Made by a program: the position numbers and the translations under genes
Assembly (NCBI GenBank): GCA_001917665.1
Contig: MNEL01000020.1
Location: 18,734 to 82,733 of the forward strand
Direction: 5' to 3'
DNA length: 64,000 nucleotides
DNA from: Gemmatimonadetes bacterium 13_1_40CM_69_22
GTDB lineage: Bacteria > Gemmatimonadota > Gemmatimonadetes > Gemmatimonadales > GWC2-71-9
The notes under the pieces: model-generated
What the model was told of the DNA's origin: nothing
Database searches by the model: none
The model's input: the letters and a program-made list of their open reading frames with translations, nothing else
Shown here: one piece after another, positions 1 through 64,000 of the stretch
Layout of the letters: every line of letters starts with the position of its first letter
Position numbering within the stretch: the stretch's first letter is position 1

Positions 1-2504
1 CGCGAGAGCCCGCTGAGCTGCCGGTGCAGCTCCTCCACCGTCGCAGCGCGCACTGCCTCCCGCTTACCGCGCAGCACTATGAAACGCACCGGGCGGTCCA
101 GCGGCGGGAGGTCGCGGGGCTGGAGCCGGCGCGCCTGCCCCTCCTTGAGCCGCAGGCGGATCACGCCCACGCCCTGCTCCACCTCGTAGTCCACGGGGAC
201 GCGGTCGCCGTAGAGGTGGATCGAAGACGGCAGCGCTTCGAGCTGGTGGCGCAGGCCCTCGGGGACCGCCGCATCGACGTCGAGGGCGATGCGCGTATTG
301 ATGAACTCGTCCCACGAGCTCACGCCCTCGAGCTGAGCGGCGAGCCGGGCAGTCAGTCGCTCGCTCGCCGCCTCCGCGACCCGTCCGCCGGAGCGGCGCC
401 AATAGAAGCCGAAGCGCTCGAGCGCCTTGCGGATCCGCCCCTGGTCGGGATGGGGCGTTGCCCCCGCCAGCAGGGCCTGGACCAGCGCTGCCCGCGCGGC
501 GGCGGCGAGCTCGGGCGGGAACGGGCTGCGCAGGGGCTCGACGTCGCGCTCGAGCACGAAGCCGAAGTACTCGACAGTGCGCACCACCATCAGCCCCTCT
601 CGTCGACGGTGCCGCTCGAACACCACGGTCGGCGCCCCGCGTCGCGCGTAGCGACGCAACGCGCGCTCGGGAAGCTGGGTCCCTTCGATGCTCGCCCGCG
701 GCACGCCGAACCGGTCCGCGAAGTAGCGCAGCGTCCCCGCGACCGCCCCCCAGCTGCCGCACACAGAGCCGCGGCTCACCCGCGCCTCGTGCCCATCCGC
801 CGTCTCCTCCTCGATCACCAGGTCGAACGGCATGATCTTCGCGACCAGATCGGCGAACGCCGCGAGCGTCTTCTCGCCGGCGTAGGACAGCTTGTCCGGC
901 AGCGCGAGCTCGATCTGGCGGTACACCGACGCCGTGCCGAGGGCGACGTCCTCGATCGCCTTGACGAGCACGCCGCGGCCCTCCGCCCAGTCATCGATGC
1001 TCTCGTGGAAGACGTGGCGCGGGAGGCCGTACACCTCCCCCAAGGAGCCGTGCTTGTTGACCGCCTCGGCGTAGACGTTGTACGCCGTGAGGTGATCGCT
1101 GCCCGGCACGATCAGTCCCTTCAGCTCCCGCTCCTCACGCGTCATGCGGTGGAGCGATTCGATGTTGGCGGCGACGGCGACCACCGGGATCAACTCGCCC
1201 TCCGCGTGATAGAGCAGCTCGCCCCACGGCCGCTCGACCGGCATCGCCTCGACCTCGCGTCCGTAGCGCGTGAGCCGGCCCTGCTCGATGAGACCCCGGT
1301 CCGTCAGGAGCTGGAGCGCATCGCGATACGCCTTGCGATCGAGCGGGACGGGCAGGTCGAGGTCCCGCGCGTCGACGCCCAGCGCAGCGCAGGTGATCGC
1401 GACGCGCTCTGCGTCGCCCGCGAGCTGAAACTCCGGCGGCGTCGGCACGAGCCGCTCGAAATCGAGATCGCGGTCGCTGAGGATGTAGACCTCGCCCCCT
1501 TCGACCCGCCCGTGCACCCGCCCCGCCATCTGGAGGATCTCGTTCGCCCCGAGATACAGCCGGGTGAGCACGTTGCGGCCCCGCTCCACCACGTTGGTGT
1601 AGCGCGCGTCGTAGATCACCACCGTGTCGAGCCCGCGGATGTTGAGCGCGGACTGGCCCGCTGCCGTCATGGCGAGCAGGAACGGGCGCCGCACCTCCCC
1701 ATCGAGGAACGGCCGGATGACCCGGATCGGCTCGCCCCCGTGGTAGAACGCCGTGGGCAGCGTTTGCCAGCGTGCACCCAGCTCCCGCGCGATTTGCTCG
1801 ACTTCGGCTCGGGTCGGCACGAACACGGCTACCCCGCGGCGCTGCCGCATCACCTGCCTGACGAAGCGCTCGTTCAGGAACTCGAGCGGCTGCTGGGGGA
1901 GGACGCGCACCTGGGCCGCCTTCGCCGGGTCGAACGCCCGGGTCTCGAGCACCTCCACCGCGCCGAGGTAGCGGGCGTAGAAGGCCGGATCCACGGTCGC
2001 CGACAGCCAGATGAAGCGGCAGCGCGCCCGCTTGCCGAGCGCGAGGCAGAGCTCGAGCTCCGCCGACGTCTGGTGGATCTCGTCCACGACGAGCGTGTCG
2101 CGGTCGGTGATCAGGCCGTCCTCGAACCAGCGGCGCGCGATCCCCGTCGTGACGATCACCACGTTCCAGGTGGGAGTTTCGGGCGTTGCTTCGCGCTCCC
2201 GGTTCACGACGCCCACCTTGAGGTGCGCCCGCAAGATGGTTTCGGCGATCGACCGGATGGCGAGCGTTTTCCCCGTGCCGGTGCCCGCCACGATCCCGAA
2301 CCCGCGCCCCGAGGCGGCGAGGCGAAGGATGTCGTCACCGTGCTCTCGCTCGAGCAGCGTGTCGATGCTCAGGCCGAGCGCGAGCTCGATCGTTTCGCAC
2401 GCCGCACGGGTCGGGGCGATGACCACGACCCGCCCGGTGGAGGGCTCGGCGGCGAGGAAGGCCTGCGGATCGGGAGGAAGAAAGTGGTCGCGCGAGATTC
2501 GCAC
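1..2504 (-). CDS. DEAH-box ATP-dependent helicase, HrpA/HrpB-like (C-terminus cut by window edge)
   Basis: Superfamily 2 helicase that would use ATP to unwind or remodel RNA. Reading the minus strand gives one open frame of more than 830 codons with Walker A GTGTGKT (about residues 74-80), DEIH (141-144), a SAT motif III and QMAGRVHGR as motif VI. These are the DEAH/HrpA-type signatures. The accessory C-terminal region runs off the left edge, so HrpA and HrpB cannot be told apart. The GTG start at 2504 lies 6 bases after a TATATT box with no Shine-Dalgarno site, which suggests a leaderless transcript. A very long open frame on the opposite strand is a high-GC shadow. Confidence 0.9.
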   Translation of the reverse strand, partial: MRISRDHFLPPDPQAFLAAEPSTGRVVVIAPTRAACETIELALGLSIDTLLEREHGDDILRLAASGRGFGIVAGTGTGKTLAIRSIAETILRAHLKVGVVNREREATPETPTWNVVIVTTGIARRWFEDGLITDRDTLVVDEIHQTSAELELCLALGKRARCRFIWLSATVDPAFYARYLGAVEVLETRAFDPAKAAQVRVLPQQPLEFLNERFVRQVMRQRRGVAVFVPTRAEVEQIARELGARWQTLPTAFYHGGEPIRVIRPFLDGEVRRPFLLAMTAAGQSALNIRGLDTVVIYDARYTNVVERGRNVLTRLYLGANEILQMAGRVHGRVEGGEVYILSDRDLDFERLVPTPPEFQLAGDAERVAITCAALGVDARDLDLPVPLDRKAYRDALQLLTDRGLIEQGRLTRYGREVEAMPVERPWGELLYHAEGELIPVVAVAANIESLHRMTREERELKGLIVPGSDHLTAYNVYAEAVNKHGSLGEVYGLPRHVFHESIDDWAEGRGVLVKAIEDVALGTASVYRQIELALPDKLSYAGEKTLAAFADLVAKIMPFDLVIEEETADGHEARVSRGSVCGSWGAVAGTLRYFADRFGVPRASIEGTQLPERALRRYARRGAPTVVFERHRRREGLMVVRTVEYFGFVLERDVEPLRSPFPPELAAAARAALVQALLAGATPHPDQGRIRKALERFGFYWRRSGGRVAEAASERLTARLAAQLEGVSSWDEFINTRIALDVDAAVPEGLRHQLEALPSSIHLYGDRVPVDYEVEQGVGVIRLRLKEGQARRLQPRDLPPLDRPVRFIVLRGKREAVRAATVEELHRQLSGLS

Positions 2505-2575
2505 GCCCGCAATATAGATTAGGCGCGGCGCCCGCTCACGAACCCCAACCCCCTCGACCGAGGAGGAGGCGGGAA

Positions 2576-3463
2576 ATGTCGGCTCGCTGGCTCGCTTGCC
2601 TCGTGCTGCTCCCCTTGGGCGCAGCCTCCGCGCAGAAACTGGAGAAAAAACCGCTCACGCCCGAGCAGTTAGAAGCCCAGCTCCACTACCAGACCGGCCG
2701 CGTGTCCATCCGCAATGGCCTCGCGACGCTCGTGCTGCCGGCCGAATTCCGCTACCTCGACTCCCGTCAGGCCGCCACGGTGCTCCAGGCGTGGGGGAAT
2801 CCGCCCGGCAGCCGCACGCTCGGCTTGCTCCTCCCGTCGGGCCTCAGCGTGTTCGCCCGCGAGGCCTGGGCCGTCGTGATCACCTACGACGAAGACGGCT
2901 ACGTCAAGGACGACGAAGCGGCGCAGATCGACTCCGACGACCTCCTGAAGAAGATGCAGCAGGGGATCCGCGATGGAAACGACGAGCGCAAGCGCGCCGG
3001 CTACCCCACGGTCGAGCTCGTCGGATGGGCCGAGCCGCCGCACTACGACAGCGCCAGCCACAAGCTGTACTGGGCGAAGGACCTGCGGTTCGGCGGCGAC
3101 AGCGGGCGTACGCTCAACTACAACATCCGGGTGTTCGGGCGGCGCGGCGTCCTGGTACTCAACGCGGTCGCCGCGATGGACCAGCTCGAGTCGATCAAGC
3201 GCGCGATGAGCCAAGTGATGGGTTTCGTCGAGTTCAACGAGGGGCACCGCTACGCCGACTTCGTCCCGGGTACCGACAAGGTCGCCGAATACGGCATTGC
3301 CGCGCTGATCGCCGGGGGCGTCGCCGCGAAGGCAGGGCTCTTCAAGGTGCTGCTCGCCGCCTTGATTGGGCTGAAGAAGGTCCTCGTCGTAGCGCTGGCC
3401 GCGGCAGCCGGGTTCTTTCGCAAGCTGTTCCGCCGCAAGCCGGCAGACGCGGCCGCGAAGTAG
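2576..3463 (+). CDS. DUF2167 family membrane-anchored protein
   Basis: A 295-residue exported protein with an N-terminal signal peptide that appears to be cleaved after A-S-A-Q (about residue 20). The middle has DUF2167 features: an RxGxATLxLP-like strand early on, the FAREAWAVVITYDEDGYVKD region (about residues 95-115), and a paired VELVGWAEPPHYD / LxWAKDLRF segment. A hydrophobic stretch at about 238-275 is followed by an Arg/Lys-rich tail, giving one or two C-terminal membrane segments with the tail in the cytoplasm. The function of the family is not known. A purine-rich GAGGAGGCGGG precedes the ATG. It stands alone, just downstream of the divergent helicase start. Confidence 0.8.
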   Translation: MSARWLACLVLLPLGAASAQKLEKKPLTPEQLEAQLHYQTGRVSIRNGLATLVLPAEFRYLDSRQAATVLQAWGNPPGSRTLGLLLPSGLSVFAREAWAVVITYDEDGYVKDDEAAQIDSDDLLKKMQQGIRDGNDERKRAGYPTVELVGWAEPPHYDSASHKLYWAKDLRFGGDSGRTLNYNIRVFGRRGVLVLNAVAAMDQLESIKRAMSQVMGFVEFNEGHRYADFVPGTDKVAEYGIAALIAGGVAAKAGLFKVLLAALIGLKKVLVVALAAAAGFFRKLFRRKPADAAAK

Positions 3464-3471
3464 GAAAAAGA

Positions 3472-3504
3472 AAGCGGGAGGCGTGCGTGCAACGCCTCCC
3501 GCTT
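3472..3504 (-). terminator. Intrinsic terminator of the small His-rich protein gene
   Basis: A perfect 13-bp inverted repeat (3472-3484 and 3492-3504, 7-base loop). Read on the minus strand the stem is followed by TTTCTTTTTCC, a good U-tract, so it ends the transcript of the gene at 3608-3910. On the plus strand it follows the DUF2167 stop but lacks a U-tract there. Confidence 0.8.
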
Positions 3505-3607
3505 GACCACCGTACCGTGCGCTCCTGCCTAGGGCATCAGGAGCCGCACCGGCGACCTCCGCACGCGCTCGCTCCGAATGGTACGGCGCGCGATTAACCC
3601 GCGGCGC

Positions 3608-3910
3608 TCACTCGTCGTCATCGTAGCCGTACTGGTGATGGCGGTGATGATGCCGGTAGATTCTCGCCCGAGTCACGAATACCCGATCGACGAACAGGGG
3701 GCGAACCGGATAGGGCCGGGGGACGACAACGACCACCGGCGGCCGATAGAAGTACGGGCGGTAGACATACGGCCGCTCCACCACGACGATGCCAGACACG
3801 TAGGGCCGCGGCACACCGAACCCGACCGCGACGCTGACCCGCGTCTGCGCCGCGGCGGGAGCCGCAGCGAGTGCGAGTACCAGTCCGAATGCCAAAGCTG
3901 TGCGTTTCAT
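3608..3910 (-). CDS. Small exported protein with His/Asp-rich C-terminal tail
   Basis: A 100-residue protein with a clear signal peptide (hydrophobic core, cleavage after A-A-A-Q near residue 22). The mature part alternates Val, Tyr, Pro and Arg (repeated RPYxxRP units) and ends in RHHHRHHQYGYDDDE. A tail of five His within six residues, then four acidic residues, could bind divalent metal; this is inference. A strong Shine-Dalgarno site (GGAGGTGACC) lies just before the ATG, unusual in this window and a sign of high expression. I do not recognise a named family. A terminator with a U-tract follows, so it is a single-gene transcript. Confidence 0.7.
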   Translation of the reverse strand: MKRTALAFGLVLALAAAPAAAQTRVSVAVGFGVPRPYVSGIVVVERPYVYRPYFYRPPVVVVVPRPYPVRPLFVDRVFVTRARIYRHHHRHHQYGYDDDE

Positions 3911-4071
3911 AGGTCACCTCCGCGACACCGGCTCGTCGGAAGGGTCATGCCACAGGCGGAGGCCGTCGGATAACCTGCGCATCTGAGCCCACTTAGGGAC
4001 GTTGGGCATGGGGCGTCGTGGCGCGCGGAGTTGTCACCCCCAGCGGTCACCGTGTAGCGGGGTCGGGTCCC

Positions 4072-5139
4072 TCAATCTCCCAGGCTGATCCCCAGGTCGC
4101 GCGCCGTCGCGATGGTATCGGAGTCGAGCGGGACGAGCTTCGGCATGGCGAGCGCCTCCGCAATGGGGATAGGGGCGATGGCGGGGGGTCGCAGCGCGAC
4201 CATCGTCCCGAACTTCCCTTCTGCGATCACGCGTACGGCCGCCGCACCGAACCGCAGGCCCAGCAGGCGGTCGAACGTCGTGGGGCTGCCGCCACGCTGG
4301 AGGTGCCCCAGTACGATCGTGCGCGTCTCCTTGCCCGTCATTTCCTGGATCGAGTTGGCGACCTTGTCGCCGATTCCGCCGAGGCGCTCGTGCTCGGGAT
4401 CGATCAGCGACACGGTGCCGCCCTTCGGTGCCGCTCCCTCCGCGACCACCACGATGCTGAAGTGCCGGCCCTCGGTTTCGCGCCGCTGGATTTTGTCGCA
4501 CACCTTCCTGATATCGAAAGGGATCTCGGGGATCAGGATCACGTCGGCAGACCCGGAGATCCCGGAGTGCAGGGCGATCCACCCGGCGTGGCGCCCCATC
4601 ACCTCCACCACCATGACGCGCTCGTGACTCTCGGCCGTGGAGTGGAGCTTGTCGATGGCGTCGGTGGCGGTCTGGACCGCGGTATCGAAGCCGAACGTGG
4701 AGACGGTGCCACCGACGTCGTTGTCGATCGTCTTCGGCACGCCGACCACCGGGATCCCTTTCTCGAACAGCCGGTGCGCGATGCGCAGCGAGCCATCACC
4801 GCCGATTGCGATGAGGGCGTCGATCCCTTTGGTCCGGAAAGCGGCGATGAGCTCGTCGGTGCGGTCCCGCTCGACCCAACGGCCGTCGGGGAGCTGCTCG
4901 CGCCACCGGAACGGATCGCCGCGGTTGGTGGACCCGAGGATGGTGCCACCGAGGTGTGTGATGCCGCGGACCGCGTTGGCATCGAGCGTCACGACGCGGT
5001 CCTCGTCCAGCAGCCCGTCATAGCCGCGCCGGATACCGACGCACGCCCAGCCGCGGTGGACCGCAGCGAGCACGGCCCCGCGGATCACGGCGTTCAGCCC
5101 CGGGGCGTCGCCGCCGCCGGTGGAGATCGCGATTCTCAA
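4072..5139 (-). CDS. pfkA: 6-phosphofructokinase, mixed G/K type (group III-like)
   Basis: Phosphorylates fructose 6-phosphate in glycolysis. The 355-residue protein has the PFK-A fold signatures: STGGGDAPGLN at the N-terminus, GGDGS (113-117), PKTIDND (135-141), VEVMGRHAGW and LGHLQRGGSP. The residue after the GGD aspartate is Gly, as in ATP-dependent enzymes, but the residue before TIDND is Lys, as in pyrophosphate-dependent ones. This G/K pair is known from ATP-using group III enzymes such as that of Streptomyces coelicolor, so ATP is the more likely donor. The start is TTG at 5139, whose TTGA overlaps the stop of the upstream SelW-like gene, so the two are translationally coupled. Confidence 0.92.
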   Translation of the reverse strand: MRIAISTGGGDAPGLNAVIRGAVLAAVHRGWACVGIRRGYDGLLDEDRVVTLDANAVRGITHLGGTILGSTNRGDPFRWREQLPDGRWVERDRTDELIAAFRTKGIDALIAIGGDGSLRIAHRLFEKGIPVVGVPKTIDNDVGGTVSTFGFDTAVQTATDAIDKLHSTAESHERVMVVEVMGRHAGWIALHSGISGSADVILIPEIPFDIRKVCDKIQRRETEGRHFSIVVVAEGAAPKGGTVSLIDPEHERLGGIGDKVANSIQEMTGKETRTIVLGHLQRGGSPTTFDRLLGLRFGAAAVRVIAEGKFGTMVALRPPAIAPIPIAEALAMPKLVPLDSDTIATARDLGISLGD

Positions 5140-5375
5140 CGCGCCGGCGGCGCCGTCTGCTGAATCAGGCGCAGCACTTCCCCGGGCTCAGCGTGCCGCC
5201 CGAGGGCCTTTTTGGAGAACAGGCGACGCCCGTCGATCTCGACTTCGAACACACCGCCGGAGGACTGGATCAGCTTGACGTCCGCGTGCGGGTAGGCCTT
5301 GCGGATCTCGGCCGCCAGACCGGCGGCCCGAGGCTCGTAGTTTCAGACGACACAGTACTCGATGGTGACGCGCAT
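5136..5375 (-). CDS. SelW/Rdx-type selenoprotein with in-frame UGA (Sec)
   Basis: A 79-residue thioredoxin-fold protein of the SelT/SelW/SelH (Rdx) family, thought to act as a small thiol/selenol redox protein. From ATG 5375 the frame gives TIEYC-V-V-(UGA)-NYEPRAAGLA, then KLIQSSGGVFEVEIDG, RRLFSKK and a short helical end, which is the family along its whole length. The UGA at 5343-5345 is codon 11 and takes the place of the second Cys of the CxxC motif, giving Cys8-x-x-Sec11. A SECIS-like hairpin starts 10 bases after the UGA (separate entry). The ordinary stop overlaps the pfkA start (TTGA). Standard gene callers would miss or truncate it. The alternative, a Cys-to-stop mutation or sequencing error, is made unlikely by the hairpin. 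Confidence 0.88.
5307..5332 (-). promoter_or_regulatory. Bacterial SECIS element of the SelW-like selenoprotein
   Basis: On the minus-strand mRNA, counting the U of UGA as 1, bases 14-16 pair with 37-39, base 17 (G) is bulged, bases 18-24 pair with 30-36, and 25-29 form the loop GGUCU. The E. coli fdhF SECIS has the same GGUCU apical sequence, with a bulged base also at position 17 and its critical G and U at 23-24. Here the loop is shifted by one codon. Ten paired bases plus the matching loop and bulge make chance unlikely. Confidence 0.85.
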
Positions 5376-5488
5376 ACGGGGTGTGGGAGAGCCGGCTCGG
5401 TTCCGTGTAAGGATAGTCGCGCTTGACACGCCACGCCACAGTCCCGAGTTTGCGCGGCATCCACCCCCGAGGATTCAGACCGACCGGC

Positions 5489-7609
5489 ATGAGCATCCTT
5501 CCCCGCCTCAAGGCCTCGCCCGGCGTGCTGGTGCGAACGCTCGTGTCGCTCGGGGCCGTCCTCGCCGTCGTCGCGGCGGTCGCCGCCTACGCCTCCGGAC
5601 GGGCGGTCCTCGGTGCCGGTCTCGGGACCGAGTTCGTCATGCTAGTGGCGATCGGTGCGCTGTCGCGGCGCTACGGGGTGGCGCTCCCCGGCAATGGCTT
5701 TTCTTCTTACATCGTGGGCGTCACGGCGTTCGCTGTGCTCGACCGCGGGTGGGCGTGCGCGGCCCTTGTCGCCCCGACGGCCATGGTCGCGGGCGACCTG
5801 TTGTTGCGGCGGCTGCCGGCCCGCACGGCGCTGGGAAACGCCGCCCATCTCACGGCCGGCACGGCGGTCGTCGGCCTCATGTACGAGCGTCTCGGCGGCC
5901 TCCTGGGTGCCGACGCGCTCGACGCGACGAACCTCGCGCCCCTCGCCGCGCTGCTCGCGCTCCTACCCGTCGTCGTCAACGCCACGTTCTACCTCGAGCT
6001 CGCGCTCGGTCGCTCGCTGGCATGGGTGGACGCGTGGCTCACCGCGCGGTGGGAGACGATCGTGTATGCCTGCTCCGCCGGGCTCGCGCTCGCCTGGCTG
6101 CGCCTCGCCCACGCCGGGCTTGGCCCGGTCGAGACGTTCGTAGCGGGCGCGGTCCTCGCCACGGCGACCGCGACCAGCGTGTACGTCGTCCGGCTCGGGG
6201 TGCGCGCCGACGAACTCGCATTGATCCAAGGGCTCTCGCAGGTCATCGCGCGAGACATCTCGCTCGCGAAGAGCTTCGCGCGCATTCAGGAGCTCACGCG
6301 GCGCCTGGTGCCGTGGGAGCAGATGGGCTTCGCCCGCTACGACTCCCGCACCAACGAAATGGAGCTCGTCGCCGACACCGCGGCCGGCGGCCGGACGAGC
6401 TTTCGCTTCGACGCGAACGCCGGGCTGACCGGCGAGGCAGTCCGGCTACGCCGTCCCGTCGTGGCGCACGCGCTGCGGCCTGACCAGGTCGTCCTCCCTG
6501 GCGAGGAGCGCCCCGGCGCGGAGGTGCTCGTCCCGCTCTATCACGCCGGCCAACTGGTCGGTCTGTGGAGCGTGCGCCACTCCGATCCCCTGATGTACCG
6601 CGAAACCGACGGCGAGGTGCTCGCGCTCCTCGCCCCCCAGCTCGCGCTCATGCTCGCGATCGAGACGTCGGTACAGCCGGTAGTCGGCGCCTCCGAGCGA
6701 ACGACCACGTACATCGGGACCCTCACCGCGACGACGCAGGAGATCCATGCGTCGAGCCAGGAGGTAGCCGCGGCGGCCCAGCGCGCCAGCCACGGCGCGA
6801 AGCAGGCGGCGAGTCTCGTGAGCGCCGTGGCGCGCGAGTCGGATCAGCTCAAGCAGCACGCCGGCGAGGTCGCCGCGGCCGGCGACCAGACGCGCGACTC
6901 GGGCTCCGCGATGGAGAAGACCACCGACAAGGTCCGCCTCGCGACCGAGACCGCCGTCCGCCGCCTCACGGACCTCGGGGTGACGACCGAGCACAGCGCG
7001 TCCGAAGTGCGGCGGCTGCGCGACGTCGCCGAGCAGGTGGAGAAATTCTCGGAGACGATCGGGTTCATCGCGAACCAGACCAATCTGCTCGCTCTCAACG
7101 CTACGATCGAGGCGGCGCGTGCCGGCGTGCACGGCCGCGGTTTCGCCGTCGTGGCCGACGAGGTGCATAAGCTCGCGGAAGCAAGCGGGCGCGAGGCCCG
7201 GGCCGTCGGCCGGTCGGCGCAGGACACGCGCGGAGCTCTCGACCGCGCCGCCCAGCTGCTCGAGGGGCTCCGCGAGGACCTGACCGAGGTCGTCCGGGGC
7301 TCGTCCGAGTGGGTGTCGGACCTGAGCCACATCGCCGAGGCAGCCTCCAGCACCGCCCGGGCGGGGAAGCGCGTGGCGGAACTCGCGCGCGGCATCGCGG
7401 CGCTGTCGGGCCGGATCAGCGCGGCGCTCGAACAGGCGAAGGCCGGCGCCCAGTCGTCGAGCACGGAGGCGGAGGCCGTGGCGGCCGCAGCGGCGGAGCA
7501 GCTCAAGGCCATTGAAGCCCTCACCCACGGCGCCACCGAGCTGGCGCAGCTCGCCGACAACCTTGCGAAAGCGGTGCGCTTCGTCCGGGGGGAGAACGGC
7601 CATCCGTAG
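5489..7609 (+). CDS. Methyl-accepting chemotaxis-type transducer with membrane and GAF domains
   Basis: A 706-residue signal transducer from the ATG at 5489. Residues about 15-215 form five to six hydrophobic helices, an integral-membrane sensor rather than the usual periplasmic loop. A GAF-like domain follows (about 240-395). The C-terminal half is the methyl-accepting coiled coil; the kinase-contact hairpin is canonical ([20 protein letters not shown], then [16 protein letters not shown]). Such a protein would report a membrane or cytoplasmic ligand to a CheA kinase. No che genes are in this window, so the partner is elsewhere. An in-frame ATG/GTG further upstream would add residues without hydrophobic or domain character, so 5489 is preferred. 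Confidence 0.88.
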
Positions 7610-9053
7610 GCTCGCGCCAGCCTGGGCCGTCCTGCTCGCCGGGTGCGGCGACACGATTGGACCGCCCGCGCAGGCCGGGCCCCGCGTCGACTACGTCGAC
7701 GGCGCGATCGATCCCATCCTAGTGCGCGGCCAGGCCGCGGTGATTGAGGGCTTCGGGTTCGGGGCCGCGCCGGGCACCGGGGGCGTCACGCTCGCCGGCG
7801 CTGGAGGCAGCGTCGCCGCGCCCATGGCCGGCTCGAGCGATTGGAGCGACCTCACCATCCGCTTCACCGTGCCGGACAGCGCGGTTTCGGGAATGCTCAC
7901 CGTGACGACGGCGGCCGGGCTTCGGCTCACAGCTACCGTACACGTGATTCCTCGTCTCCGGTTCGGCCCGGACACGCTGACCTGGAAGCAGCGGACTGCC
8001 TTCCCGCGCGCTCCCGTGGGCGTCGGGGTCGCGGCGGCGGAGATTCCCGCGGACAACGTCGTTTCGATCACCCTGTACGCCGCGGGCGGTGCCGAGCTGG
8101 TCGGCGCGCGTCTCGTCCCCGACGCGGGCGTCTACGTCGCCCGGGCGCTCGCGGGCGGGGCGGTCGGCGCGTGGGCGCGCCAGCCCGACAACGCGGACCC
8201 GCTCAAGAGCCGGGCACTTCCCGCGCCGCGCGGGTTCGCCGCCGTGGCCGTGGCCACGCGCTACAACTCCCACTTCACGGGAAGCGCGCTGTACGTGATC
8301 GGGGGCATCGACTCCGCCGGTCGGGCGCAGCCGTCGGTGTTCGCAGCCGATGTCACTCCAGACAGCGTCGCCGGGCACTTCGCGCCGATCGAGCCGCTTC
8401 CCGCACCGGTGGCGGGCGCGACCGCGGTGGTGCGGCGCGGCCGGATCTACGTCATCGGCGGCACGGACTCGCTCGGGCGCCCGCAACGCTCGGTGTTCGT
8501 CGGGCGCATCGCCGCCGACGGGCATATCGACGGCTGGTACCGGCAGCCCTTGCTCCCGACGCCACGGGCCTACGGTGGCGGTGTGGTCCTCGACGATCGC
8601 GCGGTCGCGTTCGGCGGAGTGGCGGATAGCGTGCCGCCGGGCGGCGGACTCGACCCAACGACGCCGCGGCTCGCTTCGAGCGATACCGCGCCGGTGAGCC
8701 TCGTCTCGGGCTTCTTGGCCGGCCCTTGGGCCTCGGGAAACACGCTGTTCCCCGCCCCCCGGTCGCAGTTCGCTACGCTGGACCTGGGCGACGTCGTCCT
8801 GCTCGTGGGCGGCATGTACGGTGGCGCCGCCACGAACGACGCGGAGACGCTCGCGGCCGCCGTGATCGGCGACTCGCTCGGCCTGTTTACGGGGCCCGCC
8901 GGCCCCGGCACGATTGCGGCGCAGGGCGGCGGCACGCTGGTGGGGCCGGCGGGCGTCAGCTGGCGCGAGTCGGATGGGTCACGGCATGCGCTCGTGATCG
9001 GGGGGATCGACCTGAACACGGGCCTGCGGAAATCGGGCGTCTGGGGTTTCTAA
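7563..9053 (+). CDS. IPT/TIG plus kelch-repeat lipoprotein
   Basis: An exported protein of about 496 residues with a lipobox (AVLLAGC) near its N-terminus. After the lipid Cys comes an IPT/TIG-like Ig fold (about residues 40-130: [20 protein letters not shown] and an LTVTTAAGL strand). It is followed by kelch-type repeats: [33 protein letters not shown] and ALVIGGID spaced about 50-70 residues apart, the pattern of a six-bladed propeller. The start is uncertain: no ATG precedes the signal peptide, and TTG 7563 gives a basic n-region but overlaps the end of the chemotaxis gene by about 47 bases. Likely a surface or periplasmic binding protein. Confidence 0.72.
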
Positions 9054-9107
9054 CCGGAGCCCGAGTTATTACCGTAGGGCCACACCCTAGGGACCGGGGG
9101 CCGAGTC

Positions 9108-10550
9108 GTGCGCACACTGGCGATCCTGGGAATGGCGCTTACCTGCGGCGTCGGCCGCCTCGGCGCGCAGCGGGCGCATCAGTTCGAACTCGGCGCGCTC
9201 GGCTCCTTCACGCGCTACGACAGGGCGTTCGGCCTCGAGGATCGCGTCGGCGGCGGCGCGCGTCTCGGCTACTTCTTCACTGACGTCGTCGGCGCGGAGC
9301 TCGACGTCGGGTACCAGGACTTGAGCCCCAGGACGGGCAGCGCATCGCCCACCCTCGCGCTCGGCGGCGCGAGCCTGATCCTCAATTTCGGGAGCCCGCG
9401 CCAGCTGTTCTACATCCTCGGCGGCTACTCGCGCCTCGACTTCGAGAAGACGGCGCCGTACCGCTTCACCGACGACGCCGTCCACGGCGCGATCGGCGAT
9501 CGGCTGTTCCTGGGCGACCGCGCCGCGCTGCGGCTCGAGGTGCGCGCCATCTACGCGCCCAACACCGGATTCGCGCGCGCCTTGTGGGCCGGTCACTTGG
9601 TCGGCTCGCTCGGCCTCTCCCTCTTCACCGGCGGGGGGCTGCTCCCGGACGAGGATCACGATGGCGTCCCCGACAAGCGCGATACCTGCTCCAACACGCC
9701 GCTGGGCGCAACGGTCGACGTGCACGGCTGCCCGACCGACGCCGATCATGACGGCGTGTCCGACGGACTCGATCAGTGCCCCGGCACGCCCGCCGGGGCT
9801 CGGGTGGACGCGAAGGGCTGTCCGATCGACTCGGACCACGACGGCGTGTACGACGGGCTCGATCAGTGCTCCAACACGCCCGCCGGCGCGCATGTAGACG
9901 CCAAGGGCTGCCCCACCGACGCCGACGGCGACGGCGTTCCCGACGGAATCGACCAGTGCCCCAACACCCCCGCGGGCGCGACCGTCGACCCGGCCGGCTG
10001 CCCCCTCGATACGGACAAGGACGGCGTGCCGGACGGCATCGACAAATGCCCGAACACACCGCTGGGCACGGAAGTGGACAGCACCGGGTGCCAGCGCTTC
10101 AAGGACTCCGACGGCGACGGAGTCGACGACACCAAGGACAAGTGTCCCGGCACTCCGCCCGGCTCGCGAGTGGATGCCTTCGGCTGCGTGATCCTGTTCA
10201 CGCCGGAGCGGACACCGGTGATCCTGCGGGGGGTGACGTTCGAGACGGGCAGGGCGGTCCTCCAGCTCGAGTCCTTCACTGTGCTCAACATCGTCGCCCA
10301 GTCGCTGGTGGCGAATCCCGCCATTCGCATCGAGATCGCGGGATATACCGACGGCACGGGCTCCGCGGCGACGAACCTGCGGCTCTCGCAGGCCCGCGCG
10401 GAGGTGGTGCGCGCCTACCTGGTGAGCCGAGGGGTCTCGCCCACCCGCATGATCGCGCGGGGCTACGGCGCGACCAATCCGATCGCCGTGAACACCACTC
10501 CCGAAGGTCGAGCGCAGAACCGGCGGGTGGAGCTGCACCAGTTACCCTAG
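9108..10550 (+). CDS. OmpA-family protein with six thrombospondin type-3 repeats
   Basis: Outer-membrane protein of 480 residues. A signal peptide is followed by an N-terminal beta-barrel-like region (about residues 25-175, ending strands in Phe). Six calcium-binding TSP3 repeats follow (DxDxDGVxDxxDxC ... GCP units, about 180-365), then a C-terminal OmpA domain that binds peptidoglycan (ending in IEIAGYTDGTGS and QARAEVVRAYLVSRGVSP, RGYGATNPI, NRRVELH). Each repeat carries two Cys that can form a disulfide. It spans barrel to cell wall with a stiff Ca-loaded linker. The start is GTG 9108. The next gene, 10 bases on, is its paralogue. Confidence 0.9.
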   Translation: MRTLAILGMALTCGVGRLGAQRAHQFELGALGSFTRYDRAFGLEDRVGGGARLGYFFTDVVGAELDVGYQDLSPRTGSASPTLALGGASLILNFGSPRQLFYILGGYSRLDFEKTAPYRFTDDAVHGAIGDRLFLGDRAALRLEVRAIYAPNTGFARALWAGHLVGSLGLSLFTGGGLLPDEDHDGVPDKRDTCSNTPLGATVDVHGCPTDADHDGVSDGLDQCPGTPAGARVDAKGCPIDSDHDGVYDGLDQCSNTPAGAHVDAKGCPTDADGDGVPDGIDQCPNTPAGATVDPAGCPLDTDKDGVPDGIDKCPNTPLGTEVDSTGCQRFKDSDGDGVDDTKDKCPGTPPGSRVDAFGCVILFTPERTPVILRGVTFETGRAVLQLESFTVLNIVAQSLVANPAIRIEIAGYTDGTGSAATNLRLSQARAEVVRAYLVSRGVSPTRMIARGYGATNPIAVNTTPEGRAQNRRVELHQLP

Positions 10551-10560
10551 AGGAGCCGAC

Positions 10561-12153
10561 ATGAGACGGTTCGCGGTGCTGGCGACATTGCTCACGCTCC
10601 CGACGGGACGCCTCGCGGCGCAACACGCCGGGCAGTTCGAGGCCGGTGCGTTTGGCTCCTACACGCGCTACGACGCCGCCTTCGGTCTTCCCAACAAGCT
10701 GGGTGGCGGCGGACGCCTCGGCTACTTCTTCGGTGACGCGGTCGGCCTCGAGGCCGACGTGCTGTTCCAGCCCCAGTACACCGTGTCGAGCGGTGGGACG
10801 CCCACCACGCTCGAGCCGCTGATCGGCAGCGCCAGTCTGGTCTTCAACGCCGTGCACGGCAGCCGCCTGATGCTCTACCTGCTCGGCGGCTACTCGCTGC
10901 TCGACTTCGGGACGCGGGCCCCGTATCGCTTCACCGACAACGCCATGCACGGCGGCGCCGGCGTGCGGATCTTCCTCACCCAGCGGGTCGCGCTGCGGCT
11001 CGAAGGGCGCGGCGTCTACGTGCCCAGCACCAGGTCCGCCTTCGGGCCGACCACGGCTACGCATTTCGTCGCGACGGCCGGCCTTTCGGTCTTCCACCTG
11101 GGCGAGCCGCCGAAGGACTCGGACAAAGACGGGGTGACCGACAAGAAGGACGCCTGTCCCAACACGCCATTGGGCGCGACCGTCGACCCGCGCGGCTGCC
11201 CGACGGACTCCGACCATGACGGCGTGTACGACGGGCTCGACAAATGCCCCAACACACCGGCCGGCGCGACCGTGGACGCCAGCGGCTGTCCCGCCGACGC
11301 CGACGCTGACGGCGTGCCCGACGGGATCGATCAATGCCCGAACACGCCGGCGGGCGTGCACGTGGACGCCAAGGGCTGCGCCGTCGACTCGGACGGCGAC
11401 GGCGTTCCCGACGGCGTCGATCAGTGCCCCAACACCCCGGCGGGCGCGACCGTGGACGCCCTGGGGTGCCCGGCGGACGCGGACAAAGACGGCGTGCCGG
11501 ACGGCGTCGATCAGTGCCCCAATACGCCGGTCGGCGCGCTGGTCGACGCGAAGGGTTGTCCGATGGACTCGGACCTGGACGGCGTGCCGGACGGCCTCGA
11601 CAAGTGTCCCAACACTCCCGCCGGGACGCCGGTCGACACCACCGGCTGCCCGCTGCCGCGGCAGGTGATCCGGGACTCCGACGGGGACGGCGTGCCCGAC
11701 GACCGCGACAAATGCCCGAATACGCCGGCCGGCTCGAAAGTGGATGCGAACGGCTGCATCATCCTGTTCCAGCCGGAAATCGTGCCGGGCGCCCCGGGCG
11801 CCGCGCCGGCGCGGCCCACGCTGATCCTGCGCGGGGTGAACTTCGAGTGGGGCCGGTCCGCCCTCACGCGTGATTCCTACGCGGTGCTCGACCAGGTGGC
11901 GGGGTCCCTGATCGCCAACCCTGACATTCAGATCGAGATCGCGGGCTACACCGACAACACGGGATCGGTGCCTCTCAACGTGCGGCTCTCGGAGGCCCGG
12001 GCGGCCTCGGTGCGCGCGTACCTGGCGCGCAAGGGCGTGTCGCCGGGGCGGATGGTGGCGAAGGGCTACGGGGCGAGTGGCTTCATCGCGCCCAACACCA
12101 CGGCGGCGGGCCGGGCGCAGAACCGGCGGGTGGAGCTGCATAAGCTGCCGTAA
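10561..12153 (+). CDS. OmpA-family protein with seven thrombospondin type-3 repeats (paralogue)
   Basis: A 530-residue tandem paralogue of the preceding gene with the same order: signal peptide (ending LAAQ), barrel-like domain, TSP3 repeats and C-terminal OmpA domain (IEIAGYTDNTGSVPLNVRLS, KGYGASGFI, NRRVELHKLP). It has seven repeats instead of six, plus a Pro/Ala-rich insert before the OmpA domain. The repeats are closer to each other than to those of the neighbour, pointing to repeat gain after duplication. A GGAG site lies 8 bases before the ATG. The two genes probably form one transcript ending at the hairpin at 12180-12206. Confidence 0.9.
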   Translation: MRRFAVLATLLTLPTGRLAAQHAGQFEAGAFGSYTRYDAAFGLPNKLGGGGRLGYFFGDAVGLEADVLFQPQYTVSSGGTPTTLEPLIGSASLVFNAVHGSRLMLYLLGGYSLLDFGTRAPYRFTDNAMHGGAGVRIFLTQRVALRLEGRGVYVPSTRSAFGPTTATHFVATAGLSVFHLGEPPKDSDKDGVTDKKDACPNTPLGATVDPRGCPTDSDHDGVYDGLDKCPNTPAGATVDASGCPADADADGVPDGIDQCPNTPAGVHVDAKGCAVDSDGDGVPDGVDQCPNTPAGATVDALGCPADADKDGVPDGVDQCPNTPVGALVDAKGCPMDSDLDGVPDGLDKCPNTPAGTPVDTTGCPLPRQVIRDSDGDGVPDDRDKCPNTPAGSKVDANGCIILFQPEIVPGAPGAAPARPTLILRGVNFEWGRSALTRDSYAVLDQVAGSLIANPDIQIEIAGYTDNTGSVPLNVRLSEARAASVRAYLARKGVSPGRMVAKGYGASGFIAPNTTAAGRAQNRRVELHKLP

Positions 12154-12179
12154 CGGCGGCGGTCGGGCTGACAGGCGGT

Positions 12180-12206
12180 CGGGCGGTCGGCATCGCTGAC
12201 CGCCCG
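12180..12206 (+). terminator. Hairpin after the OmpA gene pair
   Basis: A 9-bp perfect stem (12180-12188 and 12198-12206) with a 9-base loop, 26 bases after the stop of the second OmpA gene. There is no U-tract directly after it, so it may work as a GC-rich terminator or as an mRNA 3' end stabiliser. Confidence 0.5.
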
Positions 12207-12264
12207 TCGCGTCGCTGGCTCCCAGCACGTAGTTTTCTCCGTCCCGCAACCGCTTGAGCATCAC

Positions 12265-14367
12265 ATGAACGCCCGCTGGCTGCCTCCAGTCGCGATCGGC
12301 CTTCTGACCGCCGGTCCGCCGGCCTGTCTGTCCGCCCAGTCTTCCCGCCATCCCTTTCAAGCGACGGACGCCTACCGCCTCACCGCTCTCGGCGACGCGC
12401 GCGTCTCGCCCGACGGGCGGCGCATCGCCTTCGTCGTGACGACGGTTGTCGAGGACAAGGACCGCCGACATTCCGAGATTTGGACCGTGCCGACGGACGG
12501 TTCGGCGCCCGCGTTCCGCTACACGAGCCCAGCCACGGAGGCGTCGAATCCGGTGTGGTCCCCAGACGGCTCGCTGCTCGCCTTCACGAGCAAGCGCGAG
12601 GGCTTCGACGACGACGTGTGGTTCCTGCGGACCACGGCGCCGGGCGGTGAAGCCTTCCAGGCGCGCGGCGTACACGCCACCCCGCTCTTTTCGGGCGACG
12701 GCAAGTGGCTGCTCTACAGCTGGCGCGGCTCGGAGCCCGACAGCTTGAAGAAGGACTCGTGGCGGACTCGAGTCTCTCCGAGCGCGATCACGCGCGGGCC
12801 GGACCCGAAGCGGTTCGACGGCCGGGTGTACACGTCCCTGCCGTTTCTGGAGGACGAGCGCGGGCTCGTGCCGCCGCGCGAGACCCGCCGGCCGAGCCAT
12901 CTGTACCTCGTGCCCTCGGGCGGCGGCGAGCCGAAGCAGCTCACCAACGGGGACCTGAGCCAGCGGGCCCCAGACTGGTCACCCGACGGTCGGGCGATCG
13001 TGTTCGTGCAGGACTCGACCGACACGAGCGAGGTGCGCGACCAGGTCAGGCCGCAGCTCTACGTGCTCACGGTGGCGGACGGCGCGGTGCGCCGGCTCGC
13101 CACGTCCTACGTGGAGAACTTCGAGCCTGCCTGGTCGCCCGACGGCAACGCCATCGCCTTCATCTGCTCCAAGGGTCGCGGCGAGGAGAACGATGTGTGC
13201 GTGATTCCGGCGGCGGGCGGGACCGTGCGCAGTCTCACGAGCGCGTGGGACTTGGATCCGTCAGGCCCGGCCTGGTCCCCGGACTCGAAGACCGTGTACT
13301 TCAGCGCCGAGACGCGCGGCAACATCCACGTGTTCGCGGCGCCGGCCACGGGAGGCGATGTCCGCCAGATCACAACGGGCGAACGGCAGCTCAGCGGTCC
13401 GGCGATCACGCGCGACGGCAAGTGGCTCGCCTACCCGGCGAGCGACGCCACGCACCCGACGGAACTGTTCGTCGCCCCGGTCGGGCGCGCCGGGGCCGGG
13501 CCTGACAAACGGCTCACGTCTTTCAACGACTCGCTGCTCGCGCAGCTCGTGACGATCCCGGCCGACACGTTGTGGTTCACGAGCGTGGGGGGCTTGAGCA
13601 TCGAGGCATTTCTCATGCGCCCCTACGGCTACCGCCCCGGGAAGAGCTACCCCTTGATCCTGTACATTCACGGCGGCCCGCACTGGAACTACGGCAACGT
13701 CTTCTTCCCCGAGATGCAACTGCTCGCAGGACAGGGGTACTGGGTGCTGCTCGTCAATCCGCGCGGTTCGACCGGGTACGGGCACGACTTCACGTTCGCG
13801 ACGCGCGGGCGCTGGGGGATGGAGGACTACCAAGACCTGATGAAGGCGGTGGATGTGGCGATCGCCCGCGGCGGCGTGGATACGACGCGCCTGGGAGTCG
13901 CGGGGGGCTCCTACGGCGGCTTCATGACCAACTGGGTGGTGGGGCACACGCACCGCTTTGCCGCGGCGGAGACCGATCGCTCCATCTACGACTGGCACTC
14001 CTGGTACGGCTCCTCGGACGCGCAAGGCCTCACGGACTACGAGTTCTCAGGGCCGCCGTGGGACGCGGACTCGCTGTACCGCGTGCTCTCGCCGATGACC
14101 TACGCCCAGCGCATTCGCACGCCGCTGCTCATCGTCCACTCGGAGGACGATCGCCGCACCCCGATCACGGACGGCGAGCAGCTGTTCGTGATGCTGCGCA
14201 AGCGCGGCGTGCCCGCAGAGTTCGTGCGTTACCCGCGCTCCTACCACGGCCTGTCCCGCACGGGCCCGCCGTGGCTGCTCGTGGACCGGCTGGAGCGGAT
14301 CCGCACCTGGTTTGCGCACTGGTTCGGCAGCGGCGAGACGCCGCCGGCCGCCGGCACGCTGCGCTAG
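12265..14367 (+). CDS. S9 family prolyl oligopeptidase / acylaminoacyl-peptidase-like
   Basis: Exported serine peptidase of 700 residues. A signal peptide (ending CLSAQ) precedes an N-terminal beta-propeller built of TolB/WD40-like repeats (WSPDG, WSPDSK and similar, about residues 35-410), which restricts access to short peptides. The C-terminal alpha/beta-hydrolase domain has the nucleophile elbow GGSYGG (Ser549), Asp at 628-629 in HSEDDRR and His661 in SYHGLSR. These are the S9 triad. The M14 peptidase gene begins 4 bases after its stop, so the two are co-transcribed and likely serve extracellular or periplasmic protein breakdown. Confidence 0.92.
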   Translation: MNARWLPPVAIGLLTAGPPACLSAQSSRHPFQATDAYRLTALGDARVSPDGRRIAFVVTTVVEDKDRRHSEIWTVPTDGSAPAFRYTSPATEASNPVWSPDGSLLAFTSKREGFDDDVWFLRTTAPGGEAFQARGVHATPLFSGDGKWLLYSWRGSEPDSLKKDSWRTRVSPSAITRGPDPKRFDGRVYTSLPFLEDERGLVPPRETRRPSHLYLVPSGGGEPKQLTNGDLSQRAPDWSPDGRAIVFVQDSTDTSEVRDQVRPQLYVLTVADGAVRRLATSYVENFEPAWSPDGNAIAFICSKGRGEENDVCVIPAAGGTVRSLTSAWDLDPSGPAWSPDSKTVYFSAETRGNIHVFAAPATGGDVRQITTGERQLSGPAITRDGKWLAYPASDATHPTELFVAPVGRAGAGPDKRLTSFNDSLLAQLVTIPADTLWFTSVGGLSIEAFLMRPYGYRPGKSYPLILYIHGGPHWNYGNVFFPEMQLLAGQGYWVLLVNPRGSTGYGHDFTFATRGRWGMEDYQDLMKAVDVAIARGGVDTTRLGVAGGSYGGFMTNWVVGHTHRFAAAETDRSIYDWHSWYGSSDAQGLTDYEFSGPPWDADSLYRVLSPMTYAQRIRTPLLIVHSEDDRRTPITDGEQLFVMLRKRGVPAEFVRYPRSYHGLSRTGPPWLLVDRLERIRTWFAHWFGSGETPPAAGTLR

Positions 14368-14370
14368 ACC

Positions 14371-16749
14371 GTGACGCCTCGCGCCCTCGTCGCGCTGCTC
14401 GCGGCGGGGCTGCTCGCTGCCCCGCTGTCGCTTGCCGCGCAGCAGCGCCGCCACACCGGGCAGACTCCGGCCCCGCGGCGGCCGCGGGCTCCGGACATCG
14501 TGACGCGCGTGCCGACTCCCAAGTCGGTCCTGGGATTCGAGCCCGGCGAGGATCGCCGCCTCGCCGACTGGCCGGCGCTGCTGCGCTACTACCAGGCCCT
14601 GGCGAAGACGAGCGACCGCGTGCGGTATCGCGAGCTCGGGAAGACCACGCTGGGCGCGCCGCTCGTCGCGCTCCTCATCTCGAGCCCGCAGAACCTCAAA
14701 AGCCTCGATCGCTATCGGCAGCTGAACGCGCGGCTCGCCGATCCGCGGACCATCCGCAGCAACCGCGAGGCGCAGGAGGCGCTGCGCGACGGCCGCACCA
14801 TCGTGCTCATCACGTCCGGCATTCACTCGAACGAGGTGGGCGGGCACCTGACGCCCGCGATCCTCGCCTACCGCCTCGCGAGCGACACCACCGCCGCCAC
14901 CCGGACGATCCTCGACAACGTGATCCTGTTGCTCGTCCCCTCGCTCAACCCTGACGGCGTCTCGATCGTCACGCGCTGGTACAACCGCACGCTCGGCACG
15001 CCCGCCGAGGGCACCGACCCACCCGAGCTGTACCACCACTACACGGGGCACGACAACAACCGCGACTGGTACGCCTTCACCCAGGTCGAGACGCAGCTCG
15101 TGGTCGACTCGCTGCACAACGTGTGGCATCCCGAGATCGTGCACGACATTCATCAGCAGGACAGCGACGGCTCGCGCCTTTTCCTGCCGCCGTACCTCGA
15201 CCCGGTGGAGCCGAACGTAGACCCGCTGCTGGTGGACGGCGTGAACGCCCTCGGGGCCGGCGTCGCGTGGCAGCTCGCCGGGGAGGGGAAGACGGGGATC
15301 GCGATCAACGCCATCTACGACGCGTGGACGCCGGCCCGCGCCTACCAGCACTACCACGGCGGCGTCCGCATCCTCTCCGAGGCGGCGAGCGCCAACCTCG
15401 CGTCGCCGATCGATGTCCCGTTCGACCACCTCGCGACCCGGGCGCGCGGCTTCACGCCGCGCGAGCGCTCCTGGAACTTCACGAATCCGTGGCCCGGCGG
15501 CCGCTGGACTCTCAGGGACATCGTCGCCTACCAGACCGACGCCGCGTACGCGCTGCTCGAGAACGCGGCGCGCTACCGTGACGTCTGGCTCGCGAACTTC
15601 CTCACCATCGAGGGGCGCGCGGTCCGCGGCTGGCGAGGATGGCCGTACGCGTACGTGATCCCCCGCCAGCCGCGGGACACGGTCGGGCTCGCCACGCTGC
15701 TCGGCATCCTGCGCCGCGGGCAAGTGGAGATCCGCACCGCCTTGCACCCCATTACGCTCGCCGGACAGCGGTACGCCGCGGGGAGCTACGTCGTCGTGCT
15801 GCGGCAGCCGTACGCGGCCTTCGCCAAGACGCTGCTCGAGCCGCAGCATTATCCCGATCTGCGGCTCTACCCCGGCGGGCCGCCCCTGCCGCCCTACGAT
15901 GTGACGGCCCACACGCTGCCGCTCCTCATGGGCGTCGCGGCCGTGCCGGCGCGCGACTCCCTGCGGATCGGTCTGTCGGCGCCGATCGAGCCGCCGGCGG
16001 CGACCCCCGGCGCCGCCGGCATCGCCGGGGCGGAGAGGCCCCGTGTCGGGCTGTACCGCTCCTACAACGCCGCGATCGACGAAGGGTGGACGCGGTGGGT
16101 GTTCGATACGTGGCGCGTGCCGTACGTCTCGGTGGTGGATTCCGTCGTGCGCGCCGGCAAGCTCGCGGAGCAGTTCGACGTGGTCGTGCTCCCCGATCAA
16201 GCGCCGGACGAGCTGCTCACCGGCCTGCCGCGCGAGTATCCCGCGCCGTACGCAGGCGGCCTGGGGGACGATGGCGTTAAGGCGCTGCGCCGGTTCGTGC
16301 AAGATGGCGGCACGCTCGTCGCGCTCAACGACGCCAGCCGGTTCGCAGCGACGCAACTGCTGCTCCCAGTGCGCAACGTGCTCGAAGGCGTAGCCGACGA
16401 CGAGTTCTATGCCCCGGGATCGATCTTCCGGCTCGAGCTCGACACCGGCCATCCGGTCGCGCGCGGCATGCCAGCGCAGAGCATCGCCTGGTACGAGAGC
16501 GGCCCCGCCTTCGAAGTGCTCGACTCGAGCGCCGCGCGGGTGATCGGCCGCTACCCCGCCGACGCCGACAAGCTGCTGCTCTCGGGGTGGGTGCTCCATC
16601 CGGAGCGGGTGGCGGGCCGTGCCGCCCTGGTCGAAGTGAAACAGGGGGCCGGGCGGGTCGTATTGTTCGGCTTCCGCCCCCAGTACCGTGGTCAAAGCAT
16701 CGCGACGTACCCCTTGCTATTCAACAGCTTACAGCGGTCGGCACGATAG
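14371..16749 (+). CDS. M14 family zinc carboxypeptidase with C-terminal GATase-like domain
   Basis: Exported metallopeptidase of 792 residues starting at GTG 14371. The signal peptide ends in L-A-A-Q. The M14 domain (about residues 45-380) carries the zinc ligands His152 and Glu155 (IHSNEVGG), the HDNNRDWY segment and His258/His261 in VHDIHQQ. Glu-containing strands follow near residue 330. From about residue 540 a second Rossmann-like region (PRVGLYRSYNAAIDEGWTRW, DVVVLPDQAP, FVQDGGTLVALND) resembles a class I glutamine-amidotransferase fold without an obvious catalytic Cys, so it probably has a structural or binding role. It forms an operon with the S9 peptidase upstream. Confidence 0.87.
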   Translation: MTPRALVALLAAGLLAAPLSLAAQQRRHTGQTPAPRRPRAPDIVTRVPTPKSVLGFEPGEDRRLADWPALLRYYQALAKTSDRVRYRELGKTTLGAPLVALLISSPQNLKSLDRYRQLNARLADPRTIRSNREAQEALRDGRTIVLITSGIHSNEVGGHLTPAILAYRLASDTTAATRTILDNVILLLVPSLNPDGVSIVTRWYNRTLGTPAEGTDPPELYHHYTGHDNNRDWYAFTQVETQLVVDSLHNVWHPEIVHDIHQQDSDGSRLFLPPYLDPVEPNVDPLLVDGVNALGAGVAWQLAGEGKTGIAINAIYDAWTPARAYQHYHGGVRILSEAASANLASPIDVPFDHLATRARGFTPRERSWNFTNPWPGGRWTLRDIVAYQTDAAYALLENAARYRDVWLANFLTIEGRAVRGWRGWPYAYVIPRQPRDTVGLATLLGILRRGQVEIRTALHPITLAGQRYAAGSYVVVLRQPYAAFAKTLLEPQHYPDLRLYPGGPPLPPYDVTAHTLPLLMGVAAVPARDSLRIGLSAPIEPPAATPGAAGIAGAERPRVGLYRSYNAAIDEGWTRWVFDTWRVPYVSVVDSVVRAGKLAEQFDVVVLPDQAPDELLTGLPREYPAPYAGGLGDDGVKALRRFVQDGGTLVALNDASRFAATQLLLPVRNVLEGVADDEFYAPGSIFRLELDTGHPVARGMPAQSIAWYESGPAFEVLDSSAARVIGRYPADADKLLLSGWVLHPERVAGRAALVEVKQGAGRVVLFGFRPQYRGQSIATYPLLFNSLQRSAR

Positions 16750-16803
16750 CGTGATCCCCGTCTCTTGTCCCATCGGAGTGGGATTCCTATCGTGTAGCCC
16801 CCT

Positions 16804-18066
16804 ATGGCTGTGGTCCGGCAGGCAGGTGCCCTCTTGCTGGCCGCGCTCTTCATGAGTCGCGGCCTTTTTGCGCAGGATAGCGTTCCACCTGCGCCCGCCG
16901 CGCCCGGACCGACCGACGTGCCGGTCGTGCTGCCGACGGCTCCCGCCGATCAGGCGCACGTCACGCTCCGACCGACCGAGCTCCGCTACGTCCAGCAGGA
17001 GACGCTGCTCGTGCCCCAGACGTCGTCGATCAAGGGGCTGTACGTGAACGCGTGGGCATTCGGGTCGCACAAGCTGTGGCAGCTCGTGCGGCTCGCCGAC
17101 GAGACGGAGATCAACGCCTTCGTCGTCGACGTGAAGGACGACACCGGGTGCCTCCTGTATCCGTCGGCAGTGCCGACGGCGGAGCAGATCGGGGCGAACA
17201 AGTGCGTCCGCGCCAAGGACGCGAAGGCCCGACTCGACACGCTCGCGGCGCACGGGATCTACACCATCGCGCGCTTCGTGGTCGCCAAGGACCCGCTGCT
17301 GGCGGAGCGGAAGCCAGGCTGGTCGGTGAAGGATCGCACCACGGGCGGGCTGTGGCGCGACCGGATCAACATCGCCTGGGTGGACGCCTACAACGACTCG
17401 GTGTGGATCTACGCGGCGCAGCTGGCCGCGGAGGCCGTGCGGTTGGGGTTCAACGAGGTGCAGTTCGATTATGTCCGCTTCCCCGACGAGCCGCGCGAGC
17501 GCATGGCGACGGCGATCTTCCCGGCCCACCACGCCGGGGAAACGCAGCGCGCGGCGGTGCGCGAGCACATCACGCTGCTCCGGAACCGCCTCAAGCCGCT
17601 GGGCGTGCCCGTCACGTTCGACATTTTCGGCCTCACCGCCTCTGCTACGACGGGCGATCTCGGCATCGGGCAAGTGTGGGAGGATTTCATCAACGTCGCG
17701 GACGTGGTGCTGCCGATGGTCTATCCCAGCCACTACTACCGCGGGGCGTTCGGGCTGGCATGGCCGAACGGCCAGCCGTATCGCGTGGTGCGCGCCGCGT
17801 TGACCGACGCGCTGCAGCGCTCGCGGCCGCACCCCGCCGCCGCCGAGATCCGCCCCTTCCTGCAGGCGTTCACGCTGGGCCGGCGGCTTCCCCGCTACAC
17901 GCCGTCCGAGATCCGCGAGCAGATCCGCGCGGTCGAAGACCTCGGCATCACGTCGTGGGTGCTGTGGAACCCACGCAGCGTGTACCAGCGGGAATCGCTG
18001 CGGCCGAAGAAGCGCGCTCCCCCTGCCCCAGGGCGAGAACTCTCCGGCACGACCGGCGGCCGTTAG
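16804..18066 (+). CDS. DUF4015 putative glycoside hydrolase
   Basis: Exported protein of 420 residues with a signal peptide cleaved near F-A-Q (about residue 23). It matches the DUF4015 glycoside-hydrolase-like family: KGLYVNAWA opening strand, INAFVVDVKDDTG, HGIYTIARFVVAKDP, VQFDYVRFPDE (a conserved acidic pair in the barrel), VTFDIFGLTA, VVLPMVYPSHYYRG and a final WVLWNPRSVY. The layout is a TIM barrel with Asp/Glu at strand ends. The substrate is unknown; related barrels act on polysaccharides. It faces the aconitase-family gene tail to tail, with a shared hairpin between them. Confidence 0.85.
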   Translation: MAVVRQAGALLLAALFMSRGLFAQDSVPPAPAAPGPTDVPVVLPTAPADQAHVTLRPTELRYVQQETLLVPQTSSIKGLYVNAWAFGSHKLWQLVRLADETEINAFVVDVKDDTGCLLYPSAVPTAEQIGANKCVRAKDAKARLDTLAAHGIYTIARFVVAKDPLLAERKPGWSVKDRTTGGLWRDRINIAWVDAYNDSVWIYAAQLAAEAVRLGFNEVQFDYVRFPDEPRERMATAIFPAHHAGETQRAAVREHITLLRNRLKPLGVPVTFDIFGLTASATTGDLGIGQVWEDFINVADVVLPMVYPSHYYRGAFGLAWPNGQPYRVVRAALTDALQRSRPHPAAAEIRPFLQAFTLGRRLPRYTPSEIREQIRAVEDLGITSWVLWNPRSVYQRESLRPKKRAPPAPGRELSGTTGGR

Positions 18067-18087
18067 CCCCGGCCGTCAGGCCGGGGC
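18066..18087. terminator. Bidirectional terminator hairpin between convergent genes
   Basis: A perfect 9-bp GC stem (18066-18074 with 18079-18087) closed by a GTCA tetraloop. It overlaps the stop codons of both convergent genes, so it can end transcripts from either side. No U-tract. Confidence 0.6.
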
Positions 18088-20133
18088 GGCCACCGGCCCG
18101 GGCTGCCACTCCGTGATGTAGCCCGTGATGGCCGACGCCGCCACGGTGTACGGGTTGGCGAGGTAGAGCTGCCCCGGACCCGAGCGTCCTGGGAAGTTGC
18201 GGTTGATCGCGCTGATCGTCACTTCATCCCGGGTCTTCGACACACCGGGCCCCGCGTTGATGCAGGCGCCGCACGAGGGCTCGAGAAACGTCGCGCCCAC
18301 CTTATGGAACAGCTCGAGGTAGCCCCGCTCCTCGCAGTAGCGTTTCACATCCTGCGACCCGCACTGGATGTAAAACCGCACCCACGGCGCGACGCGGGCG
18401 CCCCGCTCCGCCGCTTCCGCGAGCACCCGTGCATACATGTCCATGTCTTCCTTCTTCCCCGCCGTGCACGAACCCGCGTACGCGATATCCACACGGATCC
18501 GCCGAGCCGCCGGGTCGATATGCTGGCCGTTCCCCGGGTCGCCGGGTAGCGCCATCATCGGCCGGATCGCGCCAGCGTCGATCTCGATCACCTCGCAGTA
18601 CTCGGCGTCGGGGTCGCTCGCCAGCCCGGCGCACAGCCGCTCGGCGTCGCCACGCGCCATGCCGCGGTACTCCCTCAAGTACTCGACCGTCTTCGCGTCC
18701 GGGGCGACGTAGCCGGTGAACCCGCCTACCTCGGCCGTCATATTGGTCATCGTGGCCCGCTCGTCGACGGACAGCGACTCGACAGCACCCCCACAGTATT
18801 CCACCAGCTTGCCGATGGCCTGGCCGCTCTTCACGTACGGATGCCGCAAGATCTCGAGCATGAAGTCCTTGGCCGTCACGTTGTCCGGCTTCTGCCCGCG
18901 CACTACGACCTTGACGGTTTCCGGGACCGTGAGCCGCACGTCCTTCGTGATCCACGAATTGAAGATCGCCGTCGTCCCCACGCCGAACGCCACGCACCCG
19001 ACCGCGCCGGCGTGTGGGGTGTGGGAGTCCGAGCCGATGATCACCATCCCCGGCTCGGCGTGCCCCTCGAGCATCTTCGAATGGCAGATCGCCTCGGCGC
19101 CGTGGCGGCCGAGCCGCAGCTCGCCGTACAGCTTGATCCCCTGCTTCTCCGCGAACGTACGCTGCTTCTTCTCGAGCTGGAGCGCGACGTCGAGGAGCCC
19201 CTCCTTGACGCGCTCGGGCGTCATCGCTTCGGGGAGGAACGTCAGGTGGTCGCGGAACATGAGGATCGAGCCGGGATCGTAGACCTGCTCGTTCTCGCCC
19301 ACGAGCTGCTCGAAGAAGATCGCGGCCATCGGCGTCACGTACTCGTGGCTGAACCGGATGTCGGTGACCACGAAGCCCTCGTCTCCCGGCTTGACGGCCG
19401 GTACGCCGATCCTTCCCCGCGACGGGTCCACCACCCAATGACGGGCGATGATCTTCTCGCCGAGCGTCATGGGCCGGCGCGGAGTCTCGGGCGGCGCGAG
19501 GACGACCTTCCCTTGGAGCCGGGCGACGTTGAAGTTGAACAGCCCGCCGTACTCGATGATACCGCGCGTGATCTCGCCCTCGCCTTGGGTGAAGGCTGCG
19601 AGCGGAATCGCCTCGCCCCGCCGCACTCGGTCGATGATCGAGAAGTCGGTAGTGGTGAGGATCCCCAGATTCTGGCAATTCTCCCGGTAGATCCGCTCGA
19701 TATTCTCGGCGATGACCAGTTTGATGCCGGCGCACATCTCGGCGTACGGCGACTGCTCCCGCGACGAGCCCTTGCCGCGCCGCTTGCCGCTGACCGACGC
19801 CACGAAGCGGCCGCCCTTCACCGATCCCCGAGTGATCGGGAACTCCTCGCCGCATTTCAAGCCCAGGTACGGGAAGTCGCCCAGCGTTTCGTCGTAGTAG
19901 TAGCAGATGTAGGCAGGCGTGATCTCGTCGGTCGAGATGTTGTCGCGCAGCGCGATGGCGGGGGTCCAGTCCAGGTCCTCCCCCGCGAGCTGGCTGCGCA
20001 CCAGCGCGGCATCCTCGGCCAGAAACAGGACACGGCCCTCGAGCCGGACGAGATCCGGGAGCCGCGCGACCGGGCGGGCCTGCAGCGCTTGCAGCATACG
20101 CGAAAGATGAACCCCTTGCTCCGAGCCGAGCAA
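18076..20133 (-). CDS. Aconitase/isopropylmalate-dehydratase superfamily hydro-lyase, swivel domain first
   Basis: A single-chain [4Fe-4S] hydro-lyase of up to 685 residues. The small swivel (LeuD-like) domain comes first, with DNISTDEITPAY and the GSSREQ substrate-binding loop (about residues 60-190). The large LeuC-like domain follows, with GSDSHTPHAGA, AGSCTAGKKED (first cluster Cys) and PSCGACINAGPG (two more cluster Cys). AcnA-type aconitases have the opposite domain order; AcnB also has the swivel first but with a HEAT domain that is missing here. The substrate (citrate, methylcitrate, a malate derivative or other) cannot be read from the sequence. The start is TTG 20133 or, less likely, ATG 20097. 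Confidence 0.85.
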   Translation of the reverse strand: MLGSEQGVHLSRMLQALQARPVARLPDLVRLEGRVLFLAEDAALVRSQLAGEDLDWTPAIALRDNISTDEITPAYICYYYDETLGDFPYLGLKCGEEFPITRGSVKGGRFVASVSGKRRGKGSSREQSPYAEMCAGIKLVIAENIERIYRENCQNLGILTTTDFSIIDRVRRGEAIPLAAFTQGEGEITRGIIEYGGLFNFNVARLQGKVVLAPPETPRRPMTLGEKIIARHWVVDPSRGRIGVPAVKPGDEGFVVTDIRFSHEYVTPMAAIFFEQLVGENEQVYDPGSILMFRDHLTFLPEAMTPERVKEGLLDVALQLEKKQRTFAEKQGIKLYGELRLGRHGAEAICHSKMLEGHAEPGMVIIGSDSHTPHAGAVGCVAFGVGTTAIFNSWITKDVRLTVPETVKVVVRGQKPDNVTAKDFMLEILRHPYVKSGQAIGKLVEYCGGAVESLSVDERATMTNMTAEVGGFTGYVAPDAKTVEYLREYRGMARGDAERLCAGLASDPDAEYCEVIEIDAGAIRPMMALPGDPGNGQHIDPAARRIRVDIAYAGSCTAGKKEDMDMYARVLAEAAERGARVAPWVRFYIQCGSQDVKRYCEERGYLELFHKVGATFLEPSCGACINAGPGVSKTRDEVTISAINRNFPGRSGPGQLYLANPYTVAASAITGYITEWQPGPVAAPA

Positions 20134-20177
20134 GCCGATTTGCTTCGGGGCACCGGACCGAACGCTGGAGGTCGAGG

Positions 20178-21809
20178 ATGTCTCCGTGCTGTCGATTTGC
20201 TGTCACGATACTGCTCGCCACGCCGGTCGCATCGCTCGGCGGCCAGCAACGGGCACCCGCGTTGCCACCCGTGAGCACCGCAGCGATGGACGCCCACCTC
20301 CGCTATCTGTCCGACGACTTGCTCGAGGGGCGTGCCCCGGGCACGCGCGGGGGCCGCCTCGCCGCTCAGTACGTCGCGGCGCAGTTCCAAGCGCTCGGTC
20401 TAGCGCCTGCGGGGCCCGACGGCTCCTACTTCCAGCCGGTCGCGCTCGTCGGCCTCACGCCGCATCCGTCGCTCATGTGGGGCACGCCCGGCGCGCCGCA
20501 ACCACTCAAGCCGCTCGACGACTTCGTCGCGTGGGCTGAGCGCCCGGAGCCCGAGATCACGGCTGACGGCGAAGTCGTGTTCCTGGGCTACGGTATTCAG
20601 GCGCCCGAGTGGCAATGGGACGACTACAAAGATGTGAGCGTGCGCGGCCAGGTCCTGCTGATGCTCGTGAACGACCCGGGGCTCCAGGACTCGACGGTTT
20701 TCAACGGCCGCGCGCTCACCTACTACGGCCGCTGGACTTACAAGCTCGAGGAGGCAGCCCGGCGCGGGGCGCTCGGCGTCCTCCTGATTCACACCACCGC
20801 CAGCGCGACGTACCCGTGGGAGGTGGTGCGCGGGTCATGGTCGGTGGAGCAGTTCAAACTGGACCGCGTGGCGGCGCAGGGCATCGCGTTCGCCGGGTGG
20901 GTCACCTCCGACGCCGCCCGGGCTGCGCTCTCCCGCGCCGGCTTCAACCTCGACTTCCTGAGCCGTGCCGCCGCGCGGCGGGACTTCCGGCCGGTCCCGA
21001 CCGGCCTGCACGTGGCGGTCGATATCATCAGCGCGCTACGTCGCGTCCGCTCCGAGAACGTGGTGGCGAAGCTGCCGGGGAGCGACCCGAGACTCGCGAG
21101 CCAGGTCGTACTGTTCACCGCTCACTGGGACCACAAGGGGATCGGCCCCGCGGTCAACGGTGACTCGATCTACAACGGCGCGGAGGACAACGCGTCCGGC
21201 GTCGCCGCGATGCTCGCGACGGCCCAGGCGCTCAGCCACGCGACTCCCCCGCCGCGACGCACCCTGCTGTTCGTCGCGACGACCGCCGAGGAGAGCGGCC
21301 TGCTCGGCAGCCAGGCATACGTGCAAAGCCCGCTCGCGCCGCTCGAGCGCACGGCGGCGGTGCTGAACCTCGATGTCACGAACGTGCGCGGCGCCACGCG
21401 GGACATCGACGCTCTCGGGATCGACCGCTCCACTCTCGGACTGGTGTTTGAGAGCGCGGCGCGGGCTGAGTCGCTCGCGGTCGTCCACGAGCCGGACGTG
21501 CGTGGCTCGTTCTACCGGTCGGACCACTTTCCCTTTGCAAGAGCCGGGGTGCCGGTGCTCTCGATCGAGGCGGGAAGAGATTTCATCGGGCGGCCTGCCG
21601 GATGGGGCAAGGAGCAGGATGAGCTGTACAACCGGGAGCGCTACCACCAGCCGAGCGACCAGTACCGGCCGACCTTCGCCTACGAAGGGATGGCGCAGGA
21701 GGTCCGCGTCACGATGCGGGTGGCTCTCGCGGTGGCGAATGCGCCCGAGGTGCCGCGCTGGTTGCCAAACTCGGAGTTCAAGCGTCAGACCAGCCCGCCG
21801 ACGCCCTGA
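20178..21809 (+). CDS. M28 family exported aminopeptidase
   Basis: Zinc-dependent exopeptidase of 543 residues. The signal peptide ends near G-G-Q-Q. A PA-domain-like insert (about residues 95-250) is followed by the M28 catalytic domain with the co-catalytic metal ligands: HWDH (His316, Asp318), EDNASG, TAEESGL (catalytic Glu and ligand), LNLDVTN and RSDHFPFARAGVP. These residues are all present, so it should be active. A GGAGG site precedes the ATG at 20178. It is divergent from the aconitase-family gene, 44 bases away. With the S9, M14 and M1 enzymes it belongs to a set of exported peptidases in this region. Confidence 0.9.
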   Translation: MSPCCRFAVTILLATPVASLGGQQRAPALPPVSTAAMDAHLRYLSDDLLEGRAPGTRGGRLAAQYVAAQFQALGLAPAGPDGSYFQPVALVGLTPHPSLMWGTPGAPQPLKPLDDFVAWAERPEPEITADGEVVFLGYGIQAPEWQWDDYKDVSVRGQVLLMLVNDPGLQDSTVFNGRALTYYGRWTYKLEEAARRGALGVLLIHTTASATYPWEVVRGSWSVEQFKLDRVAAQGIAFAGWVTSDAARAALSRAGFNLDFLSRAAARRDFRPVPTGLHVAVDIISALRRVRSENVVAKLPGSDPRLASQVVLFTAHWDHKGIGPAVNGDSIYNGAEDNASGVAAMLATAQALSHATPPPRRTLLFVATTAEESGLLGSQAYVQSPLAPLERTAAVLNLDVTNVRGATRDIDALGIDRSTLGLVFESAARAESLAVVHEPDVRGSFYRSDHFPFARAGVPVLSIEAGRDFIGRPAGWGKEQDELYNRERYHQPSDQYRPTFAYEGMAQEVRVTMRVALAVANAPEVPRWLPNSEFKRQTSPPTP

Positions 21810-21868
21810 GTGCAATCCGTTGCATTGCTTGTAATGTGGCGAGCAGAAGGCAGTTACGGGTCTTGGTC

Positions 21869-21895
21869 CGGCCAGTTCTCCAGCGCCTCTGGCCG
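21869..21895 (+). terminator. Hairpin downstream of the M28 peptidase
   Basis: A 7-bp perfect stem (21869-21875 and 21889-21895) with a 13-base loop, 60 bases after the M28 stop. A T-run (CTTTTTG) lies about 33 bases further on, too far for a classical intrinsic terminator. The rest of 21810-21997 shows no gene. Confidence 0.35.
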
Positions 21896-21997
21896 ATTCC
21901 GAGGCCGCCGAATAAGTTTGCGCCCGCTTTTTGACAGTCCCGTCTCCCGCACTCGTCACCGCGGAGCGAGCCCCTGGAACTCCCGACATCCCATCGG

Positions 21998-23113
21998 TTG
22001 CCGCTGTCCTGGCTGCTCGAGGCGGCAAGCCCACCGATCCAGTACCGCGCCTACGCCGAAGTTGTGCGGGAGAGCGAGCGCGATCCGGAACGACTCGCCG
22101 TGCTGCGCCAGGCCGTCTTGGAGTACAAGGTCGCTCTGGCGATCGCCCGCAAGCAGAAGTCCACGGGGCTGTGGGGCGGCAACCTCCTCGGGCCGAACGC
22201 CTCGAAGGCGTACGGTTGGCATGAGCCCGGCACCGTGTTTCAGTACCGCCGATTGCTCGAGATGGGCTGGCCGCCGACCGAGCGGCCGTTCAGGCTCGCG
22301 GACCGGCTGCTGTTTCAGTTGCTGTCGCGCATCGAGCCGGACGACCCGGACCGGGCGGTTGCCCAGCGGGCTCAAGAGCTGCTGGCAGAGTACCAAAAGC
22401 CCGCCCGGACCGACTCCGGACTCGGCCGCTGGGCACGGCGGCTCGGCCGGGAGGCGGCGGCATGCGCGCTCGCGCGCGCCGGCCACATCGACGACCCGCG
22501 AGTGCGCGGGACCGCGCATACGATCGCCAGTAACATCTCACAGTTCCTGCGCAGCGAGCTCGCTGGGAAGCCGTTCAGGAAGGCGCACGGCAAGACGGTG
22601 CTCGAGCCCGCGGCCTACCCGCCCACCGTTTTCGCGGTCGAGATGCTCGCCTGCCTCCCTCCGGTGCAGCGGGAGCGCGCGGGGTTCATCGAACGGTTGG
22701 GGCAGTATTTCTCGGCGCCGGCGCCGCGTCGCGCGTTTTTCATCCTGGCTGGCAAGAAGCTGTTCAAGCCGATGTTCGAGCTGCTGGGCGACCCCCTGCG
22801 CTCCGACGCTCAGGGCCACATCAGCGACATTCCGTTCGCCGTGTACTGGCTCGAGCTCCTGGCCCGGCTCGGCCTGGCGCGCCAGATCCCGAGCGCCAAC
22901 CGCGTGCTCGCCCGTCTCTACAGCGAGTGCGACGACCAGGGGATTTGGAGCCCGAAAAGCCTGCGAGCCATGCCCAAGGCCACGAATCCTGTCACGGCCC
23001 ACTATTTCCCGCTCGAAGGGCCCGGGAAGAGTCCCGCTCAGCGACAGACCGACGTGACGTTTCGGCTGGGGCTGATCGCGCGGCTCATGGGGATCCCGGT
23101 CGAGGTGGTGTGA
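21998..23113 (+). CDS. Orphan helical protein, possibly alpha/alpha-toroid fold
   Basis: A 371-residue protein without signal peptide or membrane segment. The opening (LLEAASPPIQYRAYAEVVRE) and the later G-W/G-I-W units (TGLWGGN, DDQGIWSP) with repeated pairs of helices recall the alpha/alpha-toroid proteins related to prenyltransferase or terpene-cyclase barrels, but no catalytic Asp motif is visible. I do not assign a function. Start codons are poor: TTG 21998 is chosen, but the frame stays open up to 21935 and a CTG at 21974 would add eight residues. No close neighbours on the same strand suggest a partner. Confidence 0.6.
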   Translation: MPLSWLLEAASPPIQYRAYAEVVRESERDPERLAVLRQAVLEYKVALAIARKQKSTGLWGGNLLGPNASKAYGWHEPGTVFQYRRLLEMGWPPTERPFRLADRLLFQLLSRIEPDDPDRAVAQRAQELLAEYQKPARTDSGLGRWARRLGREAAACALARAGHIDDPRVRGTAHTIASNISQFLRSELAGKPFRKAHGKTVLEPAAYPPTVFAVEMLACLPPVQRERAGFIERLGQYFSAPAPRRAFFILAGKKLFKPMFELLGDPLRSDAQGHISDIPFAVYWLELLARLGLARQIPSANRVLARLYSECDDQGIWSPKSLRAMPKATNPVTAHYFPLEGPGKSPAQRQTDVTFRLGLIARLMGIPVEVV

Positions 23114-23179
23114 GAGGCACGGGGGCGCGCGCGGCGCGGGGGAGCGATGAGCACCACCTTGCGGCGAGCGTGTTAATAA

Positions 23180-23201
23180 CGTAGTAGTAACTACTACTAC
23201 G
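23180..23201. promoter_or_regulatory. Perfect palindromic operator against the regulator start codon
   Basis: Two 10-base arms, CGTAGTAGTA and TACTACTACG, separated by AC. The right arm ends 2 bases before the ATG of the TrmB-like regulator at 23204. The AT-rich TTAATAAC just upstream could be the -10 box. A dimeric repressor bound here would block transcription start and ribosome entry; autoregulation by the adjacent HTH protein is the likely use. Confidence 0.75.
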
Positions 23202-23203
23202 CG

Positions 23204-23866
23204 ATGCCAGACGTCGACCTCACCCCGTTCGGATTCACTCCCACTGAGTCCGTCGTGTATGCAGCGTTGCTGCGGCTCGGCCCGTCCACGGGGTACGGGG
23301 TGGGGCACGCCACGCGGCTCGCACGCGCCAACGCCTATGCCGCGCTCGCAGGGCTCGTCACCCGCGGGGCCGCTCACCGGACCCCCGGCCGCCCCGTGCA
23401 ATATCGCCCCACCGACCCCCAAGCACTGCTCGCTCACCTCGCCGCCCAGCAGGGAGAAGCACTCGACCGGCTCAGTCGCGCGCTTGAGGACGCGAGTCAC
23501 CCGACGGAGCCCGAGACTCGCGTCGTGGCCGGCGCTCGCGCCGTGGCCAACCTCATCCAGCAGCTCGTCGCTCGGGCCGACCAGACGATCCAGGGGATCC
23601 TGGCCGCAGAGCTGTGGCGCCCGACGCTGCCCGCGTGGCGGCGTGCCACAACCCGGGCGGCGCTCGACGTCCGCCTGGCGGGCGAGAGCTCCGACACCGA
23701 TGGCATCACGCAGGGCGCGGTCCCCGCAGGCACGCCCACGCTGCTGCTGATCGACGACACCCGAGTGCTGACCGTCTCGGGAACGGGCGAGCAGATTACC
23801 GCGCTGTGGAGCACGCATCCGCTCATTGCGACGCTGGCCCGCGCCGCGCTGCGCAACGTCACCTGA
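23204..23866 (+). CDS. TrmB-like winged-helix transcriptional regulator
   Basis: A 220-residue regulator. The N-terminal winged helix (about residues 8-80: FGFTPTESVVYAALLRLGPS, ANAYAALAGLVTRGAAHRT, RPVQYRPTDP) is typical of TrmB-family proteins. A short coiled coil (LLAHLAAQQGEALDRLSRAL) and an effector domain (about 105-215) with phospholipase-D-like strands (TLLLIDDTRVLTVSG) follow. The palindrome at 23180-23201 directly before its start suggests it represses itself. Its stop overlaps the next start (TGATG), so it is co-translated with the hydrolase and is likely the regulator of this three-gene unit. Confidence 0.8.
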   Translation: MPDVDLTPFGFTPTESVVYAALLRLGPSTGYGVGHATRLARANAYAALAGLVTRGAAHRTPGRPVQYRPTDPQALLAHLAAQQGEALDRLSRALEDASHPTEPETRVVAGARAVANLIQQLVARADQTIQGILAAELWRPTLPAWRRATTRAALDVRLAGESSDTDGITQGAVPAGTPTLLLIDDTRVLTVSGTGEQITALWSTHPLIATLARAALRNVT

Positions 23867-24864
23867 TGCGCCGGCTGCCGCTCGCCCTGTTCGCCACGCT
23901 CGCCGCCTGCCGCGCGGCGCCGATTCCGGACGGCGAGCGGTTCCCGGCCGGAACGCAATTCACGGCGCGCTTCCTTCAGGTCGGCGACACCAAGGTCCGG
24001 TATATCGACGCCGGGGAGGGGACGGCCGTGATCTTCATCCACGGGCTGGGGGCGTCTCTGTACGCCTGGCGGAAAAACCTCGCCCCCGTGATAGCGGCGG
24101 GATTCCGGGTGGTGGCGTTCGACAATCGGGGCTTCGGCTCCTCCGGCAAACCGGCGCAGGGGTACACGAACGCCGCCTATGCGCGCCTCGTCGCGGCACT
24201 GATGGACTCCCTGCACCTCCCCGATGCCGTGCTCGTGGGTCACTCGATGGGGGGCGAGATCGCCGGCGAGGTGGCGATCGCCTTCCCGCACCGTGTACGC
24301 GCATTGGTCCTGATTGGGGCTGTGGGACTCGGCACGCGCGAGCCGCTGCTGTTCCGAGTCGCCCGGTGGCCCGTGGTGGGGCCCGCGATCCTCGCGTTCC
24401 GGGGCCGGGGATTCGTCGCGCGGCTGCTCAAGTCTACGTATGCCGACCCCAACAAAGTGGGCGAGGCGGATGTGGACCAGTATTACGCCCCGGTCGCCGA
24501 GCCGGACTACGGTCGGGCGCTGCGGGGAGTGTTGCGGGAGTTCCGGCTCGACGGGTTGGCAGGGCGGCTCGGCGCGATTCAGGCGCCCACGCTGGTGCTG
24601 TGGGGGGAAGCGGACCGCTGGGTGCCGATCGCCCGGGGCCGCGCGCTCGCCGCCCAGCTCGAGCGCTCGGCGTTCCTCTCCGTGCCGCACGCCGGACACT
24701 CGGTGCAGGAGGAAGCGCCCGGGGAGGTGAACCGCCTGCTGATCAAGTTCCTCAAGCAGGGCCTGCCGCGCGTACCGGAGAACCTCGCATCGCTCACGGA
24801 CTGGCGCGGCCGCCGGAGGGATATAGATTTCATCAACCGGATGGTTGAGCGAATCGCCCCCTGA
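23866..24864 (+). CDS. Alpha/beta-hydrolase lipoprotein
   Basis: A 332-residue hydrolase with a lipobox signal (ALFATLAAC, Cys15), so it should be membrane-anchored outside the cytoplasm. The alpha/beta-hydrolase core shows the oxyanion region FIHGLGAS, the nucleophile elbow GHSMGG (Ser127), Asp250 in WGEADRW and His278 in HAGHSVQEE. The family includes esterases, epoxide hydrolases and C-C hydrolases, and the substrate cannot be chosen. The start at 23866 overlaps the regulator stop, and its own stop overlaps the likely CTG start of the TetR gene (CTGA). Confidence 0.87.
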   Translation: MRRLPLALFATLAACRAAPIPDGERFPAGTQFTARFLQVGDTKVRYIDAGEGTAVIFIHGLGASLYAWRKNLAPVIAAGFRVVAFDNRGFGSSGKPAQGYTNAAYARLVAALMDSLHLPDAVLVGHSMGGEIAGEVAIAFPHRVRALVLIGAVGLGTREPLLFRVARWPVVGPAILAFRGRGFVARLLKSTYADPNKVGEADVDQYYAPVAEPDYGRALRGVLREFRLDGLAGRLGAIQAPTLVLWGEADRWVPIARGRALAAQLERSAFLSVPHAGHSVQEEAPGEVNRLLIKFLKQGLPRVPENLASLTDWRGRRRDIDFINRMVERIAP

Positions 24865-25451
24865 AACCTAAGCTGGGCAACCCCAGAGCATTACGGATCA
24901 TCACCGCCGCCAGGGACGAGTTCGCCCGGCGCGGCTTCGATGGCGCCCGCGTGGACCAGATCGCTCGGCGCGCCGGTGTCAACAAGCAGCTGCTGTTCTA
25001 CTACTTCCACTCCAAGCGCGGACTGTTTAACGCCGTGCTCACGCGCGGCGCCGCCGAGCTGGAGCAGGCGCTCGCCTCGCTCGCGGTCGGCGGCGAGGGG
25101 CCGCTCGATCGCATGGGCGCGGCGCTGGCGGCACAGTTCGACTTTCTCGCCGCCCACCCCGATCTCGTCATGCTGCTCACGCAGGCCGGCCGATCCGACG
25201 CCCGGCCGTTTGCGCCGGCCATCAAGCGGCTGGTCATCCTGCTCGCCGAGGGACAAGGGCTGGGCCAGGTGCGCGACGACGTCGACCCACACTTGGCGGC
25301 GGCGCAGGCGCTGGTGCTCATGGTCGCCTATCTCGGCCTCGAGTCGCTCATTGCCGCGAGCGCCCCGCCGCTCGGCGCCGACGAGCCGGCGTTGCGCGCG
25401 CGCTGGAAGGAAGCCGCGGTGAAGCTGGTGCTGGAGGGAGTGAGGGCCTAG
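24861..25451 (+). CDS. TetR/AcrR family transcriptional regulator (probable CTG start)
   Basis: A regulator of about 196 residues. The N-terminal TetR HTH is complete: ALRIITAARDEFARRGFDGA, VDQIARRAGVNKQLLFYYF, HSKRGLFNAVL. The C-terminal ligand-binding helices include a Trp-less DxxAAAQALVLMVAYLGLESL segment. The first ATG/GTG in frame (GTG 24951) would remove helix 1 of the HTH, so translation must begin upstream. The only candidates are CTG 24861, which forms a CTGA overlap with the hydrolase stop, and CTG 24873. The short-range overlaps tie it to the hydrolase and TrmB-like genes. Confidence 0.82.
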   Translation: MKPKLGNPRALRIITAARDEFARRGFDGARVDQIARRAGVNKQLLFYYFHSKRGLFNAVLTRGAAELEQALASLAVGGEGPLDRMGAALAAQFDFLAAHPDLVMLLTQAGRSDARPFAPAIKRLVILLAEGQGLGQVRDDVDPHLAAAQALVLMVAYLGLESLIAASAPPLGADEPALRARWKEAAVKLVLEGVRA

Positions 25452-25495
25452 GAAGAGACTTCGAGGCCGAGTGCATCGGGCGGGCCGGCCGACCG

Positions 25496-28033
25496 TCACC
25501 AATTCAGCCAGTACGACGCTTTCACGAGGAAGGTGTTTTCCGGGTGGAGGCTGAACAGGTCGCGGAAGTCACCGGCGAGCGACCGCGTCCCCGTCGCCCC
25601 GAGGAAGTCGCCCCGACGTTGCGCCCAGACGACGAACAGCGTCGAGCCGGGCCGATACTCCCACCGCAGCACGACGTTGGAATTGAACTGCTTGAAGTTG
25701 AACCCACTGGCGACGGTGCCGAAGTACGGCTTGAACCGGTCGTCGTACGCCGCAGCGCGCGGATTGGCGAGCTCGCGCGGGTTCGCGTACGTGCCCTTGC
25801 TCACGAACGGCTGTGCGTAGACCTGGAGCGTGAGGTCGGGCGTTATCGTGTAGTCTACCCGCCCGGTCAGCGACAGGGTCTTCTGGTTCAGGTGGGCCAA
25901 GGGGTAGTGTGTGGCGCCGGTGGAGTCGGTGACGGGGCCGAAGGGCTGGGTGTTGTCGATATTGTGCGTGACGCTGATGCCGATCGTTGTGTTGAACTGC
26001 GACGCGATGCGCACCGATACCTGCGAGCCCATGTTGACCGACTCGGACCGGCCGCCGTCCCCACGCCAATAGTTCGCCCACAGAGCGGGCACCACAACCG
26101 GCCGGCTGTCGCCGTCCCACTCCGCCCAAGAGGAGACAATTGGATCGACCCGCACGGCCGGGCCACCGCGAGCGCGGCGGTCGTCGAGCGTCGTGCCAAG
26201 GTGACCCAGTGTCGTGCCGGCGTGCAGCCACCAGCGGTTCTTGAGCTGCACGTGAACATTGGTGTTGGCAGCGCGCTCGAGCGGCAACCCGGCGCCCGTC
26301 CAGAATTGCCACCAGTTGAAGTTCCAGAACGCGGTCTGGTACAGCGAGCTCGGATGCAGCGACTGCACCCCGAACCAGTTGTTCCAGCTCTGCTGGTCGG
26401 CGCGGAGCAAGAAGCCGAGGTCGTTCACCTCGAAACCCGGGGAGCGGCGCTGATAGCTCGTCTCGAACCGGGTGATCCCCCCGCCCACCTTGCCGAAGAG
26501 CAGCTCCTCCGCGTCGCCCGCGAGCGACGTCCTGGTCGAGTCGAAGGGGAGACCGGCGTCGGGGCGCTGGTAGTAGTGCACCGGGTCCCGTTGGGTCGCC
26601 GTGATCGCCGACGGCGTTCCCGCCACCCGGCTCAAGTCCACAGAGCCGGAGAGCTGGTAGCGGCTCCCCAAGAAGCGGTGGCGAAAGTCGAGCGCGCCCA
26701 CGTACGCGCTGTGGCGGAGCGAGGCGTCCGTCAGCGGGTCGAGGCTGCGGTTCACCGCCGTGGCCAGGACGCCGACGCCGCTCCCGCCGTTGCGGAAGTC
26801 CTGCTGCGCGCGGATGGCCGCGTAGTTGGCGGCAGGCTCGGTGGTGCGGTCCGCGTTGCCGGCGGCGCGCCGCGTAACTGCGTCGAGCACACCGACCGTC
26901 TGCCCACCGGGCAACCGGCCGGTCAGCTTCGCCGCGCTGTAGATCGTGGTGGCGATAGGCGACTCGGGATCGCCGCGGCCGAGTTGCGGGGCCCGCCCGA
27001 TGCGACGCGAGTAGAACAGCCGCTCACCGTTGCAGTTCACCTGGCTGCAGTTCACGTTGAAGCGGAAGATCCCTGTGCCCGCGACGAAGAAGGGACGGCG
27101 CTCCTGGAAGAAGGTCTCGAAGGCCGTGAGGTTGAGGACAGCGGGGTCGGCCTCCACTTGCCCGAAGTCAGGGTTCACGGTGGCGTCGAGCGTCAGGTTG
27201 GAGGTGAGCCCGTATTTCAGGTCCGCCCCTCCTGTGAGCTTCTGGGACCGATCAAAGCTGTTGCCGGCTGCGACCGACACGTTCTTCGTCACCGCGTACG
27301 GCGCGACCTCCAGTCGGCGCGGTGCGGGGAGTCCCACCAAACCGGTGACGTCCCCCAGCTGGGAGGCGAAGCCCGCCTTCGATTGCCGGTACACCGGCCA
27401 GGCGACCCGCTCCGAGTACCGCTGGATGTCGCGCCACACGGCGAAGCCGAACGTGTTCGTGTCCGCATGCGCGTAGCGCAGCTGCGACAGCGGTATCCGG
27501 AACTCCGCCGTCCAGCCGAGCGAGTCCACGGTCGTCGCCACCTCCCACACCCCGTCCCACGCATCATCCTCGTTGTTGTCGTTGTAGATCGCGTAATCGC
27601 GCTTCACGCCCGCGGGGTTGACGGCGAACTCGTACCCGGTGCGCCGGTCGTGATAGGAGTCGATCACGATCTTGAGCTGGTCCGTCGGCGCGCGCACGTC
27701 GCGACGCGCCAGGATTTTCAGGATGCTGTCGGGATGGGGATCGAAGGCGCGGATGAACGCGTAGAAGTTGTGGTCGTCGTAGCCGACCTTGGCTTCCGTG
27801 GGGAACCGCGGGTCGCCGTCCTCCCGCGGCGAGAACTCGCGGAAGGCCGTGATGGCGGGTGCTTCGCGCCACACCTCGTCGTCGTCCTTGCCGTCGATGA
27901 CCACGACGCGGACCGCCCGCCGGGCGACGACCGTGGTGGCAGTGGGCGCCGGCGGCTTGCCGGCTTCGGCGGTGGGGCTGCCGTACGCCTGGACGACGAC
28001 CATGACGGCGAGCATGGGCACGGCGGCTGGCAT
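25496..28033 (-). CDS. DUF5916 outer-membrane barrel protein with CBM9-like N-terminal domain
   Basis: A protein of about 845 residues from ATG 28033 with a hydrophobic signal (AVPMLAVMVVVQAYGSP). The N-terminal part (about 35-220) is a carbohydrate-binding family 9-like domain: IDGKDDDEVWREAPAI, TEAKVGYDDHNFYAFIRAFD, TGYEFAVNPAGVKRDYAIYN, WTAEFRIPLSQLRY. The rest is DUF5916, a long series of amphipathic strands ending in a C-terminal aromatic (YWLNW), the pattern of an outer-membrane beta-barrel. Proteins of this type are often encoded near peptidases in Gemmatimonadota and Bacteroidota; their substrate is unknown. A longer start at 28117 would put residues in front of the signal and is rejected. 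Confidence 0.85.
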   Translation of the reverse strand: MPAAVPMLAVMVVVQAYGSPTAEAGKPPAPTATTVVARRAVRVVVIDGKDDDEVWREAPAITAFREFSPREDGDPRFPTEAKVGYDDHNFYAFIRAFDPHPDSILKILARRDVRAPTDQLKIVIDSYHDRRTGYEFAVNPAGVKRDYAIYNDNNEDDAWDGVWEVATTVDSLGWTAEFRIPLSQLRYAHADTNTFGFAVWRDIQRYSERVAWPVYRQSKAGFASQLGDVTGLVGLPAPRRLEVAPYAVTKNVSVAAGNSFDRSQKLTGGADLKYGLTSNLTLDATVNPDFGQVEADPAVLNLTAFETFFQERRPFFVAGTGIFRFNVNCSQVNCNGERLFYSRRIGRAPQLGRGDPESPIATTIYSAAKLTGRLPGGQTVGVLDAVTRRAAGNADRTTEPAANYAAIRAQQDFRNGGSGVGVLATAVNRSLDPLTDASLRHSAYVGALDFRHRFLGSRYQLSGSVDLSRVAGTPSAITATQRDPVHYYQRPDAGLPFDSTRTSLAGDAEELLFGKVGGGITRFETSYQRRSPGFEVNDLGFLLRADQQSWNNWFGVQSLHPSSLYQTAFWNFNWWQFWTGAGLPLERAANTNVHVQLKNRWWLHAGTTLGHLGTTLDDRRARGGPAVRVDPIVSSWAEWDGDSRPVVVPALWANYWRGDGGRSESVNMGSQVSVRIASQFNTTIGISVTHNIDNTQPFGPVTDSTGATHYPLAHLNQKTLSLTGRVDYTITPDLTLQVYAQPFVSKGTYANPRELANPRAAAYDDRFKPYFGTVASGFNFKQFNSNVVLRWEYRPGSTLFVVWAQRRGDFLGATGTRSLAGDFRDLFSLHPENTFLVKASYWLNW

Positions 28034-28090
28034 ACCGGACCTTTGGGGGTACCGGGGACTTAGACGCGTCCGGGGCCGAAATGGTTGCAC

Positions 28091-28145
28091 CAACGCGCAG
28101 GCCCCCGGGGAGAGCAACCCGCCGGGGGCCCGATGCGCCGCGTTG
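28091..28145 (-). terminator. Long GC hairpin downstream of lon
   Basis: Nested inverted repeats: an outer pair of 7 bases (28091-28097 with 28139-28145) and an inner 9-bp pair (28100-28108 with 28122-28130). It lies 8 bases beyond the lon stop and before the DUF5916 gene on the same strand, so it should separate the two transcripts. No U-tract. Confidence 0.55.
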
Positions 28146-28152
28146 CGCCCGC

Positions 28153-30582
28153 TTAGTTCTGCTTCGCCACCAGGCTCGGCTCGTGCGGTACGTCGCCCTC
28201 GAACACGAGGTGGCCCGCCTCGAACCTGGCGCCACGGAGCGCCAAGCTCAGCACCTCGCCCAGGTCCTCGACGAGGTGCACCTCGAGCGACGTCCGCACC
28301 TCTTCGGGAAGATCGTCCAAGTCCGGCGCGTTCTCCTTGGGGAGCACGATCGTGCGAATGCCGGCGCGGACGGCACCGAGCACCTTCTCCTTGACGCCTC
28401 CAATGGGCAACACCCGGCCCCGCAGCGTGACTTCGCCGGTCATCGCGAGGTCGTGGCGTGCGGGCCGCCGGGACAGCGCGGACACCAGCGCGGTCGCCAT
28501 CGTCACACCGGCGGACGGGCCGTCCTTCGGGATGGCACCGGCCGGGACGTGGATATGCACGTCGGTCCCGGTGAGGGCTGCGTCCGGGATACCGAGCTGG
28601 TCGGCGTGGCTCTTGGCGTACGTGAGTGCCGCGCGCGCCGATTCCTTCATCACGTCACCCAGCTGGCCGGTGAGCACCAGCTCGCCCTTGCCGCGCATCA
28701 CGCTCGCCTCGACGAACATGATGTCGCCTCCGACCGGCGTGTAGTACATCCCCGTCGCGACCCCGATGTCGTCCTCCCGCGCCATGCGCTCGGGGTGCAC
28801 CTTGGGGCGTCCGATGAGATCGTCGACATGTTTCGCGTCCACTGTGACGCGCTCGGCTTCCCCTCCGGCGATCTTGCGGGCGACCTTGCGCCCGAGCTTG
28901 CCGATCTCGCGCTCGAGCTGGCGCACACCCGCCTCGCGCGTGTAACTCGTGATGATCGCGCTCAGAGCCTCGTCCGTCACCGTGAGCTGCTCGGGAGCCA
29001 GCCCGGTCTCGTGCAGCTGCCGCGGCACGAGGTAGCGCTTCGCGATCTCGAGCTTTTCGCGCTCGGTATAGCCCGCGAAGTTCACCGTCTCGAGCCGGTC
29101 GAGCAGCGGCGCCGGGATGTACTGGAGGAAGTTCGCCGTCGCGATGAACAGCACCTCGGACAGGTCGAACGGCACACCGAGGTAGTGATCGGTGAACGAG
29201 TCGTTCTGTGCCGGATCCAGCACCTCGAGCAACGCGGCCGCGGGGTCGCCCTGGAACGAGACGCCCAGCTTGTCGACCTCGTCGAGCAGGAACACCGGGT
29301 TCTTCGCGCCGGCCTGCTTCATCCCCTGGATGATGCGGCCGGGCATGGCACCCACGTAGGTGCGACGATGGCCGCGGATATCGGCCTCGTCGCGAGCGCC
29401 GCCCAGCGAGATACGCACGTACGGCCGGCCCATCGCGCGGGCGATCGACTTGGCGATCGACGTCTTGCCCACGCCCGGCGGCCCGACGAACAGCAGAATC
29501 GAGCCTTTCGACTGCTTGTCGTCTTCGTTGCCGCGCGCGTCGCCTTTCGGCGTGCGCTGTCGCAGCTGGCGCACCGAGAGGAACTCGAGGACTTCGTCCT
29601 TGACATCCTGCAGGCCGTAGTGGTCCTCGTCGAGGATCGCGGCCGCCCGCTTCAGGTCGAGCGACTCTTCGGCCCGCTTGTTCCACGGCAGCTCGGCCAT
29701 GGTCTCGAGATAGGTGCGGATCACCTGGGCTTCCATCGAGTCCCGGGCCGCCCGCTCGAGCCGCGCCAGCTCGCGATCCACTTCCTTGCGCGCGGCTTCG
29801 GGAAGCTCGAGCGCCGCGAAGCGCTTACGCAACTCTTCGACTTCCGTCGCTTCGTCTTCCTCGCCCAGCTCCTTGCGGATCGCCTTCATCTGCTCGCGCA
29901 GGAACAGCTCCCGCTGGCGCTCTCCCAGCTCCTCCTGAACCTGGGACTTGATCTGCTCCTGGGCGTCGAGCACCCCGATCTGACGTTGCACGTGCACCAG
30001 CACCCGGCGTAGCCGCTCCTCGACCTCGAGGGTTTCGAGCAATGCCTGGCGCTCGGCCGGGGCGATCTCCAGGTAGCCCGCCACGAGGTCGGCCAGGCGC
30101 CCCGGATCCGACACGCCCTCCAGCACCTGCCGCACCACCTCCTCGGGCAGCCCGGACTTCTGTCCGAGCTCCCCGGCCCGCTCGCGCGCCTCGCGGTGCA
30201 GCGCCACGAACGCCGGATCGTCGGGGCGGAGCGGCGGCCGATCCTCCACCTCCCGTACCACGGCCTCGAGATGCCCCTGGTTCTCGACATAGTGCAGCGC
30301 CACGCCGCGCTTCTCACCGTGCAGCAGCAGCTGCACGCCGCCCAGACCGCGCTGAATCTGGCTGATCTTGGCGATCGTCCCCGTCGTGTACAGCACGCTC
30401 GGGGTCACGTGATCGACGTTCTCGCGCTGCGAGACGGCGAAGATCAGGCGGGACTCCCCCTTCAGCGCCGCTTCGATAGCGCGCAACGTAGTGGGACGGC
30501 CCGCGCCGATCGGCGCGGACACGCCCGGAAACAAGACGATCTCCCGGAGCGGAAGCACCGGGAGCGTCAAGCGTTCAGACAT
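28153..30582 (-). CDS. lon: ATP-dependent protease La (Lon)
   Basis: Cytoplasmic AAA+ serine protease of 809 residues that degrades misfolded and regulatory proteins. The N-terminal LON substrate domain (LPVLPLREIVLFPGV, about residues 5-200) is followed by a coiled coil, the AAA+ module (Walker A GPPGVGKT near 369, Walker B VFLLDEVDK) and the protease domain with the Ser-Lys dyad (KDGPSAG, Ser near 687; GGVKEKVLGAVRAG, Lys near 730). The ATG at 30582 has a GGAAGAA site 6 bases upstream; an in-frame ATG 12 bases further upstream is less well placed. The upstream 270 bases are shared with the divergent kinase gene. Confidence 0.97.
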   Translation of the reverse strand: MSERLTLPVLPLREIVLFPGVSAPIGAGRPTTLRAIEAALKGESRLIFAVSQRENVDHVTPSVLYTTGTIAKISQIQRGLGGVQLLLHGEKRGVALHYVENQGHLEAVVREVEDRPPLRPDDPAFVALHREARERAGELGQKSGLPEEVVRQVLEGVSDPGRLADLVAGYLEIAPAERQALLETLEVEERLRRVLVHVQRQIGVLDAQEQIKSQVQEELGERQRELFLREQMKAIRKELGEEDEATEVEELRKRFAALELPEAARKEVDRELARLERAARDSMEAQVIRTYLETMAELPWNKRAEESLDLKRAAAILDEDHYGLQDVKDEVLEFLSVRQLRQRTPKGDARGNEDDKQSKGSILLFVGPPGVGKTSIAKSIARAMGRPYVRISLGGARDEADIRGHRRTYVGAMPGRIIQGMKQAGAKNPVFLLDEVDKLGVSFQGDPAAALLEVLDPAQNDSFTDHYLGVPFDLSEVLFIATANFLQYIPAPLLDRLETVNFAGYTEREKLEIAKRYLVPRQLHETGLAPEQLTVTDEALSAIITSYTREAGVRQLEREIGKLGRKVARKIAGGEAERVTVDAKHVDDLIGRPKVHPERMAREDDIGVATGMYYTPVGGDIMFVEASVMRGKGELVLTGQLGDVMKESARAALTYAKSHADQLGIPDAALTGTDVHIHVPAGAIPKDGPSAGVTMATALVSALSRRPARHDLAMTGEVTLRGRVLPIGGVKEKVLGAVRAGIRTIVLPKENAPDLDDLPEEVRTSLEVHLVEDLGEVLSLALRGARFEAGHLVFEGDVPHEPSLVAKQN

Positions 30583-30779
30583 AGGTTCTTCCATTTGAGA
30601 GTTCACAACGGCCTCACGGCCGGACTGCGTCAGCATCGTCCGTGCCACCAAGAGAACGCTTAAGCGAGCACGTCCGTTCCGTGCGGAGCGGTCAATAAGG
30701 CAGAAGCTGCCTTTTAGCCACTGATGATCAGGCCATCGGCCGTCAGCTTGGCGCCACCTACCGACGGCTTCGATCGTAA

Positions 30780-30827
30780 GTGCAAACCGTTTGGATGGTT
30801 GCACGGTCGCGCCGACACGGCTAAATC
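30780..30827 (+). promoter_or_regulatory. Promoter with overlapping inverted repeat for the Ser/Thr kinase
   Basis: TTGCAC (30799-30804) and TAAATC (30822-30827) with a 17-base spacer form a reasonable -35/-10 pair 28 bases before the kinase ATG. An imperfect inverted repeat (GTGCAAACC at 30780-30788, GGTTGCAC at 30797-30804, one bulged A) covers the -35 box and could be an operator. The rest of 30595-30854 contains a CGCTTAAGCG palindrome (30657-30666) and no gene. Confidence 0.5.
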
Positions 30828-30854
30828 TATGCGGCGCACACCGCTCGGACCCCG

Positions 30855-32684
30855 ATGACGGACGCAGACAAGTCGCTCGCCGCGCGCCTGATCCAGGCGT
30901 TGGGAAGCTCCTACACTGTCGAGGGGGAGCTCGGTCGCGGCGGGATGGGCGTCGTGTACAAAGCCCGTGACGAGCGCTTGAAGCGCCAGGTGGCGATCAA
31001 GGTGCTGCCCCCCGAGCTCGCCTTCCGGGAGGAGATCCGTATCCGGTTCCTGCGCGAAGCAGAGACGGCGGCGCGGTTGTCACACCCGCACATCGTCCCG
31101 ATCCATTCGGTCGGCGAAGGTCCGGACGGCCTCGTCTACTTCGTGATGGCGTACGTGGACGGCGAGTCGGTCGCGGCGAAGCTGAAGCGGCGCGGCCAAC
31201 TGCCCTCGGAGGAAGCGCGCCGCATCATGCTGGAGACGGCGGACGCGCTCGGAGCCGCGCACGCGCTCGGCATCATCCACCGGGACGTGAAGCCGGACAA
31301 CATCCTGCTCGAAGGAAGCCGCGGTCGCGTCGTCGTGACGGACTTCGGGATCGCGAAGGCGCTCTCGTCGACCACGGGCTCGGCGACGCTGACCGCCACG
31401 GGCGTGGCGATCGGGACGCCGCACTACATGAGCCCGGAGCAGGCCGCGGGAGATCGCGAGATCGACGGCCGCTCCGACATCTATAGCCTGGGCGTCGTGA
31501 GCTACCAGATGTTGACGGGGGAGCTGCCGTTCCACGCGCCGACGGTGCCGGGCATCCTCATGAAGCACATCACGGAGCGGGCACCGCTCGTCACAGATAA
31601 GTGCCGCGATTGCCCCGAAGATCTGGCGGCCTGCGTGATGCGCTCCCTCGAGAAGGACCCCGATGACCGCTGGCCCACGGCGGACGCGCTACGGCGCGCG
31701 CTCGAGGCCCGCAGCGCGACCATGTCCCGGTCGCGACGAACCTCCGGGGGGCCGGCGCCGCGGGCGCCGCGGTTCCCGTCCCCGCCCGCCCTCCCCATCC
31801 CCCGAAGCCCCGACGTGGGACGTCGCCCGATCCGCCGTCGCGAGGCGGCGCAGTTGGCGCCTGCCGGCGAAGCGGACATTGTCCGCAAGATGCGCTCGAG
31901 CTTCGTGTCTTGGGCCTCGGTCGCCGGCGGGTGCTTGTTGTTCGACGTGGCGACCGGGTGGCATGGGTGGTCCTTGTTCGTGGCTGTGCCGTGGGGCGCG
32001 TTCGGCCTGCTGCCGCTCTACATGCGGCTCTGGAGTGCGGGCTACTCCTGGCGCGACGTGCTGCGCCGGCCGGCGGCGCCCGAGTCGGCGGAGGCGCAGC
32101 TCGCGGCGGCGGGGTCGCGGCCGCTCGATCTCCCGACCGCCACGGGGGACGAGTTCGGCCGCCTGGCGACGGCGGTGCAACAGGCGCGGAACGACCGCAA
32201 GGCCATTCTCAAGATCATGGAGCGGGTGCCCAAGTCCGAGAAGAAGCTGCTCCCGGACGTGATCGTCACGGTGGACGGGCTGCTGAAGCGGTCCGAAGAC
32301 CTGGCGCGGACGGCGCACGCGATGAGCGGCGCCGTCGATCGCGGAGCGCTCGCACGACTCGAGGACAAGATCGCTGTGACGAAGCGGGAGCCCGAGAGCG
32401 CGGAGCGCGAGCGCCAGCTCAACCTGCTGCAGCGGCAGCGGCAGACGCTCACCGACCTGCTCACGCGCCGCCAGCTGGTCGAAGACCAGATCGAGTCGTG
32501 CGTGCTCGCGATGCAGAACGTGCGGTTCGATCTGCTGCGCCTCAGATCGGCGGGCGTGGCCGCCGTGCTCGACGATCTCACCCACGCCACTCAGCAGGCG
32601 CGCGCCCTGTCCCGCGACGTCGACCACGCCATCGCCGCGGCCGGCGAGATCCGGGAAGCGCTGGGGGAGCAGCCCGGCGCCTAG
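30855..32684 (+). CDS. Membrane Ser/Thr protein kinase with C-terminal two-TM coiled-coil module
   Basis: A 609-residue Hanks-type kinase. The kinase domain (about residues 20-290) has the glycine loop GELGRGGMGVVY, AIKVL (ATP-binding Lys), HRDVKPDN (catalytic loop), DFG and a TPHYMSPEQ activation segment, so it should be active. A Pro/Arg-rich linker is followed by two hydrophobic segments (about 352-395) and then about 190 residues of helical, charged sequence. There are no PASTA, TPR or propeller sensor repeats, the usual C-terminal parts. It is divergent from lon, with its own promoter, and meets the next gene tail to tail (stop codons overlap). Confidence 0.9.
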   Translation: MTDADKSLAARLIQALGSSYTVEGELGRGGMGVVYKARDERLKRQVAIKVLPPELAFREEIRIRFLREAETAARLSHPHIVPIHSVGEGPDGLVYFVMAYVDGESVAAKLKRRGQLPSEEARRIMLETADALGAAHALGIIHRDVKPDNILLEGSRGRVVVTDFGIAKALSSTTGSATLTATGVAIGTPHYMSPEQAAGDREIDGRSDIYSLGVVSYQMLTGELPFHAPTVPGILMKHITERAPLVTDKCRDCPEDLAACVMRSLEKDPDDRWPTADALRRALEARSATMSRSRRTSGGPAPRAPRFPSPPALPIPRSPDVGRRPIRRREAAQLAPAGEADIVRKMRSSFVSWASVAGGCLLFDVATGWHGWSLFVAVPWGAFGLLPLYMRLWSAGYSWRDVLRRPAAPESAEAQLAAAGSRPLDLPTATGDEFGRLATAVQQARNDRKAILKIMERVPKSEKKLLPDVIVTVDGLLKRSEDLARTAHAMSGAVDRGALARLEDKIAVTKREPESAERERQLNLLQRQRQTLTDLLTRRQLVEDQIESCVLAMQNVRFDLLRLRSAGVAAVLDDLTHATQQARALSRDVDHAIAAAGEIREALGEQPGA

Positions 32685-35600
32685 AGCACCTCGCCGCGCC
32701 GGCACCGCGCGACGAGCGGCGGGCCGTCGTCACGCTCGATCCCGAACTCGAGCAACAGGATGAACTGCTGCGCGGCCTCCTCGCAGCGGCCCGCCCGCAG
32801 CGCCGCGACCGCGAGAAACTCGTGGAGCTTCGACCAGCCATCGCGACCCGCCACGGCCGCCCGCATCAGGCTGTCGGCGGTGCGCGGCGGTCCCTCCAGG
32901 GCGAAGCGCGTGAGCGCGTCCCCAAGCCATTCCCGGGGATAGGGGTGCCGCAACGTGCCGCGCGCGGCGGCCAACGCCGCCCGCGCGTCTGCCGCGGCCC
33001 CGGCCCAGTCCTTGGCACGTGCCGCCACCACCGCGAGGCCGGCGCGCGCTTCCGCAGTGTCGGCACCCGCTGCGAGCGCCCCGGTCAACAGAACGGCGGC
33101 CCGTGCGCTCTGTCCGCGCCGGGTCGCGACGAGCCCGGCGAGCAGCCACGCGCCGGGGTCGCGCCCCGGCCTCACGAGCCGCCCGAGCGCCGTGTCGGCG
33201 AGCGTCGAGTCGCCGAGTCCCAGCAAGATCGCGGCGGCGTTGACGGTCCAGAGAGGTTCATCGGGGCGGGCCCGGCGGGCGGCGTCGATGTAGCGCAGGG
33301 CAGCGGGATCACCGCGCCGCACGGTGAGCGCCCTGGCGAACAGGAACGGGGACGCGCCGTCCGCTTCCTGAGTCGCGGCGCGGATCGCGACCAGCGAATC
33401 GAACACCCCCTCGGTACCCCGGCTGTCGAGGAAGCGACGCGCCGCGACGAACTCGAGCCGGGGCAGGTCGTCGCGATGCGCCACGCCGGGCTGCTTGAGC
33501 AGCTCGCCGACGCCCGCCGACCCGAGGAGCAGGTGGCCGAAGTAGTCGGCGGGTTGGTCCACGCCGAGATACTCGCGGCCGAGCTCGCCGAGCGAGCCAC
33601 GGGCGCCGACCAGCCGCCCCAGCCAAGCGCGGTCGTACGTGAGCGGACGCGCCGAGCCGAGCACCATCACGTCGCCCGGCGAGCTGAACCAGATCTCCAC
33701 GTGCGGGAACACCGCGGCAAGGTTCCGCACGATGCCCACCACGACGGGCACCGGCAGCTGGTATAGCTGCACCCACTGGGAGAAGACGCCGCCCTCCGTG
33801 AGTCGCTCGCGCACGATCCGGAAGAACTCCGGCGTATAGAGGGTCGCGACGCCCGCGAGCCACGGGTTCGAGGGCTCGGAGACGATCACGTCGTAGCGCG
33901 CCCGGTCGATCTGGAGCGCGCTCCGCGCGTCGTCGACGACGACGGAGACGGTGGGCCGGGCGAGCACGGTGTCGTTCACGTGTAGGAAGAACCGGCTCAT
34001 ATCCAGCACGGCGGGCTCGATCTCCACCACGCGCACCCGCTCCATCCCGGGGACGGCTGCGAGCGCGTGCGTGGTGACGCCGCTACCATACCCGATCACC
34101 AGGGCCGACGTGGCGCCAGGCCGCGCCGCCACAGGGGCGAGGCCGAGCAGGATTTCCGTGTCCATGTCGCCGTGGTCCGAGGCGTCGGCCTTGCCGTTGA
34201 CCTTGAGCGTGCGGCCGGTTCCGCTCTCCCACACCGACACGGTGGCGTTCCAGCCCTCGCGGTACGCCAGCTGCCGCACGCCGCGGTGCTCGAGGAAGTC
34301 CTGCCGCGCAACGGCACTCATCGGCTGTCGGGCATAGATGCTCGGGCCCAGATCGATGAGCCGGGTGCTCCAGCGCGGTGCGGCAAGGGCGACGGCGAGC
34401 CCCACGCTCGCGAGGCCGCCGGCGCCGAGCACCCGCAGCCGGAGACGGCGGTGCTGCTCGGAGCCTTCCGCGACGCGGCGCGCCACCAGGACCGCGAGCG
34501 TCAGGGCCGCGCACGCGTTGATCGCCACACCAATGCGGAGCGTGCGATCGGTGCCCAGCGTCACCACCAGCAGGAATCCCGTGAGCACGGCGCCTGCGAT
34601 GCTGCCCAGGGTGTTGAGGGCGTACGCGCGCCCCACGTCGGCCCCGCGCGCCACGTTCCGGGAGGCCACGAGATCCGTGAGGAGAGGAAACGTCATCCCC
34701 ATGCCGAGCGCCGGGATCAGCACCACCGCGCCGACGCCGAATCCCATGGCGAGGAGTCGTTCCGTCGCCCCCAGGGACTGTGTCTGGAACACGGCGATGA
34801 TGTAGCGCGGCAGCAAGCCAAACACGACGAACAGCGCCCCGGCCCCGGCGGCGGTCACGCCCTGCGCTAACGCGGCGTCCGCCGCAGCCTCGGACGCGGG
34901 CGCGCGGCGCCGCGCCACGACGGCGCTGCCGACGCCGATCCCGAGCAGGAAAACGAGCAGCACCAGGGTAAATGCGTAGGTCGAGCCGCCGACGATCATC
35001 ACGAGCACCCGTGTCCACGCGATCTCGTCGAGCAGCGAGGCGAACGCCGTGAGGGCGAGGAGGAACAGCGCGACGGCGCGGAGCGGGGCGATGTGGTGCT
35101 CCCCGGGCTGTCGCCCGGGGTCAGGGGGTGGCGCGGCCGCCCGGGGATCGGGCAGGCGGAGCGCGCTCACGCCGATGAGCAGGTTCACCAGCGCGGTACC
35201 CCAGAGGCTCGCCCGGATGCCGACGTACTCGATGAGGAAGAACCCGGCGAGCGCCGTGCCCGCCACCGCACCGAGCGTGTTGAGGCCGTACAGGCGGCCC
35301 AGTGACGGTTGCAACGCGGCGCGGTCCGCGCCCATGAACGCCCGCGTGAGCACCGGGAGCGTGCCGCCCATCAGGGTCGTGGGGACGAGCAGCACGAGCG
35401 CCGCGAGCCCGAAGCGCAGCGCGACGCTGGCGGTGCCGCTCAGCTGCCAGGCGCCCGCCGCGGCGATGTACACCCGGTGCGCGAGCGACAGGACAAGGGG
35501 CGAGACGAGGCCGAAGACCCCGATGGCGACCTCGAGTCCGCCGTACAGCGCTGCGGGGCGCGCGTGGCGGTCGGCGCGGCGGCCCAACAGCCACGCGCCC

Positions 35601-35764
35601 AGGCCGAGCCCCCCCATGTAGGCGGCGACGACCGTCGTCACCGACTGCACGGTGGAGCCGAACGCTTGGTACAGGAGGCGCACCCAGAGGAGCTCGTAGA
35701 CGAGCCCGGTGGCGCCTGACAGAAGGAACAGGAGACTGTAAGCGCGCGCCGCGCTAGAACGCAT
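32681..35764 (-). CDS. Membrane spermidine-synthase-like fusion with TPR-like C-terminus
   Basis: A 1027-residue fused protein. Residues about 1-470 form some twelve membrane helices with MFS-like character ([20 protein letters not shown] opening). A spermidine-synthase Rossmann domain follows: [13 protein letters not shown] near residue 551, [17 protein letters not shown] and [11 protein letters not shown] near 628. The C-terminal 300 residues are Ala-rich helical repeats of TPR type. Such proteins are common in Gemmatimonadota and Acidobacteriota; polyamine synthesis has not been shown for the membrane forms. The start overlaps the end of the E1 gene by 11 bases on the same strand, so the two are translationally linked. 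Confidence 0.85.
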
Positions 35765-37874
35765 GCAGCTCGCGCATCGCCTGCGCGAGATCTTCCACCT
35801 GTGGCAGGATAAAATCCTCGAGCGCGGGAGCGTAGCCGACGAAGGTGTCGGTCGCCGCCACGCGCTTCACCGGGGCGTCGAGCCAGGCGAAGCACTCGTC
35901 CGCGATCTTCGCGGCGATCTCGGCGCCGTAGCCCCAGGACAGAGCATCCTCGTAGGCCACGAGTACCCGGCTCGTCTTCTGCAGCGACGCGGCGATCGTG
36001 GCGAAGTCCAACGGCGAGAGGCTGCGCAGATCGATCACCTCGCTGCTCACGCCGTCCTTCTCCTCGAGCTCCTTGGCCGCGACGAGCGCGCGCTGCACCA
36101 CGGCGCCGTAGGTCACGACGGTCAGGTCCTTTCCCTGTTTGACGACCTTCGCCTTGCCGAACGGGATCATGAAGTTCGGGCCGGGGTTCGGCGCCTTGTT
36201 GTAGGTCTGGCGGTAGAGGTGCTTGTGCTCGAGGAAGAGGACCGGGTCGTCGCAGCGGACGGCGGTGCGGAGCAGCCCGTTTGCGTCCAGCGCCGTGCTG
36301 GGACACACGACCCGCAGCCCCGGAATGGCGGTGAAGACGACGGCCCCCGTCTGCGAATGGTACAGGGCACCGCCCTTCAGGTAGCCACCGTAGGTCACAC
36401 GCACGACGGCCGGGGCGCTGAACGCGTTGCTCGAGCGCCACCGCATCGTGGCGAGCTCGTTGCGGAGCTGGTGGTAGGCGGGCCAGATGTAGTCGAAGAA
36501 CTGGATCTCGACGACCGGCTTGAGCCCGCGGGTCGCAAGCCCGATTGCCCGGCCCACGATGTTGGCCTCGGCGAGTGGCGAGTTGTACACGCGCTCGCTC
36601 CCGAACTGGCGCTGCAGGCCCCAGGTGACCTTGAAGACCCCGCCCTTCCCCTTCACTTCCTTGAGGTTTTGCTCGCGGCTGGCGTCGGCCACGTCCTCGC
36701 CGAACACGACGATGCGCGGGTCCCGCGCCATCTCGTCCTTGAGGCAGGCATTGAGCAGATCCACCATCGTGGTGGGATCGCCCGCGAACTGGGGGTCATC
36801 CTCGGTGTCGAACTGCTCGGAGGTCGGGTCGACGTCCGGAGAGTACACGTAGCGCAGCGCCGATTCCGGTTGCGGCTGGGGGGAGGCGAGCGCCATGTCG
36901 GCCGCAACGCCGACTTCCTCCTCCACCTGCCGCCGCATCTGCTCGATCTCCGCCTCGGTGGCGACGCCTTCGGCGATCAGCCGCTTGGGGAAGGTGAGCG
37001 TGCAATCGCGTTTCGCTTCGTCCTCGCGCTCCTTCGGCGGCTTATACAGGACCTCGTCGTCCGAGAGCGAGTGCGAGTAGGGCCGGATGACGTGTGCATG
37101 GACGAGCGCGGGGCCCTTGCGCTGGCGGCAGTATTCGGCCGCGCGCACGAGCACCTCATAGGAGGCGACCGGGTCGCAGCCGTCCACCTCGTCGACCAGC
37201 AGGTCGGGGAAATTGCGGACCAGCTTCGACACCGAGCCGCCCGCGGTTTGCACCTCGACCGGCACCGAGATCGCGTACTTGTTGTCCTCGACGAGGAACA
37301 GCACCGGCAGCTTGAGGTTGGACGCGGTGTTGAGCGCCTCCCAGAATTCGCCCTCGCTCGTCGTACCGTCGCCGATCGAGACGTAGACCAGCTCGTCGCC
37401 CTGGATCGGCTTGTCGGCGATGTCAGCGATGCGGGCGTAGCGCAGCCACGCCTCGGCGCAGCCCACCGCCTGCAGGAGCTGCGTGCCCGTCGGGCTCGAC
37501 TGGCTGACGATGTTGAGCGCCTTGTGGCCCCAATGGGACGGCATCTGTCGGCCACCCGAGTTGGGATCCTCCGCCGCCCCCACCGCGGAGAGCAGCATCT
37601 CCGTCGGGGTCATGCCGAGCGTGAGGCAGAGCGCGCGATCGCGATAGTACGGATAGAACCAGTCGTAGGCGGGGCGGAGCACTCTCCCTGCGGCTGCGAG
37701 CACGGCTTCGTGGCCGGCGCCCGAGATCTGGAAGAAGATCTTGTTCTGCCGCTTGAGCTGGATCTCCTTGTCGTCGAGCCGGCGCGAGAGCAGCATCAGC
37801 CGGCAGATATCGAGGAGATCCGCTTTCGAGAGGACCTTAGCGGCCTTGGCTCTGGCGTGGGTCCGGGTCGCCAT
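35754..37874 (-). CDS. 2-oxoacid dehydrogenase E1, alpha and beta subunits fused
   Basis: Thiamine-diphosphate enzyme of 706 residues that decarboxylates a 2-oxo acid and passes the acyl group to a lipoyl E2. The alpha half (about 1-330) has the ThDP motif [15 protein letters not shown]...EDN (about 167-197) and [14 protein letters not shown]. The beta half (about 370-706) has [40 protein letters not shown], a [20 protein letters not shown] segment and DLRSLSPLD. The fusion and motifs fit branched-chain 2-oxoacid dehydrogenases better than pyruvate dehydrogenase; no E2 or E3 is nearby. A TATCTT box lies 7 bases before the ATG, with no Shine-Dalgarno site. Confidence 0.9.
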
Positions 37875-37911
37875 GGAGTGAAAGATAGCGCTCCCACGGC
37901 ATCCGCACGAC

Positions 37912-40242
37912 TCACCACCGCTCCGTCTTCACATCCGCCAGAACCCCGTGCAGGTCATTGAACAGGACCTCTTTCGGCTCCGCGGGAAGGAGCGGACTTT
38001 GGTACTCCGTCTGATCCCCCCGGACCCCAATACGGAAGTGTGCAAAGCGGTTGTTCCCCAGGTCCGCCGAAACGAGAACGAACATCTGGAAGTCGCCCGG
38101 CACGTACTCCTGCGTCACGCGGAGGCGGATCGTGTACTTCCCGCCCGCGACGGGTTGGCTGGTCCACGCCACGTGATAGGTGGGAATGGCCGTGCCCTTC
38201 ACCCACTCGTCGAAGAACCAGTCCATCGGAACGCCGGCGTGACGCTCGACGACACTTCGAAAGTCGTCGGTGGTCGCTGGCTTCCCCCGGTACGACTGAT
38301 AGAAGTCGCGCATGGTCTCGAGGAAGCGATCCTGCTTCATCGTGCTGAGGTCGAGCATCAAGATGCGCAGCATGTGAAAGACCCAGGCGCCCTTCTCGTA
38401 GATCACCACGTCGTACCCGCGTCGCACGCTCGGCGTAGCGTTGCGGTAGCCGATCCAGATCGGGCCCGCATCGTCCCTTTCGTCCTTGATGTCGGCCTTG
38501 TACTGGTCGAGAAACTTGAAGTACTCGTCGTTGCGCTTGCGCTCGCTCTGGAGATACCAGAGGGCGGAGAACGAGGCCAGCCCCTCGCTCAGCCAGGCGT
38601 CGCGATACGAGCCGGGTTGGACGCCGTTGCCCCACCACTGATGGGCGACCTCGTGCGCTCGGAAGAATTCGTCGAAGCCGTCGAGCGAGGTGTTCTGGAA
38701 GGTCGACCAGGACAGGTCGATCATTCCGGGAAAAGATACGCCCTCATCGTACGGGATCTCCGTGACGTAGAAATGACTGTAGGGGCACTCGCCAAAGAGA
38801 TTCGTGAACAGCTTCAGGCTGTTCGAGACATCCGCCGCGACGTTCTCTCGCATGCGCTTCTGCTGCGGGATCATGTAGCCCCGCGCCATGAGCTCCCGCG
38901 CGAGTTGGCGATGCGCGTCCTCGGAGAGGAGCACATCCAGCGCGGGCGCGTCCGGTTGCGCCACGTGGTAGTTCTCGAACACGCCGAGGTTGAACGTGGC
39001 GAAGGGCGTCGGGAGGCGCGTGACCCAGTGCGTCGTCAGCACCTTGTCTGCCACCGTGGAGTCGGTGCGCTCGCCCACGCTGACGAGCGGATACCAGGTG
39101 GGGCTGTGATACGTGAGATCGAACGTCGCGAGGTTCTTGCCCTGCCGGTTTACAGGATACCACGATGCGCCCGGATCGATGAAAAACCAGTCGCCATGCC
39201 GATCGATCAGGCCGCCGCCAGCGCTGTGATAGAACAGCCTCAGCGCCGGGGAGTCGCCCGCTTGCAGCCGGCGACCCGCCCGCACCCACAGGTCGTCGCT
39301 ATCCTTGGCCTTGAACACCGGGGCGGGCTCCCCGGTACTCCAACGCGCCGAGTCCACCAAGAGCTTCGGGTGGAGCCCGAACAGGAGCCACGGTCCCACG
39401 GGCTCGACGGCCGTCAGGGACAGCGTGGCGCTCGCGGCGAAATCGAGGTTTGCACCGGCCGTCGGCGTGAGCTGAACCTCCATGCGGTAGCTCGGCACGT
39501 CGAGCCGCTCGCGATACATCCAGGACCCGCCCGTGCCCCTTAAGGGTCGCTGCAGTGGAGACTGCGTGACGACGGCCCAACTGCTCCCCCAGCGGAGGCG
39601 GCTCACAGGACGGTACAGCTGCACCGCCTCACTCACCTCCGGGTTGATCTGGAAGAGCACCGCCCCACCGTGGGCGCGCTCCACGCGCGCCAGGAAGAAC
39701 CCGGTCGGCTCGCCGCTGAGCAGCGGGCCGATCACATCGCTGCTGAACGACCCATCGTTGCTTCCCTTGAGGGTGCCGACCAGGTCGCGCACGTGGTCGC
39801 CGACCTCCCCGGGAATCTCGGCCTGCCGGAATGGGAGCACGCCGAGTTGATCGACCGTCGAGTCCGAGAAGACCAGGATCGCTTCGGTGAGGGTATCCTC
39901 GAGTGCGGGAGATCCAGCGAACCGCTGGAGCTCGGCTCGCTCGGCGGGAGGGTCGGGTGCGAAGCTGAACCGGCCCTCGCCCCGAAACAGGGCGCCCACG
40001 GTCCGGCCGCCGACGGGCCCGAGCAGATACAGCGTCCCGCGCTCCAGGGTGAGCCGGCCGACGTCACGGCTGAGGACGAGGTGACTGACCTCGGCCACGC
40101 GCCCGGGCAGCGGCGCGAGGTTGCTGACCTGTTGGTACCGCTCCAGGTAGGTCGCGGCCGGGGAATGCCCATCGGACGCCGAGTTCTGGCCGAGGAGGCG
40201 AGCGGGAACGAGCACCAGCGCCAAAAGGGGAAGACGGGTCAT
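37912..40242 (-). CDS. M1 family exported metallopeptidase
   Basis: A zinc aminopeptidase of 776 residues with a signal peptide ([13 protein letters not shown]). The N-terminal two-thirds contains a large beta region typical of M1 relatives. The catalytic domain has HEVAHQWW (zinc ligands His530 and His534, catalytic Glu531) and the distal zinc Glu in WLSEGLASF. The GAMEN-like exopeptidase motif is replaced by a weaker FPGMIDLSW segment, so peptide-length preference may differ from classical aminopeptidase N. It is divergent from the flavin-reductase gene across a 45-base region holding a palindrome. Confidence 0.9.
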
Positions 40243-40244
40243 GA

Positions 40245-40258
40245 CGCCAAACTTGGCG
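40245..40258. promoter_or_regulatory. Palindrome between divergent M1 peptidase and flavin reductase genes
   Basis: CGCCAA and TTGGCG, separated by AC, form a perfect 14-base palindrome 3 bases from the M1 start codon. Its right arm also serves as the likely -35 box of the flavin-reductase promoter, so a protein bound here could control both genes. Confidence 0.45.
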
Positions 40259-40280
40259 CGCCGTTGGCCCGGGTCAATAT
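40253..40280 (+). promoter_or_regulatory. Promoter of the flavin reductase gene (near-leaderless)
   Basis: TTGGCG (40253-40258), a 16-base spacer and CAATAT (40275-40280). The ATG follows 7 bases after the -10 box, so the message should begin at or next to the start codon, and no Shine-Dalgarno site is present. Confidence 0.5.
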
Positions 40281-40287
40281 TTCACCC

Positions 40288-40770
40288 ATGGATGAAGCGG
40301 CGAAGAAAACCGTCCTCCGGCACTTCCCCTACGGGCTCTACGCCCTCACGGTCAAGCACGGAGGCGAGGAGCACGGCATGACCGCCAACTGGATTACCCA
40401 GGCGTCCTTTGAGCCCCCGATGGTGGTCGTGGCCGTAGAGAACACGTCGAAGACGATCGGCATGATTCGCGACGCCCACCACTTCGCAGTCAATGTTTTC
40501 CTGCAAGGGCAGCGCGAGCTTGCTGGGAAACTGGGTCGCTCCTCCGCCAACACGCCGCAGAAGCTCAAGGGGATCAAGACGAAGCCGGGGCCCGTTTCCG
40601 GTGCGCCGATCCTCGCCGAGGCGCTGGGGTGGGTCGAGTGCCGCGTCGTCGCCACGCTCCCGGCTGGCGATCACACGCTGGTGCTCGGCGAGGTGGTCGA
40701 AGCGGGCGTGGAGCACGACGGCGGCCAGGCGCTGACCCTAGAGGAGGCGGGGTTCAAATACTCGGGCTAG
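40288..40770 (+). CDS. Flavin reductase-like FMN-binding protein
   Basis: A 160-residue split-barrel flavoprotein of the flavin reductase-like family, which binds FMN and transfers electrons from NAD(P)H. Visible features are the opening LRHFPYGLYALTV, the FMN-contact segment GMTANWITQASFEPPMVVVA, the HFAVNVFLQGQRELA helix and WVECRVVATLPAGDHTLVLGEV near the end. Length and order match the small single-domain reductases. The ATG at 40288 is preceded by an AT box rather than a ribosome site. The frame is open far upstream, but that part is antisense to the M1 gene. Confidence 0.88.
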   Translation: MDEAAKKTVLRHFPYGLYALTVKHGGEEHGMTANWITQASFEPPMVVVAVENTSKTIGMIRDAHHFAVNVFLQGQRELAGKLGRSSANTPQKLKGIKTKPGPVSGAPILAEALGWVECRVVATLPAGDHTLVLGEVVEAGVEHDGGQALTLEEAGFKYSG

Positions 40771-40786
40771 GTGCTAAGCGCTGCTG

Positions 40787-42442
40787 CTATGGCTTCTCGT
40801 ATACCACTTTCCCGCCAACGATCGTGACCGCCACCCGGGCCGTGTTGATCGACTCCGCCGGCATCGTGAACAGATTGCGGTCGATCACCACCACGTCCGC
40901 ATCGTAGCCGGGAGCGAGCGCGCCCCGCGTCTTGTCGTCGAACGTCGCGTAGGCATTCCCGGCGGTGTAGGCGCGCAGGGCCTCGCCCACGGTGACCCTC
41001 TGCTCGGGCACCCACCCGTTCGGATTCTTGCCGTCGAGGGTGCGGCGCGTGACCGCGGCATAAACACCCGCGATCGGGTCGAGCGGCGCGACGGTCCAAT
41101 CGGACCCGAACGCGAGCTTCGCCCCGGTGTCCAGCAACGTGCGGAACGCATAGGTCGTCCTGATGCGGACCGGGCCGATACGCTTCTCGACCCAACGGCC
41201 GTCGTCGATGGCGTGATAGGGCTGCATCGACGGAATCACGCCGAGCGTGCCGAACACGGGGATCTCTTGCGGCCGCAGGTGCTGGGCATGCTCCACCCGG
41301 AAGCGGCGGTCCCGCCGCCCGTGCGCCTTGGTCACGCTGTCGTAGATCGACAGGATGAGCGCATTGGCGCGATCGCCGATGGCGTGCACCGCCACTTGCA
41401 ACCCCACCGAGTCGGCGTTGCCGATCCACGTGGCGAGGTCCTGGGGCGGGTGCTGCAGCAAGCCGGCATAGCCCGTCGAGTCGGCGTACGGCTCGAAGAA
41501 GGCGGCGGTGCGCGAGCCCGCGGAGCCGTCCGCGAAGCCCTTCAGCCCGCCGATGCGGACCCAGTCGTCCCCCGGGCCCGTGCGCCGGATTGTGTCCGCG
41601 ACGGCGCGCCACTCCTCGAGGGGCAAGTACAGCGCCACGCGCATGGTGAGGCGGCCCGCCTGTTCCAGGCGGCGGTAGGTCGCCAGGTCGGCCCAGGACG
41701 CCGCCATGTGCGCGGTGGCAGTGACGCCGAGTGACGCGGCGTGAGCGAGCGCGCGCGCCAGCGCCGAGTCGCGCTGCTCGAGAGACGGGTCAGGCTCGGC
41801 CCGACCGATGAGATCGAGCGCCTGGTCCTTGAAGATCCCGATGGGCTCGCCGCTCTTTGGGTCGCGCAGGATCTCGCCGCCCGCCGGCGTGGGAGTGTCC
41901 TTGGTAATGCCGGCGGCTTTCATGGCAGCGGCGTTCGCGAGCGCCTCGTGCCCGTCCAGCCGGCTGACGAAGACGGGATTTCTGGGCGTCACCGAATCGA
42001 TCCATTCGTGCCGCGGTAGCGGCTGGCCCGGCCAGAGGGTGTGGTCCCAATCGCCGCCGGTGATCCATTGCCCGGGCTTGAGGGTTCGCGCGTACTCCCG
42101 GAGACGCCGGACGAATTCCTGGGGCGTCGCGGCGCTCCGCAAATCGACCGACGCGAGCTGGAACCCGCCGCCGATGAAGTGCGTGTGGCCATCTGCGAGA
42201 CCGGGGATCACCAGGCCGCCGTCCGCGCGAATCACGCGGGTGTGGGAGCCGAGGTAGCGGGCGATCGCGGCCGAGTCGCCGACGGCGAGGATCTTGCCCT
42301 CGGCGATCGCCACGGCGCCCGGCTGCGCGGCGCCGGAGGAGAGGCCGGTCCACACCATGCCGCCGCGGATGACGATATCCGCCGGCTGGCCGCAAGCGGC
42401 GAGCGAAAGGCACAACAGTCCCACCCAGAGGTGTCGGCGCAT
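40787..42442 (-). CDS. Amidohydrolase family (YtcJ-like) lipoprotein
   Basis: A 551-residue metal-dependent hydrolase of the amidohydrolase-3 group. The signal peptide has a lipobox (LCLSLAAC, Cys near 17), so the enzyme is exported and membrane-anchored. The TIM-barrel core includes DGHTHFIGGG (metal ligands), SRLDGHEALANAAAMKAAG, AVHAIGDRAN (His ligand), RVEHAQHL and FGSDWTVAPLDP (Asp ligand). YtcJ-like enzymes cleave amide or ester bonds of small compounds, and the substrate is not predictable. A 90-residue gene on the same strand ends 9 bases upstream of its start. Confidence 0.88.
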   Translation of the reverse strand: MRRHLWVGLLCLSLAACGQPADIVIRGGMVWTGLSSGAAQPGAVAIAEGKILAVGDSAAIARYLGSHTRVIRADGGLVIPGLADGHTHFIGGGFQLASVDLRSAATPQEFVRRLREYARTLKPGQWITGGDWDHTLWPGQPLPRHEWIDSVTPRNPVFVSRLDGHEALANAAAMKAAGITKDTPTPAGGEILRDPKSGEPIGIFKDQALDLIGRAEPDPSLEQRDSALARALAHAASLGVTATAHMAASWADLATYRRLEQAGRLTMRVALYLPLEEWRAVADTIRRTGPGDDWVRIGGLKGFADGSAGSRTAAFFEPYADSTGYAGLLQHPPQDLATWIGNADSVGLQVAVHAIGDRANALILSIYDSVTKAHGRRDRRFRVEHAQHLRPQEIPVFGTLGVIPSMQPYHAIDDGRWVEKRIGPVRIRTTYAFRTLLDTGAKLAFGSDWTVAPLDPIAGVYAAVTRRTLDGKNPNGWVPEQRVTVGEALRAYTAGNAYATFDDKTRGALAPGYDADVVVIDRNLFTMPAESINTARVAVTIVGGKVVYEKP

Positions 42443-42451
42443 GCGGTTCCC

Positions 42452-42724
42452 TCAGCGGAGTTTGGTGATGCGGCGGATCGTCTCCAGCGCGGCGACGGGG
42501 TCGGCCCTGGCGCTCTTCCCGGCGCTTCCCTCAGCCACGGCGGGCGGGACGGCGAGGGCGTCGCGGATGTCGAGCAGCACCTCGAGCAGGAGCTGCTCGC
42601 GCTGGTAGGCGGCGTCGACATCGGCCATCCGCGCCTGGTCGCCGCCGGCCTTCGCGCGGTCGTAAGCTTCGCGGTAGATCGATTCGAGATTGCCGAGGAT
42701 TCGCTCACGGGGCCGTGGACTCAT
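42452..42724 (-). CDS. Small helical protein of unknown function
   Basis: A 90-residue, probably cytoplasmic protein, largely helical with an alternating charged pattern (RERILGNLESIYREAYDRAK, AAYQREQLLLEVLLDIRDAL). I do not recognise a family. It lies just upstream of and probably shares a transcript with the amidohydrolase gene. A TATATC box 10 bases before its ATG overlaps the box serving the divergent DJ-1/PfpI gene. Confidence 0.65.
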   Translation of the reverse strand: MSPRPRERILGNLESIYREAYDRAKAGGDQARMADVDAAYQREQLLLEVLLDIRDALAVPPAVAEGSAGKSARADPVAALETIRRITKLR

Positions 42725-42734
42725 GGCGGGGAAA

Positions 42735-42742
42735 GATATAGC
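42735..42742. promoter_or_regulatory. Shared, overlapping -10 box of two divergent near-leaderless genes
   Basis: GATATAGC reads as TATAGC on the plus strand (8 bases before the ATG at 42751) and TATATC on the minus strand (10 bases before the ATG at 42724). The whole gap is only 26 bases, so both messages can have almost no 5' leader and RNA polymerase cannot start both ways at once. Confidence 0.5.
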
Positions 42743-42750
42743 TTGGCGAC

Positions 42751-43281
42751 ATGAGCCTCAAAGGCAAGAACCTGCTCTTCTTCGCGGGTCCTCTCTACGA
42801 GGACCTCGAGCTGTGGTATCCGAAGATCCGCCTCGAGGAAGAAGGCGCGGCGACGGTGGTTGCGGGATTGGGAGAACGCACCTACCAGGGGAAACGCGGC
42901 TATCCCGTCACGGTGGACACCAGCGTTGATCAAGTCGACGCGGGAGACTTCAACGGTCTGGTCATCCCCGGCGGGTTCGCGCCCGACCAGCTGCGCCGTT
43001 CCGAGAAGGTTCTCGCGATCACCCGAGAGATTTTCCGGGCTGGGAAACCGCTCGCGTTCATCTGTCACGCTGGGTGGGTGCCGATTTCGGCGAAGATCCT
43101 GGACGGCAAACGCGCGACGAGCGTGCGGGCGATCAAGGACGACATGGAGAACGCCGGCGTGATCTGGGAAGATGCCCCCGTAGTGGTGGACGGCAACCTG
43201 ATCTCATCGCGCACACCCGCCGACCTGCCGCACTTCTGCCGCGCCCTGATCGCGGCCCTACGCCAGGGACCGCAGGACTAG
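42751..43281 (+). CDS. DJ-1/PfpI family protein
   Basis: A 176-residue protein of the DJ-1/PfpI superfamily (PfpI-type glutamine-amidotransferase fold), a group that includes deglycases, chaperones and intracellular peptidases. It opens with NLLFFAGPLYEDLELWYPKI, whose acidic residues (Glu17, Glu20) match the conserved active-site Glu. The nucleophile elbow is FICHAGWVP with Cys105, followed directly by His. VIPGGFAPDQLRR forms the conserved glycine turn. All catalytic residues are present. It starts from a bidirectional AT box, and its 3' end overlaps that of the convergent DUF1015 gene by 24 bases. Confidence 0.9.
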   Translation: MSLKGKNLLFFAGPLYEDLELWYPKIRLEEEGAATVVAGLGERTYQGKRGYPVTVDTSVDQVDAGDFNGLVIPGGFAPDQLRRSEKVLAITREIFRAGKPLAFICHAGWVPISAKILDGKRATSVRAIKDDMENAGVIWEDAPVVVDGNLISSRTPADLPHFCRALIAALRQGPQD

Positions 43282-44511
43282 GCCGCTGGGCACCTTCGGC
43301 ACGAAGTAGGTGGACTTGGGCGGCATCACGTCCCCCGCATCCGCCACCGCGAACACCTGCTCCACCTTGGTGGGGTTGAGCAGCACCGCGGCCGCCGCCT
43401 TCCCGTGGCGCACTGCGTCGAAGGCGGCCCTCGGGTCGGGGGTGTAGGCGAGCGTGGGCGTGGTTGTCCCCGCGCCGAGGATGTACTGCACGACGAGCGC
43501 CTCGATGCGCGCCACGTCGAGCGCCCGGACCGCGGGCGTCCTGCCCAGCCCCGGGATGTGGTCGAGCTGCGCCTCTTGCTTCAGCACCAGGGTGACGTCG
43601 TAGGCGCCGGGGAACGCAACGATGCACGCGGTGCGGTCGCGACCCAGCTCGGCGAGGCGTTCGATTCGATCCATACAGGGCGCCACGCGGCCCACCTCGA
43701 ACCACTCGCGCCACCCCTCGATCAGCTTCGCGGCATCGCGGTCGGCCCCGAACACGATCCGGTGTGTGGGGAGGAGCGTCAACCCGGGATCCGCGGCCGA
43801 AACGATGAACGACAGCACCCGGTCGCCGCGGGGGTCTTCCTGCGCGAAGGCGATCGCAGTCTCGTAGCGGTGATGACCGTCCGCGATGTAGAGCTGCGCC
43901 CGGCCCGCGAGCGCCGCGAGCTCGCGCGCCCTTTCTCCGACCACGCTCCACATGCGGATGCCCACGTCGTCCAGCTCGGCGCGGGCCGCGGGCGCACCAC
44001 GCGCCGCCTGCGCGAGGGCCTGGGCGAGCGCTCGGTCGGGGTCGGGGGCGATCAAAAAGATCGACTCCAGGCTGGTCCGCGTCGCCCGGAGCAGCGCGAG
44101 CCGGTCCGCCTTGGGGGCCGCGTGGGTCTGCTCGTGCGGTCGCACGCGTCGCGTCGCGAACGGCTCCGCCCGCACGGCGGCGAACATCCCGACGCGCGCA
44201 CGGCGCTCGCCCGACGGCAGCCCGTAGTCCTGCGCGACGACGTAGACCGCGTCCCCCGGGTCCGGCTGCAGCACACCCGCGCTCCGCCATGCCGCCAGGC
44301 GCTCGGCGGCGCCGGCGTATCGATCCGCGTCGGCCGGCGCTTCCGGCAGGATGAGGTGGACGATATTGTGAGAGTCCCGCGCCGCGTAGCCCGCCCGCTG
44401 TGCGGGCGCGATGACGTCGTAGGGCGGCGCGATCAGCGCACTCAGCCGGTGCTGGGCCGCATACCGCTCGCCGCGGAACGGGACCACGAGCGGTGGCAGA
44501 TCGACACTCAC
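43258..44511 (-). CDS. DUF1015 domain protein
   Basis: A protein of about 417 residues covering the full DUF1015 family: the opening VVPFRGERYA, SALIAPPYDVI, SHNIVHLILPE, YADGHHRYETAIAFA (written IADGHHRYETAI here), LPTHRIV and a C-terminal PPKSTYFVPKVPSGLVL. The GHHRYE segment is the family hallmark. DUF1015 proteins have been linked to serine metabolism in Archaea and some bacteria (an ADP-dependent serine kinase-like family), but that link is not certain here. GTG 44511 places the start where the family begins; frames further upstream have no conserved content. It is divergent from the mazG-like gene, 18 bases away. Confidence 0.85.
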   Translation of the reverse strand: MSVDLPPLVVPFRGERYAAQHRLSALIAPPYDVIAPAQRAGYAARDSHNIVHLILPEAPADADRYAGAAERLAAWRSAGVLQPDPGDAVYVVAQDYGLPSGERRARVGMFAAVRAEPFATRRVRPHEQTHAAPKADRLALLRATRTSLESIFLIAPDPDRALAQALAQAARGAPAARAELDDVGIRMWSVVGERARELAALAGRAQLYIADGHHRYETAIAFAQEDPRGDRVLSFIVSAADPGLTLLPTHRIVFGADRDAAKLIEGWREWFEVGRVAPCMDRIERLAELGRDRTACIVAFPGAYDVTLVLKQEAQLDHIPGLGRTPAVRALDVARIEALVVQYILGAGTTTPTLAYTPDPRAAFDAVRHGKAAAAVLLNPTKVEQVFAVADAGDVMPPKSTYFVPKVPSGLVLRSLA

Positions 44512-44529
44512 GCTTGCCCGGAGCCTCCC

Positions 44530-44844
44530 TTGTCCCTGCGCGAAACCCAACAGACAGTCGATCGCTGGATCGGGCAATATAAGGAAGGATACTTCTCGCC
44601 GCTGACGAACGTCGTCCGGCTAACGGAAGAGGTGGGCGAGCTCGCGCGCGAGATCAACCACCGGTTTGGCGAGAAGACCAAGAAGCAGGACGAGGCGGAG
44701 GGCTCGGTGGCGATGGAGCTCGCCGACATCCTCTTCGTCGTCGTCTGCATCGCCAACTCGCAGCGGATCGACCTCGATCAGGCCTTCGCGGCGATGATGC
44801 AGAAGGTGGAGACCCGGGACCGGGAACGGTGGAAGCGGAAATAG
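44530..44844 (+). CDS. MazG-like nucleotide pyrophosphohydrolase
   Basis: A 104-residue all-alpha hydrolase that would cleave nucleoside triphosphates to monophosphates, a house-cleaning function. The metal-binding motif is complete: EEVGE (Glu33, Glu34, Glu37) and ELADI (Glu63, Asp66), on the expected helices of a MazG-type four-helix bundle. Single-domain length fits the short dimeric MazG-like enzymes rather than E. coli MazG. TTG 44530 is the only start near the beginning of the conserved part. It precedes the VWA-PspA-ABC unit on the same strand, but a gap of about 100 bases separates them, so operon membership is unclear. Confidence 0.85.
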   Translation: MSLRETQQTVDRWIGQYKEGYFSPLTNVVRLTEEVGELAREINHRFGEKTKKQDEAEGSVAMELADILFVVVCIANSQRIDLDQAFAAMMQKVETRDRERWKRK

Positions 44845-44944
44845 GCTGCGGGGATTGCGGTTTGGGTGGCCGGCTCGAATCTTTGTACCCCTGATGACCA
44901 ACGGCCGCGTCGCAGGCGACTGCTCGATGCCTGGTGTCCGGGCC

Positions 44945-45703
44945 ATGCGCCGAGTGGCGGCGGTGCTGCTCGGCGTGTCCTGCATCGGTGAGTCCGCAAG
45001 CCGGAAGGGACCGTCCGACCGAGTCGCAGCCGACACCCCCTACCATGCGGCCGGCGAGGAGGGCAGCGGCGTCGCTGTCGCCATCGTGCTCGACAACTCG
45101 GGCTCCATGGGGAATGCCGCCCCCGGGGACACGCGTCCCAAGACCGACGTCGCCCGCGCGGCGATCGCCACGATGCTCGACGCGACCGAAGGCTTCATTC
45201 GGGCGCACCCCGACGTGCCGGTGAAGGTCGCGATGCTCTGGTTTGCAGGCAGCCGGCACGTGACGACGGTGCTTCCGGTGCAAGGCTATAGCCCGGACGC
45301 GGTGCGAGCCGCCCTGCACAGCATCCCCCGCCCCTCGGGCGGCACGGCGATCGGCGTGGCGCTGGAGGTCGCGCGCGAGCAATTGTATCGCGCCGGCGTG
45401 TTTCGCAAGCACATTCTCGTCGTGACCGACGGGGTGAACACCGACGGCCCCGCGCCCGACGTGGTAGCGCGCGAGATCTGGCGGCGCAGCCAGGGCGGCG
45501 TCCACCTGCATGTAGTCGCCTTCGATACGGATCCCGGCAAGTTTGCGTTCCTGCACGAGGTGCAGGGCGATCTCGTCGGAGCAGGAAGCGGCCCGGCCCT
45601 CCGAGCAGGCCTGGAAGAGATCTACCAACAACGGATTCTGGCCGAGTCGGCTACGAACATCGAGCGGCCGGTGGCGCAGGACACCACACGTCCACCTAGA
45701 TGA
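44945..45703 (+). CDS. VWA-domain lipoprotein, first gene of the PspA/ABC unit
   Basis: A protein of about 252 residues from ATG 44945 with a hydrophobic N-terminus and lipobox-like Cys13 (LLGVSC). The rest is one von Willebrand factor A domain with the metal-ion site DNSGSM (Asp50, Ser52, Ser54), RPSGGTAIGVAL (the Thr ligand) and ILVVTDGVNTDG (Asp ligand). An intact site implies metal-dependent binding of a partner, probably at the outer face of a membrane. In-frame starts at 44855 and 44894 add only unstructured residues before the signal. The PspA-like gene begins 10 bases after its stop. Confidence 0.85.
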   Translation: MRRVAAVLLGVSCIGESASRKGPSDRVAADTPYHAAGEEGSGVAVAIVLDNSGSMGNAAPGDTRPKTDVARAAIATMLDATEGFIRAHPDVPVKVAMLWFAGSRHVTTVLPVQGYSPDAVRAALHSIPRPSGGTAIGVALEVAREQLYRAGVFRKHILVVTDGVNTDGPAPDVVAREIWRRSQGGVHLHVVAFDTDPGKFAFLHEVQGDLVGAGSGPALRAGLEEIYQQRILAESATNIERPVAQDTTRPPR

Positions 45704-45713
45704 GGACGGCGTC

Positions 45714-46460
45714 ATGATTCTCCAAAAGATGTTCACGGCCATCAGGGCGTTCTTCAACGGCATCGCGAACGCCATGTGGGAGCGAAATCCCATCGCCATC
45801 ATGCAGCTCGAATACGACAAATCGGTGGAGCAGCTGCAGGAGGGGCGCAAGGGTCTCGAGCTGTACCGGGGGCTCGTGGAACGCGTCGCTCGTCAGGTGA
45901 CGATGGGGAAGGCGCAGGTCGAACGGATGCAAGCCGAGGTAAAGGCTTACCTGAAGGCCGGCGACCGTGTGACGGCGGCCAAGTTCGCCGTGCAGTTGAA
46001 GAAGGCCGAAACCGACCTGGCGGCCAACCAGGAGCAGCTCAAGATGCACGAGGAGGCGTACGAGAACAATCTCAAGAAGATCCAGTACGCCAACAAGCAG
46101 CTCGCCGACGTGCGCGACAAGATTCAGCGCTACAACGCCGACCTCAAGATGACCGCGGCCGAAGCGGAGATCGCCAAGATCGCGGGCGACCTGAACTTCG
46201 ACGTCACCACCGACTTTGGACAAATCGAGCAGATCATTCAGCAGCAGATCGACACCAACCGAGGTAAGGTGCGCGTGGCAGCCGATCTCTCGTCCCGTGG
46301 CGTCGCCGAGATCAAGGCGCAGGAGCGGATGGAGGCGCAACTCGCAGAGGACACGCTCCAGCAATACGAAGTCGAGCTCGGACTCAAGTCGCCCGAGACG
46401 ACGCCGGTCGTGGAGACGAACAAGAACCTCGGCCCGGCCACCGACTCGAACCGCAGCTGA
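45714..46460 (+). CDS. PspA/IM30-like coiled-coil protein
   Basis: A 248-residue protein with the PspA/Vipp1 layout: a short amphipathic N-terminal helix (MFTAIRAFFNGIANAMWERNP), then about 190 residues of coiled coil rich in Lys, Glu and Gln (AQVERMQAEVKAYLKAGD, EQLKMHEEAYENNLKKIQ) and a short tail. PspA-family proteins polymerise on the inner membrane and repair or reshape it. GAGGA lies before the ATG. The tail after the coiled coil (SPETTPVVETNKN) is not part of the usual family. No PspF, PspB or PspC is near; instead it sits between a VWA gene and an ABC importer, so its partner set is unusual. Confidence 0.78.
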   Translation: MILQKMFTAIRAFFNGIANAMWERNPIAIMQLEYDKSVEQLQEGRKGLELYRGLVERVARQVTMGKAQVERMQAEVKAYLKAGDRVTAAKFAVQLKKAETDLAANQEQLKMHEEAYENNLKKIQYANKQLADVRDKIQRYNADLKMTAAEAEIAKIAGDLNFDVTTDFGQIEQIIQQQIDTNRGKVRVAADLSSRGVAEIKAQERMEAQLAEDTLQQYEVELGLKSPETTPVVETNKNLGPATDSNRS

Positions 46461-46490
46461 CGCGGACGACCCGTACCGGAGAGCACCCTC

Positions 46491-48200
46491 ATGTCGAACG
46501 GCAAACCGAAGGCTCCCTTCTACATCGTCCTGGTGCTGGTGGTGGCGGGCCTCGTCTGGCTGGGCCTGCACCGCTTCACCGGGCAGACCGGAGGAACGGG
46601 CGCCGCCAACCCCTCGGACGTGAGCCCGGGGCACATCGAAGCGACGGATACGGCGACCGTGACGACGAAAAAGGAATACACGTACGTCGCGGCCAGCCGG
46701 CTGCCGCCCGTCCGGGGGACGTCCAGCTACAAGCCGATGGTGAATCGGACGGTCCGTGTCGCCTTGAACGTGTGGGCTGGGTGGGCTCCTGTGATCTACG
46801 CCAACAACGGCTTCCACGCCGGCAAGGTGTGGCACACGGCCGGCGGCCAGGACTTCAAGGTGGAACTCATCCTGATCGATGACCCCGTCGCCATGCGCGA
46901 CGCCTACGCAGCGGGAAACGTGCACATCGGATGGGCGACCCTCGACATGATCCCGCTGTTCGTGGAGCAGCTGCGCAAAGACTCGCGCACGATGCCGCGC
47001 GTGTTCCAACAGATCGACTACTCCAACGGTGGTGACGGCATCGTGGTCCGGGAGAACATCCGGTCGATCGCCGACCTGCGCGGCAAGACGGTGGTCTTGG
47101 CGCAGAATTCGCCGTCTCACTACTTCGTGCTCAATACGCTGATCGATGGCGGCCTCCAGCCGGCGGATGTGGAGTTCAAGTTCACCCAGGACGCGTTCCA
47201 GGCAGCCGCCGCCTTCAACGCCGACCGCTCGATTGCCGCCGCCGTCAGCTGGTCGCCGGACATCTACAACCTGGCCAAGGTCCGAGGCAATCGGCTGCTG
47301 GTCACCACCCAGACCGCGAACAAGCTGATCGCCGACGTCTGGTTCGCCCGAGCGGATTTCGCCAAGGACCACGCCGACGTCATCGAGGGGCTGGTCCGCG
47401 GCATCTTTGACGCGATGGAGGCGCTCAAGACGCAGGAGGCCAAGCAGCAGGTGGCGGGCCTGATGGCGGCAGGGTATTCGATCCCGGCGACCGACGCGCT
47501 CTCCATGTTGGGCGACGCCCATTCCACCAACTACGCGGAAAACCGCGAGTTCTTCCTCAACCAGAACAACCCCGCGAACTTCGAGCGCACCTGGAACACC
47601 GCGTATTTCCTCTACCGGCGGATCGGCATGGTGTCGGAGCCGGTGCGGTTCGATCAGGTGATGGATTTCTCGGTCATCCAGGCGCTTGGCAGCGAGCCGC
47701 GCTACGCGAGCCAAAAGAACGAATATCAAGTGCAGTTCGTGCCGACGACGGCCAGCACCGTCCAGGCCGAGAACAGCGAGATTTTGACGAAGACGGTCGT
47801 GATCCATTTCTACCCCAATTCGGCAGATCTCCACAAGAAGATCGTGACCCCGGTGAACGGGCAGGACCGGGCCGAGCTGTACGACCCCAACGTGGACTTC
47901 GTGGTCGACGAGATCGGGCGACTGGCCGGTCAGTACGGCGCCGCCCGCATCGTCATCGAGGGGCACACGGACGCTTCGATGAAGGGCCAGGTGGATCCCG
48001 CGGCGGTGAAGGAGTTGTCGCTGAACCGCGCCAACGCCGTGAAGGAGGGGGTATTGCGCCGCTTCAAGAGTCTGCAGCCCAATCAGTTCCTCGCCAACGG
48101 GCTCGGGTGGGACCGGCCGGCCGACCCGACCGACCCGATGAACAACGCCAAGAATCGCCGCGTCGAGGTCAAAGTGTATCCCCTCGAGGCGACCCACTAG
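46491..48200 (+). CDS. ABC substrate-binding protein fused to an OmpA peptidoglycan-binding domain
   Basis: A 569-residue fusion. One membrane helix (FYIVLVLVVAGLVWLGLHRF) anchors it, followed by a NMT1/SsuA-type periplasmic binding domain (about residues 85-400: VRVALNVWAGWAPVIYANNG, AMRDAYAAGNVHIGWATLDM, YSNGGDGIVVRENIRSIADL, FARADFAKDHADVIEGLVRG). The C-terminal 120 residues are an OmpA domain (TVVIHFYPNSADLH, IVIEGHTDASM, ELSLNRANAVKEGVL, NRRVEVKVYP) that binds diaminopimelate in the wall. The fusion would hold the importer's binding protein between membrane and cell wall. The permease and ATPase genes follow at once. Confidence 0.85.
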   Translation: MSNGKPKAPFYIVLVLVVAGLVWLGLHRFTGQTGGTGAANPSDVSPGHIEATDTATVTTKKEYTYVAASRLPPVRGTSSYKPMVNRTVRVALNVWAGWAPVIYANNGFHAGKVWHTAGGQDFKVELILIDDPVAMRDAYAAGNVHIGWATLDMIPLFVEQLRKDSRTMPRVFQQIDYSNGGDGIVVRENIRSIADLRGKTVVLAQNSPSHYFVLNTLIDGGLQPADVEFKFTQDAFQAAAAFNADRSIAAAVSWSPDIYNLAKVRGNRLLVTTQTANKLIADVWFARADFAKDHADVIEGLVRGIFDAMEALKTQEAKQQVAGLMAAGYSIPATDALSMLGDAHSTNYAENREFFLNQNNPANFERTWNTAYFLYRRIGMVSEPVRFDQVMDFSVIQALGSEPRYASQKNEYQVQFVPTTASTVQAENSEILTKTVVIHFYPNSADLHKKIVTPVNGQDRAELYDPNVDFVVDEIGRLAGQYGAARIVIEGHTDASMKGQVDPAAVKELSLNRANAVKEGVLRRFKSLQPNQFLANGLGWDRPADPTDPMNNAKNRRVEVKVYPLEATH

Positions 48201-48207
48201 CACTCCG

Positions 48208-49029
48208 ATGGTCCCGACCCGTCGCCCGCCCCTGTTCGCGCTGCGCGCCGTGCCACCCCCCGCGGTGGCGCGCGCGGTCGGCCTCGGGGCGATCGGCCTG
48301 TGCCTGCTGCTGTGGTGGGCATTCACGCTCGGCGCGACGCCCGAGTCGCGCCTCATCTCGCCCGTAGTACTCCCGAGCCCCGGTGAGGTGTTGCGCAGTT
48401 TTCCCAGCTTGTGGACCGAGCGCGCGCTGCTCGAAAGCATCGCCGCGACCTTGCGTCGCGTGCTCGTAGGCTTCCTGCTCGCCGTCGCGGTGGGCGTCCC
48501 CGTCGGCATTCTGGCGGGGGCCTACCGGGTGTTCGACGCCGCGTTCGCTCCGATCGCGCTGTTCGGCCGCAACATCCCGATCGCCGCGCTGATCCCGCTC
48601 ACGATTCTGTGGTTCGGGATCGAGGAGACCCAGAAGACGATGTTCATCTTTCTGGCGACGGTCCCATTCGTCTTCTCCGGCGCGGTGGACGCGGTGGAGG
48701 CGGTGCATGAGCGCTACGTGGAGAGCGCGCAGACGCTGGGCGCCTCCGCCCGGCAGGTCGTCTCGAAGGTGCTCATCGCGCTTGCGCTGCCCGGCATCTA
48801 CACCAGTCTCCGAAACCTGTTCGGCCTCGCCTTCGGCTACATCATGCTGGCCGAGCTGATCAACGCGAAATACGGGCTCGGCTATCTGCTGAGCACGAGC
48901 CAACGTCGCGGGCTGACGGAGCACATCATCCTGATCCTCATCGTCATCGGGACACTTGCCTACGGGATCGACCGCCTGCTGTACTGGTTTCAGGTGAGGC
49001 TGTTTCCGTATCTCGCGCGCTCGGAGTAG
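48208..49029 (+). CDS. ABC transporter permease (TauC/SsuC type)
   Basis: A 273-residue inner-membrane permease with about six helices and the cytoplasmic EAA loop that contacts the ATPase (ESAQTLGASARQVVSKVLIA, then LPGIYTSLRNL). The type is that of nitrate, taurine and alkanesulfonate importers, matching the SsuA-like binding domain upstream and the ATPase downstream (2 bases away). The first residues after ATG 48208 are basic (PTRRPP). What it imports is unknown: the binding domain is divergent and fused to a wall anchor, so it may respond to envelope state rather than feed on a substrate. Confidence 0.9.
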   Translation: MVPTRRPPLFALRAVPPPAVARAVGLGAIGLCLLLWWAFTLGATPESRLISPVVLPSPGEVLRSFPSLWTERALLESIAATLRRVLVGFLLAVAVGVPVGILAGAYRVFDAAFAPIALFGRNIPIAALIPLTILWFGIEETQKTMFIFLATVPFVFSGAVDAVEAVHERYVESAQTLGASARQVVSKVLIALALPGIYTSLRNLFGLAFGYIMLAELINAKYGLGYLLSTSQRRGLTEHIILILIVIGTLAYGIDRLLYWFQVRLFPYLARSE

Positions 49030-49031
49030 CC

Positions 49032-49919
49032 GTGCCATCCGATGGCGCGCCACCCTCCGATCCCGCCCCGAGCTCGGCCGTCCCACCGCCCGCTGCCGCC
49101 GCGGCGAGCGCGGGTCGGCCCGTAGCGATCGTGCAGTTCGAGCGCGTCACCAAGACGTACGACGACGGCTTCACTGCGATCAAGGACGTCAGTTTCACGA
49201 TCGAGGATCTGCCGAACAAGGGAGAGTTCATCACGATCCTGGGACCTTCCGGGTGTGGCAAGTCTACCATCCTCCGGCTGATCGCTGGGCTGCGCCCGCA
49301 GTTCCCGCCGACTGCCGGAGCGGTGCTCGTGGGCGGGCGCCCGGTGGAGCGCCCCGGAGCGGACCGGGGCATGGTGTTTCAAGACTACACCGCCTTCGAG
49401 AATCGGACTGTAGAGGAGAATGTCGCCTTCGGCCTGGAATGTCGCGGGATGCCGAGGAAGGCGCGCCTCGAGCGCGCGCGCGACTGGATCCGCCGGGTCG
49501 GGCTCGACCCCGTCCGCGACGCCGACAAATATCCGTGTCAGCTGTCGGGAGGAATGCGGCAACGCGTCGCCATCGCGCGCTCGCTCATCCTGGATCCCAG
49601 GATCATTTTGATGGACGAGCCGTTCGGCGCCCTCGACCCCACGACGCGCATGCGGATGCAGGACCTGCTGGTGGAGCTGTGGCGCGCGCTCCAGGCCACC
49701 GTGTTCTTCGTAACGCACTCGATCGAGGAAGCGGTGTACCTCGGCGACCGAACATTCGTCATCTCATCGGCTCCGGGCACGATCCTGAAGGAGGTCAAGG
49801 TCCCTCCGCCGGACCGCCCCGCGCACGTGATGCAGCGGGAGCCCGCGTTCCTCGAGGTCGTCTTCAGCCTGCGCGATATGATCGAGCGGTTGGAACCCTC
49901 CACCCGCGCCGGCGACTGA
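49032..49919 (+). CDS. ABC transporter ATP-binding protein (TauB/SsuB type)
   Basis: A 295-residue cytoplasmic ATPase from GTG 49032 with a low-complexity Pro/Ala N-terminal extension of about 30 residues not usual in the family. All nucleotide-binding motifs are present: Walker A GPSGCGKST, the Q-loop (MVFQDYTAF), signature LSGGMRQRVAIARSL, Walker B ILMDEPFGALD and the switch His in FFVTHSIEEAV. It pairs with the permease 2 bases upstream. The next gene follows after 50 bases. Confidence 0.93.
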   Translation: MPSDGAPPSDPAPSSAVPPPAAAAASAGRPVAIVQFERVTKTYDDGFTAIKDVSFTIEDLPNKGEFITILGPSGCGKSTILRLIAGLRPQFPPTAGAVLVGGRPVERPGADRGMVFQDYTAFENRTVEENVAFGLECRGMPRKARLERARDWIRRVGLDPVRDADKYPCQLSGGMRQRVAIARSLILDPRIILMDEPFGALDPTTRMRMQDLLVELWRALQATVFFVTHSIEEAVYLGDRTFVISSAPGTILKEVKVPPPDRPAHVMQREPAFLEVVFSLRDMIERLEPSTRAGD

Positions 49920-49969
49920 GCGCGGGGGGGGCGCTCAAGAGCCGGTCGACATGACGCGCTCCGATTCCC

Positions 49970-50863
49970 ATGGCGACTGACAAGCTTGGTGGCGCCGGCA
50001 TGTTGGAGTACTTGAAACACGCGTTCGTGGCGCGGTGGAACCTGCTGCTCTGCTGCGGGGCTGCGGTAGCGGCCCTGCTCTCGCCGTGGCCGGACGTCCT
50101 GCTCCCGCTCATCGCGGCCGGGGAAATGATCTACCTCGGCGGCGTGATCTCCATGCCGCGGTTTCGTGAGGCGGTGGACGCCGCTATCGCCGATCGAGCC
50201 CGGGTCGCACTGGGCGGCGGGCGCCAGCCAGCGCGCTCCGTGGGCGCAATGCTCACCGGGCTCTCGGCCGACGCGCAGCAGCGCTTCAACGCTCTCCGCA
50301 AGCGCTGCCTGGACATGCGGTCGATCGCCCAGGCGGCGCGGTCTCCGGGTGGCACGCCCGAAACGACCGATATCTGGACGCCGGCGCTGGACCGCTTGCT
50401 GTACGGCTTCCTGCGACTGCTCGGGCAGCAGAACAGCCTGTTGCGTTTTCTCAAGTCCACGACCGAAGCGGAGCTCACCCAGCGGCTGCAGCAGCTGAAG
50501 CAAAAGCTGACCGCGGCCCAGGCGTCCGGCGACGAGCGCATGATCCATTCGCTCGAGGAGAGCGTGGGGATCGCGGACCAGCGCCTCGACAACTACCACA
50601 AGGCGATGAAGAACGCGGAGTTCGCGGGGCTGGAGCTGGACCGCGTGGAATCCAAGATCCAGGCGCTGATCGAGCTCGCCGCCAACCGGCAGGACCCCGA
50701 CGTGCTGAGCAGCCAAGTGGACGCCGCGGCCGAAAGCATGCATCGGACCGAGGCGACCCTCAACCAGCTGCAACAGATCACGGGGGGAGTGACGGATGCC
50801 CTGGAGGAAGTCCCGGCCATCCTCGACGCCGCGGGCAAGCAGGTCGTGCGCGATGACGCCTGA
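49970..50863 (+). CDS. Two-TM hairpin plus coiled-coil protein of the PspA/ABC unit
   Basis: A 297-residue protein of no named family. Two close hydrophobic segments (about residues 22-62: LLLCCGAAVAALLSP, LLPLIAAGEMIYLGG) form a membrane hairpin. They are followed by about 220 residues of helix-rich, charged sequence with heptad patterns (AELTQRLQQLKQKLTAAQAS, ELDRVESKIQALIELAAN). The build (two TM helices, then a long coil) is the same as the C-terminal half of the kinase at 30855-32684. Its end overlaps the AAA+ ATPase start by 11 bases, which ties their dosage together; it may be the membrane anchor or adaptor of that ATPase. Confidence 0.7.
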   Translation: MATDKLGGAGMLEYLKHAFVARWNLLLCCGAAVAALLSPWPDVLLPLIAAGEMIYLGGVISMPRFREAVDAAIADRARVALGGGRQPARSVGAMLTGLSADAQQRFNALRKRCLDMRSIAQAARSPGGTPETTDIWTPALDRLLYGFLRLLGQQNSLLRFLKSTTEAELTQRLQQLKQKLTAAQASGDERMIHSLEESVGIADQRLDNYHKAMKNAEFAGLELDRVESKIQALIELAANRQDPDVLSSQVDAAAESMHRTEATLNQLQQITGGVTDALEEVPAILDAAGKQVVRDDA

Positions 50864-52643
50864 CCCCAGCCCCGCGTCGCCCGCACCCGGCCCGCCCGGA
50901 GCCGCGGCCCGGTTCCCCGCCTGGTCTCCCGCATGGGCGGTACAGCTCGGGGAGCTGTGCTTTTCGGGCACGACCTCCGTGTTCCTGCTGCACGGGAACA
51001 CCAACGATCTCGTGCGCCGTGGCGAATCACCCGACGAGGGATACGGCACCATCGCCGAGTTTCTCGCCGAGCAGATGTTCGGGAAGTGGGACCTGGTGCT
51101 GCTGTACGACTTGGGGAGGGGACTGCGTGCGTTCGCCGGCCGCAACGAAAAGCGGCTGCAGCGGATGACGGCGCTGGCAAATGAGAAGATCTGCGACCTG
51201 AGTGAGGTGAAGAACGACCCCGGCTTGATCTTGGCGCTGCTCGACCGGTTCGTGCGGGCCAACATCATTGCGGCGGCCCAACGACCGATCAGCGCCGCGG
51301 TCCTGATCGATCAAGCCTCGTTCCTCTTCCCCACCGGCGAGCCCGGCCGGACGAGCTTCCCGGCGGCCGCCATGCTCGTCACGCTGCTCAACTGGGCGAA
51401 GAGTCCGCACATCAAGAGCCTGCCGATGGCGTTCGTCCTGTTGGACGAGAAGCGCTCCGAGCTCAGCGAGCGACTGACGGAAAGCCCGCACGTCGCTGCC
51501 ATCGAGAGCCCGCTGCCGGCCGTTGCGGAGCGGGAGCACTTCATCCGCTACACCCTGGGCACTCGGGACCTGGCGGGGTTTTCGGACTTCGACGGCCCGA
51601 CGCTCGCGCGTCTCACGGCCGGGATCTCGCTGACCGATCTCGCCGTCCTGGTGAAGCTCTCGATGGAGACCGGCCGGCGGCTCGATGCGAAGCTCTTCCG
51701 GGACCTGAAGAAGCGCCTCATCGAGAAGCAGGCGCAAGGGCTGCTCGAGTTCATCGAGCCCAAATGGGCATTAGACACCGTGATCGGGCATGAGGCGGCG
51801 AAGCGACGCCTGCGCGACGACGCGACGCTGCTCCGGCAGGGGCGGCTGGACAGCCTGCCGATGGGCTATTTGCTGTGCGGGCCGGTGGGGACGGGCAAGT
51901 CGTTCCTCGCCCAGTGCGCCGCTGGGGAGCTCGGCATCCCGTGTGTGATTCTCAAGAACTTCCGCTCAAAGTACGTAGGTGAAACGGAAGGCAACCTCGA
52001 GCGCGTGCTGTCGGTTCTGCGCGCCATGGGGCCGGTCATGGTCGTGATCGACGAAGCGGACGCAGCCCTCGGGAACCGAGAAGCCGAGGGCGACTCCGGC
52101 ACGTCGAGCCGCGTCTTCGGTATGATCGCCACACAGATGGGCGACACGAAGTACCGCGGGTCGATCCTGTGGATGTTGCTGACGGCGCGCCCCGACTTGC
52201 TCCCGCTCGACCTCAAGCGGCAGGGCCGCGCCGAGGTTCATATCCCACTGTTCTATCCGACCGCCGAATCGGAGGTCCGGGACATGTTCGTGGCACTCGC
52301 GCGGAAGTTGCAGAGCCGCCTGGCACCGGAAGACATCCCGCCCACCCCCCGCCTCGGCCAACTCTCGGGCGCCGACATCGAAGGCCTGGTCGGGCGCGCC
52401 CTGCGGCTGTCCTTGCTCGCCGGGAAAGACGCTATCACCCGCGAGTCGCTGGCCGAGGTCGTCGCCCAGTTTCTCCCGTCGACGCAGGGCCTCGAGAAGG
52501 AGATGCAGGAAACGGCTGCGATTCTCGAGTGCACCGATCGTCAGTTCCTCCCGCCGGCTATCGCCCAGCAGTTGGATGCCCGTGGCCGGGGCGAGCTGCA
52601 GCAGCGCTTCGCGGAACTGCGCCGATTGGTCGACGGCACATAG
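50853..52643 (+). CDS. Two-module AAA+ ATPase with degenerate first module
   Basis: A 596-residue ATPase from ATG 50853. The N-terminal half (about 25-290) has AAA-like strands (SVFLLHGNTNDL, AAVLIDQASFLF) but no Walker A, so it is a degenerate module. The C-terminal half is a full AAA+ module: GPVGTGKS (343-350), VVIDEADA (Walker B Asp400, Glu401), a sensor-1 region TARPDLLP and an arginine finger candidate in LDLKRQGRAE. One dead and one live module is the plan of several substrate-threading remodellers. It closes the seven-gene unit and would power remodelling of the PspA-like or coiled-coil partner. Confidence 0.87.
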   Translation: MTPDPSPASPAPGPPGAAARFPAWSPAWAVQLGELCFSGTTSVFLLHGNTNDLVRRGESPDEGYGTIAEFLAEQMFGKWDLVLLYDLGRGLRAFAGRNEKRLQRMTALANEKICDLSEVKNDPGLILALLDRFVRANIIAAAQRPISAAVLIDQASFLFPTGEPGRTSFPAAAMLVTLLNWAKSPHIKSLPMAFVLLDEKRSELSERLTESPHVAAIESPLPAVAEREHFIRYTLGTRDLAGFSDFDGPTLARLTAGISLTDLAVLVKLSMETGRRLDAKLFRDLKKRLIEKQAQGLLEFIEPKWALDTVIGHEAAKRRLRDDATLLRQGRLDSLPMGYLLCGPVGTGKSFLAQCAAGELGIPCVILKNFRSKYVGETEGNLERVLSVLRAMGPVMVVIDEADAALGNREAEGDSGTSSRVFGMIATQMGDTKYRGSILWMLLTARPDLLPLDLKRQGRAEVHIPLFYPTAESEVRDMFVALARKLQSRLAPEDIPPTPRLGQLSGADIEGLVGRALRLSLLAGKDAITRESLAEVVAQFLPSTQGLEKEMQETAAILECTDRQFLPPAIAQQLDARGRGELQQRFAELRRLVDGT

Positions 52644-52652
52644 GCCTGCGCG

Positions 52653-53093
52653 TCAGCGGCGCGCGACCCCGCCCTCGACGCCCGCCGGGGTCGCCACCGC
52701 GCTCGGCCGCCCCGGGGAACGGAGCGCGCCGGCGACGGATGTGATCCGGGTCGCCAGCGTGTCGGCCAGGCCGAGCGCGGCCATGCCGACGAGCAGGTGC
52801 AGGACCTGGATCACCCAGTGCGCCGGGCCGGGCAACAACCGGGTCTGCACAACTCCCAGAATCGGCACGACGAAGCCCCATGCGACGCTCAGGATGACGA
52901 GGCCCAGGCTCACGCGGGCCACAGCCGCGAGCACCGCCAGGGCCCACAGCGACAGCACGAGCACGACGCCGAGCGCCATGTGCAGGGAAATCGAGCTCAT
53001 GGCGTGGCCTGTCCAGAAGAGCACGCCGAGGACGATCAGGGCCGGCCCGGTCACGCGGACCAGCGTGCGGCAGAAAACGGCTGCGGTCTTCAT
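52653..53093 (-). CDS. Small four-helix membrane protein
   Basis: A 146-residue integral membrane protein with four hydrophobic helices (GPALIVLGVLFWTG, MALGVVLVLSLWALAVLAAV, LGLVILSVAWGFVVPILGVV, VIQVLHLLVGMAALGL) and a disordered Gly/Ala/Pro tail. No conserved motif is recognised. It converges on the AAA+ gene with a 9-base gap. Upstream (53094-53277) lie remnants of other genes, so it is probably a single-gene unit. Confidence 0.7.
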   Translation of the reverse strand: MKTAAVFCRTLVRVTGPALIVLGVLFWTGHAMSSISLHMALGVVLVLSLWALAVLAAVARVSLGLVILSVAWGFVVPILGVVQTRLLPGPAHWVIQVLHLLVGMAALGLADTLATRITSVAGALRSPGRPSAVATPAGVEGGVARR

Positions 53094-53115
53094 CGGAAAC
53101 GATCTCCTTGTGCTG

Positions 53116-53172
53116 TCAGACCATGATGCGGCCGCCGGCCACGTCGAGCGTGATGCCCGTCAGCCACGGCGT
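53116..53172 (-). pseudogene. C-terminal remnant of a short-chain dehydrogenase gene
   Basis: The last 18 codons of a minus-strand frame read TPWLTGITLDVAGGRIMV and stop, which is the typical end of a classical short-chain dehydrogenase (W-x-T-G-x-x-L-x-V-D-G-G). Nothing upstream in this frame continues the family; it turns into poly-Arg out-of-frame sequence at once. Hence a deletion scar rather than a gene. Confidence 0.45.
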
Positions 53173-53182
53173 ACGGCGCCGA

Positions 53183-53274
53183 CGCCAGGCCCGGCAGCCC
53201 GCCGCTCGAGCTCGATCGGGCCGACATCGAAGCCCTGCAGGACGCCCTGGCGAAGCTCCCCAGGCGTCCGGTCT
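53183..53274 (+). pseudogene. Possible C-terminal remnant of a second gene
   Basis: A plus-strand frame gives ARPGSPPLELDRADIEALQD, then ALAKLPRRPV and a stop. The Pro-Pro-Leu then helix ending resembles the C-terminus of dihydrodipicolinate-synthase-like proteins (PPLxPLxxxxxxxLxxALxxL), but it is too short to be sure. There is no start or upstream domain. Together with the dehydrogenase tail next to it, this marks a junction made by deletions. Confidence 0.3.
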
Positions 53275-53277
53275 GAC

Positions 53278-54210
53278 TCACCTCGCGCGACGGCGGCCGC
53301 TGGACCAGGAGGGCACGCTGACTTCCTCGTAGATCCGCTGGTAGGAGACCAGCCGATCAGGGTCGAATCTGTCTTCCTCCGCCGCCCGCCGCACCGCGCA
53401 GTCCGGCTCCATGAGGTGGCGGCAGTTGTCGAAGCGACACGCGTCGAGCAATCGACGGAACTCGGGGAAGCAGCTGCCGAGGGCATCCGGGTCCACGCCC
53501 CACGTCGCCACTTCCCGCAGCCCCGGCGTGTCGACGACGAAGCCGCGCTCCGCGAGCGGCACGAGCAGGGCGGCGCGCGTCGTGTGCTTCCCCTTCCCCC
53601 AGTACGCGCTGATCTCGCCGATCCGGAGGTTCAACCCGGGGTAGAGCGCGTTCATGAGACTCGACTTCCCCACCCCCGATGGGCCGGTGAGCACCGACGC
53701 CCGGCCGCGCAGCAGGTCGCGCAGCGCGGGCAGCCCTTCCGCCGCCCGTACCGATGTGGGCAGGACCTGATAGCCGGCCGGTCCGAACCGCCGCTGGAAC
53801 ACGTCCGCAGCGCGCCGCTCGAGCTCGATCTTGTTGAGCACGATGACCGCGGGGATCCGGTTCGCCTCGGCGATGACGAGGAAGCGGTCGAGCATCCGCA
53901 AGTTGGGTGCCGGGTCGCGCGCCGACGCGACGACCACGACCTGGTCCACGTTCGCGGCGAGCGGCTGGACGCGGGGGCGGCGCTCACCGGCGGCGCGCCG
54001 TGCCAGCACCGAGCGTCGCGGACGCACGCGCGAAATCGTCGCCGGGCCATCCGGCTGCAGCGCGAGCTCGACGACGTCCCCGGCGACGATGCGGTCGTCG
54101 TCGCGCCGCCGCAGCTTGCCGCGCAGCACCGCCGTCACCTCGCCCGCGTCGGTGTATACGCGGTAGGTGGAGCCGGTGCGCACCAGCACCACGCCGGTGT
54201 TCACGGCCAT
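53278..54210 (-). CDS. rsgA: Ribosome small-subunit-dependent GTPase A (RsgA)
   Basis: A late 30S-subunit maturation factor, 310 residues. The order is that of the circularly permuted YjeQ/RsgA GTPases: an N-terminal OB fold, then G4 (VLNKIEL) before G1 (GPSGVGKSSL, near residue 175) and G3 (DTPGLRE), then the C-terminal zinc finger (DACRFDNCRHLMEPDCAV) with its CxxxxCxHxxxxxC ligands. All motifs are intact. Its ATG overlaps the end of the 99-residue gene upstream by 10 bases, which in turn follows proline dehydrogenase, so the three are probably one transcript. Confidence 0.95.
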   Translation of the reverse strand: MAVNTGVVLVRTGSTYRVYTDAGEVTAVLRGKLRRRDDDRIVAGDVVELALQPDGPATISRVRPRRSVLARRAAGERRPRVQPLAANVDQVVVVASARDPAPNLRMLDRFLVIAEANRIPAVIVLNKIELERRAADVFQRRFGPAGYQVLPTSVRAAEGLPALRDLLRGRASVLTGPSGVGKSSLMNALYPGLNLRIGEISAYWGKGKHTTRAALLVPLAERGFVVDTPGLREVATWGVDPDALGSCFPEFRRLLDACRFDNCRHLMEPDCAVRRAAEEDRFDPDRLVSYQRIYEEVSVPSWSSGRRRAR

Positions 54211-54500
54211 CGCACGTCACCACCTTCCCTGCCCGCCGCCTCGATACAGCCGTCGAGCTGCTGTTTCACGTCCTGGAGCGTCAGGGCGAGCACCGGTGCG
54301 AGCGCCTCGGCCGGCGTCTTCCCCCAGGCGAGGTATTCGGTTTCCAGGTGCCCCACGGGCCGGTCGCCTTCCTCGGACCAGCGCACGAACAGCAGCGCTG
54401 CCCCATACAGCCCCTTCGCGTTCGGCGCGTCGTCCACGAACGTGGCGACGGAGTACGCCCGGCCGTCCGCGCCGCCAAACGCGGGCGCTCGCTCGTGCAC
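54201..54500 (-). CDS. Conserved small protein between proline dehydrogenase and rsgA
   Basis: A 99-residue soluble protein (from GTG 54500) of no named family; predicted compact alpha/beta with VATFVDDAPNAKGLYGAALL and FVRWSEEGDRPVGHLETEYL, and a helical end (ALTLQDVKQQLDGCIEAAGR). An alternative start is CTG 54533, which forms a CTGA overlap with the proline dehydrogenase stop and adds LNDGTLGGYQR; similar residues (GYQRVHxR) would make sense as the true N-terminus. It overlaps rsgA by 10 bases. No function is suggested beyond the operon. Confidence 0.65.
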   Translation of the reverse strand: MHERAPAFGGADGRAYSVATFVDDAPNAKGLYGAALLFVRWSEEGDRPVGHLETEYLAWGKTPAEALAPVLALTLQDVKQQLDGCIEAAGREGGDVRWP

Positions 54501-54529
54501 GCGCTGGTAGCCGCCCAGCGTGCCGTCAT

Positions 54530-55462
54530 TCAGCTCCGCCGTAGCGACTCCCGAACGATGTTGCCGAGCAGAAAGGCGATGTTCGCCGGGCGCTCGGCGA
54601 GCCGCCGCATGAGGTAGGGGTACCAGTGGCTCCCAAACGGGACGTAGACCCGCACGTTGTAGCCCTCGCGCCGCAGGCTCTGCTGCAGGTCGCGGCGCAC
54701 GCCGTACAGCAGCTGGAACTCGAACCGCCGGGGCGCGATGCCGCTCCGGCGGGCGAAGTCTTTCGCGTGCGCGATGATGCGGGCGTCATGCGTGGCGATC
54801 CCGGGATAGTCTGCCCGCTCGAGCAGCCGCTCCATGCAGCGGACGTAGTTCGCGTCCACGTCGTGCTTGTCCGGAAACGCGACCGTCGCGGGCTCCTGAT
54901 ACGCGCCCTTGCAGAGCCGTACGCAGGCGCCCAGCGCGATCATGTCTTCCACGTCTTGCTCGGTGCGTCGCAGATACGATTGCAGCACGACGCCGACGGC
55001 GTTCGCGAACTCCGGATGGAGCGTCCGCTTGAACAGCTGCAGCGTCTTCTCCGTGTAGGCCGACTGCTCCATGTCGATCCGGACGAACGACCCGTGGCTC
55101 CGCGCTTTGGCGATGATCGCCCGGACGTTCTCGACGCACAACCGCTCGTCGATCTCGAGCCCCATCTGGGTGAGCTTCAGCGACACGTTCGCGTCCGCGC
55201 CGACGTGGCGGATGCGATCGAGCGTCTCCAGATACGTATCGCGCGCAGCACGGGCTTCGGAGTGGCTCGTCACCGACTCGCCGAGCAGATCGAGGCTCGC
55301 GGAAATGCCCACGGCGTTGAGCCGCTTGAGAGCAGCGACCGCGGCCTCGACCGTTTCACCCGCAACGAAGCGCGAGGCGAGGCGGCGGGCGAGTCCGTTG
55401 CCTCGAATGAAGCCGAAGATGCGGGATTGCTCGCTGAGCCACAGGAGGCCGGCGCGGATCAT
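54530..55462 (-). CDS. Proline dehydrogenase (monofunctional)
   Basis: FAD-dependent oxidation of L-proline to pyrroline-5-carboxylate, 310 residues. The TIM barrel matches monofunctional PRODH: SLDLLGESV, NVSLKLTQMGLEID, RIDMEQSAYTEKTLQLFKR, VVLQSYLRRTEQDVEDMI, VRLCKGAYQEP (Lys-Gly-Ala-Tyr), ATHDARII and FEFQLLYGVRRDLQQSL, then YVPFGSHWYPYLMRRLAERP. The substrate-binding Arg pair near the end is present. The P5C dehydrogenase half found in PutA is absent here. Upstream, fadJ ends 22 bases away on the same strand. Confidence 0.94.
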   Translation of the reverse strand: MIRAGLLWLSEQSRIFGFIRGNGLARRLASRFVAGETVEAAVAALKRLNAVGISASLDLLGESVTSHSEARAARDTYLETLDRIRHVGADANVSLKLTQMGLEIDERLCVENVRAIIAKARSHGSFVRIDMEQSAYTEKTLQLFKRTLHPEFANAVGVVLQSYLRRTEQDVEDMIALGACVRLCKGAYQEPATVAFPDKHDVDANYVRCMERLLERADYPGIATHDARIIAHAKDFARRSGIAPRRFEFQLLYGVRRDLQQSLRREGYNVRVYVPFGSHWYPYLMRRLAERPANIAFLLGNIVRESLRRS

Positions 55463-55483
55463 TAACGCGTGGCGTGTCGGGCG

Positions 55484-57612
<2,129 letters not shown>

Positions 57613-57613
<1 letters not shown>

Positions 57614-58872
57614 CAGCGGCGCTCCAGCACCATCGCGAAGCCCATGCCGCCCTGCGCGCAGATCGAGAGCAACCCGAACTGGGCGTCGCGGCGCGCCATC
57701 TCGTTCGCGAGCGTCGTGACGATGCGGGCACCGGTAGCACCGAAGGGGTGCCCGATCGCGATCGAGCCTCCCATCACGTTGATGATCTCGGGGTCGATCT
57801 CCCAACCCAACGCCCGCCATCCCTGGAGGTTCGAGAGCACCTGCGCCGCGAACGCCTCGTGCACTTCCACCAGGCCCAGATCTCGCCACCCGATCCCGGC
57901 GCGCTCGAGCGCCTTGGGAACCGCGAAGATCGGGGCCTGCAACAGCTGCCAGCCGGGGTCGACGGCGGCGACGGCGTACGACCGGACGTACGCGAGCGGC
58001 GTGTACCCGAGCGCCCGCGCCGCGGCGTCGCTGGTGAGCAGGACCGCCGAGGCGCCGTCGGTGAGCGGCGAGGAGTTCGCGGCCGTCACGCTGCCGTAGC
58101 GACGGTCGAACACGGGCTTGAGCTTCGCCATCTGCTCGAGCGAGGTGTCCCGCCGGATGCCGTTGTCCTGGGTGACCACGGGCTCCCCGGGCCGGGCGGG
58201 GAGCCACGGCACGATCTCGGCGGTGAGGCGACCGTCGTCCGTGCCCTGAGCGGCGCGCTGGTGGCTCCGCAGCGCCCACTCGTCCTGCGCGGCGCGAGCG
58301 ATGCGGTTCTCCTTGGCCATCTTCTCGGCCGACTGTCCCATCGTCTCCCCGGTCGACGGCTCGGCGATCGCGGGGGACACCGGCACCAGATCGCGGGGAC
58401 GGACGCGACTGAACGTCTTGAGTCTGGCGGGAACTGTCCTCGCCCGGCTCGCCTCGACCAGGATGTCGGCGAGGCGGCGCGAGGCGAGGATCGGGAGGTC
58501 GGAGAGCGATTCCACGCCGCCCGCGATCACCACGTTCGCGTGGCCGAGCGCGATCTGATCGTGGGCGTTGGAGACCGCCTGACCGGCGGAAGCGCAGGCG
58601 CGATTGAGGGAGTACGCTGGGATCTCTTTCGGGAACTGGGGCAGGAGGCTCACCTCGCGGGCGACGTTCGGAACGAGCGCCGACGGGACGACTTGCCCGA
58701 AGACCACCTCGTCCACGTCTGTGCCTTCCAGGTTGGTGCGCTCGAGCAGCTCGCGGGCCACGTAGCGGGCCAGGTCCACGGCACGCGCGCCTTTCAGCGC
58801 GGTGCCCGACTTGCAAAACGGCGTGCGACACCCGGCAACGATCGCGACCCGCCGTCCGTTTCTTTCAGACAT
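57613..58872 (-). CDS. fadI: Acetyl-CoA acyltransferase (thiolase), fadI/fadA type
   Basis: A 419-residue thiolase that completes each beta-oxidation cycle. The acyl-accepting Cys is in NRACASAGQA (Cys93); His is in GHPFGATGAR and the second Cys in CAQGGMGF, the full triad. SEST-like GGVESLSDLP and NSSPLTDGASAV are also family marks. It is the first gene of a two-gene operon with fadJ. The gap to the divergent glpD gene holds two alternative hairpins that would lie in its leader. Longer frames upstream of ATG 58872 are antisense noise. Confidence 0.93.
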
Positions 58873-58890
58873 TACATTCCCCTCCGCACG

Positions 58891-58932
58891 AGGACGCGCC
58901 CGAGAGGGCGCGCTCGGCCCCGGGCGCGTCCT
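58891..58932. promoter_or_regulatory. Mutually exclusive hairpins in the fadI-glpD divergent region
   Basis: An 11-base inverted repeat (AGGACGCGCCC at 58891-58901, GGGCGCGTCCT at 58922-58932) encloses a shorter 7-bp stem with a GAGA tetraloop (58895-58901 with 58906-58912). Both stems use the same left arm, so only one can form. The element lies 19 bases before the fadI start codon on the minus strand and 70 bases before glpD on the plus strand. Confidence 0.5.
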
Positions 58933-59002
58933 GCAAGGACGCACGACGCCTGAGCCCGGGACGAAACCTACCACAGGGCCCGCGCACCGGCCAAGACACG
59001 TC

Positions 59003-60682
59003 GTGACGACCGAAACGGAGTTCTCGCACCGTACCCGCGCCGCCGCCCTTCGTGCGATGGCTGCGGAGCCCGTGGACCTGCTCGTGATCGGCGGCGGGAT
59101 CACGGGCGCCGGCGTCGCCCGCGACGCAGCGTTACGCGGCATCCGCACGGCGCTGGTGGACAAGGGCGACTTCGGCGGCGGGACATCCTCGCACTCGTCA
59201 CGGTTGATCCACGGCGGGCTGCGCTACCTCGAGCAGCGCGCCTTCCGCCTCGTGGTCGAGGCGAGCCGCGAGCGGCGCGTGCTGCTCACGATCGCGCCGC
59301 ATCTCGTCCGGCCGCTCGCGTTTCTCTTCCCCGCCTATCGTGGCGCGCGTGTGCCGGCGTGGCAGCTCCGCGCGGGCCTATGGCTGTACGACCTGCTCGC
59401 CGCGTTCCGTAACGTGCGAGCGCACCGCTGGCTCGGGCGCAAAGCCGTGCTCCGCGTCGAGGCCGGCTTGCGCGAGCGGGACCTGATAGGCGCCGGGCTT
59501 TATTATGATGCGCAGACGGACGACGCGCGGCTCGTCATCGCAACGATGCGGAGCGCCGCGCAGGCGGGAGCGCTGGTCGCCAACTACACGGAGGCGTCGA
59601 GCCTCCTGAAGCCCGACGGGCGGGTCCGCGGTGCGACGCTGCGGGACGCCGTGACCGGGGCGACCTGCACCGCGCGCGCGCTCATCGTCGTGAACGCCAC
59701 GGGTCCCTGGCTCGACCGCGTGCGGCGGCTCGACGACCCCCGGGCGGAGCCGCTGCTGCGGCTCACCAAGGGTACGCACGTGGTCGTGCCGCGGCAGCGC
59801 CTCGGCAATGCGCACGCCGTGACGCTCACCTCGCCGATCGACGGGCGCGTGATGTTCGTCCTGCCGTGGGGAGACCAGACCTACATCGGAACGACCGACA
59901 CCGACGAGGACGCCTCGCCCGACGACGTGCGGGCGACCGCCGACGACGTGATATATCTGCTCCGCTCGGCCAACGCCTTCTTCCCGCAGGCCCGACTCGC
60001 GCCCACGGACGTCGTCGCCACGTGGGCGGGCCTGCGCCCACTGCTCGCCCCACCGCGGGACCTCTCGGCGTCGGACGTCTCGCGCGAGCACCGTATCGTC
60101 GAGAGCCAGAGCGGGCTGATCACGATCGCGGGCGGCAAGCTCACGACGTACCGCGTGATGGGGCAGGACGTGGCGGAGCGCGTGGCCGCGCGGCTGCACG
60201 AGGTGGACGACCGGCCCCGGGCTGCCGCCCCGCCGACCGATCGGCTCCCGCTCCCCGGCGGCGAGACCGCCGACCTCGACGTGCTGGTCGAGGCGGCCAA
60301 AGCGCGCGGCGTGCTGGAGTCGACGGCGCGCCACCTCGTCCGGAGCTACGGCAGCGAGTCGGCGGCGGTCCTGAACCGGGTGGACCGCGACCGCGCGCTG
60401 GGCCGGCCGATCGTCGTAGGGCGTCCGGAGATCTGGGCGGAAGTCGTCCACGCCGTCGAGCGCGAGATGGCACTGCGGCTGGCGGACGTGCTCGTCCGGC
60501 GGCTGCACCTCTTCTACGAGACGGGCGGCTCTGCCGCCGGCGCAGCCACAGCCGTCGCGGCGAGCATGGCCGACCTGCTCGGTTGGGATGCGACGCGCGT
60601 CGCCGAGGAGCTAGCCGACTATCGCGCCCTCGCCGATCGCGCACGGGCATTCCTCAAAGACACGCCGCGACCCAACTCGTAG
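59003..60682 (+). CDS. glpD: Aerobic glycerol-3-phosphate dehydrogenase
   Basis: Membrane-associated FAD enzyme, 559 residues, that oxidises glycerol 3-phosphate to dihydroxyacetone phosphate and feeds electrons to quinone. It has the FAD dinucleotide loop LLVIGGGITGAGVARDAALRG, the GGGTSSHSSRLIHGGLRYLE signature, FVLPWGDQTYIGTTDTDED and GGKLTTYRVMGQDVAE near the C-terminus. These match the GlpD/GlpA family. The GTG at 59003 is used because the region before it is upstream antisense. Glycerol and fatty-acid genes face each other here, as expected for lipid breakdown. Confidence 0.92.
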   Translation: MTTETEFSHRTRAAALRAMAAEPVDLLVIGGGITGAGVARDAALRGIRTALVDKGDFGGGTSSHSSRLIHGGLRYLEQRAFRLVVEASRERRVLLTIAPHLVRPLAFLFPAYRGARVPAWQLRAGLWLYDLLAAFRNVRAHRWLGRKAVLRVEAGLRERDLIGAGLYYDAQTDDARLVIATMRSAAQAGALVANYTEASSLLKPDGRVRGATLRDAVTGATCTARALIVVNATGPWLDRVRRLDDPRAEPLLRLTKGTHVVVPRQRLGNAHAVTLTSPIDGRVMFVLPWGDQTYIGTTDTDEDASPDDVRATADDVIYLLRSANAFFPQARLAPTDVVATWAGLRPLLAPPRDLSASDVSREHRIVESQSGLITIAGGKLTTYRVMGQDVAERVAARLHEVDDRPRAAAPPTDRLPLPGGETADLDVLVEAAKARGVLESTARHLVRSYGSESAAVLNRVDRDRALGRPIVVGRPEIWAEVVHAVEREMALRLADVLVRRLHLFYETGGSAAGAATAVAASMADLLGWDATRVAEELADYRALADRARAFLKDTPRPNS

Positions 60683-60737
60683 GACCGCTGATGCTTGCCA
60701 ACCCCCGCGACCGCCGGTACTATCTCTCCCGCTACAC

Positions 60738-61643
60738 ATGGGTTCTGAGCACCGAGTGCTCCGTCGCCGCTCCAGAATCGTGCGGGTTGTTCTGGTCGGC
60801 CTCTCCCTGTTGGGAGGCTGTGCGCGCGAGCGCGCCACTGCGCGCGACCGGAGCGCCGCGGCGGCGCCGGCCCTGCACGGCCCTGCCGACGCCCTGATCC
60901 CCCCCGGCCCGCTCGGCGCCGCGATCCAGCGTGGTCGCGCTCTCCTGGTCGCCACGCGCGACAGCCTCCCGACTCACGTCGGCAACGATCTGCGGTGCGT
61001 CAGCTGTCACCTCGACGCCGGCCGCCGCCAAGCGCTGGGGTCGTGGGTGGGCGTCTACGCACGCTACCCGCAGTACCGCCCCCGCAGCGCGACGGTCGAG
61101 ACGATCGAATACCGCGTGAACGACTGCTTCCGGCGCAGCATGAACGGCACGCCGCTCGCCGTCGACGGCGTCGAGATGCGGGACATCCTCGCGTACCTCT
61201 GGTTCCTGTCGCGCGACGTCCCGATCGAGCCCCCACCTCCGGGCAATCGGCTCCAGAAATGGGCCGGGCTGACGGCTGACACGACGGCGGGTGCGGCGGT
61301 GTACGCCGCCAGCTGCGCGCAGTGTCACGGCCCGGCGGGTCAGGGGACGGCCGTCGCGCCGCCCCTGTGGGGGCCCAAATCCTACAACATCGGCGCGGGG
61401 ATGGCGCGAGTCCGCACGGCTGCGGCGTTCATCAGGGAGAATATGCCCTTCGATCAGCCGGGTACGCTCACCGACGAGCGGGCGTTCGATGTCGCGGCCT
61501 ACATCAGCGCGCACCCGCGGCCGGACTTCCCCGACAAGATTCACGACTGGCCGAACGGCGACGCGCCGCCCGACGTCGCCTATCCTACGCTCGCCGCCCA
61601 GCGGAAGTCGCGGGGCGCGCCGGCGAAGGCACACGCACCCTAG
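60738..61643 (+). CDS. Dihaem c-type cytochrome lipoprotein, TsdA-like
   Basis: A 301-residue exported cytochrome with lipobox LSLLGGC (Cys near 28) and two haem-binding CxxCH motifs: CVSCH (about residue 87) and CAQCH (about 193). Between them DCFRRSMNGTPL, a hallmark of thiosulfate dehydrogenase TsdA and its relatives, gives one haem its Met or Cys ligand region. TsdA oxidises two thiosulfates to tetrathionate, or works in reverse. A TACTAT box before the ATG suggests a promoter. The next gene is a Tat-exported DsrE-like protein, so a small sulfur unit is likely. Confidence 0.82.
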   Translation: MGSEHRVLRRRSRIVRVVLVGLSLLGGCARERATARDRSAAAAPALHGPADALIPPGPLGAAIQRGRALLVATRDSLPTHVGNDLRCVSCHLDAGRRQALGSWVGVYARYPQYRPRSATVETIEYRVNDCFRRSMNGTPLAVDGVEMRDILAYLWFLSRDVPIEPPPPGNRLQKWAGLTADTTAGAAVYAASCAQCHGPAGQGTAVAPPLWGPKSYNIGAGMARVRTAAAFIRENMPFDQPGTLTDERAFDVAAYISAHPRPDFPDKIHDWPNGDAPPDVAYPTLAAQRKSRGAPAKAHAP

Positions 61644-61673
61644 TCCTCAACGCACCCATTGATAGGAGGTCGC

Positions 61674-62369
61674 ATGTTCGAACTCGGCCGCTCCACCACA
61701 CACCGCCGCGGCTTTTTGGGGCGGATCGCCGCCAGCGCCGCCGCCTTCGGCCTGGGTGGCCTCGTCGCTCCGTTTGAAGCGGCGGCCCGGCCCACGCCCG
61801 CCGCGACAGGGGCCTCGGCGAATCCCGAATTCGAGGCATGGCTGAACAAGATCACGGGGAAGCACAAGATGGTGTACGACGTCCCCGAGCCGAACGACGG
61901 CTTCGGGTTCGCGTGGGCCCGCGTGTTCCTCAACACCACGAACGAGACCTACGGCACCACGGATGCGGACAACACCGTGGTGATCGTGCTCCGTCATTCG
62001 GGGATTCCGTACGCGATGGAGAGTGCGATGTGGGCGAAGTACAGGTTCGGTGACGCGTTCAAGATCACCGACCCCGCAACGAAGGGGCCCGCCGTCCGTC
62101 ATCCGCTCATCCATCTCAAACCCGGCGACGTGCCGATCCCCGGCATGGGCAGCGACGAGCTGCTGGCGAAGGGTGTCCTCATCGGTGTGTGCAACATCGC
62201 GCTCACCTTCAACAGCATGCGGTTGGCGAAGGACATGGGCATGCAGGCCGAGGCCATCAAGAAGGACTGGGTCGCCAACCTGCTCCCAGGCGTGCTGGTA
62301 GTGCCCTCGGGCGTGATCGCGGTGAACCGCTCCCAGGAGAAGGGCTGCACGTACTGCTTCGCCGGGTGA
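61674..62369 (+). CDS. Tat-exported DsrE-like protein
   Basis: A 231-residue protein with a twin-arginine signal (HRRGFLGRIAASAAAFGLGG), so it is folded and exported, probably with a bound cofactor or modified Cys. The rest resembles the DsrE/DsrF sulfur-transfer family: VVIVLRHSGIPYAM, a VLIGVCNIALTFNSMRLAKD strand-helix and VVPSGVIAVNRSQEKGCTYC, with two Cys (226 and 229) near the C-terminus and one in GVCN. Whether it carries sulfane sulfur is unproven. AGGAGG lies 5 bases before the ATG. It follows the TsdA-like cytochrome by 30 bases and is likely its functional partner. Confidence 0.75.
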   Translation: MFELGRSTTHRRGFLGRIAASAAAFGLGGLVAPFEAAARPTPAATGASANPEFEAWLNKITGKHKMVYDVPEPNDGFGFAWARVFLNTTNETYGTTDADNTVVIVLRHSGIPYAMESAMWAKYRFGDAFKITDPATKGPAVRHPLIHLKPGDVPIPGMGSDELLAKGVLIGVCNIALTFNSMRLAKDMGMQAEAIKKDWVANLLPGVLVVPSGVIAVNRSQEKGCTYCFAG

Positions 62370-62378
62370 AGCAGGAGC

Positions 62379-62412
62379 GGGGTCCGGAGAGCCCCCCGGC
62401 TCGCCGGACCCC
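62379..62412 (+). terminator. Hairpin after the DsrE-like gene
   Basis: A 9-bp stem (GGGGTCCGG at 62379-62387 and CCGGACCCC at 62404-62412) begins 9 bases after the stop. No U-tract follows. It separates the sulfur pair from the galactokinase gene. Confidence 0.5.
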
Positions 62413-62481
62413 TGACACACCCGTCGCCTGGATGTAATTGACGAAGACGTCGTTCACGCCAGCGCTGAGATTTCAAGCCTC

Positions 62482-63627
62482 ATGGCCTCGACTCATCTGG
62501 GCGCGGCGTTCGCGCGCGCGTTCGGCGCCCCCTCCCCCAGCCCCGTTCACGTGGTCCGCGCGCCCGGGCGGGTGAACCTCATCGGCGAGCACATCGACTA
62601 CTGCGGCCTGCCCGTCTTCCCCATGGCCATCCGCCGGAGCGTCCGCATCGCGTTTCACCCGCGCTCGGATCGAGAGACGCACCTCGTCAACCACGATCCT
62701 CGCTTCGCGCCCAGCGCCTTCGCGGTGAACGAGAGCATCCCGCCGGCTCCGGCGGGGGACTGGGGCAACTACGCCAGGGCGGCGGCGCAGGCCCTGGCCC
62801 AACGATTCCCGGATCTGCGGGGCGTCAACGCACTGGTGGACAGCGATCTCCCGATCGCCGCGGGGCTCAGCTCCTCGTCCGCGCTCCTCGTGGCCATGGC
62901 CCTCGCGATCATGCACGCGAACGGGGTGACGGTAGCGTCGCTCGAGCTGATGGAGCTCTTGGGGCGCGGCGAGCGCTACGTCGGCACCGCGGGCGGCGGG
63001 ATGGACCAGGCGATTATCCTCGGTGCGCGGGCGGGGTGCGCGTCACGGATCGACTTCCACCCGCTCCGGCTCACTCCCACGGCCGTGCCCGCCGACTGGC
63101 AGTTCATCGTGGCGTGGAGCCTGGTGCACGCCGAGAAGTCCGGGGCCGCGCGGCAGGCGTACAACGAGCGGACGCGGCAGTGCGACGAGCTGCTCGAGGT
63201 GGCGGAGGGGGGGGCGACCCTCTCCGGCGTGCTCTCGCGGCGGTTCCGCCACGTGGTCACAGAGGGAACTCGCGTGCGGCAGGCGGAGGCGGCGATGGCC
63301 GCTCAAGATCTCGCGACGTTCGGGCAACTGCTCGACGCCTCGCACCAGAGCCTGCGGGACGACTACGAGGTGAGCCGCCCCGAGCTGGACCGGCTCGTGG
63401 AACTGGCTCGGGAGGCGGGCGCGGCGGGGGCGCGACTCACGGGCGCCGGGTTCGGTGGCTCGATCGTGGTGCTGTGTCGCGCCGAGCACGCGCCGGAGAT
63501 CATGGCCGCCCTGGGGGAGCGCTTCTACGCCCCACGCGGCGCTGCAGGCGACGTCGCGCGGCACGTGTTCACGGCCGAGCCGTCGGCGGGGGCGGAGGTT
63601 CTGACCCCGGGCGCAAGCCCGGAGTGA
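62482..63627 (+). CDS. galK: Galactokinase (GHMP kinase)
   Basis: Phosphorylates galactose at C1 with ATP, first step of the Leloir pathway. The 381-residue protein has the galactokinase signature RAPGRVNLIGEHIDYCG (about residues 26-42), the GHMP ATP loop PIAAGLSSSSALLVAMAL, GTAGGGMDQAIILGARAG (catalytic Asp in the usual position) and the C-terminal RLTGAGFGGSIVVLCR. No galT or galE is in the window. A relative that phosphorylates another sugar (for example N-acetylgalactosamine or arabinose) cannot be excluded. It faces the broken sigma-factor gene at the right edge. Confidence 0.85.
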   Translation: MASTHLGAAFARAFGAPSPSPVHVVRAPGRVNLIGEHIDYCGLPVFPMAIRRSVRIAFHPRSDRETHLVNHDPRFAPSAFAVNESIPPAPAGDWGNYARAAAQALAQRFPDLRGVNALVDSDLPIAAGLSSSSALLVAMALAIMHANGVTVASLELMELLGRGERYVGTAGGGMDQAIILGARAGCASRIDFHPLRLTPTAVPADWQFIVAWSLVHAEKSGAARQAYNERTRQCDELLEVAEGGATLSGVLSRRFRHVVTEGTRVRQAEAAMAAQDLATFGQLLDASHQSLRDDYEVSRPELDRLVELAREAGAAGARLTGAGFGGSIVVLCRAEHAPEIMAALGERFYAPRGAAGDVARHVFTAEPSAGAEVLTPGASPE

Positions 63628-63630
63628 GTG

Positions 63631-63946
63631 ACAGCCCCCGCCGGGCGGATCCGGTCGCGCAGGGACTTCAGGCCGCGCGCGAGTTACGTCTCCACGGTCT
63701 TCTCGCCGATGCCGAGCCGGTCGGCGCGATCTGGGCGTAGCTCAGGCCATCGATCAGCCGCAGTCTGCACACTACGGCTCGTCTGGGGGGGAGCTCGGCG
63801 AGGGCTCGTTCCACGGCCGCGACCAGCTCCGCTGCCTCCAGGTCGGACTCGATCTCGGCCGCTGCCGCCACGTGACCGACCCGCCACCGGCAGGCCACGG
63901 CGGCACGCTCCAGTGCGGTGCTCCCCATTTCTGGTCCAGTTGACAT
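63631..63946 (-). pseudogene. Broken ECF sigma factor gene (frameshift and nonsense codon)
   Basis: The minus-strand frame from ATG 63946 reads into sigma region 4 (AALAELPPRR-type helix, VVCRLRLIDGLSYAQIA) and then loses it. Removing one G near 63726 restores IADRLGIGEKTVET, followed by TAA (63684-63686) where Gln would be expected, and then LARGLKSLRDRIRP in the same frame. So one insertion and one stop disrupt region 4. Region 2 is short or degenerate. Either a decayed gene or two sequencing errors; two hits in one short gene favour decay. Confidence 0.7.
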
Positions 63947-64000
63947 CGTAGAATTACGACATTAGGAGGTGGGTCTCCTCCTTCCAGCCGGCGGCGAAAG

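What the first reader, a model, noticed from the sequence alone, without database searches (positions are those of the whole stretch)
5136..5375. Hidden selenoprotein: SelW-like protein with UGA and an fdhF-like SECIS
The minus-strand frame is a textbook SelW/Rdx protein except that the second catalytic Cys codon is UGA. The UGA is followed by a stem with a bulge at position 17 and a GGUCU apical loop, the loop sequence of the E. coli fdhF SECIS. Codon, family position and hairpin all agree. Selenoproteins of this family are rarely recognised in this kind of genome because gene callers stop at the UGA.
Basis: partly seen in the sequence, partly recalled or inferred. Interest (0 to 1): 0.93.

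Follow-up and report, generated by a model that had tools for sequence, protein, structure and literature searches.

The report
Hidden SelW selenoprotein upstream of pfkA
This bacterium has a small redox-family gene whose database entry starts only after an internal "stop" codon at its active site; that codon is very likely read as selenocysteine, the same arrangement appears in about half of the sampled genomes of its phylum (Gemmatimonadota), and in many of those the gene lies directly in front of the glycolysis gene pfkA.

Summary
Minus strand 5375-5136 encodes a 79-residue Rdx/SelW protein, MRVTIEYCVVU..., with UGA in place of the second cysteine of CxxC: a predicted selenoprotein of the known bacterial SelW-like family, not a broken gene. 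The genome has tRNA-Sec (81 bits), selA (542 bits) and selD (402 bits, itself with an in-frame UGA). selB was not found in this 71.5%-complete assembly; 39 of 44 same-family genomes with a UGA-type SelW have it. UGA is at this codon in 141 of 147 scored loci (126 of 132 distinct stretches), and in 145 of 298 phylum genomes the SelW match carries one TGA. The hairpin after the UGA meets the four published constraints for bacterial SECIS elements. Its loop is conserved as RNA: 36 of 37 Gly codons there are GGT and 23 of 23 Ser codons AGT, both rare in neighbouring pfkA genes; stem pairs covary. A single-contig relative with no selA or tRNA-Sec match carries TGC and an altered loop. The database entry of this protein is a 60-aa truncation. 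Beyond the finding: pfkA follows selW within 100 nt in 41 of 66 phylum loci, overlapping as TTGA in all five sampled genomes of the window's genus. New member of a known kind.

The parts
5136..5375 (-). selW-like predicted selenoprotein gene (79 aa with Sec at residue 11, CVVU motif; ATG 5375-5373, stop TGA 5138-5136)
   Evidence: dN/dS after the UGA 0.06-0.19 over 60 codons against nine chosen relatives
5343..5345 (-). in-frame UGA predicted to encode selenocysteine (second position of CxxU)
   Evidence: UGA at this codon in 141 of 147 scored loci, the window's own included; TGC in the other 6; 126 of 132 distinct stretches
5307..5332 (-). predicted SECIS hairpin (stem nt 14-24 / 30-39, one G bulged, counted from U of UGA)
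   Evidence: two-sided pair changes across 117 distinct sequences
5317..5321 (-). SECIS apical loop GGUCU; its second G (5320) is invariant in 117 of 117 distinct sequences
4072..5139 (-). pfkA, 6-phosphofructokinase (355 aa, TTG start), next gene downstream
   Evidence: TIGR02483 450.6 bits, cut-off 430.55; the only PF00365 match in this assembly
5136..5139 (-). TTGA: pfkA start codon overlapping the selW stop codon (possible translational coupling)
   Evidence: sequence; TTGA at the same junction in all five genomes of the genus in the sample (L036, L043, L044, L048, L069)

Best explanation
The gene at 5375-5136 (-) encodes an Rdx/SelW-family protein with an in-frame UGA at the second position of its CxxC motif, and this UGA is very likely decoded as selenocysteine through the hairpin that follows it. 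Inferred steps: SelD and SelA make Sec-tRNA-Sec; SelB (not found in this incomplete assembly, present in most same-family relatives) binds the hairpin loop and delivers it to the UGA; the finished protein would act as a small selenol/thiol oxidoreductase of unknown substrate. Shown by sequence: the frame, the codon, the hairpin, conservation of the RNA loop independent of the amino acid, the machinery genes listed, and the pfkA gene overlapping its end.
For: Family: Rdx 74.6 bits, NF041051 101.8, weaker matches to solved Rdx-type chains such as 2fa8 and 2obk. Machinery: tRNA-Sec 81 bits, tca anticodon; selA 542 bits; selD 402 bits with one TGA, read as GAG-U-ACK, the catalytic-Cys position by recall. 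Conservation: 145 of 298 phylum genomes have a SelW match with one TGA; UGA at the exact codon in 66 of 66 of these that I fetched, the window's own included, and in 75 of 77 scored named loci, among them Krumholzibacteriia, Chloroflexi and Pirellulaceae. SECIS: Gly at U+8 is GGT in 36 of 37 and Ser is AGT in 23 of 23, against 9.5% GGT and 5.9% AGT in 46 pfkA frames of the same loci; 46 two-sided pair changes, shuffle mean 11.9, none of 1000 shuffles reaching it. Co-occurrence: selA over cut-off in 135 of 145 UGA-SelW genomes and 85 of 153 others; 9 of those 10 exceptions have a tRNA-Sec at 70-82 bits. Natural control: G129 (one contig, rated 100% complete) has TGC, GCG TTG in place of the loop codons, is not among the genomes with a selA match, and has no tRNA-Sec match above 43.9 bits.
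Against: selB is not found here; the best hit, 92 bits, lies in a frame that I read by eye as IF-2. G002 (99% complete), G076, G121 and G215, the closest relative by SelW (96% identity), also have UGA-SelW without a selB hit over the cut-off. G038 has UGA-SelW but neither a strong selA nor a tRNA-Sec above 45.7 bits. Thermodynamic z-scores of the hairpin are weak. The outer stem pairs 16-37, 17-36 and 18-35 are poorly kept in many sequences, and the pair shuffles do not keep relatedness. Rfam gave no match at 5000-5700. Three database homologues have Arg or Leu at the Sec position (P0018, P0019, P0020). No protein-level evidence was obtainable.
Confidence: 0.95

Rival explanations
1. The UGA is an ordinary stop and the rest is a pseudogene or a separate short protein starting downstream, as the truncated database entries imply.
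For: Database entries for this gene and relatives start after the UGA (6 of the 28 proteins read, for example P0017 60 aa, P0024 60 aa, P0030 57 aa).
Against: The CxxU half is conserved with the rest; dN/dS after the UGA is 0.06-0.19 over 60 codons; synonymous codons of the loop are constrained; Cys-containing full-length homologues exist (14 of 28 read).
Confidence: 0.02
2. The UGA is read as tryptophan or another standard amino acid (code change or readthrough).
For: Five of the 28 proteins read (P0002, P0010, P0022, P0026, P0028) have W here, as a table-4 gene call would produce.
Against: selW itself and many of its homologues end in TGA; tRNA-Sec, selA and selD are present; loop and stem constraints fit SECIS; the codon is Cys in G129, which shows no selA or tRNA-Sec.
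Confidence: 0.02
3. Sequencing or assembly error turning TGC/TGT into TGA.
For: A single-genome observation at first sight; the source is a fragmented assembly.
Against: Same UGA in 141 of 147 scored loci, 126 of 132 distinct stretches.
Confidence: 0.005

Closest known systems
Bacterial SelW-like selenoproteins (CxxU; PMC1794560, PMC2398784, PMC4607533)
   Same: Rdx-type domain, CxxU motif, UGA followed at once by a SECIS hairpin, often missed by annotation (PMC4607533 reports SelW genes missed in Epsilonproteobacteria; passages).
   Different: Here in Gemmatimonadota, and often directly upstream of pfkA; the GOS paper reports Prx/SelW neighbours instead (passages of PMC2398784).
Rdx-family proteins with solved structures (2fa8, 2obk, 2oka)
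   Same: Same family by sequence, E 1.9e-9, 2.9e-5 and 3e-5.
   Different: Known here by name only; their residue at the Sec position was not inspected.
E. coli fdhF SECIS (recalled)
   Same: GGUCU loop, one-base bulge in the 5' arm, short upper stem, by recall.
   Different: The loop lies about three nucleotides further from the UGA here, by recall; not compared by any search.

Membership tests
SelW-like bacterial selenoprotein | Rdx/SelT-W-H domain | tested here: met
   Pfam Rdx 74.6 bits; NF041051 101.8 bits and TIGR02174 61.5 bits, all over their cut-offs
SelW-like bacterial selenoprotein | CxxU motif with UGA at the second position | tested here: met
   CVVU at residues 8-11; TGC or TGT at the first position, TGA at the second in 141 of 147 scored loci
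SelW-like bacterial selenoprotein | Cys-containing homologues aligned at the UGA | tested here: met
   TGC in 6 of 147 scored loci, of which L100 (G129) is of the same subtype and the others are more distant; Cys in 14 of 28 database proteins read
bacterial SECIS (model as worded in the Fig. 2 legend of PMC13188914) | 3-9 nt apical loop with G in its first two positions, 4-16 bp upper stem, 16-37 nt from UGA to loop, MFE <= -7.5 kcal/mol | tested here: met
   5-nt loop GGUCU, 5 bp then bulge, 21 nt spacing, -19.6 kcal/mol; bSECISearch itself was not run
Sec-decoding trait | selC, selA, selD | tested here: met
Sec-decoding trait | selB | tested here: inconclusive
   no match over cut-off in the 71.5%-complete assembly; over cut-off in 39 of 44 same-family UGA-SelW genomes, the window's own among the misses
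SelW-like bacterial selenoprotein | selenocysteine in the protein | not testable with these tools
   needs 75Se labelling or mass spectrometry

The most novel reading that the evidence does not exclude
In this genus selW and pfkA form one translationally coupled unit: ribosomes that read through the UGA end at TTGA and restart on the overlapping TTG of the only phosphofructokinase gene found, so selenium supply sets the rate of glycolytic enzyme synthesis. SelW would be both a redox protein and a selenium gate on glycolysis.
Probability: 0.1. Interest if true: 0.75.

Novelty: new member of a known kind. Interest (0 to 1): 0.42.

Why it matters
It adds a likely selenoprotein, present in about half of the sampled genomes, to Gemmatimonadota. 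In the held library no paper was found that pairs SelW with this phylum: 0 papers for SelW, selenoprotein and Gemmatimonadetes, and 18 and 19 papers pairing the phylum with selenoprotein or selenocysteine, seen as listings only. It shows that several database entries from these genomes lose the active site. The recurrent selW-pfkA junction gives a concrete lead on the substrate or pathway of bacterial SelW, which the 2026 review still calls unknown for the Prx/SELENOW-like gene pairs (passage of PMC13188914), and a testable link between selenium and central carbon metabolism.

Tried and rejected
Shine-Dalgarno strength as a test of selW-pfkA coupling: best anti-SD duplex energy before pfkA averaged -3.8 kcal/mol in 26 junctions with offset of 1 nt or less (the Cys-type L100 included), -2.7 in 16 gapped ones and -4.4 before selW in 70 loci; no support for dependence, inconclusive.

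pfkA adjacency outside Gemmatimonadota: none of the scored loci L131-L182 showed a pfkA motif from 90 nt before to 700 nt after the selW stop; L132 among them is Gemmatimonadaceae.

Other UGA-interrupted genes in the window: a composition scan listed five places; selW was one, and I judged the other four by eye to be ordinary gene starts or wrong frames, without further tests. Rfam at 5000-5700: nothing. Hairpin energy alone: weak.

In one search I left out of the UGA count the three genomes whose SelW rows were not printed (G013, G116, G197) and the three whose listed match had no stop (G129, G052, G196), and out of the selA count six genomes with weak matches (G121, G271, G038, G211, G275, G084), which agrees with the tool's tally of 220 over the cut-off. 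L183 could not be scored. In one search identical 46-mers were counted once (117 distinct of 141). Fifteen of the 77 named loci are identical over 210 nt to an unnamed one. In one search I read 28 of the 120 proteins listed (393 found), mostly the best-scoring. Loci L015-L019 were fetched but not analysed.

Full report
What is there. The minus-strand frame 5375-5136 is a complete Rdx/SelW gene with UGA as its eleventh codon. Rdx scores 74.6 bits against a cut-off of 22.6, NF041051 101.8 against 88. The closest named relatives are metagenome assemblies labelled Gemmatimonadetes or Gemmatimonadota, so I place the window in that phylum. The window is contig C34, bases 18734-82733, of a 2.36 Mb, 60-contig, 71.5% complete genome.

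Machinery. tRNA-Sec: 81 bits, also called by ARAGORN with anticodon tca. selA: 542 bits. selD: 402 bits with one in-frame TGA; its sequence reads HGAG-U-ACK, the position of the catalytic Cys in E. coli SelD (recalled), so SelD looks like a second selenoprotein. selB: not found; the best of five hits, 92 bits against a cut-off of 242, lies in an 884-aa frame that I read by eye as IF-2. The roughly 170-bit hits in about 400-aa frames seen in many relatives, which I take for EF-Tu, are also missing from this assembly, which suggests missing sequence rather than gene loss. Among 50 same-family genomes common to both searches, selB is over the cut-off in 39 of 44 with a UGA-SelW and in 1 of 6 without a counted one (that one, G013, has a SelW match whose row was not printed). 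The five misses are G000, G002, G076, G121 and G215. Of the four other genomes of the genus, G077, G114 and G205 have it and G215 does not.

Conservation of the UGA. 151 of 298 phylum genomes have a SelW match, and the listed match of 145 of them has one TGA. I read 66 of these 145 at codon level, the window's own included: UGA at the aligned codon in all 66. Four further fetched loci, chosen because no stop was reported, all have TGC; one, L100, is of the same subtype and three are a different, more distant Rdx type. Of 78 named loci, 77 could be scored: 75 UGA and 2 TGC (Nitrospira-type). Together 141 of 147; 15 named loci repeat unnamed ones, and 126 of 132 distinct 210-nt stretches have UGA. 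After the UGA the protein evolves under purifying selection: dN/dS 0.06-0.19 over 60 codons against nine chosen relatives.

The hairpin is a SECIS by selection. At U+8 the residue changes between Gly, Ser and Arg, but in 66 phylum sequences the middle base is always G, the third is U in 59 and the first is G or A in 65. Gly is GGT in 36 of 37 and Ser is AGT in 23 of 23, while pfkA frames of the same loci use GGT for 9.5% of Gly and AGT for 5.9% of Ser (naive binomial P about 5e-36 and 5e-29, ignoring relatedness). Over 117 distinct sequences the second loop G is invariant and 46 cells change on both sides of a pair, against a shuffle mean of 11.9 with none of 1000 shuffles reaching it; sliding the partners by 1-3 gives at most 30. 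The shuffles do not keep relatedness. The inner pairs carry most of the signal; the outer ones decay. The geometry meets the bacterial SECIS model (legend read in PMC13188914).

Natural control. G129, a one-contig relative rated 100% complete, has TGC at this codon, GCG TTG (Ala-Leu) where others have the GU loop, is not among the 226 genomes with a selA match, has no tRNA-Sec match above 43.9 bits, and still has pfkA next door. In the protein database, 14 of 28 sequences read have Cys here, and 8 of those 14 have Ala at the loop residue, the other 6 Gly; Ala occurs at that residue in none of the 66 UGA loci. This is the pattern expected when Sec is replaced and the loop is released.

Co-occurrence. 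selA is over the cut-off in 135 of 145 UGA-SelW genomes and in 85 of 153 others. Of the ten exceptions, nine hold a tRNA-Sec at 70-82 bits and one, G038, does not. The 85 genomes with selA but no counted SelW presumably have other selenoproteins (not searched).

Neighbourhood. pfkA starts within 100 nt downstream in 41 of 66 UGA loci and in G129; in 25 of the 66 the start lies from 10 nt before to 1 nt after the selW stop, in 16 of them as the four-base overlap. In the window's genus the junction is TTGA in all five sampled genomes. The PFK is TIGR02483 PFK_mixed, 450.6 bits, and the only PF00365 match in this assembly. In all six genus-g17 loci fetched (L027, L030, L032, L033, L035, L042) no pfkA start follows (L030 runs into a partial PfkA), so SelW does not need it. 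Coupling is a hypothesis; start-site strength gave no support.

Literature. In the part of the GOS table that I saw, SelW-like CxxU is the first and largest family (427 sequences; passages of PMC2398784); it is listed among bacterial selenoproteins in PMC1794560 (passages). Searches for SelW with selenoprotein and Gemmatimonadetes, and for selenoprotein, phosphofructokinase, operon and SelW together, returned 0 papers. The 18 and 19 papers pairing Gemmatimonad with selenoprotein or selenocysteine were seen as listings only. The main text of PMC5029168 names neither SelW nor Gemmatimonad. The library is partial, and the newer name SELENOW was not searched.

Verdict. The new parts are its spread in Gemmatimonadota, the truncated database entries, and the pfkA junction.

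Noticed in passing
L021:1400-2500 (-), G000:C50:57472-58398: The genome's own selD has an in-frame UGA at HGAG-U-ACK, so SelD is a second predicted selenoprotein; hairpins follow the UGA in the predicted fold.
   Followed up: partly
L030 (G262:C172) / L110: The SelW frame runs on into a PfkA lacking its first part, as if fused after a deletion; may be an assembly artefact.
   Followed up: no
P0002, P0010, P0022, P0026, P0028: Database homologues with W at the Sec position, probably UGA translated with table 4 by metagenome gene callers.
   Followed up: no
P0018, P0019, P0020: Homologues with Arg (P0018, P0020) or Leu (P0019) at the Sec position although otherwise SelW-like; error or real change unknown.
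   Followed up: no
window 5409-5429 (-): GTGTCAAGCGCGACTATCCTT upstream of selW: near-identical copies stand upstream of selW in 11 of 12 loci printed, all 11 of the same family; in some the ATG follows the TATC motif closely, as in a leaderless transcript. A divergent methyl-accepting-type frame starts nearby.
   Followed up: no
G038: UGA-type SelW but no strong selA or tRNA-Sec in a 95% complete assembly.
   Followed up: no
window 9108-12153 (+): Two adjacent long frames with repeated D-x-D-x-D motifs and an OmpA-like end, probably paralogous outer-membrane proteins (by eye).
   Followed up: no
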